52,204 nucleotides of DNA from an uncultured bacterium. Lineage in GTDB: Bacteria; Bacteroidota; Bacteroidia; Sphingobacteriales; Sphingobacteriaceae. The position numbers and the translations under genes are program-made. The notes below the pieces were generated by a model that worked only from the letters and a program-made list of their open reading frames with translations, did no database searches and had not been told where the DNA came from. Each line of letters begins with the position of its first letter. Position 1 is the stretch's first letter. The stretch is from positions 1-52,204 of the forward strand of contig CAIKLP010000030.1 of assembly GCA_903828245.1 (NCBI GenBank), in the 5' to 3' direction. Of the stretch, positions 1 to 52,204 are shown piece after piece.

Positions 1-1
1 A

Positions 2-289
2 TTAGCTACAAATAATTTAGGAATAGCAGAGCCTAGTAATGGAGCAGCAGTAGATCCGATCGACATCGATATGATTATTTGTCCGCTACTTGCCTTTGAT
101 CTCAAAGGCAATAGGGTAGGCTATGGTAAGGGTTTTTATGATCGTTTTTTAGCTCAATGTAAAACAGATGTAATAAAATTAGGCTTAAGTTATTTTGAAC
201 CTATTGCATCATTAGCAGATTGCAACGAAAGTGATTTGCCATTAAGTAGTTGCATTACGCCAACTCAACATTATTTTTTTGATAGATAA
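2..289 (+). CDS. 5-formyltetrahydrofolate cyclo-ligase, C-terminal part (cut by window start)
   Basis: This is the last 95 codons of a gene whose start lies before the window; the frame is open from base 2. The enzyme (MTHFS family) converts 5-formyl-THF to 5,10-methenyl-THF using ATP, in cytosolic one-carbon metabolism. The visible part carries the family signature: a DMIICPLLAFD segment followed by GYGKGFYDRFL, the conserved glycine/tyrosine/aspartate-rich nucleotide and folate site near the C terminus. The stop codon overlaps the 3' end of the convergent hutG-like gene by 19 bases. The family call is secure; only the N-terminal half is missing. Confidence 0.9.
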   Translation, partial: LATNNLGIAEPSNGAAVDPIDIDMIICPLLAFDLKGNRVGYGKGFYDRFLAQCKTDVIKLGLSYFEPIASLADCNESDLPLSSCITPTQHYFFDR

Positions 290-1290
290 GCGTTTCTTGC
301 TTTGATAAAATCGGAGATTAAATAGGCATTTAATTTTCCAACAGTATTTACAATAGGATTTAATTCAGCTGCACCTTCGGCTAAATGTAAATAGGCAACA
401 CTTAATCTGCTCGAAGCATGGTGTAACATGTTTCTAATTTCTGCCGTACTCCAACCGCAAGGAGTTGCAGCGCTTGCCGGAATATTTTCGATGCCATCTA
501 AATCAATTTCAATGCCACATAAATCATCATTGATAAATTCAATGGCAGAGTCGAGTGCATTGAGCATGGTATATTTATTTCTTATTTTTATTTCATCGTA
601 GGTAAAACACCTGATTTCAGAATTGTTTAATAGTTCGGCTGTAACGCTAGCAGGGCTATAGCTTTCGTGAAGACCAAACATCGCATAGTTTTTTAAATAA
701 CCTTCTTCTTTGGCGTATCTGAATCCATTTCCACTGTGTCTGCCTTCTTTATTTCTATAATCCGAATGGGGATCTATATTAATCACATTGATTGCATTGG
801 CATTTGCTTTGGCAATTCCTTTTATTAAACCATAGGCATTGTTATGGCCACCGCCAATTACAATTAGTTCTTTGCCATTTTCATAAATAGATTGAATAAA
901 TTGATAAACAACTTCATCTATCTGAGCAGTCATTGCTCTTAATTCATCGATACTTTTATTTTCTGATTCTTGTAAGATTGTGGTAAAATCAAAATAGCCT
1001 AGTACTAAAATTTCTTCCCCATTTAAAAATTGGTTAGACTGCATAGATAATAATGCCGTAAGGCTTTGTTCCCATGCTGTTGTAGCGCCTGGTTTTCCAA
1101 GGTTTGCACGAATGCCAATATCTTCTGGAATGCCAATTAAAATATATTTAGCACTCGAATTTTTAATGGCAACGATAGGATCTACACCATCAATGGTTTG
1201 CACTTTCGCTCCAATTTTTATTTCATCGGCTCTTAGCGAATAATATTTTTCTAAATCTTGTGCTTTGTAATAATGAAAATTGTTATTCAT
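271..1290 (-). CDS. hutG: Formimidoylglutamase / arginase-family hydrolase
   Basis: Ureohydrolase-fold enzyme, probably splitting N-formimidoyl-glutamate to glutamate and formamide, the last step of histidine degradation. The binuclear Mn ligands are all visible (numbered from an upstream ATG at 1302): GGGH (H153), DPHSD (D177, H179, D181) and DLD (D267, D269). It lies directly downstream of hutI, which supports the histidine-pathway role over arginase or agmatinase. Two starts are possible: 1302 (20-base overlap with hutI) or 1290 (8-base overlap, MNNNFHYY); I chose the shorter overlap, and no ribosome-binding motif decides it. hutH and hutU are not in the window. Substrate is inferred from family and context. 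Confidence 0.8.
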   Translation of the reverse strand: MNNNFHYYKAQDLEKYYSLRADEIKIGAKVQTIDGVDPIVAIKNSSAKYILIGIPEDIGIRANLGKPGATTAWEQSLTALLSMQSNQFLNGEEILVLGYFDFTTILQESENKSIDELRAMTAQIDEVVYQFIQSIYENGKELIVIGGGHNNAYGLIKGIAKANANAINVINIDPHSDYRNKEGRHSGNGFRYAKEEGYLKNYAMFGLHESYSPASVTAELLNNSEIRCFTYDEIKIRNKYTMLNALDSAIEFINDDLCGIEIDLDGIENIPASAATPCGWSTAEIRNMLHHASSRLSVAYLHLAEGAAELNPIVNTVGKLNAYLISDFIKARNAYLSKK

Positions 1291-2533
1291 ATTTTTTACC
1301 ATTAATTAAAACTTGATCAATTAAATTTGATCCAAATGCATAAGGTATAAATGCTAAAGAAGGAATTGCTTTGGTAATAATTAAATTGGCTTTTTTCCCT
1401 ATAGTAATGCTTCCCAATTCGTTAGCAAGTTCCATGGCATGAGCAGCATTAAATGTGACTGCATTAAATGCTTCTTCGGGTGTCATTTTTAATTGCGTAC
1501 AAGCCAAAGCCATTATAAATGGCATATTGCCGCTTGGTGAGGAGCCAGGATTATAGTCACTTGCTAAAGCAATTGCTAAATTGGCTTCAATCATTTTTCT
1601 TGCAGGTTGATAAGCTATCCCTAGAAAAAATGCTGCAGATGGTAAAATGGTTCCTATGGTATTACTGTTTTTTAATGCATCGATTTCTTCTGCGCCAACA
1701 CATTCTAAGTGATCTACCGAAATGGCATTATTCGCAACCCCAACTTGTATACCACCCGAATAATTTAATTGATTGGCGTGTATTTTTGCTTTTAACCCAT
1801 GTAAAGCACCTGCCTTTAAAATGCGATCTGTTTCTTCGGCATTAAAAAATCCATCTTCACAAAAAACATCTATATAGTCTGCTAAATTTTCTTTTTGAAT
1901 AGCAGGTAGCATTTCATTGATGATCAAATCAATATATGCCTGATGATTATTTTTGTATTCTGCTGGAAAGGCATGTGCGCCTAAGAATGTAGCTTTTATA
2001 GGTATTTCAAAGTTTTCTTTTAATTTTTTGATGACCCTTAGCATTTTTAGTTCTCCTGCTAAGCAAAGGCCATAGCCACTTTTTATCTCTATGGCACCCG
2101 TACCCATTTTTATGAGTGAACGTAATCTAGCGCTTGCGCTTTCCAATAATTCTTCTTCCGAAGTTTCATTTAATTTTTTAGCAGAGTTTAAAATCCCTCC
2201 ACCATTTTTCGCAATCGTTTCGTAAGACAGCCCTTTTATTCTGCTGACAAATTCATCTTCTCTGCTGCCAGCAAAAACAATATGGGTATGTGAATCGCAC
2301 CAAGTGGGTAAAATAGATTTACCTTTTACGCTTATTACTTCTTTAAAGCTAGACATATCTACATCATCAGAAACCGTTTCCATTTTTCCAAAACCACTGA
2401 TCAATCCATCATGAATACTTAACCAAGCATGGCTTAGTTGTTCTATATTTCCTAGCTCAGCGCCTTTAAATACGGATCTTCCAGCTTGTTGAATGCCGTA
2501 TAATGTTTGAATATCGGTAATGATTATGCTCAT
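1283..2533 (-). CDS. hutI: Imidazolonepropionase
   Basis: Metal-dependent amidohydrolase that opens imidazolone-5-propionate to N-formimidoyl-glutamate, the third step of histidine catabolism in the cytosol. The amidohydrolase signature is clear: DSHTHIVFAGSREDEF (HxH metal site), KSGYGL, GAHAFPAEY and a late SDYNPGSSPSGN segment carrying the catalytic/metal aspartate. Length of 416 residues is normal for the family. I chose the start at 2533 because it forms an ATGA overlap with the stop of xth; an ATG eight codons upstream (2557) is in frame but would overlap xth by 28 bases. It is followed by hutG, so the last two steps of the pathway are co-transcribed. Confidence 0.95.
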   Translation of the reverse strand: MSIIITDIQTLYGIQQAGRSVFKGAELGNIEQLSHAWLSIHDGLISGFGKMETVSDDVDMSSFKEVISVKGKSILPTWCDSHTHIVFAGSREDEFVSRIKGLSYETIAKNGGGILNSAKKLNETSEEELLESASARLRSLIKMGTGAIEIKSGYGLCLAGELKMLRVIKKLKENFEIPIKATFLGAHAFPAEYKNNHQAYIDLIINEMLPAIQKENLADYIDVFCEDGFFNAEETDRILKAGALHGLKAKIHANQLNYSGGIQVGVANNAISVDHLECVGAEEIDALKNSNTIGTILPSAAFFLGIAYQPARKMIEANLAIALASDYNPGSSPSGNMPFIMALACTQLKMTPEEAFNAVTFNAAHAMELANELGSITIGKKANLIITKAIPSLAFIPYAFGSNLIDQVLINGKKYE

Positions 2534-3297
2534 GATAATTCTATCAAAATTGGACAATGATCGGAATGTTTTGCATCTGCTAATATAGCGGCTCTTTTTA
2601 ATCTGCTTTTTAAAGAATCAGATATTAAATGATAATCAATTCGCCAACCTAAATTTTTAGCACGAGCCCCAGCTCTATAACTCCACCAAGAATATTGGTG
2701 TGGTTCGGAATTAAAATGTCTAAATGAATCTATAAATCCATTACTAATAAATTTTTCCATCCATTCTCTTTCGGCTGGTAAAAATCCCGAAGAATTTGCA
2801 TTTGATTTTGGGTTATGAATGTCAATTGGTTTATGGCAAATATTATAATCACCCGATATGATGAGTTCGGGATATTGCCATTTTAATTCATGAATATATT
2901 TTTCAAAGAAATCTAGGAATTCGTATTTTACTTGTTGTCTATCTTCTCCACTAGAGCCAGAAGGTATATAAACACTCATAATAGAGAAGTCTTCAAAATC
3001 TGCACGAATGATTCTGCCTTCTTGATCATAAAGTTCGTGCCCACATCCGTAGCTCACATTTTTTGCTTTAATTTTGGAAAATATAGCTACACCACTATAT
3101 CCTTTTTTAACGGCTGGGTACCAATAGTGATGGTAGCCCATGTCCTCCAACATTTTTATTTCTGCAGGAATTACCTCTGGGGTAGCTTTAATTTCTTGTA
3201 AGCAAATCACATCTGCTTGGCTTGCTTGTAACCATGCTAGCCAGTTTTTATTCATTGCCGAACGAATACCATTTACATTATAAGAGATAATTTTCAT
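2530..3297 (-). CDS. xth: Exodeoxyribonuclease III / AP endonuclease
   Basis: Endonuclease/exonuclease/phosphatase-fold DNA repair enzyme that cleaves 5' of abasic sites and trims 3' ends. Seen: N-terminal MKIISYNVNGIRSA with the metal-binding asparagine, ICLQEIKA with the catalytic glutamate, SGDYNICH (aspartate/asparagine pair), and the C-terminal DYHLISDSL and KHSDHCPI (catalytic aspartate-histidine). Length of 255 residues is typical. The start is two bases after the cyclophilin stop, and its stop overlaps hutI as ATGA, so translation is probably coupled along the unit. Its presence two genes downstream of mfd groups two repair genes in one transcript. Confidence 0.95.
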   Translation of the reverse strand: MKIISYNVNGIRSAMNKNWLAWLQASQADVICLQEIKATPEVIPAEIKMLEDMGYHHYWYPAVKKGYSGVAIFSKIKAKNVSYGCGHELYDQEGRIIRADFEDFSIMSVYIPSGSSGEDRQQVKYEFLDFFEKYIHELKWQYPELIISGDYNICHKPIDIHNPKSNANSSGFLPAEREWMEKFISNGFIDSFRHFNSEPHQYSWWSYRAGARAKNLGWRIDYHLISDSLKSRLKRAAILADAKHSDHCPILIELS

Positions 3298-3299
3298 TT

Positions 3300-4007
3300 T
3301 TATAAATTAAATAAAAAGCATTTACTTTTTTTAATTTTATATTTTTTCAATACCGTTCCTTTTAAAATTCTGATATCTTGTTCTGGTCTATCTGCAGCTG
3401 CAGTTTTAACACTAGCAATTGCATCAAGCGTTTCAAATCCATTTACCAATTCGCCATAAACCGTATAATTATTATCTAGGTGAGGCGTACCTCCTACTGT
3501 TTTATAGCTATTGCGCTGTTCTGCTGTGTATTTCCAACCACTTCTTTGTTCCATCATATCTAAGTCGCTATCTTTAAAAGTTCTACCTTGAACAATATAA
3601 AATTGACAATTACTACTCGATTTTTCTGGGTTGTTATCTCTTGCGGCGGCTAGTACTCCTTTTCTATGAATTAAATTAGGATTAAATTCTGCAGGGATTA
3701 AGGCTCTATTTTTTGCTTCACCATTTCCTAGGCTTTGTTGCGCAGTGGCTTGTTTTGAATCTGGATCGCCACCTTGTATCATAAAATTTTTAATCACGCG
3801 ATGAAATAAGATGCTATCATAGAAACCTGTTTTTACCAAGTCAATCATATTATCTCTATGCTTTGGCGTTTCATTGTATAATTTTAAAATGAGATCCCCT
3901 TTGGTGGTTTCAAATTTTATATAAGTACATTTTTCTTTTTTTGGATTTGCAATTACGGTTGTTACAAATAGTAAAAGTGCGATTGCTAGGCTGCTAATTT
4001 TTTTCAT
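3300..4007 (-). CDS. Secreted cyclophilin-type peptidyl-prolyl isomerase
   Basis: Cyclophilin that catalyses cis-trans isomerisation of prolyl bonds, probably in the periplasm. The protein opens with a signal peptide (MKKISSLAIALLLFVTTVIA) and then the cyclophilin domain: FHRVIKNFMIQGGD with the catalytic arginine, SSSNCQFYIVQG, and the closing VYGELVNGFETLDAIA. An insertion of about 30 residues with a KYTAEQRNSYKTVGG segment precedes the final strand; I recall similar insertions in Bacteroidota cyclophilins. The ATG at 4007 gives a clean signal peptide; one at 4016 (MID extension) is also in frame. Gap to the upstream small gene is about 30 bases and to xth two bases. Confidence 0.92.
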   Translation of the reverse strand: MKKISSLAIALLLFVTTVIANPKKEKCTYIKFETTKGDLILKLYNETPKHRDNMIDLVKTGFYDSILFHRVIKNFMIQGGDPDSKQATAQQSLGNGEAKNRALIPAEFNPNLIHRKGVLAAARDNNPEKSSSNCQFYIVQGRTFKDSDLDMMEQRSGWKYTAEQRNSYKTVGGTPHLDNNYTVYGELVNGFETLDAIASVKTAAADRPEQDIRILKGTVLKKYKIKKSKCFLFNL

Positions 4008-4036
4008 GTCTATCATTTTTTCTTTTGCTAATTTAA

Positions 4037-4381
4037 CTATTCTCCTAATTCTTCGAAATAGTGAATGATCAATTGTTTTAAGAGGTATTCTTGCTCTATA
4101 AGCGTATAGGCAGGTATTGCTTTAACTATTTTCCAATGAGGCCAACCATCTTGATCTAATCCTTCCAGTTCATAAAAGCCCATTTCGCTTAGCAGCCTGC
4201 AATTGGCAATGTGCATTAACTCTTCTTTTTGTCTTTTAGAAAACTTTTTAGGTCCTTGACCTAATTCTTGTACGCCAATTAAAAACAATACAGTTTTAAT
4301 ATCTGGGCTTTCTGTATCAAAATCGTTTGCAATTTTTGTACAAAGGCTTAACCATTTTTGATTGATTATTTTTACATCCAT
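4037..4381 (-). CDS. Small conserved-looking protein of unknown function, mfd-linked
   Basis: A 114-residue soluble protein with no signal peptide or membrane segment. I do not recognise a named family. It is mostly helical in character, rich in lysine and glutamate, with a central ELGQGPKKFSKRQKEELM stretch and a tryptophan-containing GWPHWKIVKAIP segment. It begins two bases after the mfd stop and is followed by the cyclophilin gene, so it is almost certainly translated from the mfd transcript. Codon use and composition match the neighbours. No function is assigned; the link to mfd is positional only. Confidence 0.75.
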   Translation of the reverse strand: MDVKIINQKWLSLCTKIANDFDTESPDIKTVLFLIGVQELGQGPKKFSKRQKEELMHIANCRLLSEMGFYELEGLDQDGWPHWKIVKAIPAYTLIEQEYLLKQLIIHYFEELGE

Positions 4382-4383
4382 GT

Positions 4384-7300
4384 TTAGTTCTTTTGATTGA
4401 TTTTTTCAAGTGTATTAATCGCGGCACTTAAAGAGTGAATTTGATCTAATTGTAAAATTAAAACAGATTTATTTTCTTTTAATTTAATTCCATAGGGATT
4501 ATGTTGAACATAACTAATGATTGCCTGAAATTTAGCAGATTCGTAAAAACCTGAACTTGGATTTGCAGGAAAGTATCCTCTAAGCACATTTTTCTTTAAG
4601 GTTATTTTTTCAAAACAAAGCGAAACAGCAATCCACTGAAGTCTAATGGCATTCAGTAGTTCGACTACTTGTTCCGGAATTGGTCCAAATCGATCCGTCA
4701 TATTTTTTTCAAACAACAACAAATCTACCTCATTTGTTATCTTGTTTAATTCTGTATATAAATTTAATCGTTCTGCAATGGCATTTACATATTCATCGGG
4801 TATTAATAAAGCTAAATCTGTATCTAATTGACAAAAGCTAACATGTGGTCTGGCCACTTCCTCTGAAAACAAGTCTTTAAATTCCGCATCTTTTAATTCT
4901 TGAATGGCTTCATCTAATATTTTATGATATAATTCAAAACCAATTTCTGCAATAAATCCGCTTTGTTCAGAACCTAACAGATTTCCTGCACCCCTAATAT
5001 CTAAATCTCGCATGGCAACATTGAATCCGCTTCCCAAATCCGAAAATTCTTCAATGGCACTTAATCTTTTTCTTGCTTCTGGGGTAATGACCGAAAGTGG
5101 AGGGCTTAATAAATAACAGAACGCTTTTTTATTGGAACGACCAACCCTACCGCGCATTTGATGCAAATCACTCAATCCAAAATAATGCGCATTATTAATA
5201 ATCATGGTATTGGCATTAGAAATATCTAAGCCAGATTCTATAATAGTAGTTGCAATCAATACATCAAATTCGTGACTCATGAATTTTAACATCACATCTT
5301 CTAGTTGATCACCTTCCAATTGTCCGTGTCCAACACCAATACGCGCAGATGGACATAGTTTTTGAATTAAACCAGCTATATGCATTATGTCTTGAACCCT
5401 ATTATGAATAAAAAATACCTGACCGCCTCGATCAATTTCATACTCAATGGCTTCTTGAATTAATTTCTCGTTGAATACGTGAAGCTCTGTATTTACTGGC
5501 TGTCTATTGGGTGGCGGGGTATTGATAATAGATAAATCGCGCGCACCCATCAAAGAAAAATGTAGTGTTCGTGGAATGGGTGTAGCGGTTAAAGTCAGCG
5601 TATCAACATTGGCCCTAAATTGTTTCAACTTTTCTTTAGTGCTTACCCCAAATTTTTGTTCTTCATCGATAATAAGCAAACCAAGATCTTTAAATTTAAT
5701 GTCTTTACTCACAATCCGATGCGTGCCAATGAGAATATCAACTTTGCCTTCTGTTGTTCTTGCTAATGTTTCTTTAATTTCTTTAGCTGTTCTAAATCTC
5801 GAAACATATTCAATATTACATGGAAAATCTTTTAACCTTTCTTTGAAAGTTTTATGATGTTGCATAGCTAAAATAGTAGTGGGCACTAATATTGCCACTT
5901 GCTTGCTATCCGAAACCGCTTTAAACGCAGCCCTTACTGCTATCTCTGTTTTTCCAAAACCTACATCACCGCAAATTAATCGATCCATTGGGTGTGGCGA
6001 TTCCATGTCTTTTTTAAAGTCGATGGTTGCTTTGATTTGGTCTGGGGTATCTTCATACATGAACGAAGCTTCTAGTTCATTTTGTAAATAAGTATCGGGT
6101 GAAAATGCATTTCCTTTTTGTGCTTTTCTAACAGCGTATAATTTTATCAAATCACGCGCAATGTCTTTCACTTTTTTCTTAGTGCTTTTCTTTAATTTTT
6201 CCCAAGCTTCGCTACCTAATTTATGTGTTTTGGGTATAGTGCCATCTTTGCCACTGTATTTCGAAATACGATTGAGTGAATTAATATTCACATATAATAA
6301 ATCTCCATCTGCATAGATTAATCTGATGGCCTCTTGCGTTTTTCCGTTTACATCAATTTTTTCTAGACCTGCATATTTACCAATGCCATGATCTATATGA
6401 ACCACATAGTCTCCCGCTTTTAAGGCTCTTAATTCTTTGAGCGTTAATGCTTGCGATTTGCTGTAATTTTTGTGGATTTTATATTTATAAAAACGATCAA
6501 ATATTTGGTGATCGGTATAACAAGCAATTTTAGTATCGTAGTCTAAAAACCCTTCTCTAATCGCAATGTTAACGGGGTTGAAATTTATTTTTTTGACCGC
6601 AGCACTCGAAATATCTTCGAAAATACTGTAAAGCCTTTCTATCTGTTTTTGTTGTTCTGCAAAAATATAATTAACCAAACCCTCATTTTCATTTTTTCTT
6701 AAATGATGAATTAATAAGTTAAAGTCTTTATTGAATGATGTTTGGGGTTTCATGTTAAACATCAAGGATAAGCTGGGCGGGTAATAGTATTGCTTACCAA
6801 ATTCAATTAAATTAAATTTATCAAAAGCGTTTTCAAAATCATGGTTGTTTTGAAAAACATATTGAGGATCTAAAAATGCTGGATGCAAGATTTTATCTTC
6901 TGCGCTTAAGCCTTCAAAAATTTCGATTGATTTTGGATAACCTGCTTTAATAATATCTAAAGTAAATTGTACATCTTTTATCCATAGGTTAGCATGTTTA
7001 TCGATGTAATTTAAAAAAGATACGGTTTGGGTATTGATTAATTTTGATTGAATATTTGGAACAATTGTCAAGGAATTTATTTGCTCAATTGACAATTGAT
7101 TTTCGGTTTCGAATGTTCGAATACTTTCTATGTGATCACCAAAAAATTCAATGCGATAAGGTAATTCGTTGGAATAAGAAAAAATGTCTACAATGCCACC
7201 CCTGATGGCAAATTGCCCTGCTTCGTATACAAAATCAACTCTTTCAAAATCAAAATCGTATAAAAATTCGTTGATGGTTTCAATCGATATTTTTTCTGCT

Positions 7301-7749
7301 AAATTTATTTCTAGCGTGTTTGCTGCTAGCACTTGTTGGTCGACAACCTTTTCGGCAATGGCCTCTGGATAGCTGACAATTAATTTTCCATTAGCCGTGT
7401 TGTATTTTAATTCGTTTAATACTTCGGCTCTTTGCAATACTGCGCTGGTATCTAATTGCGTAATATCAAATGGTTTTTTATAAGACGATGGGAATAATAA
7501 TACGCGATGGCCAAATATATTTTCTAAGTCGTTTTGAAAATAAATAGCTTCTTCTCGATCGGGTAAGACAAATAGATTCCCCTGCTTTTGTATTTTATAC
7601 AAAGCTAAAGCTACCATCGCATCCGACGAACCAATCAAGCCTTTTAAGTGAATTCGGGCAGCTTTATAATCTGAAAGTGCCCCAGCTAATTTGATTATTC
7701 GGTCGTCGGTTTTATAATATTGAAGTAAATCCATCCAATCCAAACCCAC
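4384..7749 (-). CDS. mfd: Transcription-repair coupling factor Mfd
   Basis: ATP-dependent DNA translocase that removes RNA polymerase stalled at lesions and recruits UvrA. The 1121-residue protein has the normal order: UvrB-like N-terminal modules (to about 350), the RNA-polymerase-interacting CarD-like domain beginning near 443 (GDYVVHIDHGIGKYAGLEK), Walker A near 596 (GDVGFGKTE), DEEQ box near 694, TATPIPRTL, the TRG-type RGRVGRS motif, and the C-terminal TRCF domain from about 966. First gene of a six-gene unit. An ATG five codons in (7734, MDLLQYYKTD) is an equally likely start. Confidence 0.97.
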   Translation of the reverse strand: MGLDWMDLLQYYKTDDRIIKLAGALSDYKAARIHLKGLIGSSDAMVALALYKIQKQGNLFVLPDREEAIYFQNDLENIFGHRVLLFPSSYKKPFDITQLDTSAVLQRAEVLNELKYNTANGKLIVSYPEAIAEKVVDQQVLAANTLEINLAEKISIETINEFLYDFDFERVDFVYEAGQFAIRGGIVDIFSYSNELPYRIEFFGDHIESIRTFETENQLSIEQINSLTIVPNIQSKLINTQTVSFLNYIDKHANLWIKDVQFTLDIIKAGYPKSIEIFEGLSAEDKILHPAFLDPQYVFQNNHDFENAFDKFNLIEFGKQYYYPPSLSLMFNMKPQTSFNKDFNLLIHHLRKNENEGLVNYIFAEQQKQIERLYSIFEDISSAAVKKINFNPVNIAIREGFLDYDTKIACYTDHQIFDRFYKYKIHKNYSKSQALTLKELRALKAGDYVVHIDHGIGKYAGLEKIDVNGKTQEAIRLIYADGDLLYVNINSLNRISKYSGKDGTIPKTHKLGSEAWEKLKKSTKKKVKDIARDLIKLYAVRKAQKGNAFSPDTYLQNELEASFMYEDTPDQIKATIDFKKDMESPHPMDRLICGDVGFGKTEIAVRAAFKAVSDSKQVAILVPTTILAMQHHKTFKERLKDFPCNIEYVSRFRTAKEIKETLARTTEGKVDILIGTHRIVSKDIKFKDLGLLIIDEEQKFGVSTKEKLKQFRANVDTLTLTATPIPRTLHFSLMGARDLSIINTPPPNRQPVNTELHVFNEKLIQEAIEYEIDRGGQVFFIHNRVQDIMHIAGLIQKLCPSARIGVGHGQLEGDQLEDVMLKFMSHEFDVLIATTIIESGLDISNANTMIINNAHYFGLSDLHQMRGRVGRSNKKAFCYLLSPPLSVITPEARKRLSAIEEFSDLGSGFNVAMRDLDIRGAGNLLGSEQSGFIAEIGFELYHKILDEAIQELKDAEFKDLFSEEVARPHVSFCQLDTDLALLIPDEYVNAIAERLNLYTELNKITNEVDLLLFEKNMTDRFGPIPEQVVELLNAIRLQWIAVSLCFEKITLKKNVLRGYFPANPSSGFYESAKFQAIISYVQHNPYGIKLKENKSVLILQLDQIHSLSAAINTLEKINQKN

Positions 7750-7796
7750 GTTATTTCGGTAAAGGTATTATTTTTTTGAATTTAAACTGGAATTGC

Positions 7797-7810
7797 CAAA
7801 TATATATTTG
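7797..7810. promoter_or_regulatory. Palindrome containing -7-type boxes on both strands
   Basis: Within the divergent mfd/phosphate-gene spacer (7750-7968) lies a perfect 14-base palindrome, CAAATATATATTTG. It contains TATATTTG reading rightward (7803-7810) and leftward (7804-7797), each an exact match to the Bacteroidota -7 consensus TAnnTTTG. No well-spaced -33 TTTG is visible on either strand, so promoter activity is a weak inference. Closer to the rightward gene there is a one-mismatch box TAACATTG at 7935-7942. The rest of the spacer is plain AT-rich sequence. Confidence 0.35.
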
Positions 7811-7968
7811 CCAGTAAATAATTTTTAATTAATTGATAATCAGTTTTATAATTAATAAAACAGCTACATTATTTTGTCTGTTCTGTTCGTTTCGTACAAA
7901 AATCTGTTTAAATTCGCAATCATTAACAATTAACTAACATTGTTCTCTTATTTTAGTAAAAAAAATTT

Positions 7969-8616
7969 ATGTCTTTAAATTCTATTTTCCAGTATTTCGT
8001 TCCGAAGGATAAAAAATTCTTCCCATTGTTTGAACAAGCGAGTAGCAACTTAATTGCCATTTCTGCAAAACTTAAAGAGGTTTTTGAGATCGATGAACAT
8101 GATAGCCGCATTGGCCTGATCAAAGAAATTGAAGACTTGGAACACGAAGGAGACAGGATTACCCACGAAATATTTGTGGAATTAAGTAAAAATTTCATCA
8201 CCCCATTTGATAGAGAAGACATACATGCTTTAGCATCGGCACTTGATGATATTGCAGATTATGTTCATGGTTCTGCAAATAGAATGTATCTATACAATTT
8301 AACAACAGTTACCGAGCCAATGAAAAAATTGGCTGATTTAATTCACCAAGGTTGTAAAGACATTCATAAAGGAATTTCTGAATTAAGAGATTTAAAAAAT
8401 ATTCGAAATGTAACCGATTCATGTGTTCGTATCAATAGCATGGAAAATCAAGCTGATTATGTATTTGATATGGCGGTTGCTGAATTATTTAAAAATGAAA
8501 CCAATGCCATTGAATTGTTCAAAAACAAAGAGGTATTAAATGCATTAGAAAGAGCAACCGACAAATGCGAAGATGTTGCCAATGTAATGGAAACGATCAT
8601 TGTTAAAAATGCTTAA
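7969..8616 (+). CDS. DUF47 / PhoU-like phosphate transport accessory protein
   Basis: A 215-residue all-helical protein of the DUF47 family (PhoU-like, formerly Pit accessory protein), which in many bacteria is paired with a PiT transporter and is thought to regulate it. Seen: an N-terminal YFVPKDKKFFPLFEQAS segment typical of the family and two E/D-rich helical motifs (EIEDLEHEGDRITHEI and CVRINSMENQADYVFD) that resemble the metal-binding ExxxD repeats of PhoU. It ends 11 bases before the transporter start, so the two form an operon. No ribosome-binding motif is visible before the ATG. Confidence 0.92.
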   Translation: MSLNSIFQYFVPKDKKFFPLFEQASSNLIAISAKLKEVFEIDEHDSRIGLIKEIEDLEHEGDRITHEIFVELSKNFITPFDREDIHALASALDDIADYVHGSANRMYLYNLTTVTEPMKKLADLIHQGCKDIHKGISELRDLKNIRNVTDSCVRINSMENQADYVFDMAVAELFKNETNAIELFKNKEVLNALERATDKCEDVANVMETIIVKNA

Positions 8617-8627
8617 TTAATTTAAAC

Positions 8628-9686
8628 ATGAGTTTAACACTGCTTTTTACCGTTATAGCACTTTCTTTAATTTTTGATTATATCAATGGTTTTCATGATG
8701 CTGCAAACTCTATTGCAACCGTTGTTTCCACTAAAGTATTGTCGCCAACCCAAGCTGTTATTTGGGCTGCATTTTTTAACTTTGTTGCTTTTTTAATTTT
8801 CAAAGAACACAATGTTGCCAATACGATTGCTAAAGCAGTAGACACTTCTCAAATTAACTTAGTCGTAATATTATCCGGAATAGTAGCAGCCATTTTTTGG
8901 AGTTTACTTACCTGGTGGTTTGGCATTCCATCTAGTTCTTCTCATACTTTAATTGGTGGTTTTGCTGGTGCGGCTATAGCGCATGGAGGCATTACCATTG
9001 TTAATTTACAAGTGATTGGGAAAATTGCTGCTTTTATTTTTCTTGCACCTATTATTGGAATGATATTAGCATACACTTTAACTGTTATCATTATTCATAT
9101 TTGTAAATACGCTATTCCGAGTAAAGCGGAATGGTGGTTTAGAAAATTGCAATTGGTTTCTTCTGCAGCATTTAGTATAGGTCATGGTGGTAACGATGCG
9201 CAAAAAGTAATGGGTATTATTGCCGCAGCCATTGTAGTTTATACAAGTAGCGCAAATGCAGATATGAGTCAAGTGCCAACTTGGTTACACATCAATACAC
9301 ATTTAGTCAATGGTAAAAAAGTTTTTGAATTACCCAATTGGATTCCTTTGGCTTGTTATTCTGCCATTGCATTAGGTACCATGTCGGGTGGTTGGAAAAT
9401 TGTGAAAACCATGGGTTCGAAAATCACAAAGGTTACGCCATTAGAAGGTGTAGCTGCCGAAACCGCGGGTGCTATTACACTGTTTATGACAGAGCATTTT
9501 AAAATTCCAGTATCAACCACGCATACCATTACCGGTTCTATTATTGGTGTCGGATTATCTAAAAGAGTTTCGGCAGTAAGATGGGGTGTAACGGTTAATT
9601 TATTATGGGCATGGATCTTAACAATTCCTGTTTCTGCAGCATTAGCGGCGCTCATTTATTTTGTTATTTCTATTTTTATTAAATAA
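8628..9686 (+). CDS. Inorganic phosphate transporter, PiT family
   Basis: Low-affinity phosphate permease of the inner membrane (PF01384), driven by proton or sodium symport. The 352-residue protein has about ten hydrophobic segments and both inverted family signatures: DYINGFHDAANSIATVVST near the N terminus, and GHGGNDAQKVMGII in the middle with an MTEHFKIPVSTTHTI counterpart near 290. A short hydrophilic loop around residues 210-235 separates the halves. It follows the DUF47 gene by 11 bases, the common regulator-transporter pairing. The substrate could be a metal-phosphate complex. Confidence 0.94.
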   Translation: MSLTLLFTVIALSLIFDYINGFHDAANSIATVVSTKVLSPTQAVIWAAFFNFVAFLIFKEHNVANTIAKAVDTSQINLVVILSGIVAAIFWSLLTWWFGIPSSSSHTLIGGFAGAAIAHGGITIVNLQVIGKIAAFIFLAPIIGMILAYTLTVIIIHICKYAIPSKAEWWFRKLQLVSSAAFSIGHGGNDAQKVMGIIAAAIVVYTSSANADMSQVPTWLHINTHLVNGKKVFELPNWIPLACYSAIALGTMSGGWKIVKTMGSKITKVTPLEGVAAETAGAITLFMTEHFKIPVSTTHTITGSIIGVGLSKRVSAVRWGVTVNLLWAWILTIPVSAALAALIYFVISIFIK

Positions 9687-9699
9687 AAAAATATTTTTT

Positions 9700-10404
9700 T
9701 TATTGTTGAGCCGGACAAGTATTTTGTTTTTTAAAACGATAGTTTTTGCTACCAAAATTATAACTCAGCCCAATGGCAATTAATTGATACTGATCCTTAT
9801 TTTTATTCAAAATTACGGCATCAATATCATCGCTCAAGCTCCAATAGTTTCTATATAAAATAGTAGCATCTATTCTTTTGCTGATTGATTTACTATAATA
9901 TATAGTTACAGGAAACACCACGTTTGCTTGATTCGTAGTGTTGGTATCGATCATAGCACTTTCAATATGTGTCGAGCGATTTAATATACCAATACCAGCA
10001 GACATCGAAATCTTTCCATACGCTTTATCTATCATTAAATATTTTAAAGCACAACTTAAATCGTAAGAGCGGAGCAGTTCATATTTAGTATTGGTATTGT
10101 TAGGGGTAATTGTGGTATTTAAATTTTCTCCATTGATATCTCCAAGTAATCTCAAGTCGGTTAAAAAAGCAAATCGATAATTCAATGGCTTTTCTATAAA
10201 GCAAGCAAAAGCATTATCTTTTTTCTCTTGAATAAAATCGGAGCTAGCTAATTGACTTTTTTCAATCATTCCAGCATAAAATCCGAGCGAATATGGGCTG
10301 CTTTCTTTGGCTTGTCCATATAAGAATTTTGATTTCTTATAAGATTGAGCCTGAGCCATACTCATCCCTAACAAGAACAAAATGAGCAGGAGTGTTTTTT
10401 TCAT
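9700..10404 (-). CDS. Probable outer-membrane beta-barrel protein, unknown function
   Basis: No named family recognised. The protein starts with a signal peptide (MKKTLLLILFLLGMSMAQAQ) and then shows alternating aromatic/polar strands such as KISMSAGIGILN, RIDATILYRNYWSL and YQLIAIGLSYNFG, which suggests a small outer-membrane barrel. The last strand is followed by a 14-residue basic tail with a single cysteine rather than ending in an aromatic residue, so barrel assignment is tentative. An ATG eight codons upstream (10428) is also in frame, but the chosen start gives a standard signal peptide. Divergent from radA with a 38-base gap. Confidence 0.7.
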   Translation of the reverse strand: MKKTLLLILFLLGMSMAQAQSYKKSKFLYGQAKESSPYSLGFYAGMIEKSQLASSDFIQEKKDNAFACFIEKPLNYRFAFLTDLRLLGDINGENLNTTITPNNTNTKYELLRSYDLSCALKYLMIDKAYGKISMSAGIGILNRSTHIESAMIDTNTTNQANVVFPVTIYYSKSISKRIDATILYRNYWSLSDDIDAVILNKNKDQYQLIAIGLSYNFGSKNYRFKKQNTCPAQQ

Positions 10405-10442
10405 TTCTAAAAGTAATTTTTTTTTCAATATATTTAACCATT

Positions 10443-11816
10443 ATGGCAAAGTCGAAAACAACCTATTTCTGTCAAAATTGTGGATACCAAGCAGCAAAGT
10501 GGCTAGGTAATTGCCCATCGTGTAATCAATGGAATACATTTGTCGAAGAAATTGTAGAAAAAAATACCGCTAAAATAGAATGGAAACAAAGTGGTAGTAG
10601 TACGCGAAGTAATAAACCCATTTTAATTAATACCATAGAGGAGGCCGACGACAAAAGAATCATCACGCACGATATCGAATTAAATAGGGTGCTGGGCGGA
10701 GGAATTGTTCCGGGATCTTTGGTCTTAATTGGTGGCGAGCCTGGTATAGGTAAATCAACTTTACTTTTACAATTGGCAATCAGTTTAAAAAAATCAAAAG
10801 TATTATATGTTTCAGGCGAAGAAAGTGAACATCAAATTAAAATGCGTGCTTCAAGAATTACCGAACGAGAAGCGAGCAATTGTTTTGTATTAACCGAAAC
10901 ATCTACCCAAAATATTTTCAAACAAATTGAAGAATTAAATCCAGACATTGTCATCATTGATTCTATTCAAACTTTACATTCTGCGCATATAGAATCAACG
11001 CCCGGAAGTGTTTCGCAAATTCGAGAATGTACGGCAGAATTATTACGATTTGCAAAAGAAACATCGACACCTGTTTTTTTAGTGGGGCATATCACTAAAG
11101 ATGGCGCCATTGCTGGTCCAAAAATATTGGAACACATGGTAGACACCGTATTGCAATTCGAAGGCGATCAACACCACACCTATCGTATGTTGCGTTCGGT
11201 TAAAAACAGATTTGGTTCCACTTCCGAATTAGGTATTTATGAAATGCAAAGTACCGGATTAAGGGAAGTACATAATCCTTCTGAAATATTAATTTCGCAA
11301 CGTGCCGAAGATTTAAGTGGCATTGCAATTTCGGTAATGATAGAAGGCATGAGACCCATGTTAATTGAATCGCAAGCATTGGTGAGTACCGCTGCATATG
11401 GAACGCCGCAAAGATCTGCCAATGGTTTTGATGCCAAAAGAATGAACATGCTACTGGCCGTATTAGAAAAAAGATGTGGCTTTAGGTTGGGTATTAAAGA
11501 TGTTTTTTTAAATATCACAGGCGGAATTAAAGTAGAAGATCCTGCCATTGATTTAGGAATTATTGCAGCCATTATTTCTTCTCACGAGGACATTCCAATT
11601 TCTTCTAAAATATGTTTTGCCGCAGAGGTTGGTTTATCGGGCGAAATCCGAAATGTAAACCGAGTAGAACAAAGAATTGCAGAAGCCGAAAGGTTAGGTT
11701 TTGAAAAAATAATTGTTTCTACATTTTCCTTGAAAGGGATAGATAAAAAGAAATTCAATGTAGAGATTATTGCAGTTGGTAGGTTAGATGAGTTATTTAA
11801 AGAACTTTTTGGGTAA
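10443..11816 (+). CDS. radA: DNA repair protein RadA
   Basis: RecA-like ATPase with a Lon-type C-terminal domain that drives branch migration during recombination. Seen from MAKSKTTYF: zinc finger C10-x2-C13 and C24-x2-C27, Walker A near residue 96 (GGEPGIGKST), VIIDSIQTL Walker B, the RadA-specific KNRFG motif near 253, and a C-terminal S16-peptidase-like fold (DPAIDLGIIAAI) without the Lon protease serine-lysine dyad being needed. I chose 10443 because the zinc finger then begins at the usual distance; upstream in-frame ATGs add a hydrophobic tail unlike RadA. 457 residues is normal. Confidence 0.96.
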   Translation: MAKSKTTYFCQNCGYQAAKWLGNCPSCNQWNTFVEEIVEKNTAKIEWKQSGSSTRSNKPILINTIEEADDKRIITHDIELNRVLGGGIVPGSLVLIGGEPGIGKSTLLLQLAISLKKSKVLYVSGEESEHQIKMRASRITEREASNCFVLTETSTQNIFKQIEELNPDIVIIDSIQTLHSAHIESTPGSVSQIRECTAELLRFAKETSTPVFLVGHITKDGAIAGPKILEHMVDTVLQFEGDQHHTYRMLRSVKNRFGSTSELGIYEMQSTGLREVHNPSEILISQRAEDLSGIAISVMIEGMRPMLIESQALVSTAAYGTPQRSANGFDAKRMNMLLAVLEKRCGFRLGIKDVFLNITGGIKVEDPAIDLGIIAAIISSHEDIPISSKICFAAEVGLSGEIRNVNRVEQRIAEAERLGFEKIIVSTFSLKGIDKKKFNVEIIAVGRLDELFKELFG

Positions 11817-11856
11817 AATCGGCTAAAAATATTCCGTTTTTTAATAGAGATATGCT

Positions 11857-11864
11857 TAACTTTG
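11857..11864 (+). promoter_or_regulatory. Candidate -7 promoter box for the DUF4920 gene
   Basis: TAACTTTG matches the Bacteroidota -7 consensus TAnnTTTG exactly and lies 23 bases before the ATG of the lipoprotein gene. A clear -33 TTTG is not present; only a T-rich run near 11837 sits at the right distance. The box would give a very short untranslated leader. Confidence 0.45.
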
Positions 11865-11887
11865 TTTCAAATTAAAGAAATATACAC

Positions 11888-12412
11888 ATGAAAAAATTAA
11901 TATTATTTGCTGCAATCGCTATTTTCTTTGCAGCATGTTCATCTGAAACTAAAAAAAGTAATGATGCAACTAGGGTAGAAACTGCTATGGGTAATTTTGA
12001 TTCATACGGTGGAATGATTACGCCAGACAGTACAATTGATGCCACAACTTTGCTTGCAGAAATGGGCAATGCACCAACTTACGATACAAAATTAAAAGCG
12101 AAAGTGGTGGAAGTTTGTCAAAAGAAAGGATGTTGGATGAATGTGGAATTAGGAAATGGCGAAGTAATGAAAGTTACTTTTAAAGATTATGCATTCTTTG
12201 TTCCAACTGATAATGCAATGATGGCGGGTAAAGAAGTAATTATGCAAGGAACAGCAAAGTTTGCTACCATATCTGTAGAAGATCAAAAGCATTATGCTGA
12301 AGATGGTGGTGCTACCAAAGCAGAAATGGATGCAATTAAAGAACCTAAAAACGAAATTACATTTGAAGCAAACGGCGTATTAGTGCCTGTTGCAGCAGAA
12401 GCTACAAAATAA
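11888..12412 (+). CDS. DUF4920-like lipoprotein with a CxxxxC motif
   Basis: A 174-residue exported lipoprotein: signal peptide ending in the lipobox FAAC (C17), followed by a charged linker and a DUF4920-type domain. The domain holds VCQKKGCWMNVELG with C77 and C82, then the VTFKDYAFFVP and GKEVIMQGTAKF strands, an OB-like beta-rich fold. The paired cysteines and nearby tryptophan/methionine suggest metal or redox chemistry, but no function is established that I know of. It stands alone with its own -7 box and a strong terminator downstream. Confidence 0.8.
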   Translation: MKKLILFAAIAIFFAACSSETKKSNDATRVETAMGNFDSYGGMITPDSTIDATTLLAEMGNAPTYDTKLKAKVVEVCQKKGCWMNVELGNGEVMKVTFKDYAFFVPTDNAMMAGKEVIMQGTAKFATISVEDQKHYAEDGGATKAEMDAIKEPKNEITFEANGVLVPVAAEATK

Positions 12413-12424
12413 TTTAAGCTATTT

Positions 12425-12460
12425 AAAAAAAGCCCTTGTAATTTTACAAGGGCTTTTTTT
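12425..12460. terminator. Bidirectional intrinsic terminator
   Basis: A ten-base perfect stem (AGCCCTTGTA at 12431-12440 with TACAAGGGCT at 12445-12454, ATTT loop) is flanked by six A on the left and six T on the right, so it can end transcription from both the DUF4920 gene and the convergent methyltransferase gene. Confidence 0.9.
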
Positions 12461-12461
12461 G

Positions 12462-13244
12462 TTAAAATAAAATTGTAAAATTTTCTTTGGCTTGACCTTT
12501 TTTGAAAAAAACCAATCCAATGAAATATAAATCGATGGTAATACTTACCCTCGGATCTGCTTTTATTATTTCCCAAGCTTCGATCATTTCTTCCGACCAA
12601 TAAATATCATCGAATATAAACAAGCTATTTTCAGTTGCTTTGGTAATGGCAAGATTGAAGTAATGCAAGGTTGCTGATTTAGTATGGTTACCATCAAAAT
12701 AAATAAAATCGACTTGGTTTAACTGATCAAGTAGTGCAGGTAATGTTTGGTCAAAGTTTCCTGCTATTGTTTCTACATTTTTTATTTCTAATAATTCAAA
12801 TGTTTCTTTTGCAATACTTAAGGTATTTGGGCAACCTTCTAGGGTATATATTTTTTCAGAAGCAGCCATTGCCATATAAGAACTGGTAATGCCTAAAGAA
12901 GTACCCAATTCTATTATATGCGCTGGCTTTGTGGATTTGATGATACTATAATAAAGCGCTGCAAATTTTGGTTGTTTGAGTGCAGATTTAGCAATTCGCT
13001 GGATTGTTTTAATTCGATTATTGTTTTCTCGAGATCCAGCACCTAAATCGGTAATTTCAATTTGCCTTTGATCCTTTAACAAATCAGCTCTTCTTATTTC
13101 AATTTTATTTAAACTTTCGCTAACTACTTTAGGATATACTATTTGTTCTAAAAATTGATATACAAAAGGCGAATGTGTTCCATGTAAAGTATTTGCACGG
13201 AGTCTATATTTTAAATAATAATAAGTCTGTTTGAAAACATTCAT
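12462..13244 (-). CDS. Class I SAM-dependent methyltransferase
   Basis: A 260-residue cytosolic methyltransferase of the O-methyltransferase-like (Methyltransf_24) type; substrate unknown. Seen: the glycine-rich SAM motif HIIELGTSLGITSSYMA near residues 117-130, the acidic motif II as IYTLEGCPNTL, the motif IV-like VDFIYFDGNHTKSATLHYF, and SLFIFDDIYWSEEM. The N terminus (KYRLRANTLHGTHSPFVYQF) is basic and recurs in Bacteroidota members I recall. The gene stands alone and converges on the DUF4920 gene through a shared terminator. It could methylate a small molecule or lipid rather than RNA. Confidence 0.85.
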   Translation of the reverse strand: MNVFKQTYYYLKYRLRANTLHGTHSPFVYQFLEQIVYPKVVSESLNKIEIRRADLLKDQRQIEITDLGAGSRENNNRIKTIQRIAKSALKQPKFAALYYSIIKSTKPAHIIELGTSLGITSSYMAMAASEKIYTLEGCPNTLSIAKETFELLEIKNVETIAGNFDQTLPALLDQLNQVDFIYFDGNHTKSATLHYFNLAITKATENSLFIFDDIYWSEEMIEAWEIIKADPRVSITIDLYFIGLVFFKKGQAKENFTILF

Positions 13245-13320
13245 CGAATAAAAATAAGCTATTATAATCCTATTACAAACATTTTGAATATTAATTTAAA
13301 ATTCTTTAGTTTAGTGTTAG

Positions 13321-14214
13321 ATGCGTAACTCAAAAGAAATAGCGGCCTTAATTTCCTTACTAGATGATCCCGATCAAATAGTCTTTGAACAAATATCTGC
13401 AAAGGTGTTGAGTTTAGGTCCAGCTATTATTCCAACCCTCGAAACCCAATGGGAACAGTCATTAGATATTCTTTTGCAAGAAAGAATCGAAAACTTAATT
13501 CATCAAATACAATTTATAGCGGTAAAGGACGCGCTCAAACTATGGGCTATTTCGGGCTCTTTTGATTTACTAAACGGCTTTATATCGGTTGCGCGCTTGC
13601 AGTATCCCGATTTAGACGAACAAAAAATAATCAATCAAATTGATGCAATAAAAAGAGATGCTTGGATTGAACTCCGCTACGATGCGAGTCCTTTAGAGAA
13701 AGTAAAAATTTTAAATCATGTATTTTATGCCCTGCATGGCTTTACCGGAAATACAAGTAATTTTCATGATCCACAAAATTCCTTTATTAATAATGTGCTC
13801 GAATCTCGACGCGGCAATCAAATTTCATTAGCCATCATATATGCAGTAGTAGCACAACGACTCGATATTCCTATTTATGGAATCAACTTGCCACAACACT
13901 TTGTATTAGCGTATTTAGATGAACGGCTGGAGTATCCTCATATTTCTAGTGGCGAAGCAAATGGTATTTTATTTTATATCAACGCATTTAACAAGGGCTC
14001 GGTGTTTAACCGAAAAGATGTAGATCATTTTTTAAAACAGTTAAACATTCTGCCAGACCTGAGTTTTTACAATCCTTGTAGTAATATTCAAATTATTAAA
14101 AGAGTATTAAGAAATTTAATTAGTGCTTACGAAAAACAAAGCAACATGGCTAAAGCGGAAGAAATTACTTCGCTATTAACGATGTTGCTTGAAATTGAGC
14201 CGGATAAAAATTAA
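13321..14214 (+). CDS. Transglutaminase-like SirB1-family protein
   Basis: A 297-residue soluble protein of the SirB1/transglutaminase-like family, role poorly defined (some relatives are fused to TPR repeats). The conserved core is visible: FYALHGFTGNTSNFHDPQNS, then LESRRGNQISLAIIYAVVAQRLDIPIYG in which the transglutaminase cysteine is replaced, and the LPQHFVLAY histidine motif. The N-terminal 100 residues are HEAT-like helices. The C-terminal ISAYEKQSNMAKAEEITSLL is TPR-like. Its stop lies one base from the convergent aminopeptidase P stop. Confidence 0.85.
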   Translation: MRNSKEIAALISLLDDPDQIVFEQISAKVLSLGPAIIPTLETQWEQSLDILLQERIENLIHQIQFIAVKDALKLWAISGSFDLLNGFISVARLQYPDLDEQKIINQIDAIKRDAWIELRYDASPLEKVKILNHVFYALHGFTGNTSNFHDPQNSFINNVLESRRGNQISLAIIYAVVAQRLDIPIYGINLPQHFVLAYLDERLEYPHISSGEANGILFYINAFNKGSVFNRKDVDHFLKQLNILPDLSFYNPCSNIQIIKRVLRNLISAYEKQSNMAKAEEITSLLTMLLEIEPDKN

Positions 14215-14215
14215 T

Positions 14216-15505
14216 TTATTCGTTCATTAAACTTTCAATTTCTTCTGCAGTGATTGGAATATTCTGCATTAAATCTATGTTGCCTTTGGTGGTAATTAAG
14301 ATGTCGTTTTCTAAGCGAATGCCCAAACCTTCTTCTGGAATGTAGATTCCAGGCTCGCATGTGAATATCATTCCCGCTTTCATTTTTTCGTAACGGTTAC
14401 CAATATCGTGCACATCTAAACCAAGAAAATGAGAAGTGCCATGCATAAAATATTTTTTATATAATGGCATATTCGGGTCTTGTTTGGCAACGGCATGCTT
14501 ATCAAGTAATCCTAATTCGATTAATTCTGATTGCATAATCAAGCCCACTTCTTTATGGTATTCATCTAAGATGGTGCCTTCTACAAGCAGCTTCTTAGCT
14601 TCTGTCATTACCTTTAAAACGGCATTATATACTGCTTTTTGTCTGGCAGTAAATTTACCATTGACAGGAATCGACCTCGATAAATCTGCATTGTAATTGG
14701 CATACTCCGCACCAAAATCAAATAAGATTACTTCCCCATCTTTACAAACTTGATTGTTGTCGTTGTAATGAAGAACACATGCATTTTTACCCGATGCAAT
14801 AATTGGATTGTATGCATGACCGCTTGCCCTATTCTTAATAAATTCATGAATAATTTCTGCTTCTATCTCAAATTCTGTTACGCCTGGTTTCACAAATTTC
14901 AACACCCTACGAAAAGCCTTTTCAGTAATATCGCAAGCCATTTGCAATAACTCTACTTCATAGCCAGATTTAACAGCCCTTAAAGACCTGAAAATAGTGG
15001 CAGCTCTTTGATAATGGTGCAAAGGATATTGATCTTTTAATTCTTTTGCAAAACGCAAGTCTCTATATTGATTAGTATGTACATAGCGATCGTTCTCGTT
15101 GGTATTGAGGTAAACGTTTTCACAATGATGCATTAACATAGGCAACATTGTTTTAAACTCTTCCAGCCAGCATATAGTATGAATTCCTGAAGCGACAGTT
15201 GCTTCTTCTTTGGTGTATTTATGTCCTTCCCAAACGGCAATATGTTCGTTGGTTTTTTTTAAAAACAATACTTCTTTATAAGCGGGTATTGGACAATCAG
15301 GAAATAAAATTAAAATACTTTCTTCTTGATCTATTCCAGACAGCCAAAACATATCTGGATTTTGGTGAAATGGAAAAGCCTGATCGCCACTTCTTGGAAA
15401 TTCATCATTAGAATGAATAATAACCATGGAACTAGATTTTAATTTTTCATTAAATCTTTTTCTGTTCTCAAAAAAAAGTGCTGCATCTATAGAAGTATAT
15501 TTCAT
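14216..15505 (-). CDS. pepP: Xaa-Pro aminopeptidase P (M24B metallopeptidase)
   Basis: Dinuclear metal aminopeptidase removing N-terminal residues before proline. N-terminal AMP_N domain (about 1-130, with RSGDQAFPFHQNPDMFWLSG) precedes the pita-bread catalytic domain. Metal ligands are visible: LFDFGAEYANYNADLSRS (two aspartates), the histidine in MHGTSHFLGLDVHDIG, glutamate in FTCEPGIYI and glutamate in GLGIRLENDILI. 429 residues is normal. It follows the thioredoxin lipoprotein gene by 19 bases and so ends the arginase-like/thioredoxin/pepP unit. Confidence 0.95.
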   Translation of the reverse strand: MKYTSIDAALFFENRKRFNEKLKSSSMVIIHSNDEFPRSGDQAFPFHQNPDMFWLSGIDQEESILILFPDCPIPAYKEVLFLKKTNEHIAVWEGHKYTKEEATVASGIHTICWLEEFKTMLPMLMHHCENVYLNTNENDRYVHTNQYRDLRFAKELKDQYPLHHYQRAATIFRSLRAVKSGYEVELLQMACDITEKAFRRVLKFVKPGVTEFEIEAEIIHEFIKNRASGHAYNPIIASGKNACVLHYNDNNQVCKDGEVILFDFGAEYANYNADLSRSIPVNGKFTARQKAVYNAVLKVMTEAKKLLVEGTILDEYHKEVGLIMQSELIELGLLDKHAVAKQDPNMPLYKKYFMHGTSHFLGLDVHDIGNRYEKMKAGMIFTCEPGIYIPEEGLGIRLENDILITTKGNIDLMQNIPITAEEIESLMNE

Positions 15506-15524
15506 AATCTAAATTTTGTATAAT

Positions 15525-16631
15525 TTATTTTAAACAATTTGCTAATGCGATAGCAAGTGCGTCTCCTCGTAAGTCTTTAGCTACTATGGTTCCAGCACTA
15601 TCAATTAAAAAATTTTGTGGAATAGCACTTATTCCATATAATTTTGCTGCGGGCTCATCGAATCCTTTTAAAGAAGAAACATGAATCCAATTTAAATGAT
15701 CTTTTGCCACAGCTGCTTTCCAATCCGTTTCATTATCATCTAAGGAAACACTCACAATGGCTAATCCTTTTGGATGATACATTTCATAAGCTTTTACTAC
15801 AAATGGATTTTCGGCTCTACAAGGGCCACACCACGAAGCCCAAAAGTCTAATAAAATATATTTACTTTTTACTTTTGAAAGTTGAAAATCTTGTTTGTTA
15901 ATATCCTTCGAATTAAAATCGATGAATGGTTGACCTACCGCTGTTTTTTTTGCTTTTAAAAGTTTTTCACTCAGATTTTTTCCTAATGGGCTCTCCAGTA
16001 ATTTAGGATTTACACTTTCCAATAAAGGGCCTATAATAGCAGGATCTATTATACCTCCAGCGAGTTCATCTATAGCCAATAAACTGGCAAAGGCAGCCGG
16101 ATTATTTTTAATAAAAGCATTATTTAAACTGTCAAACATTTTACCTTGTAATTCCCATTTGGTATCAATGGCCGTCATAGAAGCGGTGTCTTTTTGATCG
16201 GCTGCTTGGTAATAAGCCTTTTGTAATTCTTTAAATTCTATTTCTATTGGCTTTAAAGAGGTCCTTAATGCTACATAATACGCTTGCTCTTTTCCACCAA
16301 TAACTATTGCCTGAGCAATACTATCTTCGGATCCATTAATAGTATAATTTTCATTTTCTAAAACAAAGCCCAATCTTTGGTTTGTTTCTTCGTTCTTTTT
16401 GGTATACAAAAAAAACTGAGCGGCTGCGCTTAATTTACCTTCGAATGTAAATTTGCCATTTACAATAAAAGTGGAATCAAGGGTAGGTTCTACTGTTTGG
16501 TAGCTTTTCAAGTAGATCACACTAGAATCTTTAGCACTCAAATTTCCGTCTATGCGGTAAATGCTTTTTTGACCAAACCTGGAACAAGCACTTAAGGAAA
16601 TGATGCAACAAATAATTACTATTCTATTCAT
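15525..16631 (-). CDS. DUF4369-thioredoxin (TlpA/ResA-like) lipoprotein
   Basis: Exported disulfide oxidoreductase tethered as a lipoprotein: signal peptide with the lipobox LSAC, an N-terminal DUF4369 beta domain (about 20-120), a helical linker, and a C-terminal AhpC/TSA-Redoxin domain from about 225 with the WCGPC active site (LDFWASWCGPCRAEN) and the cis-proline segment ISAIPQNFLID. Such proteins reduce or re-form disulfides in periplasmic proteins, for example for cytochrome c assembly; the partner here is unknown. Start is three bases after the arginase-like gene. Confidence 0.92.
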   Translation of the reverse strand: MNRIVIICCIISLSACSRFGQKSIYRIDGNLSAKDSSVIYLKSYQTVEPTLDSTFIVNGKFTFEGKLSAAAQFFLYTKKNEETNQRLGFVLENENYTINGSEDSIAQAIVIGGKEQAYYVALRTSLKPIEIEFKELQKAYYQAADQKDTASMTAIDTKWELQGKMFDSLNNAFIKNNPAAFASLLAIDELAGGIIDPAIIGPLLESVNPKLLESPLGKNLSEKLLKAKKTAVGQPFIDFNSKDINKQDFQLSKVKSKYILLDFWASWCGPCRAENPFVVKAYEMYHPKGLAIVSVSLDDNETDWKAAVAKDHLNWIHVSSLKGFDEPAAKLYGISAIPQNFLIDSAGTIVAKDLRGDALAIALANCLK

Positions 16632-16634
16632 AAT

Positions 16635-17810
16635 TTATATAATTAGTTTTTGATAATTTTTCCACCACCTATTCGGTACTTCTCCATTTGTGGCTTGCAC
16701 ATAATCTTCGTATGAACAAGGCACCATTAAATACCTTTCGTTTTTAGAAATTAAATTTGGGTAAGGTATTTGCATCCACCATCGATCTGTTTTTTTGCTT
16801 TTTAAAAAAATGACTTCATGTTGTACGTCTTGAAAAGTAGCACGATATTTAATGTAATCATTTTTATTGCTACTTGGGTAATCGTCTTTTCTAGCGTAAA
16901 AACCATCTATAAAACACCAAATCATTTGCGCAATTAATTCTGCAGTTTGATTGCGATGGTCGTATTTTGGGTTAAATTCATAAAAACCAATAGAAGAACA
17001 TTTATCGCTCATGCCGGCATAGCGCATCATTTGACACATTTCTTCTCCGTAAAAACCATTAGGATGTGCATTCGCATTGCCTGGTGCATCTGCCATTTTA
17101 ACAGCAGAAATGTCTACACTTATCAAGTCTGCATTTCGAATAATAGGTTCTGATTCTTGAATTTTATTTCTGAATTCACCTAAACGATGAATGTCGAAAT
17201 ACATTTTATCCATGAGTTGAATGCTTTCTTGATTTACATAATAGGTTTGATAACCTATGTTGCTAAAATTAAATAAGAAATTAGGCTCATGTAAAATAAT
17301 ACTATTCAAATATGATTGTGAATTTGGAATTTGATGTTCATCTACGCTTGCATCTAAATCAAAATGAGCATCGAAAGAAAGCAAGTCTACTTTTTTATCT
17401 AAATTTTCGTAAGCCCAATATTGCGCATAACATAAGTCGTGTCCACCACCAATGATAATTGGAATGATAGATTTTTTCAATAAAGATGCTGTAACTACTT
17501 TTAATGCGTAATGCGTATCTCGTAAAGTTTCGCCTGGTAAAATATTTCCTAAATCAACAATGTTACTTTGAAAATCACCTTCGTTTAATTGATACAAAAA
17601 AGCACGAATTTGCTCCACTCCATTTGCACAGCCTTCGTTTTGAATGGCTTTTCTATCTTCTAGTACACCAATGATAGCCAATTGTACATTTGCTAAATCT
17701 GGAAAGCTGTTATGATGACAAATTATTTTAGCACCCAATTGGGAATTATAATAACCGTTTTCGGGTTCAAACTTAGATGGATTTATCGGACTTAAGAAAT
17801 CTTGTAGCAT
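16635..17810 (-). CDS. Arginase-fold protein (formimidoylglutamase-like), altered metal site
   Basis: Second ureohydrolase-fold protein of the window, 391 residues, with a long N-terminal part and a C-terminal extension of about 60 residues (DRWWMQIPYPNL). Visible ligands: GGGHD (H124) and DAHFD (D147, H149, D151). The canonical third motif SxDxD reads SVDIS: D233 is present but the second aspartate is S235, removing one expected Mn ligand. I recall similar Bacteroidota proteins annotated as formimidoylglutamase. Given the separate, complete hutG-like gene near 1 kb, a different substrate or a one-metal site is possible. First gene of the unit leading to pepP. Confidence 0.8.
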   Translation of the reverse strand: MLQDFLSPINPSKFEPENGYYNSQLGAKIICHHNSFPDLANVQLAIIGVLEDRKAIQNEGCANGVEQIRAFLYQLNEGDFQSNIVDLGNILPGETLRDTHYALKVVTASLLKKSIIPIIIGGGHDLCYAQYWAYENLDKKVDLLSFDAHFDLDASVDEHQIPNSQSYLNSIILHEPNFLFNFSNIGYQTYYVNQESIQLMDKMYFDIHRLGEFRNKIQESEPIIRNADLISVDISAVKMADAPGNANAHPNGFYGEEMCQMMRYAGMSDKCSSIGFYEFNPKYDHRNQTAELIAQMIWCFIDGFYARKDDYPSSNKNDYIKYRATFQDVQHEVIFLKSKKTDRWWMQIPYPNLISKNERYLMVPCSYEDYVQATNGEVPNRWWKNYQKLII

Positions 17811-17898
17811 AAGCGAAAATAAAGAAATGTTTCACACATTCCTATATCAATTCTCATAAATTATCTGCCTTATTTTACACATATTTGTAAAATAAAAT

Positions 17899-18867
17899 AT
17901 GATTTTAGTTACAGGAGGAACCGGTTTAGTTGGAGGACATTTGCTACAAGCTTTGGTGCAGCAGCAAATGCCCATTCGCGCCATCATACGACTGAATGCT
18001 AAAGTGCCTATTGCTTTAATTCCTTATGCTCATCAAATAGAATGGGTGGAAGCCGATTTGCAAGATTATGATGCAATTGAGCAGGCCATGAATGGTTGTA
18101 CGCATGTTTATCATTGCGCGGCAAAGGTTTCCTTTGATCCAAAAGATAAACAAGAAATTTGGCAAACTAATGTGCAGGGTACCGCACATATGGTGAATGC
18201 AGCTTTATTTTTAGGCATCAAAAAATTACTATATGTTAGTTCCATTGCTGCTATTGGAGAAGCCAAACCCGGAATGCTCATCGACGAAACTTGTCAATGG
18301 GTTTACGATGCTAGTATTTCTGACTATTCGGTAAGTAAATTTGAAGCAGAAAGAGAAGTATGGCGCGGCATTACAGAAGGCCTCGACGCTGTTATTGTAA
18401 ACCCCTCTGTAATTTTAGGCTATGATCCAAAGCAAGCCGGTGCCATGTCGCTATTAAAAGTGGTAAATGCTAAAGCTTATTTTTATCCCGAAGGCAGTAT
18501 TGCTTTTGTTTATGTTGTTGATTTATGTCGCGCAATGATTCAATTAATGGATTCGACTATTGTTGCAGAAAGATTTATTATTTCTGCAGAAAACAAAAGT
18601 TATCAAGACTTTTTCGCATTGATTGCTAAAATTAAAAAGTCAAAGCCTTTGGCTATTCGCTTAGGCAATAGTTGGAGCAATGCCATTATTAGCGTATTGC
18701 AGCTTTACACTTTTTTATTCAACAAAAGCACTTTATTGAGCAAATTTACCTTACGCGCAAGTCAAAAAAATCATATATTTAACAATCAAAAATTAATACA
18801 AGCCCTATCTTTTAACTATACACCAATAGAAGAGGTGCTGGAAATAATGATAAAATCAAAAAATTAA
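17899..18867 (+). CDS. NAD-dependent epimerase/dehydratase (extended SDR)
   Basis: Extended short-chain dehydrogenase, 322 residues. The Rossmann motif is at the extreme N terminus (MILVTGGTGLVGGHLL, GxxGxxG), followed by CTHVYHCAAKVSF, the catalytic serine region YVSSIAAIGE and the YSVSKFEAE (YxxxK) pair. It resembles the dihydroflavonol reductase/NAD-epimerase group that acts on sugars, steroids or small ketones; the substrate cannot be told. The ATG is decided by the Rossmann motif. A near -7 box, CATATTTG (17880-17887), lies just upstream. It is followed by crcB after one base. Confidence 0.9.
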   Translation: MILVTGGTGLVGGHLLQALVQQQMPIRAIIRLNAKVPIALIPYAHQIEWVEADLQDYDAIEQAMNGCTHVYHCAAKVSFDPKDKQEIWQTNVQGTAHMVNAALFLGIKKLLYVSSIAAIGEAKPGMLIDETCQWVYDASISDYSVSKFEAEREVWRGITEGLDAVIVNPSVILGYDPKQAGAMSLLKVVNAKAYFYPEGSIAFVYVVDLCRAMIQLMDSTIVAERFIISAENKSYQDFFALIAKIKKSKPLAIRLGNSWSNAIISVLQLYTFLFNKSTLLSKFTLRASQKNHIFNNQKLIQALSFNYTPIEEVLEIMIKSKN

Positions 18868-18868
18868 A

Positions 18869-19252
18869 ATGAAAAATGCATTGTTTGTTTTTATGGGTGG
18901 TGGAGCTGGAAGCATTGCTCGTTGGGCATTCACAAAATTTAGCTTTGGATTTAATTTTCCAATGGCCACCTTTACAGCCAATGTACTCAGTTGTTTATTG
19001 CTCGGTTTTTTTTCAACAATGTTATTAGCGAAAACAAATTGGAATGCAGAATTAAAACTCATTTTATTAACTGGTTTTTGCGGTGGATTTAGTACGTTTT
19101 CTACTTATATTTCCGAAACAGATCAAATACTAAAATCTGGAAATATGCTTTTGGCATTTGGAAATATTATTTTAAATATCATTTTTTGCATGTTGGCATT
19201 ATATATAGGCATGTGGTTATCAAAACATTTTTTTAATTATGGAATTATCTAA
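18869..19252 (+). CDS. crcB: Fluoride ion channel CrcB/Fluc
   Basis: A 127-residue membrane protein with four transmembrane segments, which as an inverted dimer exports fluoride. Family motifs: GGGAGSIARW at the N terminus, FPMATFTANVLSCLLLGF (pore asparagine segment), and GFCGGFSTFSTYISE carrying the phenylalanine/TFST motif of the pore. Position 1 base after the epimerase stop leaves no room for a separate leader, and no fluoride riboswitch is seen. Its 3' end overlaps the tryptophan dioxygenase gene by 14 bases, so expression is coupled. Confidence 0.93.
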   Translation: MKNALFVFMGGGAGSIARWAFTKFSFGFNFPMATFTANVLSCLLLGFFSTMLLAKTNWNAELKLILLTGFCGGFSTFSTYISETDQILKSGNMLLAFGNIILNIIFCMLALYIGMWLSKHFFNYGII

Positions 19253-20189
19253 AGAAATTACCGAACGCATTCAAAAATTACAAGAAAAATTTGAGGCAAG
19301 CGGCCAAGATTTAAGCGCTTACTTAGATGGATTAATCCATGCAGATTACCTTACTTATTGGGATTATATACATTTAGACACCCTGCTCAGCTTACAAAAT
19401 CCAAAAACTAAGTTTCCAGATGAGCAGATTTTTATCATGTATCACCAGGCAACAGAATTGTATTTCAAAATGATTTTGAACGAATGCCAACAAATATGTG
19501 ATCAAACAGCTATTACCGAAAAGTTTTTTCTATCGCGCCTTACCCGTATCAATCGTTACTTCGAACATCTTACGAATTCCTTTGATATTATGGTAGATGG
19601 TATGGAGAAAGAACAGTTTTTACAATACCGTATGTCGTTATTGCCTGCAAGTGGTTTTCAATCTGCACAGTATCGTAAAATTGAAATATTTGCTACAGAT
19701 TTAATTAATTTAATAGATAAAGATAAACGCGAAGAATTTGCAAAAGAGCCATTCAATGCAGAAAAATACTTAGCCTTTATTTATTGGAAACACGGAGCAA
19801 CAGAAGCTAAGACTGGAAAGAAAACATTGACCTTAATTCAGTTCGAAGAAAAATACATGGCTTCGTTTATACAATTAGCCAATGAGAGAAATGGGAATAC
19901 CATTTTAGCTAAATACCAAGAATTACAATCTACTAACCAGGCTGTAATAGAAGCTATGCGTAGGTTTGATACAAATGTAAATGTGAATTGGCCTTTAGCT
20001 CATTATAAATCAGCTGTTCGTTATTTGCAATTAGATCCAGAAGATATTAAAGCAACTGGTGGTACCAATTGGCAAAAATATTTGCCTCCACGTTTTCAAA
20101 AAAGAATTTTCTATCCCACTTTATGGACAACAGAAGAGTTAGCAAACTGGGGAAAAGCTTGGGTAGAAAATACACTCAAAAATTTATAA
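19239..20189 (+). CDS. kynA: Tryptophan 2,3-dioxygenase
   Basis: Haem enzyme that opens the indole ring of tryptophan to N-formylkynurenine, first step of the kynurenine route. Signatures: YWDYIHLDTLLSLQ, then the IMYHQATELYFKMILNE helix, the FQSAQYRKIE segment, the WPLAHYKSAVRYL helix and the substrate-binding ATGGTNW motif close to the C terminus. Length is 316 residues, slightly longer than many bacterial forms. The start overlaps the crcB stop by 14 bases. No other kynurenine gene is in the window, so the pathway must be completed elsewhere. Ends one base before the convergent alanine-dehydrogenase-like gene. Confidence 0.92.
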   Translation: MELSKEITERIQKLQEKFEASGQDLSAYLDGLIHADYLTYWDYIHLDTLLSLQNPKTKFPDEQIFIMYHQATELYFKMILNECQQICDQTAITEKFFLSRLTRINRYFEHLTNSFDIMVDGMEKEQFLQYRMSLLPASGFQSAQYRKIEIFATDLINLIDKDKREEFAKEPFNAEKYLAFIYWKHGATEAKTGKKTLTLIQFEEKYMASFIQLANERNGNTILAKYQELQSTNQAVIEAMRRFDTNVNVNWPLAHYKSAVRYLQLDPEDIKATGGTNWQKYLPPRFQKRIFYPTLWTTEELANWGKAWVENTLKNL

Positions 20190-20190
20190 T

Positions 20191-21411
20191 TTAATTTTGA
20201 GCAGCCACCAATAAATCTAAATCTTTTAAAGGTAATTTAAATTGATTCGATAAAAATTTATTAGTGATTTGGCCATTATAAATATAAACGCCACTGCGTA
20301 TACCTGCATTTTCCCAAAGGTAATTTTTAATACCACCTGCATTAGCTAATTCTAATAAGATAGGACTAAAAATATTTGTTAATGCGTAAGAGGCCGTTCG
20401 GGCTACTCTCGAAGCAATATTGGGAACGCAATAATGTATCACTTCTTGGTATCTAAAAATGGGGTTCGCATGATTGGTTACTTTTGAAGTTTCGAAGCAA
20501 CCACCTTGATCGATACTCACATCAATGATTACCGCGTCTGCCCTCATTTTATTGACCATTTCTGTAGAAACTATACAGGGGCTTCTGCCTTCTTTCGAAC
20601 GCATTGCACCAATAGCTACATCACATTTAGCAAGCGCTTTCTCTAAAACAACGGGTTGAATAACGGAAGTAAAAATTCTGGTCCCTATGTTTTCTTGTAG
20701 TCTGCGTAAATGATAAACAGAGTTATCAAAAACTTTTACATCGGCACCAAGTGCAATGGCCGTTCTGGCTGCACATTCGCCAACTGTGCCAGCTCCAATA
20801 ATCACAATCTCTGTTGGAGGAATTCCGACTACGCCGCCTAACAATAATCCTTTTCCATTATGCGTATTTAATAATTCCGAAGCAATATGAATCGAAGTTG
20901 ATCCAACAATTTCGGACATAGACCTTACCACTGTTAAAATATTTCCTTCGTCTCTTAAATATTCATAAGCAATCGCAGTTATTTTTTTTGCCATCAAAGC
21001 CTTTAAATACTCAGGTTTGAGCGTAGCAACTTGTAAGCCAGAAATTAATGTTTGTCCAATTTTCATCATGCCAATTTCTTCTAGCGTGGGCGGACCTACT
21101 TTTATGATGATATCTGATTCCCAAACTTTTTGGCGATCGTATGTTATTTGTCCTCCATTTTCGGAATAGGCAGTATCTGAAAATTTGGCGCCATTGCCTG
21201 CGCCTGTTTCTATGCGCACCTCGTGTCCGTTGTTTACTAATAAACCAACCGATAGCGGTGTTAATGCAATTCTATTTTCTTGAAAGGATGTTTCTTTTGG
21301 AATGCCAATGTTTAGTTCTTGCTTGCGATTTTTAGCAGTCATTAACGACTCTTTAGGCATAAGCATGGCTTGTTTTGCAATAGCCGACATTCCTTTGGGT
21401 GCATTAGACAT
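20191..21411 (-). CDS. Alanine dehydrogenase-like protein lacking catalytic Lys/His
   Basis: AlaDH/PNT-family oxidoreductase-like protein, 406 residues, with a 33-residue N-terminal extension before NIGIPKETSFQENRIALTP (substrate arginine R47 kept). The NAD domain has VIIGAGTVGECAAR and the VIIDVSIDQGGCFET segment typical of alanine dehydrogenase. Gap-free comparison with the Mycobacterium enzyme (catalytic K75, H96) puts G106 and Q127 at these positions (KVGPP instead of KVKEP; SGLQVAT instead of FLHLA). It therefore may not oxidise alanine; the first motif looks more like transhydrogenase alpha subunit (PntA). Downstream of tsaE by 56 bases. Confidence 0.85.
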   Translation of the reverse strand: MSNAPKGMSAIAKQAMLMPKESLMTAKNRKQELNIGIPKETSFQENRIALTPLSVGLLVNNGHEVRIETGAGNGAKFSDTAYSENGGQITYDRQKVWESDIIIKVGPPTLEEIGMMKIGQTLISGLQVATLKPEYLKALMAKKITAIAYEYLRDEGNILTVVRSMSEIVGSTSIHIASELLNTHNGKGLLLGGVVGIPPTEIVIIGAGTVGECAARTAIALGADVKVFDNSVYHLRRLQENIGTRIFTSVIQPVVLEKALAKCDVAIGAMRSKEGRSPCIVSTEMVNKMRADAVIIDVSIDQGGCFETSKVTNHANPIFRYQEVIHYCVPNIASRVARTASYALTNIFSPILLELANAGGIKNYLWENAGIRSGVYIYNGQITNKFLSNQFKLPLKDLDLLVAAQN

Positions 21412-21467
21412 ATTTTTTTTAATTTATAGCTAAAGATAATCAATTTATTTTTGATTCATTAGGCAGC

Positions 21468-21884
21468 CTATGCACTTATAATTTGCAGGTTTCGACTCTT
21501 ATCGGGCTGGGCTGTAATCTCAATAAACAATGCATTTTCGGGCAAAAGCGATTTAATTATTTCGGGCCACTCAATCATACAATAGTGGCCACTGTCTAGG
21601 TATTCTTCTATACCAATATCTAATGCTTCGACAATAGATTTTAACCTATATAAATCGAAATGATAAATTTTATCATCTGGGCAGGTATATTCATTTAAAA
21701 TGGCAAAAGTGGGACTGCTTTTTTCATCGGTACTTCCAAGCAGCTGACAGATTTTAGCAATGATGGTTGTTTTGCCTGCGCCCATCTCTCCATTCCAACA
21801 AATAATTTTATGTTTTTTAATAATAGCTATGATTGGCAATAAGTCGTTTTCAAGACTAGCTAAATTAACTATCACATTTTTCAT
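21468..21884 (-). CDS. tsaE: tRNA threonylcarbamoyladenosine ATPase TsaE
   Basis: Small P-loop ATPase required with TsaB/TsaD for the t6A37 modification of tRNAs. Walker A GEMGAGKTT at residues 32-40 from the chosen start, then the SPTFAILNEY switch segment, YHFDLYRL and the MIEWPEII motif of the family. The ATG at 21884 (MKNVIVNLAS) lies 10 bases after the fabD stop and gives 138 residues; an ATG at 21908 would overlap fabD by 14 bases. tsaB and tsaD are not in the window. Linked upstream to fabD and downstream to the alanine-dehydrogenase-like gene. Confidence 0.93.
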   Translation of the reverse strand: MKNVIVNLASLENDLLPIIAIIKKHKIICWNGEMGAGKTTIIAKICQLLGSTDEKSSPTFAILNEYTCPDDKIYHFDLYRLKSIVEALDIGIEEYLDSGHYCMIEWPEIIKSLLPENALFIEITAQPDKSRNLQIISA

Positions 21885-21894
21885 TTTTATGTTG

Positions 21895-22773
21895 TTAAAT
21901 ACTTGCACTTGCCGTAGGCATTTGTCGGTCTACTTTTTTAACCAAACCTTGTAAGACAGTTCCAGGTCCAACTTCTGTAAATGAACTGGCACCACCAGCA
22001 ATCATGGCTTCGATGGTTTGGGTCCACCTAACTGCTCCTGTTAATTGTAAGATTAAATTTTCTTTAATTTGATCGGGCGCTATAGTAGCTTGTGCATTGA
22101 TGTTTTGGTAGATTGGACAAATTGGATTGGCAAAATTTGTTGCATGAATGGCTGCAGCTAATTCTACTCTAGCGGGCTCCATTAATGGTGAATGAAATGC
22201 ACCTCCAACATTTAACATTAAGGCTCTTTTAGCACCTGCAGCGGTTAACTTTTCGCAAGCAATTTGTACGCCTTCCATACTTCCAGATATGACTAATTGT
22301 CCTGGACAATTATAATTTGCGGCTACTACTATTTCAGGAATACTTGCACAAATTTCTTCTACTACATTATCTGCTAATCCTAATATTGCGGCCATTGTAG
22401 AAGGAGCCAACTCACATGCTTTTTGCATGGCGTTTGCTCTTGCAATAACTAATCTAAATGCATCTTCAAATGATAACGTTTTATTCATTACCAATGCAGA
22501 GAATTCACCTAGAGAATGACCCGCAACCATCTCGGGCTTAAAGTCTGGTAATACACTTCCAAGAATAACCGAGTGTAAAAAAATGGCAGGTTGGGTAACT
22601 TTAGTTTGTTTTAAATCTTCGTCTGTTCCGTCGAACATTAAATCTGTAATCCTAAATCCAATAATTTCATTTGCTTTTTCAAACATCGCTTTTGCTAAGT
22701 CAGAATTTTCATACAATTCTTTCCCCATTCCGACAAATTGAGCTCCTTGACCAGGAAATACATATGCTTTCAT
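21895..22773 (-). CDS. fabD: Malonyl-CoA:ACP transacylase
   Basis: Loads malonyl groups onto acyl carrier protein at the start of fatty-acid synthesis. Seen: N-terminal YVFPGQGAQFVGMGKEL, the active-site GHSLGEFSAL with the nucleophilic serine S87, QPAIFLHS, the glutamine/arginine substrate site region (VIARANAMQKA), the catalytic histidine in GGAFHSPLM near residue 199 and the closing FTEVGPGTVLQGLVKK. Length of 292 is normal. Start is fixed by the PGQGAQ motif. Leads the unit fabD-tsaE-alanine-dehydrogenase-like. Confidence 0.96.
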   Translation of the reverse strand: MKAYVFPGQGAQFVGMGKELYENSDLAKAMFEKANEIIGFRITDLMFDGTDEDLKQTKVTQPAIFLHSVILGSVLPDFKPEMVAGHSLGEFSALVMNKTLSFEDAFRLVIARANAMQKACELAPSTMAAILGLADNVVEEICASIPEIVVAANYNCPGQLVISGSMEGVQIACEKLTAAGAKRALMLNVGGAFHSPLMEPARVELAAAIHATNFANPICPIYQNINAQATIAPDQIKENLILQLTGAVRWTQTIEAMIAGGASSFTEVGPGTVLQGLVKKVDRQMPTASASI

Positions 22774-22851
22774 ATATTTAATTTAATGTTGAATATGATT
22801 AATTATTTCAAATATCATATAAAGAAACGTATTTTTGAAAAAAATATTCAA

Positions 22852-23250
22852 ATGAATTTTCTAGAGAACCACCAAGCAATCTGTTTGCGTCTAGCCCTTT
22901 CGGCTATTGCATTAGCTATCATTGCTATTGCCATACATTTTCTATTCCCAACTGCCGAATTTTCGACTTATCAAATGTCTATGTATGTTATCATCATGGC
23001 GACTGCATTACTAGCAGCAATTGTTTTTTATTTTGGATTTAATATACCCATTCAAATGCAAATTAACCCAGCGGATAACAATGCTAGAAACGCCTATTTA
23101 TTAAGTCTATTAATGTTGTTCACCGGCGTCATTACTTATCCTTCTACTGCAAACAGAATTGCTAACTTCTTTTTTTTAATTGGCACGATGTCTTTTGTGG
23201 CGGCTCATTTATTATATTTTATCAAATTAGTAAATCTCAAAAAGCAATAG
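22852..23250 (+). CDS. Small membrane protein of unknown function
   Basis: No named family recognised. The 132-residue product has about four hydrophobic segments (LRLALSAIALAIIAIAIHFLF; YVIIMATALLAAIVFYFGF; LLSLLMLFTGVITY; FFFLIGTMSFVAAHLLYF), so it is an integral inner-membrane protein. I chose the ATG at 22852 (MNFLENHQAI); an open frame extends back to 22738, but that would overlap the start of fabD on the other strand and adds a basic stretch unlike a membrane leader. It is followed immediately by the GNAT gene (no gap), suggesting coupled translation. Confidence 0.65.
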   Translation: MNFLENHQAICLRLALSAIALAIIAIAIHFLFPTAEFSTYQMSMYVIIMATALLAAIVFYFGFNIPIQMQINPADNNARNAYLLSLLMLFTGVITYPSTANRIANFFFLIGTMSFVAAHLLYFIKLVNLKKQ

Positions 23251-23754
23251 ATGAATTCCGTTTCTATTAAAGTAGCTAGTATCGAAGATATTCCTGCAAT
23301 CGTAAAGATTGCTTACGATACTTGGTTTGTTACTTATCAAGATGTTATTTCACAAGCGCAAATCGAATACATGTTTGGCGAAATGTATACGCCAGAATCC
23401 ATTTATAAACAAATGGATTTTTACAAACACACGTTTTTAATTTTATATCAAGCGGAAATGCCAATCGGCTTTGCTTCTTATGGAAAATTAGAAGAGCCAA
23501 TCAATACCTATAAATTACACAAGTTGTATTTACTTCCAAGTGAACAAAACAGAGGCTTTGGAAGGATCTTACTTAACGAAGTAGAAAAAGAAGTGGCTGG
23601 TTTAGGCGCTGATTATTTGCATTTAAATGTGAATAGAAAAAATCCTGCTTTATCATTTTATGAAAAACTCGGCTATGAAATTATCGAAACAGTCGATATT
23701 CCATTTGCCGAGTTTTGGTTAAACGATTACGTGCTTTCTAAAAAAACCCTTTAA
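23251..23754 (+). CDS. GNAT-family N-acetyltransferase
   Basis: A 167-residue acetyl-CoA-dependent acyltransferase; acceptor unknown. The GNAT fold is visible: N-terminal VASIEDIPAIVKIAYDTW, strand segment IGFASYGKL, then LHKLYLLPSEQNRGFGRILL with the QNRGFG acetyl-CoA pyrophosphate loop, and the motif B segment NPALSFYEKLGYEI. Relatives include RimI-like and small-molecule acetylases. It starts directly at the end of the membrane-protein gene, and its stop overlaps the convergent T9SS-protein stop by four bases. Confidence 0.92.
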   Translation: MNSVSIKVASIEDIPAIVKIAYDTWFVTYQDVISQAQIEYMFGEMYTPESIYKQMDFYKHTFLILYQAEMPIGFASYGKLEEPINTYKLHKLYLLPSEQNRGFGRILLNEVEKEVAGLGADYLHLNVNRKNPALSFYEKLGYEIIETVDIPFAEFWLNDYVLSKKTL

Positions 23755-26700
23755 TCTTTTTTAATTATTTTCTTATCTATTGCGCCTTCCTCAAAAAATA
23801 TCCTTAGCATATAATAGCCATTAGGTAAATCTTTAATCATAATTTTATTTTCATTTGAAAATAAAACAGATTTTCCTGTTGCATCAAATACCACCACATT
23901 CTTTAAGTGGTTTTTGCCATACTTGATATTTATGAAATCGCTACTAGGGTTAGGACTTACACTAACTTGTTTTATCAAATTATTTTCAAGCCCAGTTCCC
24001 ATAATAACTATAATTGTTTTTTGAAATTGTTGTATACAATTTCCATTGCTTGCCGTTAGGATTACAGTGTAAGTTCCTGGTTTAATAAATTGATGAGTAG
24101 GATGCTCCATGCTGCTTGTTTGAGAGCTATCGCCAAAATCCCAAGTTAAGGTGCTGGCATCGGTAGAGGTATTGGTAAATTTAATCATACCACCTTTATT
24201 GATCATCACGGTATCTATGTTCGAGGTAAAACTTGCTTTGGGTAATACATTGGTAATCACATTTAGCTTATTGCTTAATAATTTACAACCAGCGCCATTA
24301 CTTGCATTAATACTGATATCATTATTGAAAGCATATTTTTTCCATACTACTTTTACAACGGCAGAATCATCTATACCAATAATTTCACCACCATTTATTT
24401 CCCATAAAATATAGCTTGCGTTTGTAGTAACAGAATAAATGGCGGTATCATTTTGACAATATTCTGTGAGTCCATTAATTTTACTAAGATTAGGTTTATC
24501 AAATACTTTGATAGGAGTATTTTTAATAGCACTTTCGCATCCCGAATTATTAGTTAGTTTTAATCCGATATTTTTATTTCCAGTACTTGTCCATACCACT
24601 ACTAAACTATCGGTGTTTTGTCCACTAATAATATTTCCACCTGTAATTGTCCAAGTGTATTGATCAGATTTAATAAGCGTCATATACACATTCGTATCAT
24701 TTACACAAGTGCTGGTATAGCCTGTTATGATTGGCAACGAAGGCTTATTTACCACAGTTATAAAAGCAGATTTTGTAATTGGGCTGCTTGTGCCAATTAT
24801 GTTGCTTGCTGTTAATGTTACCGCAAATGTGCCTATACTATCGTATTTAATGGTAGGATTTGCTAACGAAGAGTTACTTGGTGTGCCGCCATCAAAACTC
24901 CAAGACCAGGCATTTGGAGAATCACTAGATTGATCGATAAATGATACATTGTCTCCTTTACATACGACTAATTTATTAGCAGAAAAATTTGCCACAGGTG
25001 CTTGTGTTATATTTAAAGTGAAATTGCTACACGAAAATAATCCACGACCATGCGTTGCGGCAATGACTAAATTATCCGAACTTCTGTATTGCAGCATATC
25101 TACTCGAGTAGTGGCGAGTCCTGCATTAGAGGCAACCCAATTTGGACTGGCTAAATTTAAACTTGCAGTGTACCAAACACCAAGCTCGGTGGCTAGTAAA
25201 ACTTCATTTCTATTTTGTGGATTAAATAGCGCCCATCTTACCGGCATGTCTGGAAGATTTCCTTCCTTGTTTGTAAATGTATTTCCTCCGTTATCAGAAT
25301 AATATACACTGGTGACACCATAATTACTAAGGGTAACTAATAATTCGTTTTCGCTTGAGCCAATTTCGATGCAAGAAATACTGCCACCTAATGTTGTACC
25401 AAGCTGTGTGATTGTTGGGCTGGCACTTTGCGCGTTGGTTATTTTAAATACTTTTCCTGCTTCGGTTCCAACAAAAACCGTAGAACTTCCAATAGCAGCA
25501 TATGGAGAAACGCTTAAATGCGAAGCCATAGCGCCAAGTGTACTCATGGTAATTTGTGAAGTAGCAGGCGTGGTAGTTACATTTGTAATTTTTTGTATAG
25601 CAGAAGTACTGTAAGCAGAGTATAAAATATTTTCTCTGTTATCATAATCGGCCGGATTGATAAACGAACCGGTAGTACTGCTATTCGATAAAGTAGTATT
25701 AAAGCTAGTACCACTGTTGGTAGAACGATAATAATTATTATAGACATAGGATGCGATCGCCACGGTTGGATTGTCTTGATCAAAAAAGCAAAATGCGCCA
25801 TCTCCACCATATGCTCTTGTGGTATTACTTAAGCCAGCAGCCGAAAACCTTTGTGTACCGTTGTCTTGGGCTCCAGCTAAAAATATATTTGAAGCCGCTG
25901 TTGGCGACATGGCACAGCTATAAAACTGTGTTACATTATAGCCATTATTTTTATTAGCAAATGTTGGGCTTGCATTATTAATATTTGTACTTAAATAAAT
26001 ACCCCCGTCGTTGCCAAATAATATTTCGCTTGAAGAATTCTTTTTAAAGGTAATTACATGTTGATCGGCATGCACATCTGGAAAACTAAATCCTCCATAC
26101 CAATGACTAATTTGGGTCCATGATGTTCCTGCATTGGTACTTTTGAATAAATCAACACCGCCAACTATCACCGTTGAGGCATTGTTTGGATCAACGGCAG
26201 CGGTTAAATCGTACCAAGCTTGGGTACGCGTAAAATCAGCTGAAGGTATACCACCATCTGCATCTGCGGGTTTAGCACAGGTAGTCCAACTGGTACCTTT
26301 ATTTGCAGAATAATAAATATTATATAATCCATTAGTACTCGCATCTTGTGTTATAGCATAAAGTATATTGGAATCATTTGGTGCCACTGCAATTTCTACT
26401 CTTTCAAATCCTGAAGTTGGAAATCCATTCGTGCCATTATTTAATTTGGTCCAAGTATTGGCGTTTCCAGATGTTGATTTCCAAACCGAACCAGAAGTAA
26501 AAATACCAATGCCCGCATAAATGGTTCCATCCGTGCCAATTTCTAAATCCGAAATTGGATTGCTTGCGCCAATGGGTAAGGTACTTCCTAACACTTTAGT
26601 AAAAGAAGTGCCGCCATCTGTGCTTCGCATTACGCCGCCGGCTTTAGTGCCAACATATACGCCTGTTGCGTTGACTACAATTTTTTGAACATGATAAAAT

Positions 26701-27383
26701 GTAGTATTATTCGTGCTCAATAATCTTTCAAACCCTAAGCCAGCATTCGTACTTTTCCAAACGCCAGCGCCACGTTGTGCATCTAAATTACTCCAACCTT
26801 CACCAGTTCCTACGTACATTAATTGCGTATTGGTAGGATCAAATGCAATGGAAGATATGGCTATGTTCTCCCAAAAATCGTTCACTCTATTCCAGATTGG
26901 GATAGTAGCAGTTATATCATTACAATACCACAATCCTCCACCAACACCGCCTGCCCAAACTTTTTTATTACTGAGATCGTTCGGGTCGTAAACTACTGTG
27001 CGTGTTCTACCACCAACATTTTTTGGTCCACGCTCTTCCCAAATCGGTGCCATCAATGTTTGCTTGTTTCTTTGTTGCATAGCAATCATTTCTCTTGCAA
27101 TAATTAATCTTTCTGTCGCCGGTCTTTTTAAAACAGGATCCATTGTAATTCTAAAATCTTGTTCAAATGCTAAATCAGGGCGATCGGTTTTAGCCGCTTC
27201 GGTTTCTGTTTCGCCTGGAATTTCAATAGTAATATTATCTGCAGCTTTATTATAGAAATGGTCTGCTAGGTATTGTTCATAGGCAGTTAATGAAGGCTGT
27301 GGTTTTTTTATTTTATTAAAATAAAAAAAAGTACAAGCAGTTAATGTAAATAAGAAAATGCCAAAAAATACTTTATTTTTCAT
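23751..27383 (-). CDS. Large T9SS-secreted propeller/PKD protein
   Basis: A 1210-residue secreted protein. Order seen: N-terminal hydrophobic signal (MKNKVFFGIFLFTLTACTFF, containing a doubtful lipobox LTAC); a WEERGPKNVGGRTRTVVYDP entry motif at about 115; repeated BNR/VPS10-type blades such as VWKSTNAG, MRSTDGGTSF, YSANKGTSW and YYSDNGGNTF to about 810; a PKD domain (WSWSFDGGTPS, about 830-905); two PKD-like Ig domains with C-N-D motifs (about 910-1045); a second PKD (LTWDFGDSSQ, about 1050-1125); and a C-terminal type A sorting domain (SVSPNPSSDFINIKYG). Secreted and surface-anchored or released by T9SS. Last gene of the permease unit. Confidence 0.9.
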   Translation of the reverse strand: MKNKVFFGIFLFTLTACTFFYFNKIKKPQPSLTAYEQYLADHFYNKAADNITIEIPGETETEAAKTDRPDLAFEQDFRITMDPVLKRPATERLIIAREMIAMQQRNKQTLMAPIWEERGPKNVGGRTRTVVYDPNDLSNKKVWAGGVGGGLWYCNDITATIPIWNRVNDFWENIAISSIAFDPTNTQLMYVGTGEGWSNLDAQRGAGVWKSTNAGLGFERLLSTNNTTFYHVQKIVVNATGVYVGTKAGGVMRSTDGGTSFTKVLGSTLPIGASNPISDLEIGTDGTIYAGIGIFTSGSVWKSTSGNANTWTKLNNGTNGFPTSGFERVEIAVAPNDSNILYAITQDASTNGLYNIYYSANKGTSWTTCAKPADADGGIPSADFTRTQAWYDLTAAVDPNNASTVIVGGVDLFKSTNAGTSWTQISHWYGGFSFPDVHADQHVITFKKNSSSEILFGNDGGIYLSTNINNASPTFANKNNGYNVTQFYSCAMSPTAASNIFLAGAQDNGTQRFSAAGLSNTTRAYGGDGAFCFFDQDNPTVAIASYVYNNYYRSTNSGTSFNTTLSNSSTTGSFINPADYDNRENILYSAYSTSAIQKITNVTTTPATSQITMSTLGAMASHLSVSPYAAIGSSTVFVGTEAGKVFKITNAQSASPTITQLGTTLGGSISCIEIGSSENELLVTLSNYGVTSVYYSDNGGNTFTNKEGNLPDMPVRWALFNPQNRNEVLLATELGVWYTASLNLASPNWVASNAGLATTRVDMLQYRSSDNLVIAATHGRGLFSCSNFTLNITQAPVANFSANKLVVCKGDNVSFIDQSSDSPNAWSWSFDGGTPSNSSLANPTIKYDSIGTFAVTLTASNIIGTSSPITKSAFITVVNKPSLPIITGYTSTCVNDTNVYMTLIKSDQYTWTITGGNIISGQNTDSLVVVWTSTGNKNIGLKLTNNSGCESAIKNTPIKVFDKPNLSKINGLTEYCQNDTAIYSVTTNASYILWEINGGEIIGIDDSAVVKVVWKKYAFNNDISINASNGAGCKLLSNKLNVITNVLPKASFTSNIDTVMINKGGMIKFTNTSTDASTLTWDFGDSSQTSSMEHPTHQFIKPGTYTVILTASNGNCIQQFQKTIIVIMGTGLENNLIKQVSVSPNPSSDFINIKYGKNHLKNVVVFDATGKSVLFSNENKIMIKDLPNGYYMLRIFFEEGAIDKKIIKKD

Positions 27384-27407
27384 TGCTATATATTTTTAAA
27401 TTTAAAC

Positions 27408-28595
27408 TTAATAACCAGGAGCGTGATGCATGTAAACTGAATATTTTCTGCTAGGATCTGGCTTTCTATCATATATTATATCAACCAAACCGTCTAAATC
27501 TCTAAATCCAGAATGTTCTCTATTACTTAACAAAATAATAGCATGATGGTTTTTTAGGTCTCTAAAGAAAAATGTTTTATACCCATTCCACCAGCCGCCA
27601 TGATAATTAATGTTTGATCCGTCTGGAAGGGTATAAGTTCGCCAGCCATAACCATAATTAAAAGGCCCGGTTAAATGATGATTGCCTGGTTTACTCAAAG
27701 AATCTATACTTGATTTTTTTAGAAAAATATTGGAATATAAAACCCGATCCCAAATCGCTAAATCTTCTACCGAAGAATAAACGCCTTTATCGCCATGTGC
27801 ACCATCTAAATAACTCTTTTGTGTCGTTTTTAAATTTTTGTCGTGACCGGGTGAATAGTTAAAAGCCGCAGGCTTGTTTATATCATAAACGTAAGTATGA
27901 TTCATGCCTAAGGGTTTGAAAATTTCTTTGCGCATGTATACATCAAATTTTTCTGCAGTTACTTTTTCAATAATAGCAGTAAGCAAAACATAACCCGTAT
28001 TACTATAGTCGAATCTTCTATCTGGAAAAAAATAGATTGGCGGTTTATTTTTAATCATCATTTGCACCACGTCTTGATTAGAAATGGGTGTTTTTCTATC
28101 GCAATACTTTTCGCTGAAATAAGTATAGTTTCCTAAACCACCACGATGGAGCAATAACATTTTTAAATTGATTCCTTGATAAGGAAAATTTGGATAAAAC
28201 TTTTGAATAGAGTCACTTAATTTTAACTTGCCTTGTTCCATTAAATGTAATATGGCGGCTGCAGTAAACTGCTTACTTACGGAGGCAAGTTGAAAAACAG
28301 ATGAAATGTTTAGGGGCTCTTTTTGGTGCTTAATATCATTAAAACCAAATGCAGCAGCGTATAGTTTATGCTCGTCTTTACTTATCCAAACAGCGCCATT
28401 AAAGCCTGTTTGTTTATGTAAATGCTCAAAATATTGTGCAATCTTTTTTTCTTTTATTTCAAATTCTTTTTTGTTGTAAGCGCGGTTAGCTTCGCTAAGC
28501 TTTTCAATTTTAGGTTCTTTTTTACGATCATTACAAGCATAAAAAATAAATGATACCCATATAATTAGTAGGGTTTTAAAATAAAATCGTGTCAA
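27408..28595 (-). CDS. Serine hydrolase lipoprotein (beta-lactamase / DD-peptidase fold)
   Basis: A 395-residue exported lipoprotein (lipobox FYAC near residue 21) with a class C beta-lactamase-like catalytic domain. The three motifs are visible: SVSKQFTAA (SxxK nucleophile), YSNTGYVLL (YxN) and HGGWWNGYKTFFF (HxG in place of KTG). Members include D-aminopeptidases, esterases and penicillin-binding-like proteins; no antibiotic resistance role can be inferred. Starts four bases after the permease stop and ends 24 bases before the T9SS propeller gene, suggesting one transcript devoted to extracellular peptide or ester use. Confidence 0.88.
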   Translation of the reverse strand: MTRFYFKTLLIIWVSFIFYACNDRKKEPKIEKLSEANRAYNKKEFEIKEKKIAQYFEHLHKQTGFNGAVWISKDEHKLYAAAFGFNDIKHQKEPLNISSVFQLASVSKQFTAAAILHLMEQGKLKLSDSIQKFYPNFPYQGINLKMLLLHRGGLGNYTYFSEKYCDRKTPISNQDVVQMMIKNKPPIYFFPDRRFDYSNTGYVLLTAIIEKVTAEKFDVYMRKEIFKPLGMNHTYVYDINKPAAFNYSPGHDKNLKTTQKSYLDGAHGDKGVYSSVEDLAIWDRVLYSNIFLKKSSIDSLSKPGNHHLTGPFNYGYGWRTYTLPDGSNINYHGGWWNGYKTFFFRDLKNHHAIILLSNREHSGFRDLDGLVDIIYDRKPDPSRKYSVYMHHAPGY

Positions 28596-28599
28596 AATA

Positions 28600-30054
28600 T
28601 TATGCTTTAATTTTTTTCTGAAATAAAAAATATACAGGAATGCCTAGGCCTACAATTATAAAACCAGGCCAGCTGTATTCTGGTTTATAAATCAAGAGTA
28701 TGATACAAACAATAGAAGCTAATGCAATGTATATTGCGGGTATGATAGGATAACCTATTGCTTTGTACGGTCTTTCGGCATCTGGCATTTTATTTCTTAA
28801 TTTAAAAATACCGATGATTGTTAAAATATAAAATAACAATACGGCAAACACTACATAATCTAGTAAGTTGCCGTAGGTGCCAGATACACAAAGAATGCTA
28901 GCCCAAACACATTGAAAAATTAAGGCAACGCCGGGTACGCCATTCGCGTTTAATTTAGACATGCTTTTGAAAAACAAACCATCGTTGGCCGTCGCATAAT
29001 AAACCCTTGCGCCAGATAAAATACAGCCATTATTGCAACCAAAAGTGGAGATCATAATTAATACCGCAATTGCGATAGTTGCTTTTGCACCTCCCATTGC
29101 TTCAGCTGCTGCAGTAGCTACTCGATCATTGCTAGCAAATTGAATCCCTCTAGAAATAACATCTGCACCATTCGGATCACCTTTAAGTGGCAATACCATT
29201 AAATATACCACATTTAACAAAAGATAAATTAATGTTACAACGGATGTTCCAACCACCATGCTCAATACTAAATTTCTTTTTGGATTTTGAATTTCATCAC
29301 CAGAAAATCCAATATTATTCCAAGCATCACTCGAAAATAAAGAGCCTACCATGGCAATTCCTACTGCTGGTATTATGGCGTATCCTATAATAGATTCAAT
29401 GCTTACCGCTCCAGTTGTTTTATCTATGTGTGTGCTACTAAGCGTCCACATGTCGGTAAAATTCATTGTAACCACATCTGTATTTATTCCAAATAGTAAA
29501 CCAAAAATAATTAATCCAAAAAGTGCAATTATTTTGGTGCTACCAAAAATATTTTGAATCATTTTTCCATTTTTGACACCTTTAGAATTTAAATAAGTCA
29601 AGAGTATAATACTTAATATGGCAAGGACTTGAACAGAGTTGATGCCAAAAGTACCTATTTGAAATAAAGTAATTTTTTCTGAAATAATGGTTGGCAACAA
29701 TACGCCAGTATATTTTGCAAATGCAACACCAACCGCGGCAATGGTTCCTGTTTGAATAACTAAAAATAAAGTCCATGCATATAAAAAGGCAACGGGTTTG
29801 CCCCAGGCTTCTCTTAAATAAACATATTGTCCACCTGCTTTTGGAAACATGCCAGCTAATTCGCCATAACTCAGCGCACCTGCTATGGTTATAAATCCGG
29901 TAACTACCCAAATGAGCAATAAGTAACCAGATGAGCCAACATTTCTGGCAATATCGGAGCTAACAATGAAAATACCAGAACCGATCATGGTTCCAGCTAC
30001 GATCATAATAGCGTCAAATAGTTTGATTTCTCTTTTAAAACCGGATTCAGTCAT
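28600..30054 (-). CDS. Amino acid permease, APC superfamily
   Basis: Inner-membrane transporter with about twelve transmembrane segments, 484 residues from MTESGFKREI. Family motifs: IMIVAGTMIGSGIFIVSSDIA in helix 1, ALSYGELAGMFPKAGGQYVY in helix 3 and the AWNNIGFSGDEIQNPKRN loop, which resemble the LAT/amino acid-polyamine exchanger group; the exact substrate is not evident. I chose 30054 because upstream codons (to 30099) read a lysine/tyrosine-rich stretch with no family similarity. First gene of the unit with the serine hydrolase (4-base gap) and propeller protein. Confidence 0.92.
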   Translation of the reverse strand: MTESGFKREIKLFDAIMIVAGTMIGSGIFIVSSDIARNVGSSGYLLLIWVVTGFITIAGALSYGELAGMFPKAGGQYVYLREAWGKPVAFLYAWTLFLVIQTGTIAAVGVAFAKYTGVLLPTIISEKITLFQIGTFGINSVQVLAILSIILLTYLNSKGVKNGKMIQNIFGSTKIIALFGLIIFGLLFGINTDVVTMNFTDMWTLSSTHIDKTTGAVSIESIIGYAIIPAVGIAMVGSLFSSDAWNNIGFSGDEIQNPKRNLVLSMVVGTSVVTLIYLLLNVVYLMVLPLKGDPNGADVISRGIQFASNDRVATAAAEAMGGAKATIAIAVLIMISTFGCNNGCILSGARVYYATANDGLFFKSMSKLNANGVPGVALIFQCVWASILCVSGTYGNLLDYVVFAVLLFYILTIIGIFKLRNKMPDAERPYKAIGYPIIPAIYIALASIVCIILLIYKPEYSWPGFIIVGLGIPVYFLFQKKIKA

Positions 30055-30123
30055 ATTTTTTTTAGATTTTGAATATTCAAGATATAAAAAGAAATCCAAG
30101 TTTGAAATTAATGCAATGCTTTA

Positions 30124-30153
30124 TTTGAAATACTGTTCAAAAGTATAAATTTG
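30124..30153 (+). promoter_or_regulatory. Bacteroidota-type promoter for the rhodanese gene
   Basis: TTTG at 30124-30127 and TAAATTTG at 30146-30153, an exact -33/-7 pair with an 18-base spacer, lying 15 bases before the ATG. This is the best promoter match in the window. Confidence 0.65.
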
Positions 30154-30168
30154 TAAAAAATAATATTT

Positions 30169-30486
30169 ATGGTAAAGGAAATTACAGTTCAAGAGTTAAA
30201 AGCATTAATGGATGAAAAGAAAGATTTTCAACTCATTGATGTGCGAGAAGAGTTTGAATATGAAGTAGTCAATATGGGCGCAACTTTGATTCCTTTAGGA
30301 AACATTGTATTAGAAGAAGATAAAATCAGCAAAGATAAATTAGTGGTTATTCATTGCAGATCTGGTGCTAGAAGTGCAGCAGCTATCATGCAATTAGAGC
30401 AACAATTCGGGTTTACGAATTTATTCAACCTTAAAGGTGGAATTTTAGCTTGGATAGCAATGAACGAAACGCAAGCTAAGGGGTAG
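30169..30486 (+). CDS. Single-domain rhodanese-like sulfurtransferase
   Basis: A 105-residue cytosolic rhodanese domain that carries sulfur as a cysteine persulfide. Seen: FQLIDVREEFEYEV at the N terminus and the active-site loop VIHCRSGARSAAA with the catalytic cysteine in a CRSGAR loop, typical of thiosulfate-type small rhodaneses (GlpE/PspE-like), then FNLKGGILAW. Its true sulfur donor or acceptor is unknown. It has a well-formed promoter and is probably monocistronic, since a separate -7 box precedes the next gene. Confidence 0.93.
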   Translation: MVKEITVQELKALMDEKKDFQLIDVREEFEYEVVNMGATLIPLGNIVLEEDKISKDKLVVIHCRSGARSAAAIMQLEQQFGFTNLFNLKGGILAWIAMNETQAKG

Positions 30487-30525
30487 TACCCAAAACATTT
30501 TCTTTCTTTTTCAATCATAATTAAG

Positions 30526-30533
30526 TATATTTG
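30526..30533 (+). promoter_or_regulatory. Candidate -7 promoter box for the SNF2 gene
   Basis: TATATTTG matches TAnnTTTG exactly, 48 bases before the ATG. A TTTC in the T-rich run near 30503 would be a one-mismatch -33 element at about the right distance. Confidence 0.45.
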
Positions 30534-30581
30534 ATTTTTTTCAATCTACTTACCTTTCTTTATTTTGTATTTCTAAAATAA

Positions 30582-33515
30582 ATGGTAAGAGTAGATAGTA
30601 AAAAGCCTTGTAAATTAGTGTATTCGCTATGCAAACACCCATACATGGGCTTTGTAATCGAACCGCATATTGTGCAGCTAAATGCAAATGGCGCTTATTC
30701 TCTTTCCCATCAAAAATTATATTCTCAAACTGCTAAAGAATTTGATGCTTGTTTAGACGAGGATGATTATAAATTAATTAAACTCTTAGATCAGCTCGAT
30801 CAGGAGTTTGTCATCAAAAAGCATTACAAAGAAAAAATTAGACCAGCTGCCTATTTCGCAAAAATATGGAACGATAAAATATTTCAAATCGTTCGACCTA
30901 TTTTAGAAAAAAAGATTGTAGAAGCACTTCGTCAAATTAAACAAAAACCATTTTTTGAAATGGGAAAAGATGGCGATCCTGTTTTTAAACGATTAAAAAT
31001 CAATGAAGACCCAGCAACGGTATTGTTTCATTTTAGGAGATCTCCCGAGGGAACCAGGTATTTCCCAACCATAAAATTGAATGGTGTTCGCATAGAGTTC
31101 ATGTTTAAAGAGGCCGAAATTATTACTAGTTCGCCAGCTTTTATGTTATTGGGCGCTCAACTTCTACAGTTCGACCAAGATTTGGATGGCAAAAAGTTAA
31201 TGCCATTTTTAAATAAGCGCTTTGTAGACATTCCAAAAACTGCAGAGGCATCTTATTATAAAAAGTTTATTGCGCCACTCATCGAAAGGCACCATGTATA
31301 TGCCGAAGGCTTTCAAATTATTACCGAACAATTCGAAGCATTTCCTATTATAAAGATTATACATGCCTGGAATAATTCCATGCAATTGGTCTTATCTTTT
31401 CAATATGGGAAATATAATTTCTTATATCAGTCTGGCACCAAAGTATCTGTTACCGTTGAAAATAAAAACGATGAATTTACCTTTCACAGAATAAAACGCT
31501 CCTTAACTTGGGAAGGAGTAAAAATAAATTTATTGACCGAGTTGGGCTTAATGCCTATAGATGGCAGCTCCTTTATTGTGCCAAATCACAGCATAGATTC
31601 GGAAACCGAAAGTATTCACCATGCTTTAGATTGGCTCAACGTTAACCATGATCAGCTTTTGCAGGCGGGCTTTCAAATTCAACAAGAAGAAAGTGGAAAA
31701 AGATATTTTATTGGAAAGAGTAAAATTGATTTACAAATAAAAGAATCAAACGATTGGTTTGATATTTATGCGACAGTATATTTTGGTGAATTTGAATTCC
31801 CATTTATTATTTTACGTGATTATATATTAAACAATAAAAAAGAATTTGAATTACCTAATGGCGAAATTGCCATCATACCAGAAAGTTGGTTTGCGCAATA
31901 CCAAAATCTATTTTCATTTGCAGAAGGCACTTCGCAACTAAGACTAAAAAAATACCATATAGGAATTGTTAAAGAATATGCAGATTCGGAATTAGCGCAA
32001 CTTAGCATGGATCGAAAACTGAACAATCTTTTACAATTCGAAGAAATGGAAGAGATTCCAATGCCCAAAAATTTTATGGGAGAGTTGAGGCCTTACCAAA
32101 AAGCAGGATATGATTGGTTTTATTTTCTTAGGAAATGGAATTTTGGAGGTTGTTTGGCAGATGATATGGGCTTAGGAAAAACCATACAAACACTGGCTTT
32201 ATTACAAAAAGTAAAAGAAGATGCGGCAGAAGCTTTAGTTGCAAAAGATCTTTTTGATTCGACTGCTGTAGCAGCAGTCAATCAACCTTCATTAATCGTA
32301 ATGCCCACCTCATTAATTTACAATTGGTTAAGAGAAGCACAAAAATTTACTCCTCAATTAAAGATTATTGTTTATACCGGATCTTTAAGAGATAAAAATT
32401 TAGATCAATTTGCACATGCAGACGTGGTGCTCAGTACCTATGGAATTATTAGGATGGATATTGATTTATTTAAATCATTTTATTTCCATTATATCATTTT
32501 AGACGAAAGTCAAATTATTAAAAATCCAATTTCTAAAATCTCTAGATCAGTGAGGAGTTTAAAATCAAAATATAAATTGGTATTAAGCGGAACGCCGGTA
32601 GAAAATTCTGTTTTAGATTTATGGTCTCAAATGTCATTTGTTAATCCTGGTTTATTAGGCAACCATCATTTTTTTAATGATAATTTTGTTATTCCGATCG
32701 ATAAAAAACAAGATTTTGATAAAGCAGAAAAATTGCAATCCATTATCAAACCCTTTATTTTAAGGAGAACCAAGCAACAAGTAGCTTCAGAATTACCGCC
32801 AAAAACCGAAAACATTTATTATTCCGACATGAGTCCGGCTCAAGAAGAGTTATATGAAGAAACAAAATCTTATTATAGAAATGAAATATTGAAAATGATT
32901 GCCGAGCAAGGAATTGGCAAATCACATATTTATTTGCTACAGGGATTAAATAAATTAAGACAAATAGCGAATCACCCTAAAATGGTAGATGAGTTGTACG
33001 AGGGTGATGCAGGTAAGTTTTCGGATGTCATTCATACCTTAGAAAACATCATGACAAAGGGTCATAAGGTTTTGATTTTTTCCCAATTTGTGAAGCATTT
33101 AAAAATATTTAAAGATTATTTTGAGCAACAAAAAATTGATTTCGCCTACTTAGATGGATCAACTACGAATAGAGAAGAAGTGGTGAATCATTTTAAGCAA
33201 GACGAAGAAAAGCAAGTGTTTTTAATATCTATTAAAGCGGGTGGCGTTGGTTTAAATTTAACCGAGGCCGATTATGTGTTTATTCTTGATCCATGGTGGA
33301 ATCCAGCGGTAGAGCAGCAAGCCATAGATCGTACCCATCGAATTGGTCAAAAAAATAATGTATTTATTTATAAATTCATTACAAGAAATACGGTCGAAGA
33401 AAAAATATTAGCTTTACAAGGTCGTAAGAAACAAATCGCTGATTCTTTAATTATTACCGAAGAATCATTTATTAAAACATTAACAGCACAGGATATTAAA
33501 GCAATACTCGAATAA
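30582..33515 (+). CDS. SNF2-family DEAD/DEAH-type ATPase
   Basis: A 977-residue Swi2/Snf2 dsDNA translocase. The C-terminal half has all helicase motifs: Q-motif region LRPYQKAGYDWFYFL, Walker A DDMGLGKTIQTLAL near 526, motif Ia VMPTSLIYNW, Walker B as LDESQIIKN near 639 (DESQ instead of the usual DEAQ/DEAH), LSGTPVENS, and motif VI RTHRIGQ near 916. The N-terminal 500 residues match no domain I recognise; no SWIM zinc finger is evident. Relatives are thought to remodel nucleoprotein or act with RNA polymerase, but role here is open. Confidence 0.92.
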   Translation: MVRVDSKKPCKLVYSLCKHPYMGFVIEPHIVQLNANGAYSLSHQKLYSQTAKEFDACLDEDDYKLIKLLDQLDQEFVIKKHYKEKIRPAAYFAKIWNDKIFQIVRPILEKKIVEALRQIKQKPFFEMGKDGDPVFKRLKINEDPATVLFHFRRSPEGTRYFPTIKLNGVRIEFMFKEAEIITSSPAFMLLGAQLLQFDQDLDGKKLMPFLNKRFVDIPKTAEASYYKKFIAPLIERHHVYAEGFQIITEQFEAFPIIKIIHAWNNSMQLVLSFQYGKYNFLYQSGTKVSVTVENKNDEFTFHRIKRSLTWEGVKINLLTELGLMPIDGSSFIVPNHSIDSETESIHHALDWLNVNHDQLLQAGFQIQQEESGKRYFIGKSKIDLQIKESNDWFDIYATVYFGEFEFPFIILRDYILNNKKEFELPNGEIAIIPESWFAQYQNLFSFAEGTSQLRLKKYHIGIVKEYADSELAQLSMDRKLNNLLQFEEMEEIPMPKNFMGELRPYQKAGYDWFYFLRKWNFGGCLADDMGLGKTIQTLALLQKVKEDAAEALVAKDLFDSTAVAAVNQPSLIVMPTSLIYNWLREAQKFTPQLKIIVYTGSLRDKNLDQFAHADVVLSTYGIIRMDIDLFKSFYFHYIILDESQIIKNPISKISRSVRSLKSKYKLVLSGTPVENSVLDLWSQMSFVNPGLLGNHHFFNDNFVIPIDKKQDFDKAEKLQSIIKPFILRRTKQQVASELPPKTENIYYSDMSPAQEELYEETKSYYRNEILKMIAEQGIGKSHIYLLQGLNKLRQIANHPKMVDELYEGDAGKFSDVIHTLENIMTKGHKVLIFSQFVKHLKIFKDYFEQQKIDFAYLDGSTTNREEVVNHFKQDEEKQVFLISIKAGGVGLNLTEADYVFILDPWWNPAVEQQAIDRTHRIGQKNNVFIYKFITRNTVEEKILALQGRKKQIADSLIITEESFIKTLTAQDIKAILE

Positions 33516-33516
33516 T

Positions 33517-34044
33517 ATGGAACTCACTAAATTTGCAACACTTTCTTCTTTATTTGCTTTGCTAATGGTTGTATCGGCAAAAATATTAATTCCAATGAAT
33601 GGGGAATTAATTGCTATTCAGTTATTTTTTGTTGTATTAGCTGGATTAGTTGGAGGATCTATGATTGGTTTGACCGCTCAACTTATTTATATGATGTTTG
33701 GATTTTTTGTGCCAGTATTTTATAACAATGAATTGGCCATATTATATTTTACTCAACCCCATCATCTGTTTCAATTGTTATATCCTTTAATAGCCTTGGC
33801 AGTTGGCTCGTATATATCAATTTATAAGGGCTTTTGGCTTTCCATCAGCCATTCATTCTTCATTATATTTACCGCTATACTCGTATTTTTAATGATGTAT
33901 TTCGCGCTTACCAATAAAATAACATTATTAAATTTTCTTCAAAAAAATACTGCAATGCTTATCTCCTATTTTATAGAAACATTCATTGCAGTAGTATTAT
34001 TTTTTTATTGGCAAAAAGTTAATCGTAAAGCTATTACGCATTAA
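33517..34044 (+). CDS. BioY-like membrane protein (possible ECF S component)
   Basis: A 175-residue membrane protein with about five hydrophobic segments. The segment IAIQLFFVVLAGLVGGSMIGLTAQLIYMM and FGFFVPVF mirrors the BioY pattern (PxTLQ-laGlllG-Gals-llYl-lGl-PVF), so it is probably a BioY-like substrate-binding component of an ECF or stand-alone vitamin transporter. The conserved P-[IV]-T of biotin-specific BioY is replaced (ELIAIQ), so biotin as substrate is uncertain. It starts one base after the SNF2 stop, giving an unusual helicase-transporter pair. No bio genes or ECF ATPases are nearby. Confidence 0.65.
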   Translation: MELTKFATLSSLFALLMVVSAKILIPMNGELIAIQLFFVVLAGLVGGSMIGLTAQLIYMMFGFFVPVFYNNELAILYFTQPHHLFQLLYPLIALAVGSYISIYKGFWLSISHSFFIIFTAILVFLMMYFALTNKITLLNFLQKNTAMLISYFIETFIAVVLFFYWQKVNRKAITH

Positions 34045-34045
34045 G

Positions 34046-35794
34046 TTATTTTGCACTCACATTAATTCCGAGTTCTTTCAATTGTTCTTGACTAATACTT
34101 GAAGGGGAGTCAATCATTACATCTCTTCCAGCATTATTTTTAGGGAATGCAATCACATCTCTGATAGAATCTAATTCTGCAAATAAGGAACACCATCTGT
34201 CAAATCCAAATGCAATACCACCATGTGGAGGTGCGCCATATTCAAAAGCATCCATTAAAAATCCAAATTGTTTTTGAGCCTCTTCTTTACTAAAACCGAG
34301 TAGTTCAAACATGGTTGCTTGTAAAGCTTTATTATGTATTCTAATAGATCCGCCACCAATTTCGGTTCCGTTAATCACCATGTCGTATGCATTTGCACGC
34401 ACTAATCCCGGATTGGTTTTGAGCAATTCCAAGTCTTCGGGTTTAGGCGAAGTAAAGGGATGGTGCATAGCATGGTATCTTTCAGATGTTTCATCCCATT
34501 CTAATAATGGGAAATCTAAAACCCATAATGGGGCAAATACATTTTTATTTCTTAAGCCCATTCTGTTTCCCATCTCTAATCTTAATTCGCTTAATGCTTT
34601 TCTGGTTTTATCGGTATTGCCGGCAAGCACTAAAATTAAATCACCTGGCTTCGCATCGAATGCAATCGCCCAATTTTTTAATTCTTCTTCACTATAAAAT
34701 TTATCGACAGAAGATTTTAAACTTCCATCTTCATTGTATCGTAAATAGATTAAACCAGTTGCGCCAATTTGTGGGCGTTTAATAAAATCGGTTAACTCGT
34801 CAATTTGTTTCCTGGTGTAAGCTGCGCAATTGTTGGCATTGATGCCTATTACTATTTCAGCCTCATCAAATACTTTAAATTCTTTTCCTTTTACAATAGC
34901 ATTTAATTCCACAAATTTCATATCAAAGCGGGTATCGGGTTTATCCGAACCATAAAATTTCATGGCATCTGCATAAGTCATTCTTGGAAAATCTATGATT
35001 TCAACTCCTTTTACAGATTGAAATAAATGTTTTGCCAATCCTTCAAACATATTTAAAATATCTTCTTGCGTTACGAAAGACATTTCACAATCTATCTGTG
35101 TAAACTCAGGTTGACGGTCTGCTCTAAGATCTTCATCTCTAAAACACTTTACAATTTGAAAATACCTATCAAATCCAGAAACCATGAGCAACTGTTTAAA
35201 AGTTTGCGGTGATTGCGGCAAAGCATAGAATTCAGATTGATTCATTCTGCTTGGCACCACAAAATCTCGGGCCCCTTCGGGTGTAGACTTAATTAATACG
35301 GGAGTTTCTACTTCAATGAAGTTTTGCGCATCCATATATCTTCTTGTTTCTTGACCCATCTTATGGCGAAGCTCCAAGTTTTTTCTAACTACATTTCTTC
35401 TTAAATCAAGGTAACGGTATTTTGCACGTAATTCATCACCTCCATCTGTATCATCTTCAATAATAAATGGGGTAACTTTCGAACTATTTAAAATTTCTAA
35501 ATCCGAAATACTGATTTCAATATCGCCAGTTGGTATTTTATTATTTTTATTACTGCGTTCTATTACTTTTCCACTTGCTTTGATTACAAATTCTCTACCT
35601 AGTTTTCTGGCAGCTTCGCAGAGCACCGCATTTTCTTCCATATTGAAAACCAATTGCGTAATGCCATAACGATCTCTTAGGTCGATAAAAGTCATTCCCC
35701 CTAAATCACGAGATTTTTGAACCCATCCGCAAAGTGTGACTGTTTCATTTAAATTTATACTCGATAATTCGCCGCAAGTGTGTGATCTCAACAT
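34046..35794 (-). CDS. aspS: Aspartyl-tRNA synthetase
   Basis: Class IIb synthetase charging tRNA-Asp, 582 residues, the normal bacterial length. Domains in order: OB-fold anticodon-binding domain ([17 protein letters not shown]), class II motif 1 region (FIEVETPVL), motif 2 ([20 protein letters not shown]), the bacterial GAD insertion in the middle (about 280-410), and motif 3 ([13 protein letters not shown]). Start [10 protein letters not shown] is typical. Whether it is discriminating or also charges tRNA-Asn cannot be told from the window; it converges on the BioY-like gene. Confidence 0.97.
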
Positions 35795-35972
35795 ATTTTC
35801 TATAACATTAATAAAGCGTAAAATTATAAATTTTAAGGGATTTTAGGATAGGAAGACCCGCATAAATTTAAATACCTGCATTTTGTTCTCTAAGCATGGC
35901 TTAAATTGACATTGCTTTATCTCGCAATTACTATTAAATTAGCGCCTGAATTAAAGATATTTATTTTTTTAT

Positions 35973-36683
35973 ATGATGGAATTATTGTCAAGCCCAGAAA
36001 CCTGGGTCGCATTGCTTACCCTTACCATATTAGAAATTGTTTTAGGAATAGACAATATTGTATTTATTTCTATCATTTCCGACAAGCTACCTAAAGAAAA
36101 ACAAAAGCGTGCAAGAAAAACGGGTTTGGCATTAGCATTAGTTACACGCATTTTATTATTACTTTCTTTGTCATGGGTGATGAGTTTAACAGACCCATTG
36201 TTTAATATCTTATCTAACGATATTTCGGGTAGAGATTTAATATTATTGATTGGAGGTTTATTTTTAATTTATAAAGCAACAACTGAGATTCACGAAAAAA
36301 TAGAAGGCCACGAAGAAACAACTCATAAGACTAAAGATAATATTTCTTTTGCAGCTGTTATTTTTCAAATACTGTTATTAGACATTATTTTTTCTTTAGA
36401 TTCTGTGATTACTGCTGTGGGAATGGCTAATCATATAGAGGTAATGATTGCTGCAGTTATTATTTCTGTTGGCATTATGTTATTGGCCGCCGAATCTATT
36501 AGTAAATTCGTGAATGATCACCCCACTGTTAAAATGTTGGCCTTGTCATTTTTAGTATTGATAGGCGTTTCATTATTAGCAGAAGGGCTAGACCAACACA
36601 TACCAAAGGGTTATGTGTATTTTGCAATGGCATTTTCGGTATTAGTGGAAATGCTGAATTTGAAAGAAAAAAAGAAAAAATAA
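35973..36683 (+). CDS. TerC-family membrane protein (metal exporter-like)
   Basis: A 236-residue inner-membrane protein with seven or so transmembrane segments of the TerC/Alx family, associated with Mn2+ export and tellurium resistance in other bacteria. Family motifs with acidic membrane residues are visible: ILEIVLGIDNIVFISII near the N terminus and LLDIIFSLDSVITAVGMANH in the middle. The 178-base upstream spacer (35795-35972) has a short AAAATT-ATA-AATTTT inverted repeat but no recognisable yybP-ykoY manganese riboswitch. Two ATG codons are tandem (35973, 35976). Ends with a lysine-rich tail. Confidence 0.9.
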   Translation: MMELLSSPETWVALLTLTILEIVLGIDNIVFISIISDKLPKEKQKRARKTGLALALVTRILLLLSLSWVMSLTDPLFNILSNDISGRDLILLIGGLFLIYKATTEIHEKIEGHEETTHKTKDNISFAAVIFQILLLDIIFSLDSVITAVGMANHIEVMIAAVIISVGIMLLAAESISKFVNDHPTVKMLALSFLVLIGVSLLAEGLDQHIPKGYVYFAMAFSVLVEMLNLKEKKKK

Positions 36684-36684
36684 A

Positions 36685-39165
36685 TTATTTTTTCGAATCA
36701 ATTTCTTTCATTATTAATTTAATTTTTTCTTTTAAAATTTCGGTATCTGCATTTGCAAGCATGTCTGCTAAGGTACTTTTTGCATTAAATTCTATTTTTT
36801 CTTGATAAGCATTTTCTATAATGATTTTTACCATCATTAATCCTTTTTCAATTGTATCGTCGTCAATTTTTGTTAAATAAGTTTTAAAATACTTTCCAAT
36901 ATAATATTGTTTATTATATACATTTAAAGAAAATTGATTTATAAAATAAGACATAAATATTTTATCGCCTTGTGTTGCATATATATTTGCAATGGCCATT
37001 TGCACAAAATCACTTTCGACATTTTCTAAGCTTTTCGCTTTTGCTACCGCGCTTAATTTATCGAATAGATATATAGCGTTTAAGGCTTTTTGAACAACAA
37101 CATAAGAGCTGTCATTAATGGCATTTAATATAATTGCTTTACTTGATTCATTCGGATTGTTTGCGGCTAAGGTGCTTATTGCTGCCGCTCTTACGCTCGA
37201 TTTCGGATCCATTTTAGCCAAAAGCTGTATTTTTTCGGTATTGGCAGTCGAACTCATCTGTTCTTTGTTTTCAGCTAAAATATTGATACATGTTTTTCTT
37301 ATTTCAAAATTAATATCATTTAAGCCTTTTTGGATTATAGCTATTGCTGCGGTATCGCTTGTATATTTTTTTAATGCATCAATGGCTTCTAGTCTGTCTA
37401 AAAATAAAGCACCATGGTTATAGAGATAAATCCATTCTGCCACACTGTGGTTATCTTTTTTAGTACATACCAACATTTTTTCGGCATCTACATTGATTAA
37501 ATCTGGCGCGGTATTACTATTAAATGTAAAAACTTCTTTGCTTTTAGTAATGGTTACATTTTTTCTGTCCATTTTACCATTAGCATAAATATCAATGCTA
37601 ATAGGCAATTGGTATAATGGAAATTTACTTAAATCCTGTTCTTGGCTAATGCTAACGATGGCAATTTTTTTAACACTATCGTAACTATAATCAATGTTAA
37701 GTTCGGGGTGTCCAGGGGCTAAATACCATTGATTAAAAAACCAATTTAGATCTTGGCCTGTTACTTCTTCGAAAGCCATTCTTAAATGATGTATTTCTGC
37801 TGCTTTAAATTTATTTTTTTCTAAGTATAATTTAAGGGAAGCAAAGAACGCTTCATCTCCTACTATTTTGCGCAACATATGAATGATTCTTCCCCCTTTT
37901 TGGTAGGAATAATTATCAAACATATCTTCTCGATCTGTTAAATCAAATCGAATCATATTTGCTTTTTTCGTTTTGGAAGTGCGAAGGTATTTTATTAAAT
38001 CTTCATTCGCCGCTCTATCTGCTTCCTCGCGGCCATATTTATAATCAGCCCATATATATTCTCCATATGTTGCAAACGATTCGTTCAAAGGTAGATTAGG
38101 CCATGATTCTGCGGTTACTAAATCTCCAAACCAATGGTGAAATAATTCATGGGAAATGGTTTCTTCATCTGGGTTATCAATTACTGCTCGCGCATCCATG
38201 TTCATGTCTTCTGCAAAAGTTACCGCTCCGGTATTTTCCATTGCACCAGCCACAAAATCTCTGACAACAATTTGTGAATACTTATCCCAGGGGTAATCGA
38301 CTCCTAATTTTTCAGAAAATAAATTGATCATTTCTGGTGTGTTACCAAAAATTAATTTTGCAGTTGATTCGTATTTGGGTTCTACATAGTAATTCACTTC
38401 CATATTTTTCCAATGATCTTTGATCACTGTAAAATTGCCACCAGCTACCATTGTTAAATAGGCCGAATGTGGCAAATCTTGTTTCCAAACATCGGTTCGG
38501 GTGCCATTGCTATGCTGCGTGCTATAAGCCATATACCCATTAGAGAGGCTGACAAAATCATTTTCTAAAGTAATGGCAATTTCTTGTGTGTATTTTTCAG
38601 AAGTAGATTCTATGGTTGGAAACCAGGCAGAATTTGCTTCTGTTTCTCCTTGTGTCCAAAACTCTCGGGGTTTGTTTTTAATTTTTCCTTGTGGGTTGAT
38701 AAAATAAAAGCCTTTATCTGAGCTTATACTGGAAGAGCTATTTACTTTTAATTTATTGGGTTGTGCTATATAATCTATATTAACACTGTAGCCCTCTTCT
38801 TTTTTAAATACCCTGGGTAAATGAATGTTTATTTTTTTACCATCGTAAGTGAATGGCGCTATGGTGCCGTTTACTTTTATAAAATTAATTTTGAAACCTT
38901 TAGCATCTAAAATTAATTCCTCACTTGCATAAAAATAAGGTTTAACGGTTAGTGTTACATTTCCTATTACAAAACAACTATCCCAATTAAGTGCAATATT
39001 TAATTGCATATGTGTAATGTCCGAAAGCCTTGTATAAGAAGGCATGTAATTCGTTTGCTCTTTTATAGCACTCGTTGAATCGGCTTGTTTTATAACGGTT
39101 TTGCAGCTTAAAAATCCAGTTAATAGTAAAAAGTAAATGGTATTTCTCTGTAGTTTATTTTTCAT
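36685..39165 (-). CDS. M1-family aminopeptidase lipoprotein with HEAT-like C terminus
   Basis: Zinc aminopeptidase exported as a lipoprotein (lipobox GFLSC, residue 21), 826 residues. The M1 signature is complete: GAMENTGAVTFAED near residue 305 and HELFHHWFGDLV near 335 with the distal zinc glutamate in LNESFATYGEY. After the catalytic domain, residues about 600-826 form repeated helical units (for example RLEAIDALKKY, SVRAAAISTLAANNP, SSYVVVQKALNAIYLF) like HEAT repeats. Its first codons overlap the end of the upstream thioredoxin-fold gene by 11 bases, indicating coupled translation. Likely digests peptides in the periplasm or at the surface. Confidence 0.94.
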   Translation of the reverse strand: MKNKLQRNTIYFLLLTGFLSCKTVIKQADSTSAIKEQTNYMPSYTRLSDITHMQLNIALNWDSCFVIGNVTLTVKPYFYASEELILDAKGFKINFIKVNGTIAPFTYDGKKINIHLPRVFKKEEGYSVNIDYIAQPNKLKVNSSSSISSDKGFYFINPQGKIKNKPREFWTQGETEANSAWFPTIESTSEKYTQEIAITLENDFVSLSNGYMAYSTQHSNGTRTDVWKQDLPHSAYLTMVAGGNFTVIKDHWKNMEVNYYVEPKYESTAKLIFGNTPEMINLFSEKLGVDYPWDKYSQIVVRDFVAGAMENTGAVTFAEDMNMDARAVIDNPDEETISHELFHHWFGDLVTAESWPNLPLNESFATYGEYIWADYKYGREEADRAANEDLIKYLRTSKTKKANMIRFDLTDREDMFDNYSYQKGGRIIHMLRKIVGDEAFFASLKLYLEKNKFKAAEIHHLRMAFEEVTGQDLNWFFNQWYLAPGHPELNIDYSYDSVKKIAIVSISQEQDLSKFPLYQLPISIDIYANGKMDRKNVTITKSKEVFTFNSNTAPDLINVDAEKMLVCTKKDNHSVAEWIYLYNHGALFLDRLEAIDALKKYTSDTAAIAIIQKGLNDINFEIRKTCINILAENKEQMSSTANTEKIQLLAKMDPKSSVRAAAISTLAANNPNESSKAIILNAINDSSYVVVQKALNAIYLFDKLSAVAKAKSLENVESDFVQMAIANIYATQGDKIFMSYFINQFSLNVYNKQYYIGKYFKTYLTKIDDDTIEKGLMMVKIIIENAYQEKIEFNAKSTLADMLANADTEILKEKIKLIMKEIDSKK

Positions 39166-40393
39166 TTAAATAATTTTCTAGGGTGGCAATAAATTGATTT
39201 TTAAATTCGGTATAGTAAATACCCGTGGCAGGTCCAGAATAACCTGTATGGATATTCCTTACTTTCCCGTTCTTATCAATTACAATGAGCGTCGGGAATG
39301 CTACAAAATTAGCTAACATAGGCAATGCTATATTTACACTTCCTTTTTGTGTATTTCCTGCTATAACTAATGGATAGGTAATATTTAATTGATTTTTAAA
39401 ATTGATAATATTTTTTTTAATAATATTGATGTCTTCGCTTTTTTCAAAACACAATCCAATTATTTCTAAACCTTTGCTATGGTATTGCTGATAAATGCTG
39501 GTCATCAGTTTGCTTTCGTCTAAACAATTCGGACACCAAGAACCCATGATCTGCAAAAGCACTACTTTTCCTTTGAACTGTGCGTCATCAAGTGAAATGG
39601 GCTTGTTGTTTAGGTCTGGTAGTTGAAATTGTATACTTTCAAATTCCTCTTTTAAAAAAGTTAATTTTTCGGCATCGGGCAAAGCTGCTTTTGGATTAAA
39701 ACTAGCTTTCCAAAATTCTTTGCCGTTCAAGCCCGAATAAAATACCCCATTGCTAATCATATTATTTTGTGGATTGAAATCGGCAATTACTAAATAAGCA
39801 TGTGAACCGTCAAAAGTAGATAGCCTAATTTTTTCTCCATCAAACACACCTTCTAAAAATCGATAATCACCCGTGCTGGTTAAAAAAGTACCTGTAATTT
39901 TTGTTGCACTTGATTGGAATTTTCCAATAGCATCGCTACTATCTTTAAATGAGGTATCGAAAAATTTTACATCCCAGGTATTATTAAGGCTTAGCGATGT
40001 TTTGTGTGATTCATCAAATCTTGTTTGCTTGATACTTGCTTCAAATCGTAGGCTAGTATTCCCTTTGGGTAGGTGTCTAGTCCAACGACCTTGCATTTTT
40101 GTGGCACTTACTTTAACCATAAATTCCGCATCAAAAAATGGCAAAGTAATTAATACGCTATCTCCAATTAAACTAAAATCGTTTACGCTTATGGTATCTT
40201 CTGCATTGATAATATTCATGACTATACCAGATTTTTTTGTTTCAATATCAAAAACAAAGGGGATGGTTATTTCGTCTTTTCTAATTAAGCTACCTCTCCA
40301 TTTTCCAGCAGAAATATTTATTTTTTGTCCAAATGAAACGGTAGCTAAATGTAAGAAGAGGACTAGGGCAAGGCTATATTTTAATCTTTTCAT
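39155..40393 (-). CDS. TlpA-like thioredoxin-fold exported protein
   Basis: A 412-residue exported protein. A signal peptide (LALVLFLHLATVSFGQ) is followed by about 240 residues of beta-rich sequence (KINISAGKWRGSLIRKDEI, KMQGRWTRHLPKGN) with no recognised family, then a C-terminal Redoxin/TlpA domain from about 250 with the WCPNC active site (IMGSWCPNCLDES) and the cis-proline segment AFPTLIVID. Likely a periplasmic disulfide reductase. Its stop overlaps the M1 aminopeptidase start by 11 bases. The N-terminal domain resembles a lipocalin/DUF4369 replacement only loosely. Confidence 0.88.
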   Translation of the reverse strand: MKRLKYSLALVLFLHLATVSFGQKINISAGKWRGSLIRKDEITIPFVFDIETKKSGIVMNIINAEDTISVNDFSLIGDSVLITLPFFDAEFMVKVSATKMQGRWTRHLPKGNTSLRFEASIKQTRFDESHKTSLSLNNTWDVKFFDTSFKDSSDAIGKFQSSATKITGTFLTSTGDYRFLEGVFDGEKIRLSTFDGSHAYLVIADFNPQNNMISNGVFYSGLNGKEFWKASFNPKAALPDAEKLTFLKEEFESIQFQLPDLNNKPISLDDAQFKGKVVLLQIMGSWCPNCLDESKLMTSIYQQYHSKGLEIIGLCFEKSEDINIIKKNIINFKNQLNITYPLVIAGNTQKGSVNIALPMLANFVAFPTLIVIDKNGKVRNIHTGYSGPATGIYYTEFKNQFIATLENYLNEK

Positions 40394-40475
40394 ATTTTAT
40401 CCTAATTGTAATGGATGGTAAGTGGTTTAAAATCCAAAGAAATTACTAAATTGCAATATAAACATATCATTTAAA

Positions 40476-41090
40476 ATGCTTCAAAAATATATTTATAGAT
40501 TTCTTTGCTTTTTCATTATTTTGGTGACACCTATAACTTTATTGGCACAAACCAAAGCAGAAAAAAATGCCATCAAGAAAGAATTGAAAGCGATTAAGAA
40601 AATGAAACCAGTTGATATTCGTAAGATGAAAATCAGCCTTGAGGAACAATTGGAAGATAAAGATGTTGAAATAAACATTTCACATAAAAAAGCAGATACC
40701 ATGCAAGCCTATTTGTATGGTATGCAAAATAAATATAATGAATTGCAAAAAAACTGTGGGAACAAGACTACAAGAGTTTATGGCGTCTTAAGTGCAGTTC
40801 AGGCAAAAGGCTATTATTATCGAATTCAATTAGGAGCCTTTAAGAGCTTTGATTTAAAAAATAAAATAAATAAAGACGATCAAAGTATTCAAGTAGAGTA
40901 TTTGAAAGGCTTAGAAAAATACATGATTGGCTTGTTTTTTTCTATAGAAGATGCAGTGGCTTACCGAAAAGATATTCAACAGATGGGCATTAAAGATGCA
41001 TTCATTGTACCTTATAAAGATGGTATTCGAATTACACATCAAGAAGCTAGAGAAGGCATAGCTGCTCAATCTGCAGCTCCAGCACAATAA
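40476..41090 (+). CDS. SPOR-domain-like exported protein
   Basis: A 204-residue exported protein with a signal peptide (LCFFIILVTPITLLA-QT), then a lysine/glutamate-rich helical coiled-coil region (about 25-95) and a C-terminal domain with YYRIQLGAFKSFD and GIKDAFIVPYKDGIRI, resembling a SPOR peptidoglycan-binding domain (YxIQLGAF pattern). Such proteins localise to denuded septal peptidoglycan; the fold call rests on the QLGAF motif and overall spacing. The gene is divergent from the TlpA-like gene and ends at a strong terminator. Confidence 0.78.
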   Translation: MLQKYIYRFLCFFIILVTPITLLAQTKAEKNAIKKELKAIKKMKPVDIRKMKISLEEQLEDKDVEINISHKKADTMQAYLYGMQNKYNELQKNCGNKTTRVYGVLSAVQAKGYYYRIQLGAFKSFDLKNKINKDDQSIQVEYLKGLEKYMIGLFFSIEDAVAYRKDIQQMGIKDAFIVPYKDGIRITHQEAREGIAAQSAAPAQ

Positions 41091-41104
41091 TATAACTTAT
41101 AAAA

Positions 41105-41137
41105 TAAAAAAGCCCGATGAAATTCATTGGGCTTTTT
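41105..41137. terminator. Bidirectional intrinsic terminator
   Basis: AGCCCGATG (41111-41119) pairs with CATTGGGCT (41125-41133), one G-T pair included, around an AAATT loop, with flanking A and T runs. It lies between the convergent SPOR-like and acyl-CoA dehydrogenase genes. Confidence 0.85.
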
Positions 41138-41156
41138 TTATGCTTGTTATGAAATT

Positions 41157-42296
41157 TTATTTCAATACTTCTCTCGAAATAACAATTCTTTGAATCTCTG
41201 AAGTACCCTCATATATTTGGGTGATTTTTGCATCACGCATTAATCTTTCTACGTGGAATTCTTTTACGAATCCATATCCACCATGAATTTGAACGGCTTC
41301 TACTGTTGTTTTCATTGCGGTTTCTGATGCAAATAGTTTTGCCATCGAACTTGCTTGCGCATAATCTTGGTGATTATCTTTTAACCAAGCCGCTTTTAAA
41401 CACAATAACCTTGCTGCTTCAATTTCCGTAGCCATATCGGCTAATTTAAATTGAATAGCTTGGTGATTGGAGATGGTAGTACCAAATGCTTTTCTTTCTT
41501 TTGAATAAGCAAGGGCTAATTCATAAGCGCCAGATGCAATGCCCAATGCTTGTGCAGCGATTCCAATTCTTCCACCTGCCAAGGTTTTCATGGCAAATTT
41601 AAAACCAAAACCATCTTCGCCTATTCTATTTTCTTTAGGAACTTTCACATCTGTAAATAAAAGTGAATGGGTATCTGATCCCCTAATACCTAATTTATTT
41701 TCTTTTACCCCCACTTCGAATCCTGGCATTCCTCTTTCTATTATTAAAGCGTTGATTCCTCTATGTCCTTTACTCACATCGGTTTGCGCAATTACGATAT
41801 AAGTACTTGCAGAGCTACCGTTGGTAATCCAGTTTTTAGTACCATTCAATAAATAATGATCGCCCATATCGATGGCAGTAGTTTGTTGACTAGTTGCATC
41901 CGAACCTGCTTCTGGTTCTGATAAACAAAAGGCACCAATTTTTTCGCCAGTTGCCAAAGGCACTAAGTATTTTAATTTTTGTTCTTCATTTCCGTAGGCT
42001 TCTATACCGTAGCATACCAAGGAATTATTTACCGAAACGACAACCGAAGCAGAAGCATCTACCTTCGAAAGTTCTTCCATGGCTAATACATAAGAAATAG
42101 CATCTAGTCCAGACCCTCCGTATTTAGGATCAACCATCATACCTAAAAATCCTAATTCAGCTAATTTTTTTATTTGCTCTGCAGGAAATTGTTGTTTTTC
42201 ATCTCTTTCAATCACTCCTGGTTTTAATTCATTTTGCGCAAAATCTCTTGCTGCTTTTTGAATCATTAAATGTTCTTCTGTAAGTTCGAAATGCAT
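41157..42296 (-). CDS. Acyl-CoA dehydrogenase
   Basis: FAD-dependent enzyme introducing the alpha-beta double bond in short-to-medium acyl-CoAs, 379 residues. Visible: N-terminal helical domain (LMIQKAARDFAQNEL), FAD/substrate segment FCLSEPEAGSDATS, YLLNGTKNWITNG, and the C-terminal MRDAKITQIYEGTSEIQRIVISR with the catalytic glutamate in YEGTSEIQ, as in short-chain/butyryl types. Last gene of the panC-panD-flippase-rfaE2 unit, 27 bases after rfaE2; partner electron transfer flavoprotein is not in the window. Confidence 0.95.
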   Translation of the reverse strand: MHFELTEEHLMIQKAARDFAQNELKPGVIERDEKQQFPAEQIKKLAELGFLGMMVDPKYGGSGLDAISYVLAMEELSKVDASASVVVSVNNSLVCYGIEAYGNEEQKLKYLVPLATGEKIGAFCLSEPEAGSDATSQQTTAIDMGDHYLLNGTKNWITNGSSASTYIVIAQTDVSKGHRGINALIIERGMPGFEVGVKENKLGIRGSDTHSLLFTDVKVPKENRIGEDGFGFKFAMKTLAGGRIGIAAQALGIASGAYELALAYSKERKAFGTTISNHQAIQFKLADMATEIEAARLLCLKAAWLKDNHQDYAQASSMAKLFASETAMKTTVEAVQIHGGYGFVKEFHVERLMRDAKITQIYEGTSEIQRIVISREVLK

Positions 42297-42323
42297 ATGA
42301 TATTTTTTATTATAGGTTGATGT

Positions 42324-42818
42324 TTAATTCGATTGTTTAATTTTTTCAATAATATTTGAAGTGGAATAACCTGGTACAAAGTCCATGGTTTCTACTTTTC
42401 CGCCATTGTTTAATACAACATCTGCACCTACTATTTGTTCGATGCGGTAGTCGCTTCCTTTGACTAAAATATCAGGAATTAAAAAGCTAATGAGCTCTTG
42501 AGGTGTTTCTTCATCAAAAAGTATTACGGCATCTACAAATTGTAATGACGCTAATATTAATGCCCTTGATTGTTCGTCTTGAATGGGTCTGCTATCTCCT
42601 TTTAATCTACGAACGGAAGCATCTGTATTTAATCCAATAATTAATTTACCACCTAAAGAGGCTGCTCTGGCAAGGTAATCGATATGTCCAAAATGGATAA
42701 TATCAAAACATCCATTGGTGAAAACAATTTTCAAGCCCATGTATTTCCAAACATCCATGAGTCCAGACACTTCTTCTTTCCTCATGATCTTGGATTTTAC
42801 TTTCATCAGTTTTTCCAT
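42324..42818 (-). CDS. rfaE2: Heptose 1-phosphate adenylyltransferase (RfaE2/HldE-C type)
   Basis: Nucleotidyltransferase of the HldE C-terminal type that activates heptose (or a related sugar) phosphate with ATP for lipopolysaccharide core synthesis. Motifs: [17 protein letters not shown] (the HxGH nucleotide-binding signature), [34 protein letters not shown] and the closing [13 protein letters not shown] with its STS loop. 164 residues, stand-alone without the HldE kinase domain, common in Bacteroidota. Three bases from the flippase-like gene. A glycerol-phosphate-type cytidylyltransferase is the alternative, but VKGSDY argues for RfaE2. Confidence 0.9.
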
Positions 42819-42821
42819 CGC

Positions 42822-43802
42822 TTAAGCTTGCTTTCTTTTAATCAAAAATACAAAGAATAAACTGATTGATCCCACTACTAGGATAGATAAAATTTGTGAA
42901 CCATGGCTAATGGCAGCATAGCTTAAGCCATCGTTTTCTTTTATCCCAAAGACCAATAAAGAAATACTAACGGCCGCTTCAAAGGCACCAATTCCGCCTT
43001 GTACAGGAGCAGACATACCAATTCCGCCTGCCACCATTACAAATAATCCAATAGATAAATTTAATTGACTGGTTGCAGGTATAGCAAAAAAGCATAAATA
43101 AGTTGCTAATAAATAACAAGCCCAAATGCCAACCGATAAGCCAATGAATCGCAGCCTATTTTTTAATTCTAAAATCGAAAGCAATCCCTTTTTTAATGAT
43201 AATATAAAAGCTTTTATTTTTTGAGTGATATGCCATGCATTTATTTTTTTTCTTAATAAGAAAAATAAAATACCAAGCACTATACTTATCCCAATGGCAG
43301 GTATAATTAAATTAACTGCGTTGTTCAATTTAGAAATAATAGGGCTTATAAAATTTTCAAATACAAATATATTTATTTCTTTATACAATATTATTATTGC
43401 GAGTAAGCCTAATCCTAATAGGAAAATTACATCAATAATTCGCTCTACTACTACCGTTCCAATAAGTGTTGAAATGGGCATATTATCTGTTTTGTTAAGC
43501 ACGGCACACCTAGAAACTTCTCCCATTCTAGGGAAAGCCAAATTGGCTAGATAGCCTATCATTACAGCATAAAATGTATGTGTTGTTTTGGTTTGGTAGC
43601 CAATAGGTTCAAATAACATTTTCCAACGCAAAGCCCTTAACCAATGTGCAAAAATAGAAATCAATACCGATAAAGCAACCCAATAATAGTTCGCTGATTT
43701 TAAGCTTTCGCCTAATAGCAATAAGTTTTGATCGCGAAAACTAAACCATAAAAGGGCGCCGCCTAATCCTAAAAATACTAAATATTTGAGGGTGCTTTTC
43801 AA
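42822..43802 (-). CDS. Flippase-like / lysylphosphatidylglycerol synthase TM-domain protein
   Basis: A 326-residue integral membrane protein with about eight transmembrane segments of the UPF0104 / LPG-synthase transmembrane-region family. Characteristic features are SANYYWVALSVLISIFAHWL-type N-terminal helices, LANLAFPRMGEVSRCAVL (the PxRxGE-like motif) and the glycine-rich GGIGMSAPVQGGIGAFEAA near residue 270. Relatives include glycolipid flippases and lipid-modifying enzymes; lacking a soluble domain, it is likely to move or support a lipid substrate. Sits between panD and rfaE2, gaps of 4 and 3 bases. Confidence 0.88.
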   Translation of the reverse strand: MKSTLKYLVFLGLGGALLWFSFRDQNLLLLGESLKSANYYWVALSVLISIFAHWLRALRWKMLFEPIGYQTKTTHTFYAVMIGYLANLAFPRMGEVSRCAVLNKTDNMPISTLIGTVVVERIIDVIFLLGLGLLAIIILYKEINIFVFENFISPIISKLNNAVNLIIPAIGISIVLGILFFLLRKKINAWHITQKIKAFILSLKKGLLSILELKNRLRFIGLSVGIWACYLLATYLCFFAIPATSQLNLSIGLFVMVAGGIGMSAPVQGGIGAFEAAVSISLLVFGIKENDGLSYAAISHGSQILSILVVGSISLFFVFLIKRKQA

Positions 43803-43806
43803 CGAT

Positions 43807-44154
43807 TTATACTAAGCGGTTTTGTTCGTCTGTAAAAATGGAAATGGGTTGGTGCTTTTTAGCAGCATCAAATTCCATGCTTGCGTAAGATATAATAATG
43901 ACGATATCTCCTACTTGTACTTTTCTGGCCGCTGGTCCATTTAAACAAATGGTACCCGATGCGCGTTCGCCTTTAATCACATAAGTTTCAAATCGCTCGC
44001 CATTATTGATATTCACCACTTGCACTTTCTCGTGTGCAATAATATTGGCTGCATCCATTAAATCTTCGTCGATGGTAATGCTACCAACATAATGAAGTTC
44101 GGCTTGCGTAACCTTTACGCGATGAATTTTAGATTTTAATATTTCTATATACAT
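43807..44154 (-). CDS. panD: Aspartate 1-decarboxylase (pyruvoyl enzyme proenzyme)
   Basis: Produces beta-alanine from aspartate for pantothenate. The 115-residue proenzyme self-cleaves between G24 and S25 (YVGSITID) to form the pyruvoyl group; R54 and Y58 of the active site (ERFETYVI) are present. A further family segment is [19 protein letters not shown]. Length is typical. It follows panC by 30 bases, so the two last-step pantothenate genes are co-transcribed; panB and panE are not in the window. Start [12 protein letters not shown] is standard for the family. Confidence 0.96.
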
Positions 44155-44184
44155 AGTCGGGCAAAGGTAAAATAATTTAGATTG

Positions 44185-45027
44185 CTATTCAAGCAACATA
44201 TTGTCTATTAATCTTACGCTTGGAAAGCGAAGGGCAACAATGGCAATTGGCGCCATATGCTTGCTACTATCCCATGTTTTTAGGTCTTCTTGTGCAACAA
44301 TGGCAAAATATTCAAGCTGAACGTTGTCAATTGATTGGAGGGCTTGCTCGGCGCTTAATTGAATAGTTGAAATAGCATGTTGCTGTAAAAATTGGCTTTT
44401 GCAGGCATTTAATACTTCAAAAATTTTAGCTGCAGCCACTCTTTCCAACTCATTTAAGCGAATATTCCTAGAACTCAATGCCAAACCATCGGACGCTCTT
44501 AGTATAGGGCAAACCACTATTTCGGTTTTTAACTGGAAGTCTTTTACCAATTGCTTTACCACAATGGTTTGTTGGAAGTCTTTTTGCCCAAAATAGGCTT
44601 TATGGGGTTGTATGAGTGATAAAAGCTTATATACTATTTGTCCCACACCTTTAAAATGTCCGGGTCTACTGGCGCCCTCCCAGCATAATTCAATTTCGCC
44701 AAAAGCATGATCCCAAATTTCGCCAGGGCTATACATTTCGCTAATTTCTGGCAGAAACAATACGTCACAATTTACCGATTCGAGCATTTGCATGTCGTTT
44801 TCAATCGGACGGGGGTATTTGATTAAATCGCTAGGGTCGTTGAATTGGGTTGGATTGACAAAAATGCTACACACAACCAAGTTGTTTTCACTTTTTGCCT
44901 TAGTGATTAAAGAAGTATGGCCAATATGAATCGCACCCATAGTTGGCACAAAGCCAATGGATTGCAGATTTGTCTTGGCTAAGGCAAGTACGGCTATTAA
45001 TTCCTTTTTTGTTTTACAAATTTTCAC
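44185..45027 (-). CDS. panC: Pantoate-beta-alanine ligase
   Basis: Joins pantoate and beta-alanine with ATP to form pantothenate. The family motifs are all present: FVPTMGAIHIGHTSLI (HxGH), VCSIFVNPTQFNDPSDL, PGHFKGVGQIVYKLL, AYFGQKDFQQ and ASDGLALSSRN, the KMSKS-type loop. 280 residues is normal. Directly upstream of panD, whose product supplies beta-alanine. The 154-base spacer to the divergent half starch-synthase gene carries a -7 box for the rightward gene. Confidence 0.97.
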   Translation of the reverse strand: MKICKTKKELIAVLALAKTNLQSIGFVPTMGAIHIGHTSLITKAKSENNLVVCSIFVNPTQFNDPSDLIKYPRPIENDMQMLESVNCDVLFLPEISEMYSPGEIWDHAFGEIELCWEGASRPGHFKGVGQIVYKLLSLIQPHKAYFGQKDFQQTIVVKQLVKDFQLKTEIVVCPILRASDGLALSSRNIRLNELERVAAAKIFEVLNACKSQFLQQHAISTIQLSAEQALQSIDNVQLEYFAIVAQEDLKTWDSSKHMAPIAIVALRFPSVRLIDNMLLE

Positions 45028-45116
45028 CTTAAGCGGTTTGATTAGGCAAAATTGTCATTTTTTTGATAATATCAAGCATCATATTGGTTTTTCAAAAAAT
45101 TATCCAATATTATTAG

Positions 45117-45124
45117 TATATTTG
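45117..45124 (+). promoter_or_regulatory. Candidate -7 promoter box for the glgA-like/DUF4270/glmS unit
   Basis: TATATTTG is an exact TAnnTTTG match, 57 bases before the ATG, implying a leader of about 50 bases. No clear -33 TTTG is correctly spaced; a TTG at 45084-45086 is about ten bases too far. Confidence 0.45.
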
Positions 45125-45181
45125 CAATCCCAATTTACCTCGTTATTCCACGATAAATTGTTGACTAGAAGTTAGTTCAAT

Positions 45182-46009
45182 ATGGCAAAAACAAAGATTC
45201 TCTTTATCGCACACGAAATGTCACCATTTCTGGAGCTAACCAAAATAGCGAAGATAACACGACAATTACCACAGGCAATGCAAGAAAAAGGTTTCGAAAT
45301 TCGAATCTTAATGCCGCGTTTTGGAAATATCAACGAAAGAAGAAACAGATTACATGAAGTAATTCGTTTATCTGGTATGAATATCGTCATCAACGAAAAT
45401 GATAATCCATTGATTATCAAGGTAGCATCGCTTCCAACTGCTAGAATGCAGGTTTATTTCTTAGATAATGAGGAATATTTCCAACGCAAACAAGTATTTA
45501 GGGATGCAAAAGAAAAGTTCTTCGATGATAACGATGAACGCATGATTTTCTTCTGTAAAGGAGCCATTGAAACAGTAAAGAAATTAGGTTGGATGCCAGA
45601 TGTGGTTCATTGCATGGGTTGGATGAGTAGTTTAGTACCGATGTACTTAAAAACGGCTTACCGCGAGGATCCAATGTTTAAAAACACCAAGGTTGTCTAT
45701 TCGGTTTACGAAAATTGTTTTACAGAAAACCTCGATAAAAATTTAAAAACTAAGGCTTTAACTCCCGATATGAATGCTACAGATGCAGCATTATTAAAGG
45801 ATTCAAGCTGTTCATCTCTACATATAAGCGCAATTAATTATTCAGATGCTGTCATTAAAGCAGACGAAAACATTGAAGCAAGCGTTTTAAAGTTTCTTAA
45901 CAAACAAACTGACAAATTAATTATTGAGAAAACAGACCATGAAACGTTTGATTTTGACAATTTTGTTCAGTTTTATGATGAGGTAAGCGTAGATTTAGTA
46001 ACTACTTAA
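45182..46009 (+). CDS. Half-length glycogen/starch synthase-like protein (GT5 N-domain only)
   Basis: Matches the N-terminal Rossmann half of GT5 glycogen synthases: KILFIAHEMSPFLELTKIAKITRQLPQAM aligned at the synthase N terminus, a long loop, DVVHCMGWMSSLVPMYL (like the usual DVVHaHDW) and VVYSVYENCF. At 275 residues it lacks the whole C-terminal half with the catalytic site, and the ADP-glucose KxGGL motif reads KIAKI at 21-25, so it can hardly make glycogen alone. It is followed by the DUF4270 gene (12 bases) and glmS, an order I recall as common in Bacteroidota. Role unknown. Confidence 0.85.
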   Translation: MAKTKILFIAHEMSPFLELTKIAKITRQLPQAMQEKGFEIRILMPRFGNINERRNRLHEVIRLSGMNIVINENDNPLIIKVASLPTARMQVYFLDNEEYFQRKQVFRDAKEKFFDDNDERMIFFCKGAIETVKKLGWMPDVVHCMGWMSSLVPMYLKTAYREDPMFKNTKVVYSVYENCFTENLDKNLKTKALTPDMNATDAALLKDSSCSSLHISAINYSDAVIKADENIEASVLKFLNKQTDKLIIEKTDHETFDFDNFVQFYDEVSVDLVTT

Positions 46010-46021
46010 AGAATTTTAAGA

Positions 46022-47329
46022 ATGAAGTGGAAGACATCCAAAGACTTATTAATTATATTAATAAGTCTTTTTATTTTACAATCTTGTAAAAAAGAAGGTT
46101 CGATTGGTTTAGAAGATCAATTAAATGAAACAGGCATAGGCGTTGGTAAAAACGATACATCTAGCATTATTGTTTGGACGGTGAAAGACGATACTTTAAT
46201 TTCTTCCAATTATGCAAGAAACCTTTTAGGAGAATTAATTGATCCAGTATTTGGCGAGACCAGAGCCAGTATTGCTTTTCATGCTACGCTTTCTAAAAAC
46301 AATGTGAGTTTTGGTACCACGCCAACACTCGACTCTATTGTAATGGTGATGGGTTATATTGGGGATACTTCCCAAAGATTTTATGGAGATAAAAATTCCT
46401 TATTTAATATTTCTGTATCGCAATTAGACGAAACCATCAGTAATGATAGCATCTATTATTCCAATAAAAAATATAAAGTAAAATCAACCGAAATCGGATC
46501 TGTTCGTTATAGACCAAATCCTAAGGACAGTCTGATTATTCAAAATATTATTGATGGTAAAAAAGATACCCTCATGAAAGTATATCCACAAATCAGAATT
46601 AAATTAGCGGATGATTTCGGTAAAGAATTATTAGCAAAGTCTGGACTAGTTGATTTATCTGATAATACCGCGTTTTTAAATGCATATAAAGGATTTTATT
46701 TAACAGCAAAAAACTTAAGTGGCAATGGTGGTGTAATGTCTTTTGATTTAACGAATGCCAATCGTTCTTATATTATTTTGTATTATAAAAATACAACAGA
46801 CACGAGCAATTTTATTTTTAATATCAATAGTGTTGCGGCAAATGTGAACCGTTACGAGCACGATTATTCGAATACCAAAGTACAATATCAATTTACCGAT
46901 ACCGTTCAGGGGCAACAAAATGCCTACGCACAATCGTTAGCGGGTACCAGAGTGCGTATTCGTTTTCCCGATTTAGAATTAAGAAAAGATTCCAATAAAA
47001 TTGCCATCAACAAAGCAGAATTAATTATCCCAATTGAAACAGGATCGGATAGCAAATTTGCTGCGATTAGTACGCTTTCGTTAAAGGCCAGAAGAAAAGG
47101 AAGTAATGCCGAATATCTTATATCTAGTGGTGTTTATGATGCTAGTAAAAAGCAATACACCATCGAAATGACAAAAACTGTTCAGCAGTTTATTTTAAAT
47201 AAATTAGATTTTCAGGCACTTTATCTAGAAGATGCGAGCAAACAAATCAAGGCCAATCGAAGTATTTTAAATGGTCCAAAACATCCAAGCAGACCTATCA
47301 GATTAGCCATTAGTTATTCAAAACTTTAA
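46022..47329 (+). CDS. DUF4270 lipoprotein
   Basis: A 435-residue lipoprotein: signal peptide with lipobox LQSC (C22), then a beta-rich DUF4270 domain, e.g. GLEDQLNETGIGVGKND, LIDPVFGETRASIAFHATLS, TLDSIVMVMGYIGDT and the C-terminal AELIIPIETGSDSKF. It is exported and likely sits on the outer membrane. No biochemical role is known to me; location between the half starch synthase and glmS suggests a surface polysaccharide or envelope link. Start MKWKTSKDLL fits a signal peptide. Confidence 0.85.
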   Translation: MKWKTSKDLLIILISLFILQSCKKEGSIGLEDQLNETGIGVGKNDTSSIIVWTVKDDTLISSNYARNLLGELIDPVFGETRASIAFHATLSKNNVSFGTTPTLDSIVMVMGYIGDTSQRFYGDKNSLFNISVSQLDETISNDSIYYSNKKYKVKSTEIGSVRYRPNPKDSLIIQNIIDGKKDTLMKVYPQIRIKLADDFGKELLAKSGLVDLSDNTAFLNAYKGFYLTAKNLSGNGGVMSFDLTNANRSYIILYYKNTTDTSNFIFNINSVAANVNRYEHDYSNTKVQYQFTDTVQGQQNAYAQSLAGTRVRIRFPDLELRKDSNKIAINKAELIIPIETGSDSKFAAISTLSLKARRKGSNAEYLISSGVYDASKKQYTIEMTKTVQQFILNKLDFQALYLEDASKQIKANRSILNGPKHPSRPIRLAISYSKL

Positions 47330-47362
47330 TTATTAATTTGCAAAAAATTAACATTTCAAATT

Positions 47363-49198
47363 ATGTGTGGAATTGTAGGATATATTGGACATCGTAATGC
47401 TTACGACGTAATAATTAAAGGCTTAAAAAGATTAGAATATAGAGGTTATGATAGTGCCGGCATAACTTTGTTAAATGGTTCGATGAACATTTATAAAAAA
47501 GCAGGTAAGGTAAGCGATTTAGAAAACTTTGCCGAAGGCAAAGACATCAATGGCTCGGTTGGTATGGGTCATACCAGATGGGCAACACATGGCGAACCAA
47601 ATGATCGCAATGCGCATCCGCATAAATCTAATAATGGAAAACTTTCGATTATTCACAATGGCATTATCGAAAACTACGCAACCATTAAAACAGAATTAAT
47701 TAAAAGAGGACATATTTTTAATAGCGATACCGATACCGAAGTGTTAATTCACTTAATTGAAGAAATTCAACATAAAGCAAATGTTTCTTTAGAAGAAGCA
47801 GTCCGATTATCATTACATGAAGTAATTGGTGCATATGCCATTGTGATTATTTCGGAAGATCAACAAGACGAATTAATTGTAGCACGTAAAGGAAGCCCAA
47901 TGGTAATAGGTATTGGCGAAGGAGAGCATTTTATTGCTTCTGATGCTACACCCATTATTGAATACACCAAAAATGTAGTGTATTTAAATGATAGCGAAAT
48001 GGCCATCGTAAAAAAAGATTCTTTGGTTATCAAAAATATCGAAAACATTGTTCAAAATCCGGTCATTCATGAATTGGAAATGCAATTAGAAATGATTGAG
48101 AAAAATGGCTACGAGCATTTCATGATGAAAGAAATTTACGAACAACCAAAATCTATTTACGATAGTATGCGTGGTAGAATTCGTGCAAACGAAGGTTTGA
48201 TTTCTTTGGGTGGATTAAAAGAATACGAAACTAAATTTAAAAACGCAGACCGAATTATTATTGTCGCATGCGGTACTTCGTGGCATGCAGGTTTAGTGGC
48301 AGAATATATTATCGAAGAATTTGCGCGGGTACCTGTCGAAGTAGAATACGCTTCGGAGTTTAGGTATCGTAATCCAATTATTACAGAAAACGATATTATA
48401 ATTGCCATTTCGCAATCTGGCGAAACGGCCGATACGCTTGCTGCCATTGAATTAGCAAAATCAAAAGGAGCAACTATATTTGGTATTTGCAATGTGGTTG
48501 GTTCTTCTATTCCGCGTGCTTCGCATGCAGGTGCTTACACACATGCTGGACCAGAAATTGGTGTGGCATCTACCAAAGCATTTACAGCGCAAGTAACTAT
48601 CTTAACTTTATTGGCTTGGTCTTTAGCGCAAATCAAAGGAACACTTTCGCGCACCAGAGTGGTAGAATTGTTAACCGCATTAGAAGCCATTCCTGCAAAA
48701 GTGGAAAAAGCATTGACATCAAACGAGCAAATTCAAAAAATTGCAGCAAATTTTAAAGACGCACCTAATTTTTTATATTTAGGAAGGGGATTTAATTTTC
48801 CAGTGGCTTTAGAAGGTGCTTTAAAATTAAAAGAGATTTCTTACATCCATGCCGAAGGTTATCCTGCAGCAGAAATGAAGCATGGTCCCATTGCGTTGAT
48901 CGACGAAAATATGCCAGTAGTGGTAATAGCTACCAAAGGTTCGATTCTCGAAAAAACCATTTCCAATATTCAAGAAGTAAAAGCGCGTAAAGGAGTTATT
49001 ATCGCCATTGTTACCGAAGGCGACATCGAAGTTAAAACAATGGCCGATTATGTGATTGAAATTCCAGATACAGAAGAAGCTTTGGTGCCTTTATTAGCAA
49101 CTATTCCATTGCAATTATTGTCTTATCATATTGCTATTATGAGGGGTTGTAATGTTGACCAACCAAGAAATTTAGCAAAGAGTGTTACGGTAGAATAA
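47363..49198 (+). CDS. glmS: Glutamine-fructose-6-phosphate aminotransferase (isomerizing)
   Basis: Makes glucosamine-6-phosphate from fructose-6-phosphate and glutamine, first step of amino-sugar synthesis for peptidoglycan and lipid A. N-terminal class II glutaminase: MCGIVGYIGHRNA with the nucleophile Cys after Met removal, HTRWATHGEP and NAHPH. Two SIS domains follow: CGTSWHAG, SQSGETADT, GRGFNFPVALEGALKLKE and AEGYPAAEMKHGPIALI, ending LAKSVTVE as in E. coli. 611 residues is normal. 33 bases after the DUF4270 gene; ends before a strong terminator. No glmS ribozyme is seen in the 33-base gap. Confidence 0.97.
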   Translation: MCGIVGYIGHRNAYDVIIKGLKRLEYRGYDSAGITLLNGSMNIYKKAGKVSDLENFAEGKDINGSVGMGHTRWATHGEPNDRNAHPHKSNNGKLSIIHNGIIENYATIKTELIKRGHIFNSDTDTEVLIHLIEEIQHKANVSLEEAVRLSLHEVIGAYAIVIISEDQQDELIVARKGSPMVIGIGEGEHFIASDATPIIEYTKNVVYLNDSEMAIVKKDSLVIKNIENIVQNPVIHELEMQLEMIEKNGYEHFMMKEIYEQPKSIYDSMRGRIRANEGLISLGGLKEYETKFKNADRIIIVACGTSWHAGLVAEYIIEEFARVPVEVEYASEFRYRNPIITENDIIIAISQSGETADTLAAIELAKSKGATIFGICNVVGSSIPRASHAGAYTHAGPEIGVASTKAFTAQVTILTLLAWSLAQIKGTLSRTRVVELLTALEAIPAKVEKALTSNEQIQKIAANFKDAPNFLYLGRGFNFPVALEGALKLKEISYIHAEGYPAAEMKHGPIALIDENMPVVVIATKGSILEKTISNIQEVKARKGVIIAIVTEGDIEVKTMADYVIEIPDTEEALVPLLATIPLQLLSYHIAIMRGCNVDQPRNLAKSVTVE

Positions 49199-49218
49199 TA
49201 CTTGTTTTAACTCCTATT

Positions 49219-49250
49219 AAAAAGCCGCTTGAATTTTCAAGCGGCTTTTT
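49219..49250. terminator. Intrinsic terminator after glmS (copy 1 of an identical hairpin)
   Basis: A perfect inverted repeat with a GCCGCTTGAA / TTCAAGCGGC stem flanked by A and T runs. The same 32 bases recur at 50310-50341 beyond the next gene. Confidence 0.9.
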
Positions 49251-49338
49251 AATTTGAAAAATTCGATTAAAATCAACATTTCTAAATTCCTCCAAAATGC
49301 TAATATGTTTATAACCTTATGCTTGCAAAAAGGCATCT

Positions 49339-49429
49339 GTGAAACTTATTTTATTCTAAATAATTGTAAATCAGCCTATTAAATTAGCAGTAAAATTTAC
49401 TACAAAATCAATTGTGGAAAACTTATTTT
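49339..49429. repeat. Imperfect direct repeat in the spacer before the orphan membrane gene
   Basis: GTGAAACTTATTTT (49339-49352) and GTGGAAAACTTATTTT (49414-49429) are nearly the same, with starts 75 bases apart. They lie in the 281-base spacer between glmS and the orphan membrane gene. Apart from the terminator and a weak promoter, nothing else is seen there. Confidence 0.4.
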
Positions 49430-49458
49430 GTATGAGGCATTTACATTGGGTAAAATTG
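49427..49458 (+). promoter_or_regulatory. Candidate promoter for the orphan membrane gene
   Basis: TTTG at 49427-49430 is followed after 20 bases by TAAAATTG (49451-49458), one mismatch from TAnnTTTG, ending 21 bases before the ATG. Confidence 0.4.
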
Positions 49459-49479
49459 TAAAAACCCTAAAAACCAAAT

Positions 49480-50292
49480 ATGAAAAAAATCATTCAACAA
49501 GTGCTTGATTTTCCGCAATCGGTTAATCAGCAAATTTTCAAAGGACGCATCAACGATGCAGTAGATTCGTTTGATGGTCAGAATGGAGTGAGGTCTTATG
49601 TGAGCTCAATTTACGAGTATATTGCATTCGCTGTTTTTGTGTGGATGGAGTACAATTTATTAATGGCTGCTTACACTTACTTAACAGGTACAGCTACAGG
49701 AATAGAAAAAGCAGGAAGTTTGTTAACGATCGCGTTATTAATTTTATCTGCTTTTCCGATTGCACAATTAATTAGGGCAAGAGGAAATTCATTTAATTCA
49801 TCTCACAGCGGAATGGTTAGTTTTGTTTTCAATGATTTTGTGAAAACAAACATTCGTTTAGTTGGAGAAGTAGTGGCTATCATGGCATTATTTTCGGCAT
49901 TTAATTTTACCTTATCGTTCTTGTTGGATCAGGATTTATTTAATCCAGCAACATCGGGTGCAAACTTATTATCACCAATGGCACCTTTAGCAACTTTACC
50001 GATGAATTTATTAGCAGGCATTATGGCTCACTTTAAATTTGATGGAATTACAGACATGATCAACGGCGCAATGGCTTATAGAATGGACAATAGCGCAGGT
50101 ATCTATTATGGTAATTTTGTTTGGGATGTGAGAGATTGGGCATTGGTATTAGGATCATATGTAAATGTAATGGTTGGTTTAATTATGATGTATATTAGTT
50201 TAGCGATATACGGTTATATCTATGGTATCATCTCAAGTGTGATTGCATGGATTGCAAATCCATCATTCCCTATTTCAATGAGAAATAAATAA
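49480..50292 (+). CDS. Orphan integral membrane protein, unknown function
   Basis: I do not recognise this 270-residue protein. It has a basic/helical N-terminal 45 residues without a cleavable signal, then hydrophobic segments at about 47-70, 80-98, 127-149, 163-183 and 222-259, so five or six membrane crossings. Between them are polar loops such as RARGNSFNSSHSGMV (99-112) and a GITDMINGAMAYRMDNSAG loop (189-207). No catalytic motif is evident. It is a single-gene unit: its own weak promoter, a terminator on each side, and convergence with sodA. Codon use resembles the neighbours, so no sign of recent transfer. Confidence 0.7.
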   Translation: MKKIIQQVLDFPQSVNQQIFKGRINDAVDSFDGQNGVRSYVSSIYEYIAFAVFVWMEYNLLMAAYTYLTGTATGIEKAGSLLTIALLILSAFPIAQLIRARGNSFNSSHSGMVSFVFNDFVKTNIRLVGEVVAIMALFSAFNFTLSFLLDQDLFNPATSGANLLSPMAPLATLPMNLLAGIMAHFKFDGITDMINGAMAYRMDNSAGIYYGNFVWDVRDWALVLGSYVNVMVGLIMMYISLAIYGYIYGIISSVIAWIANPSFPISMRNK

Positions 50293-50305
50293 TAGCATAT
50301 ATCAC

Positions 50306-50345
50306 AACAAAAAAGCCGCTTGAATTTTCAAGCGGCTTTTTTGTT
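50306..50345. terminator. Bidirectional intrinsic terminator (copy 2 of the identical hairpin)
   Basis: A perfect palindromic stem centred on GCCGCTTGAA / TTCAAGCGGC, extended by six A-T pairs and AAC/GTT outside, between the convergent orphan membrane gene and sodA. The inner 32 bases are identical to 49219-49250. Confidence 0.92.
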
Positions 50346-50360
50346 TAAGTATATTTTAAC

Positions 50361-50966
50361 TTATGCTTTTTCGTAACGCTCTGTTACTGCATCCCAATTA
50401 ATCACATTGAAAAATGCAGTCATATAATCTGGGCGTCTGTTTTGATACTTTAAATAATAAGCATGTTCCCAAACATCCATTCCTAAAATTGGTGTGCCTT
50501 TTACTTCAGCAATATCCATTAAAGGGTTATCCTGATTAGGAGTTGAACAGATCGCTAATTTATGATCTGCGCCTACAATTAACCAAGCCCATCCAGATCC
50601 AAAACGAGTGGCACCTGCTGCAGCAAATTTAGTTTTGAATTCGTCGAAGCTGCCAAAAGCTGCATTGATTGCATCTGCTAATTTTCCGCTTGGCGCGCCA
50701 CCTTTATTTGGACTCATGATAGACCAAAACATAGAATGGTTGAAATGTCCACCACCATTGTTTCTCACGGCCATTGGATATTTTGAAATTGATTTACAAA
50801 TTTCTTCGATGCTCAATTTTTCTGCATCGGTTCCTGCAATGGCATTGTTTAAATTAGTAACATATGCTGCATGATGTTTACCATGGTGAATTTCCATAGT
50901 CATTTTGTCGATATGCGGTTCTAAAGCATCGACTGCATAAGATAATGCGGGTAAGGTAAAAGCCAT
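50361..50966 (-). CDS. sodA: Superoxide dismutase, Mn-type of the Fe/Mn family
   Basis: Cytosolic enzyme that dismutates superoxide to oxygen and hydrogen peroxide, 201 residues. Metal ligands visible: H27 ([13 protein letters not shown]), H77 ([11 protein letters not shown]), and the [16 protein letters not shown] segment with Asp and His. The second-sphere pattern (glycine in GGGHFNH and glutamine in TPNQDNPLM) is that of the Mn enzyme (E. coli SodA) rather than the Fe enzyme, although many Bacteroidota members accept either metal. No signal peptide. Convergent with the orphan membrane gene through a shared terminator. Confidence 0.94.
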
Positions 50967-51023
50967 ATTTTCTTTGTTTTTAATTGTTAAATTCTTGATG
51001 CAAATATAAATAAAAACCAGTCG

Positions 51024-51476
51024 TTATTCTGCTCTTTTATTTAGAAAGAAAGCCTGCATGATTGCTTTACTCTCTTCTGCTAACACGCCAACTTTTACAA
51101 TTGTTTTAGGGTGTAATATTTTTTCTCCAAAGCTTGCATATCCGCGTTTTTCGTCGAGTGTTCCAATCACAATTTTTCCGATGTGTGTCCAGTAAGATGC
51201 ACCTGCGCACATGACACAGGGCTCTACCGTTACATAAAGGGTACATTCGGGTAAATATTTTGCGGCTAAAAAATTAGATGCAGCGGTAAAGGCTTGCATT
51301 TCTGCATGAGCCGTAACATCGGTGAGTCTTTCGGTTAGGTTATGTGCTTTGGCTATTATTTTATTTTGACAAACAATGATGGCGCCGATCGGCACTTCAT
51401 CTGCTTCAAAAGCAAGTTGCGCTTGTTTGAGCGCTTCGTTCATAAAATATTCGTCCGAAAATAAAGTATAGCTCAT
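51024..51476 (-). CDS. tadA: tRNA adenosine(34) deaminase TadA
   Basis: Zinc deaminase converting A34 to inosine in tRNA-Arg(ACG). Motifs: VPIGAIIVCQNK, TAHAEMQAF with zinc ligand H57 and catalytic E59, and VEPCVMCAGA with C87 and C90. 150 residues is normal for TadA; a guanine deaminase of the same family is the less likely alternative. It diverges from the RlmI-type gene with a 39-base gap, so the two share a compact promoter region. Downstream is sodA after 57 bases. Confidence 0.9.
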   Translation of the reverse strand: MSYTLFSDEYFMNEALKQAQLAFEADEVPIGAIIVCQNKIIAKAHNLTERLTDVTAHAEMQAFTAASNFLAAKYLPECTLYVTVEPCVMCAGASYWTHIGKIVIGTLDEKRGYASFGEKILHPKTIVKVGVLAEESKAIMQAFFLNKRAE

Positions 51477-51493
51477 ATTGAGATTAGTATTTG

Positions 51494-51501
51494 TATTTTT
51501 G
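51494..51501 (+). promoter_or_regulatory. Candidate -7 promoter box for the RlmI-type gene
   Basis: TATTTTTG is an exact TAnnTTTG match, 14 bases before the ATG, inside the 39-base spacer to the divergent tadA. No well-spaced -33 element is visible. Confidence 0.4.
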
Positions 51502-51515
51502 GTAAAAATAGAAAA

Positions 51516-52204
51516 ATGATTCAGGTAAATTTAGCAAAGGGGAAAGAAAAACCAGTAAAACATCACCACAGTTGGGTGTTTTCGGGTGCAATAGCCAAAG
51601 TGTTAGGCCAGCCCGCCAATGGCGATTTAGTGAGGGTGAACGATTTCAACGGACAATTTTTGGCTTACGGTTATTATAATCAAGCTTCTAAAATCACGGT
51701 TCGTTTATTGGCTTGGTCCGAATCCGAAATAATAGATGAGCAGTGGTGGTTTCAAAAAATATTTAAATCGATTGAGCGAAGAAAAGAAGGCATCGATTTA
51801 AATGCGACCGATAGTTACCGTTTAATATTTTCCGAGGCAGACGAATTACCCGGATTAATTGTAGATCAATACCAAGATTATTTAGTTTGTCAATTTTTAA
51901 CATTAGGAATTGATCAAAGAAAACAAATTATCATCGATGCGCTTGTTAAAATTTTAAATCCAAAAGGAATTTTTGAACGCAGCGATGCATCGGCTAGAAT
52001 ACTAGAAGGATTAAGCGTTTCGAGCGGTTTACTTTATGGATCTATTCCAACTGAGCCTATTTTAATCAAAGAAAATAATATTCATTTTTTAGTAGATGTA
52101 AACGAAGGACAGAAGTCGGGTTACTTTTTAGATCAAAGAGAAAATCGTGCATACTTAGCCAATTTTGCAAAAGGTAAAAATGTATTGGATTGTTTTTCTT
52201 ATTC
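51516..52204 (+). CDS. RlmI-like 23S rRNA methyltransferase, N-terminal part (cut by window end)
   Basis: The first 229 codons of a class I rRNA (cytosine-C5) methyltransferase; it runs off the window. Visible: a PUA domain (HHSWVFSGAIAKVLGQPANG, LAYGYYNQASKITVRLLAW), the central EADELPGLIVDQYQDYLVCQ and IFERSDASARILEGL segments, and the beginning of the SAM domain (VDVNEGQKSGYFLDQRENR, then VLDCFSY). These match RlmI/RlmK-type proteins of the PUA-EEHEE-SAM architecture. Start ATG at 51516 follows a -7 box by 14 bases. The target base is inferred from the family. Confidence 0.9.
   Translation, partial: MIQVNLAKGKEKPVKHHHSWVFSGAIAKVLGQPANGDLVRVNDFNGQFLAYGYYNQASKITVRLLAWSESEIIDEQWWFQKIFKSIERRKEGIDLNATDSYRLIFSEADELPGLIVDQYQDYLVCQFLTLGIDQRKQIIIDALVKILNPKGIFERSDASARILEGLSVSSGLLYGSIPTEPILIKENNIHFLVDVNEGQKSGYFLDQRENRAYLANFAKGKNVLDCFSY

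Follow-up and report, generated by a model that had tools for sequence, protein, structure and literature searches.

Split GT-B enzymes exist. Alg13/Alg14 and GtfA/GtfB are split or helper glycosyltransferases, whose GT-B domains are without a full active site of their own. Like these proteins, the product described here, which we call the half, is a GT-B domain lacking a complete active site of its own. In contrast to them, it is one domain only, its acceptor-domain catalytic residues are lost and no partner enzyme was found in the three genomes searched. The gene lies in a 52,204-nt stretch of DNA, hereafter the window, from an uncultured bacterium of the family Sphingobacteriaceae (GenBank assembly GCA_903828245.1, contig CAIKLP010000030.1).

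Glycogen synthase GlgA from E. coli (structure 2qzs) resembles the half in the fold of the N-domain and in a C-terminal crossover helix (Z 24.8), and has a common ancestry with it. The half differs from GlgA in having no donor domain, in the loss of KTGGL and of the D/H/N set, and in a different conserved surface. A second relative is the PRK14098-type 'starch synthase', a model that we take to be linked to Chlorobi. Two such copies, L069 and L070 from lineage f16, have the same signature residues as the half, but are full length, with an altered KTGGL and R300/K305 pair and no adjoining bamH.

The half gene is found directly upstream of bamH, or of bamH-bamG in other classes. BamH is a surface lipoprotein of the BAM complex of Bacteroidota, represented by Fjoh_0823, Bt4306 and PGN_1735 (Nature 2025; Nat Microbiol 2025; PMC12611786, PMC12578637). 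According to the accessible parts of these papers, a bamH deletion was not obtained in F. johnsoniae, and BamH is important, not essential, in B. thetaiotaomicron. Their named BAM subunits do not include the half, which occurs there solely in the name of a promoter: in the Nature 2025 paper a 100-bp stretch preceding fjoh_0824, in which −33 and −7 motifs are conserved, served as promoter. The terms glycogen, glycosyltransferase and DUF4270 are absent from the texts of PMC12611786 and PMC12578637. We equate fjoh_0824 with the half on gene numbering, as the neighbour of bamH (fjoh_0823).

BT_4307, annotated as a putative glycogen synthase, was one of 16 proteins in a B12 photo-affinity screen of B. 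thetaiotaomicron and, in the part of that report available, was captured in both screens (log2 2.6 and 1.05). Its annotation and its number, which adjoins Bt4306, suggest that it is the half, and its capture would then favour a binding role; proteins captured in such a screen may also be abundant ones. One paper, seen in part, cites BT_4307 as an indication that B. thetaiotaomicron stores glycogen, and one review, in the part consulted, already mentions a conserved GT5 fragment. In the literature covered, which leaves out most subscription papers and preprints, we found neither the bamH linkage nor the single origin nor the signature described, and nothing usable on essentiality of the half gene.

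Fold, lost catalytic residues and conserved signature

As shown in Table 1, the half gene is an unbroken ORF for a single GT5 N-domain without donor domain. The original prediction, of an intact gene confined to the N-terminal GT5 domain, is borne out by the 275-aa ORF, the Pfam match and the single-domain model. PF08323 (Glyco_transf_5) is the sole Pfam match, over profile positions 1-224 of 239 (E 4e-54), and its 184.3 bits lie above the curated cut-off of 22.7, which places the protein in GT5. The half is not assigned to GlgA, since TIGR02095 (glgA) gave 123.1 bits, under the cut-off of 328.45, over profile positions 2-213 of 477; full GlgA models covered it by their first ~230 positions only, with scores far under the cut-offs. 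The top NCBIfam model was PRK14098 'starch synthase' (188.6 bits). No signal peptide was evident on reading the N-terminal sequence.

Table 1. Features of the half locus in the window
Feature	Coordinates	Strand	Evidence
rfaE domain II, heptose-1-phosphate adenylyltransferase, in divergent panC/panD run	42324..42818	-	TIGR02199 198.7 bits, cut-off 181.5
panC, divergent neighbour of the half	44185..45027	-	PF02569 E 2e-89
Probable −7 promoter element of the half gene, TAnnTTTG type, TATATTTG	45117..45124	+	TAnnTTTGC in relatives
Half GT5 gene (pseudo-glycosyltransferase), 275 aa, limited to the N-terminal GT-B domain	45182..46009	+	ORF, Pfam, NCBIfam, AlphaFold2, structural alignment, tree
Signature loop RFGNINERRNRLHEVIRLSG, codons 46-65, with R53, H58, R62	45317..45376	+	Near-invariant: 116 halves, 16/16 intact BamH-locus full-length copies
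Terminal helix of the half, codons 259-270, equivalent to GlgA C-terminal crossover helix	45956..45991	+	Structural alignment, Y265
bamH (DUF4270), surface lipoprotein of Bacteroidota BAM complex	46022..47329	+	PF14092 E 1.5e-37; lipoprotein signal ending LQSC in translation
Hairpin and T-run inside bamH signal-peptide codons, terminator- or attenuator-like	46040..46075	+	14-bp stem, 3-nt loop
glmS, final gene of local run, linkage confined to Bacteroidia	47363..49198	+	TIGR01135 836 bits

AlphaFold2, run on 22 family sequences, predicted a single well-folded domain (pLDDT 89.6, pTM 0.91). Structure listings were headed by GT5 enzymes, followed by glycogen phosphorylases. VIA-align gave Z 27.6 with Arabidopsis SS4 (6gne), and with E. 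coli GlgA (2qzs) it placed residues 4 to 269 of the model on residues 1 to 477 (rmsd 2.6, 246 aligned). The comparison with GlgA thus recovered the N-domain together with the crossover helix: residue 477 is the end of the 2qzs chain, so the last helix of the half fills the place of the C-terminal crossover helix of GlgA, and its Y265 aligns with the C-terminal Tyr seen in all full-length copies. Retention of this helix indicates that the donor domain was excised with both ends kept, and argues against a mere truncation of the gene.

The columns of D137, H161 and N162, which we take to be the catalytic residues of GlgA, hold G, Y and E in the window's half. KTGGL of E. coli GlgA aligns with E18-L-T-K-I22, so that the KxGGL motif is absent. 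Its replacement had been read as KIAKI; the loss of the motif stands but the register does not, KIAKI being residues 21-25. The donor-binding domain with R300, K305 and E377 is absent from both sequence and model. The equivalents of E. coli K15, G17, G18, D137, H161 and N162 are intact in all 16 BamH-locus full-length copies and in 21/21 canonical GlgA. Among 116 halves, 10 keep the K of K15, 20 the D of D137, 6 the H of H161 and 42 the N of N162; S (59), T (52), N (4) or D (1) stands in the G17 column, never G. Judged from these residues, the half would not be able to act as a glycogen synthase alone.

A different set of residues is conserved instead. R41, H58, R62, Q90 and W137 occur in 116/116 halves and R53 in 115 of them, and all six occur in 16/16 intact and 5/5 partly degenerate full-length copies; they are not conserved in 21 canonical GlgA. 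Since the halves share this signature with catalytically intact linked full-length copies, it is older than the loss of catalysis. R53, H58 and R62 follow a parallel strand, in an internal loop (residues 46-65) that is modelled with low confidence (pLDDT about 67-76). This would put the loop at the ligand-binding edge of a Rossmann domain, and its low confidence would fit a site that becomes ordered upon binding. The signature could also be structural for the subfamily.

In a maximum-likelihood tree of 78 N-domains, rooted at midpoint, all 36 halves form a single clade (100/99), which indicates a single excision of the donor domain. This clade is nested in a clade of BamH-locus GT5 enzymes and the two f16 full-length copies, separate from canonical GlgA (99/97). 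Intermediate states are seen in two full-length groups, namely the f16 copies, without KTGGL and R300/K305, and L073, L184 and L196, with an altered E377 region. The f16 pair indicates that the PRK14098 'starch synthase' may be an inactive glycogen synthase too.

A relative of the half is present in 251/253 good-quality genomes of the class, far above chance. Its dN/dS was 0.017-0.092 in nine of 12 genome pairs, dS being saturated in the other three, and its dN resembled the GlmS value and was lower than the BamH value by a factor of 6 to 11 (8 pairs with both measured). These values indicate that the half is under strong purifying selection. The half had been foreseen as a retained, catalytically implausible enzyme with a binding or regulatory role, and purifying selection, a near-invariant non-catalytic signature and the lack of an orphan C-terminal half (see below) agree with that. 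Having lost its catalytic residues and yet been kept nearly everywhere, usually beside bamH/bamG, it probably does a different, basic job. The half is probably a non-catalytic cytosolic binding protein, whose core role was already present in an active GlgA-type ancestor at the BamH locus.

Linkage to bamH and bamG, and reduced genomes

In the window the DUF4270 gene starts 12 bp downstream of the half gene, followed by glmS, with panC divergent, as first described. The DUF4270 product scored 130.3 bits with PF14092 (cut-off 27). Its only NCBIfam match, BamH_fj, gave 91.2 bits, under the equivalog cut-off of 420; judging by its name, this model stands for F. johnsoniae-type proteins. An ADP-heptose theme recurs at these loci: rfaE domain II lies in the window's panC run, and a GmhB-like phosphatase lies between a full-length GT5 gene and bamH elsewhere (L058, L073, L189). 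Window positions 49480-50292 encode a probable membrane protein of 270 aa with no family match above cut-off. A half-BamH fusion suspected in genome G021 (843-aa open frame) was rejected, as the two are separate ORFs with a 21-bp gap.

Linkage was counted in two sets. The diverse picks were 59 loci, one duplicate having been dropped, with a GT5 gene called in 57 (36 halves and 21 full-length); the named loci were the best 80 of 580 candidates, 79 with a GT5 gene called, and are therefore biased to Sphingobacteriaceae and kin. The counts omit L065, L072 and L133, where the ORF picker missed the GT5 gene, and L183, which is the same locus as L073; L062 was scored as having no bamH next although tblastn puts bamH directly downstream, and the contig of L114 stops after the half. 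bamH directly follows the half in 31 of the 36 halves among the diverse picks and in 65 of the 79 named loci among the best 80 of 580. For the same two sets, panC is divergent from the half in 19 and 63, and glmS is in the run in 18 and 53.

Halves from other classes have neither panC nor glmS at the locus (0/10). In the four tested, bamG follows bamH, scoring above the NCBIfam cut-off in L054, L061 and L067 and slightly below it in L056. In still other lineages with full-length GT5 the order is mostly GT5, GmhB-like phosphatase, BamH, BamG. BamG was recognised in 12/12 proteins tested, 7 of them above cut-off, and the gene before BamG is BamH by profile comparison of 14 proteins (probability 99.8, E 7.9e-30; reversed sequences 0.1). 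This set includes the pre-BamG genes of L073, L184, L193 and L195, for which the HMM had given no BamH. Linkage to glmS and panC is thus limited to Bacteroidia while that to bamH-bamG spans classes, so the old tie is the one to bamH-bamG.

In Sphingobacterium and some others the half stays beside panC with bamH elsewhere. bamH was found elsewhere in the genome in 14 of 15 tested cases of a half without adjoining bamH. In several genomes BamH escapes PF14092 and is picked up by a wider profile; BamH was not found by profile in G199, G295 and G325, of which G295 and G325 are fragmented and without the half as well.

The adjacency of bamH across classes, the bamG gene after it and the presence of bamH in the genome even where it has moved all favour an outer-membrane biogenesis factor, with the half sensing a cytosolic sugar or nucleotide signal and tuning bamH/bamG expression or BAM assembly. 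We consider this reading unlikely, because the half is retained in genomes where these partners were not detected. Two reduced genomes, G232 and G453, were examined. G232 (489,825 bp, GC 21.8%), one of 295 genomes of the class, retains the half (E 2e-50), which keeps 32/38 of the positions conserved at ≥97% versus 34/164 of the variable positions. By phmmer, G232 has mur genes, mraY, ftsZ and murG, and gave no match for LpxA, LpxB, LpxC, LpxD, WaaA, BamA, BamH, GlmS, PanC, PanD, GlgA or GlgC. G453 queries for GlmS, PanC, PanD and BamA were negative in G232 too; for BamA the result comes from single-sequence queries (E. coli and G453). The G453 LpxC query, a FabZ-LpxC fusion, matched only FabZ of G232. 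G453 (1.2 Mb, of which the largest contig, 1.11 Mb, was read) has the half, panC, panD, glmS, BamA and LpxC, and no match in this contig for BamH, BamG, LpxA, LpxB, LpxD or WaaA. Profiles for PF14092, BamH and BamG, the last built from other classes, detected nothing in G232 or G453. As a control, the E. coli LpxA query recovered the LpxA of two f16 loci (E ≤ 6e-62); the LpxB and WaaA queries were without a positive control. In G232 (L177) enolase and gyrB are the same-strand neighbours on either side of the half, and enolase is also within the bamH-bamG run of L061.

The half is also conserved where bamH does not adjoin it, with dN/dS of 0.048 and 0.092 in two Sphingobacterium pairs. Its retention in reduced genomes and away from bamH argues that its function is not confined to BamH, LPS or GlmS; a role that survives BamH, lipid A synthesis, GlmS and PanC in a reduced genome has to be a basic one. 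The strong bamH linkage could nevertheless mean a function tied to BamH after all.

Donor-domain partners, RNA elements and glmS

In extent the half matches a single GT-B domain plus crossover helix, as would be expected of one component of a split glycosyltransferase whose donor domain is a protein of its own, as in Alg13/Alg14. This is very unlikely, since the catalytic residues of the acceptor domain are lost as well and no orphan C-terminal half turned up: the search, limited to PF00534 in the window's genome (G000) and the two reduced genomes, gave 15 matches, all within frames of 372-553 aa. A complementing C-terminal GT5 half, which the original prediction named as counter-evidence, is thus absent from these matches. 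Nor was a full glgA found elsewhere in the window's genome (1.95 Mb, 99.45% complete), as there is no further PF08323 match above cut-off and TIGR02095 matches the half only; there was no GT3 synthase, and no GlgC above cut-off. Two genomes from the same family as the window (G002, G080) carry a canonical GlgA alongside the half.

Several expression signals surround the gene. TAnnTTTG, which we take to be the −7 promoter consensus, shows no excess in the window (82 words versus 89.5 expected), and TAnnTTTGC is found 45-65 nt before the start codon in 15/15 aligned family relatives. The hairpin inside the bamH codons is a 14-bp near-perfect inverted repeat; the motif is present in 15/15 family relatives examined, and relatives carry silent changes preserving the pairing. 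None of 60 synonymous recodings was equally stable, the loci tested being partly picked by eye. In an unselected diverse set, coding-independent hairpins occurred at 7/45 bamH starts versus 4/384 control gene starts (p 2e-5), three of the seven belonging to one lineage. Unrelated hairpins are seen at the same bamH site in other families (L039, L046, L055, L182). A consensus terminator scan gave 3 sites versus 3.2 expected and missed the bamH hairpin because it requires three G-C pairs, and Rfam detected no known RNA family in 44900-46400 (best E 0.61).

Terminator-like hairpins (≤ −10 kcal/mol) lie past the stop codon of the half in 41/97 cases with bamH next, a count that includes many close relatives, and in 14/18 without; the corresponding counts were 0/20 for full-length copies and 132/879 for operon-internal controls. 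These counts suggest that the half may be produced in excess over BamH.

If the gene owed its retention chiefly to a role in cis as the leader of bamH, with RNA elements at its ends and a reading frame of little weight, the hairpin within bamH would be in keeping with it. So would constraint at synonymous sites, which we observed at the 5′ end of the half gene (window 45182-45400) in the Sphingobacteriaceae sets examined, and at the 3′ end (window 45860-46009) in Pedobacter and Mucilaginibacter, where bamH is next, and not in Sphingobacterium, where bamH has moved. A leader is highly improbable all the same, given the very strong protein-level selection along the frame and the persistence of the gene away from bamH.

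That the half regulates GlmS or envelope amino-sugar supply, as the original prediction proposed, fits the glmS gene after bamH in many Bacteroidia (18/36 diverse and 53/79 named halves, the latter from the best 80 of 580), but is hardly credible, as glmS and panC are neighbours in Bacteroidia only (0/10 in other classes), it is bamH and bamG to which the gene is more deeply linked, and 490-kb G232 keeps the half with no GlmS found by window and G453 queries.

A proposed second function outliving catalysis

We return to a non-catalytic binding protein with an old core role. The starting point would be an ancient GlgA-type enzyme encoded upstream of bamH and bamG. The comparisons show that its donor domain was excised once, leaving the acceptor-side (N-terminal) GT-B domain, and that the catalytic residues decayed with retention of the fold, the crossover helix and the signature R41, R53, H58, R62, Q90 and W137. 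The signature would serve a second function without catalysis, one that the active ancestor already had, and the half would be the remainder once only this function was needed. As the linked full-length copies look like working glycogen synthases, we infer this second function of the ancestor and do not see it directly. The ligand or partner would most likely be bound on the former acceptor face, near the conserved loop. The half would be transcribed ahead of bamH, and in some lineages the terminator-like hairpin probably sets the levels of the half and BamH apart.

A more specific version can be offered only tentatively. The half may be a near-universal core protein of Bacteroidota, in which a second activity, evolved inside an active glycogen synthase at the BamH/BamG locus, was all that remained once catalysis was lost and the donor domain excised. 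It might bind a putative nucleotide-, cobamide- or RNA-like ligand via the R53-H58-R62 loop, and be needed even without LPS and BAM.

Nearly all Bacteroidota genomes examined carry the half gene, which is widely annotated as glycogen synthase. For work in which bamH is deleted or tagged, it matters that the half gene precedes bamH in the same run. Because the half is tied to recently discovered BAM subunits and also survives where these were not detected, it lends itself directly to testing whether a core function lies hidden here, and how a second function outlives enzyme catalysis.
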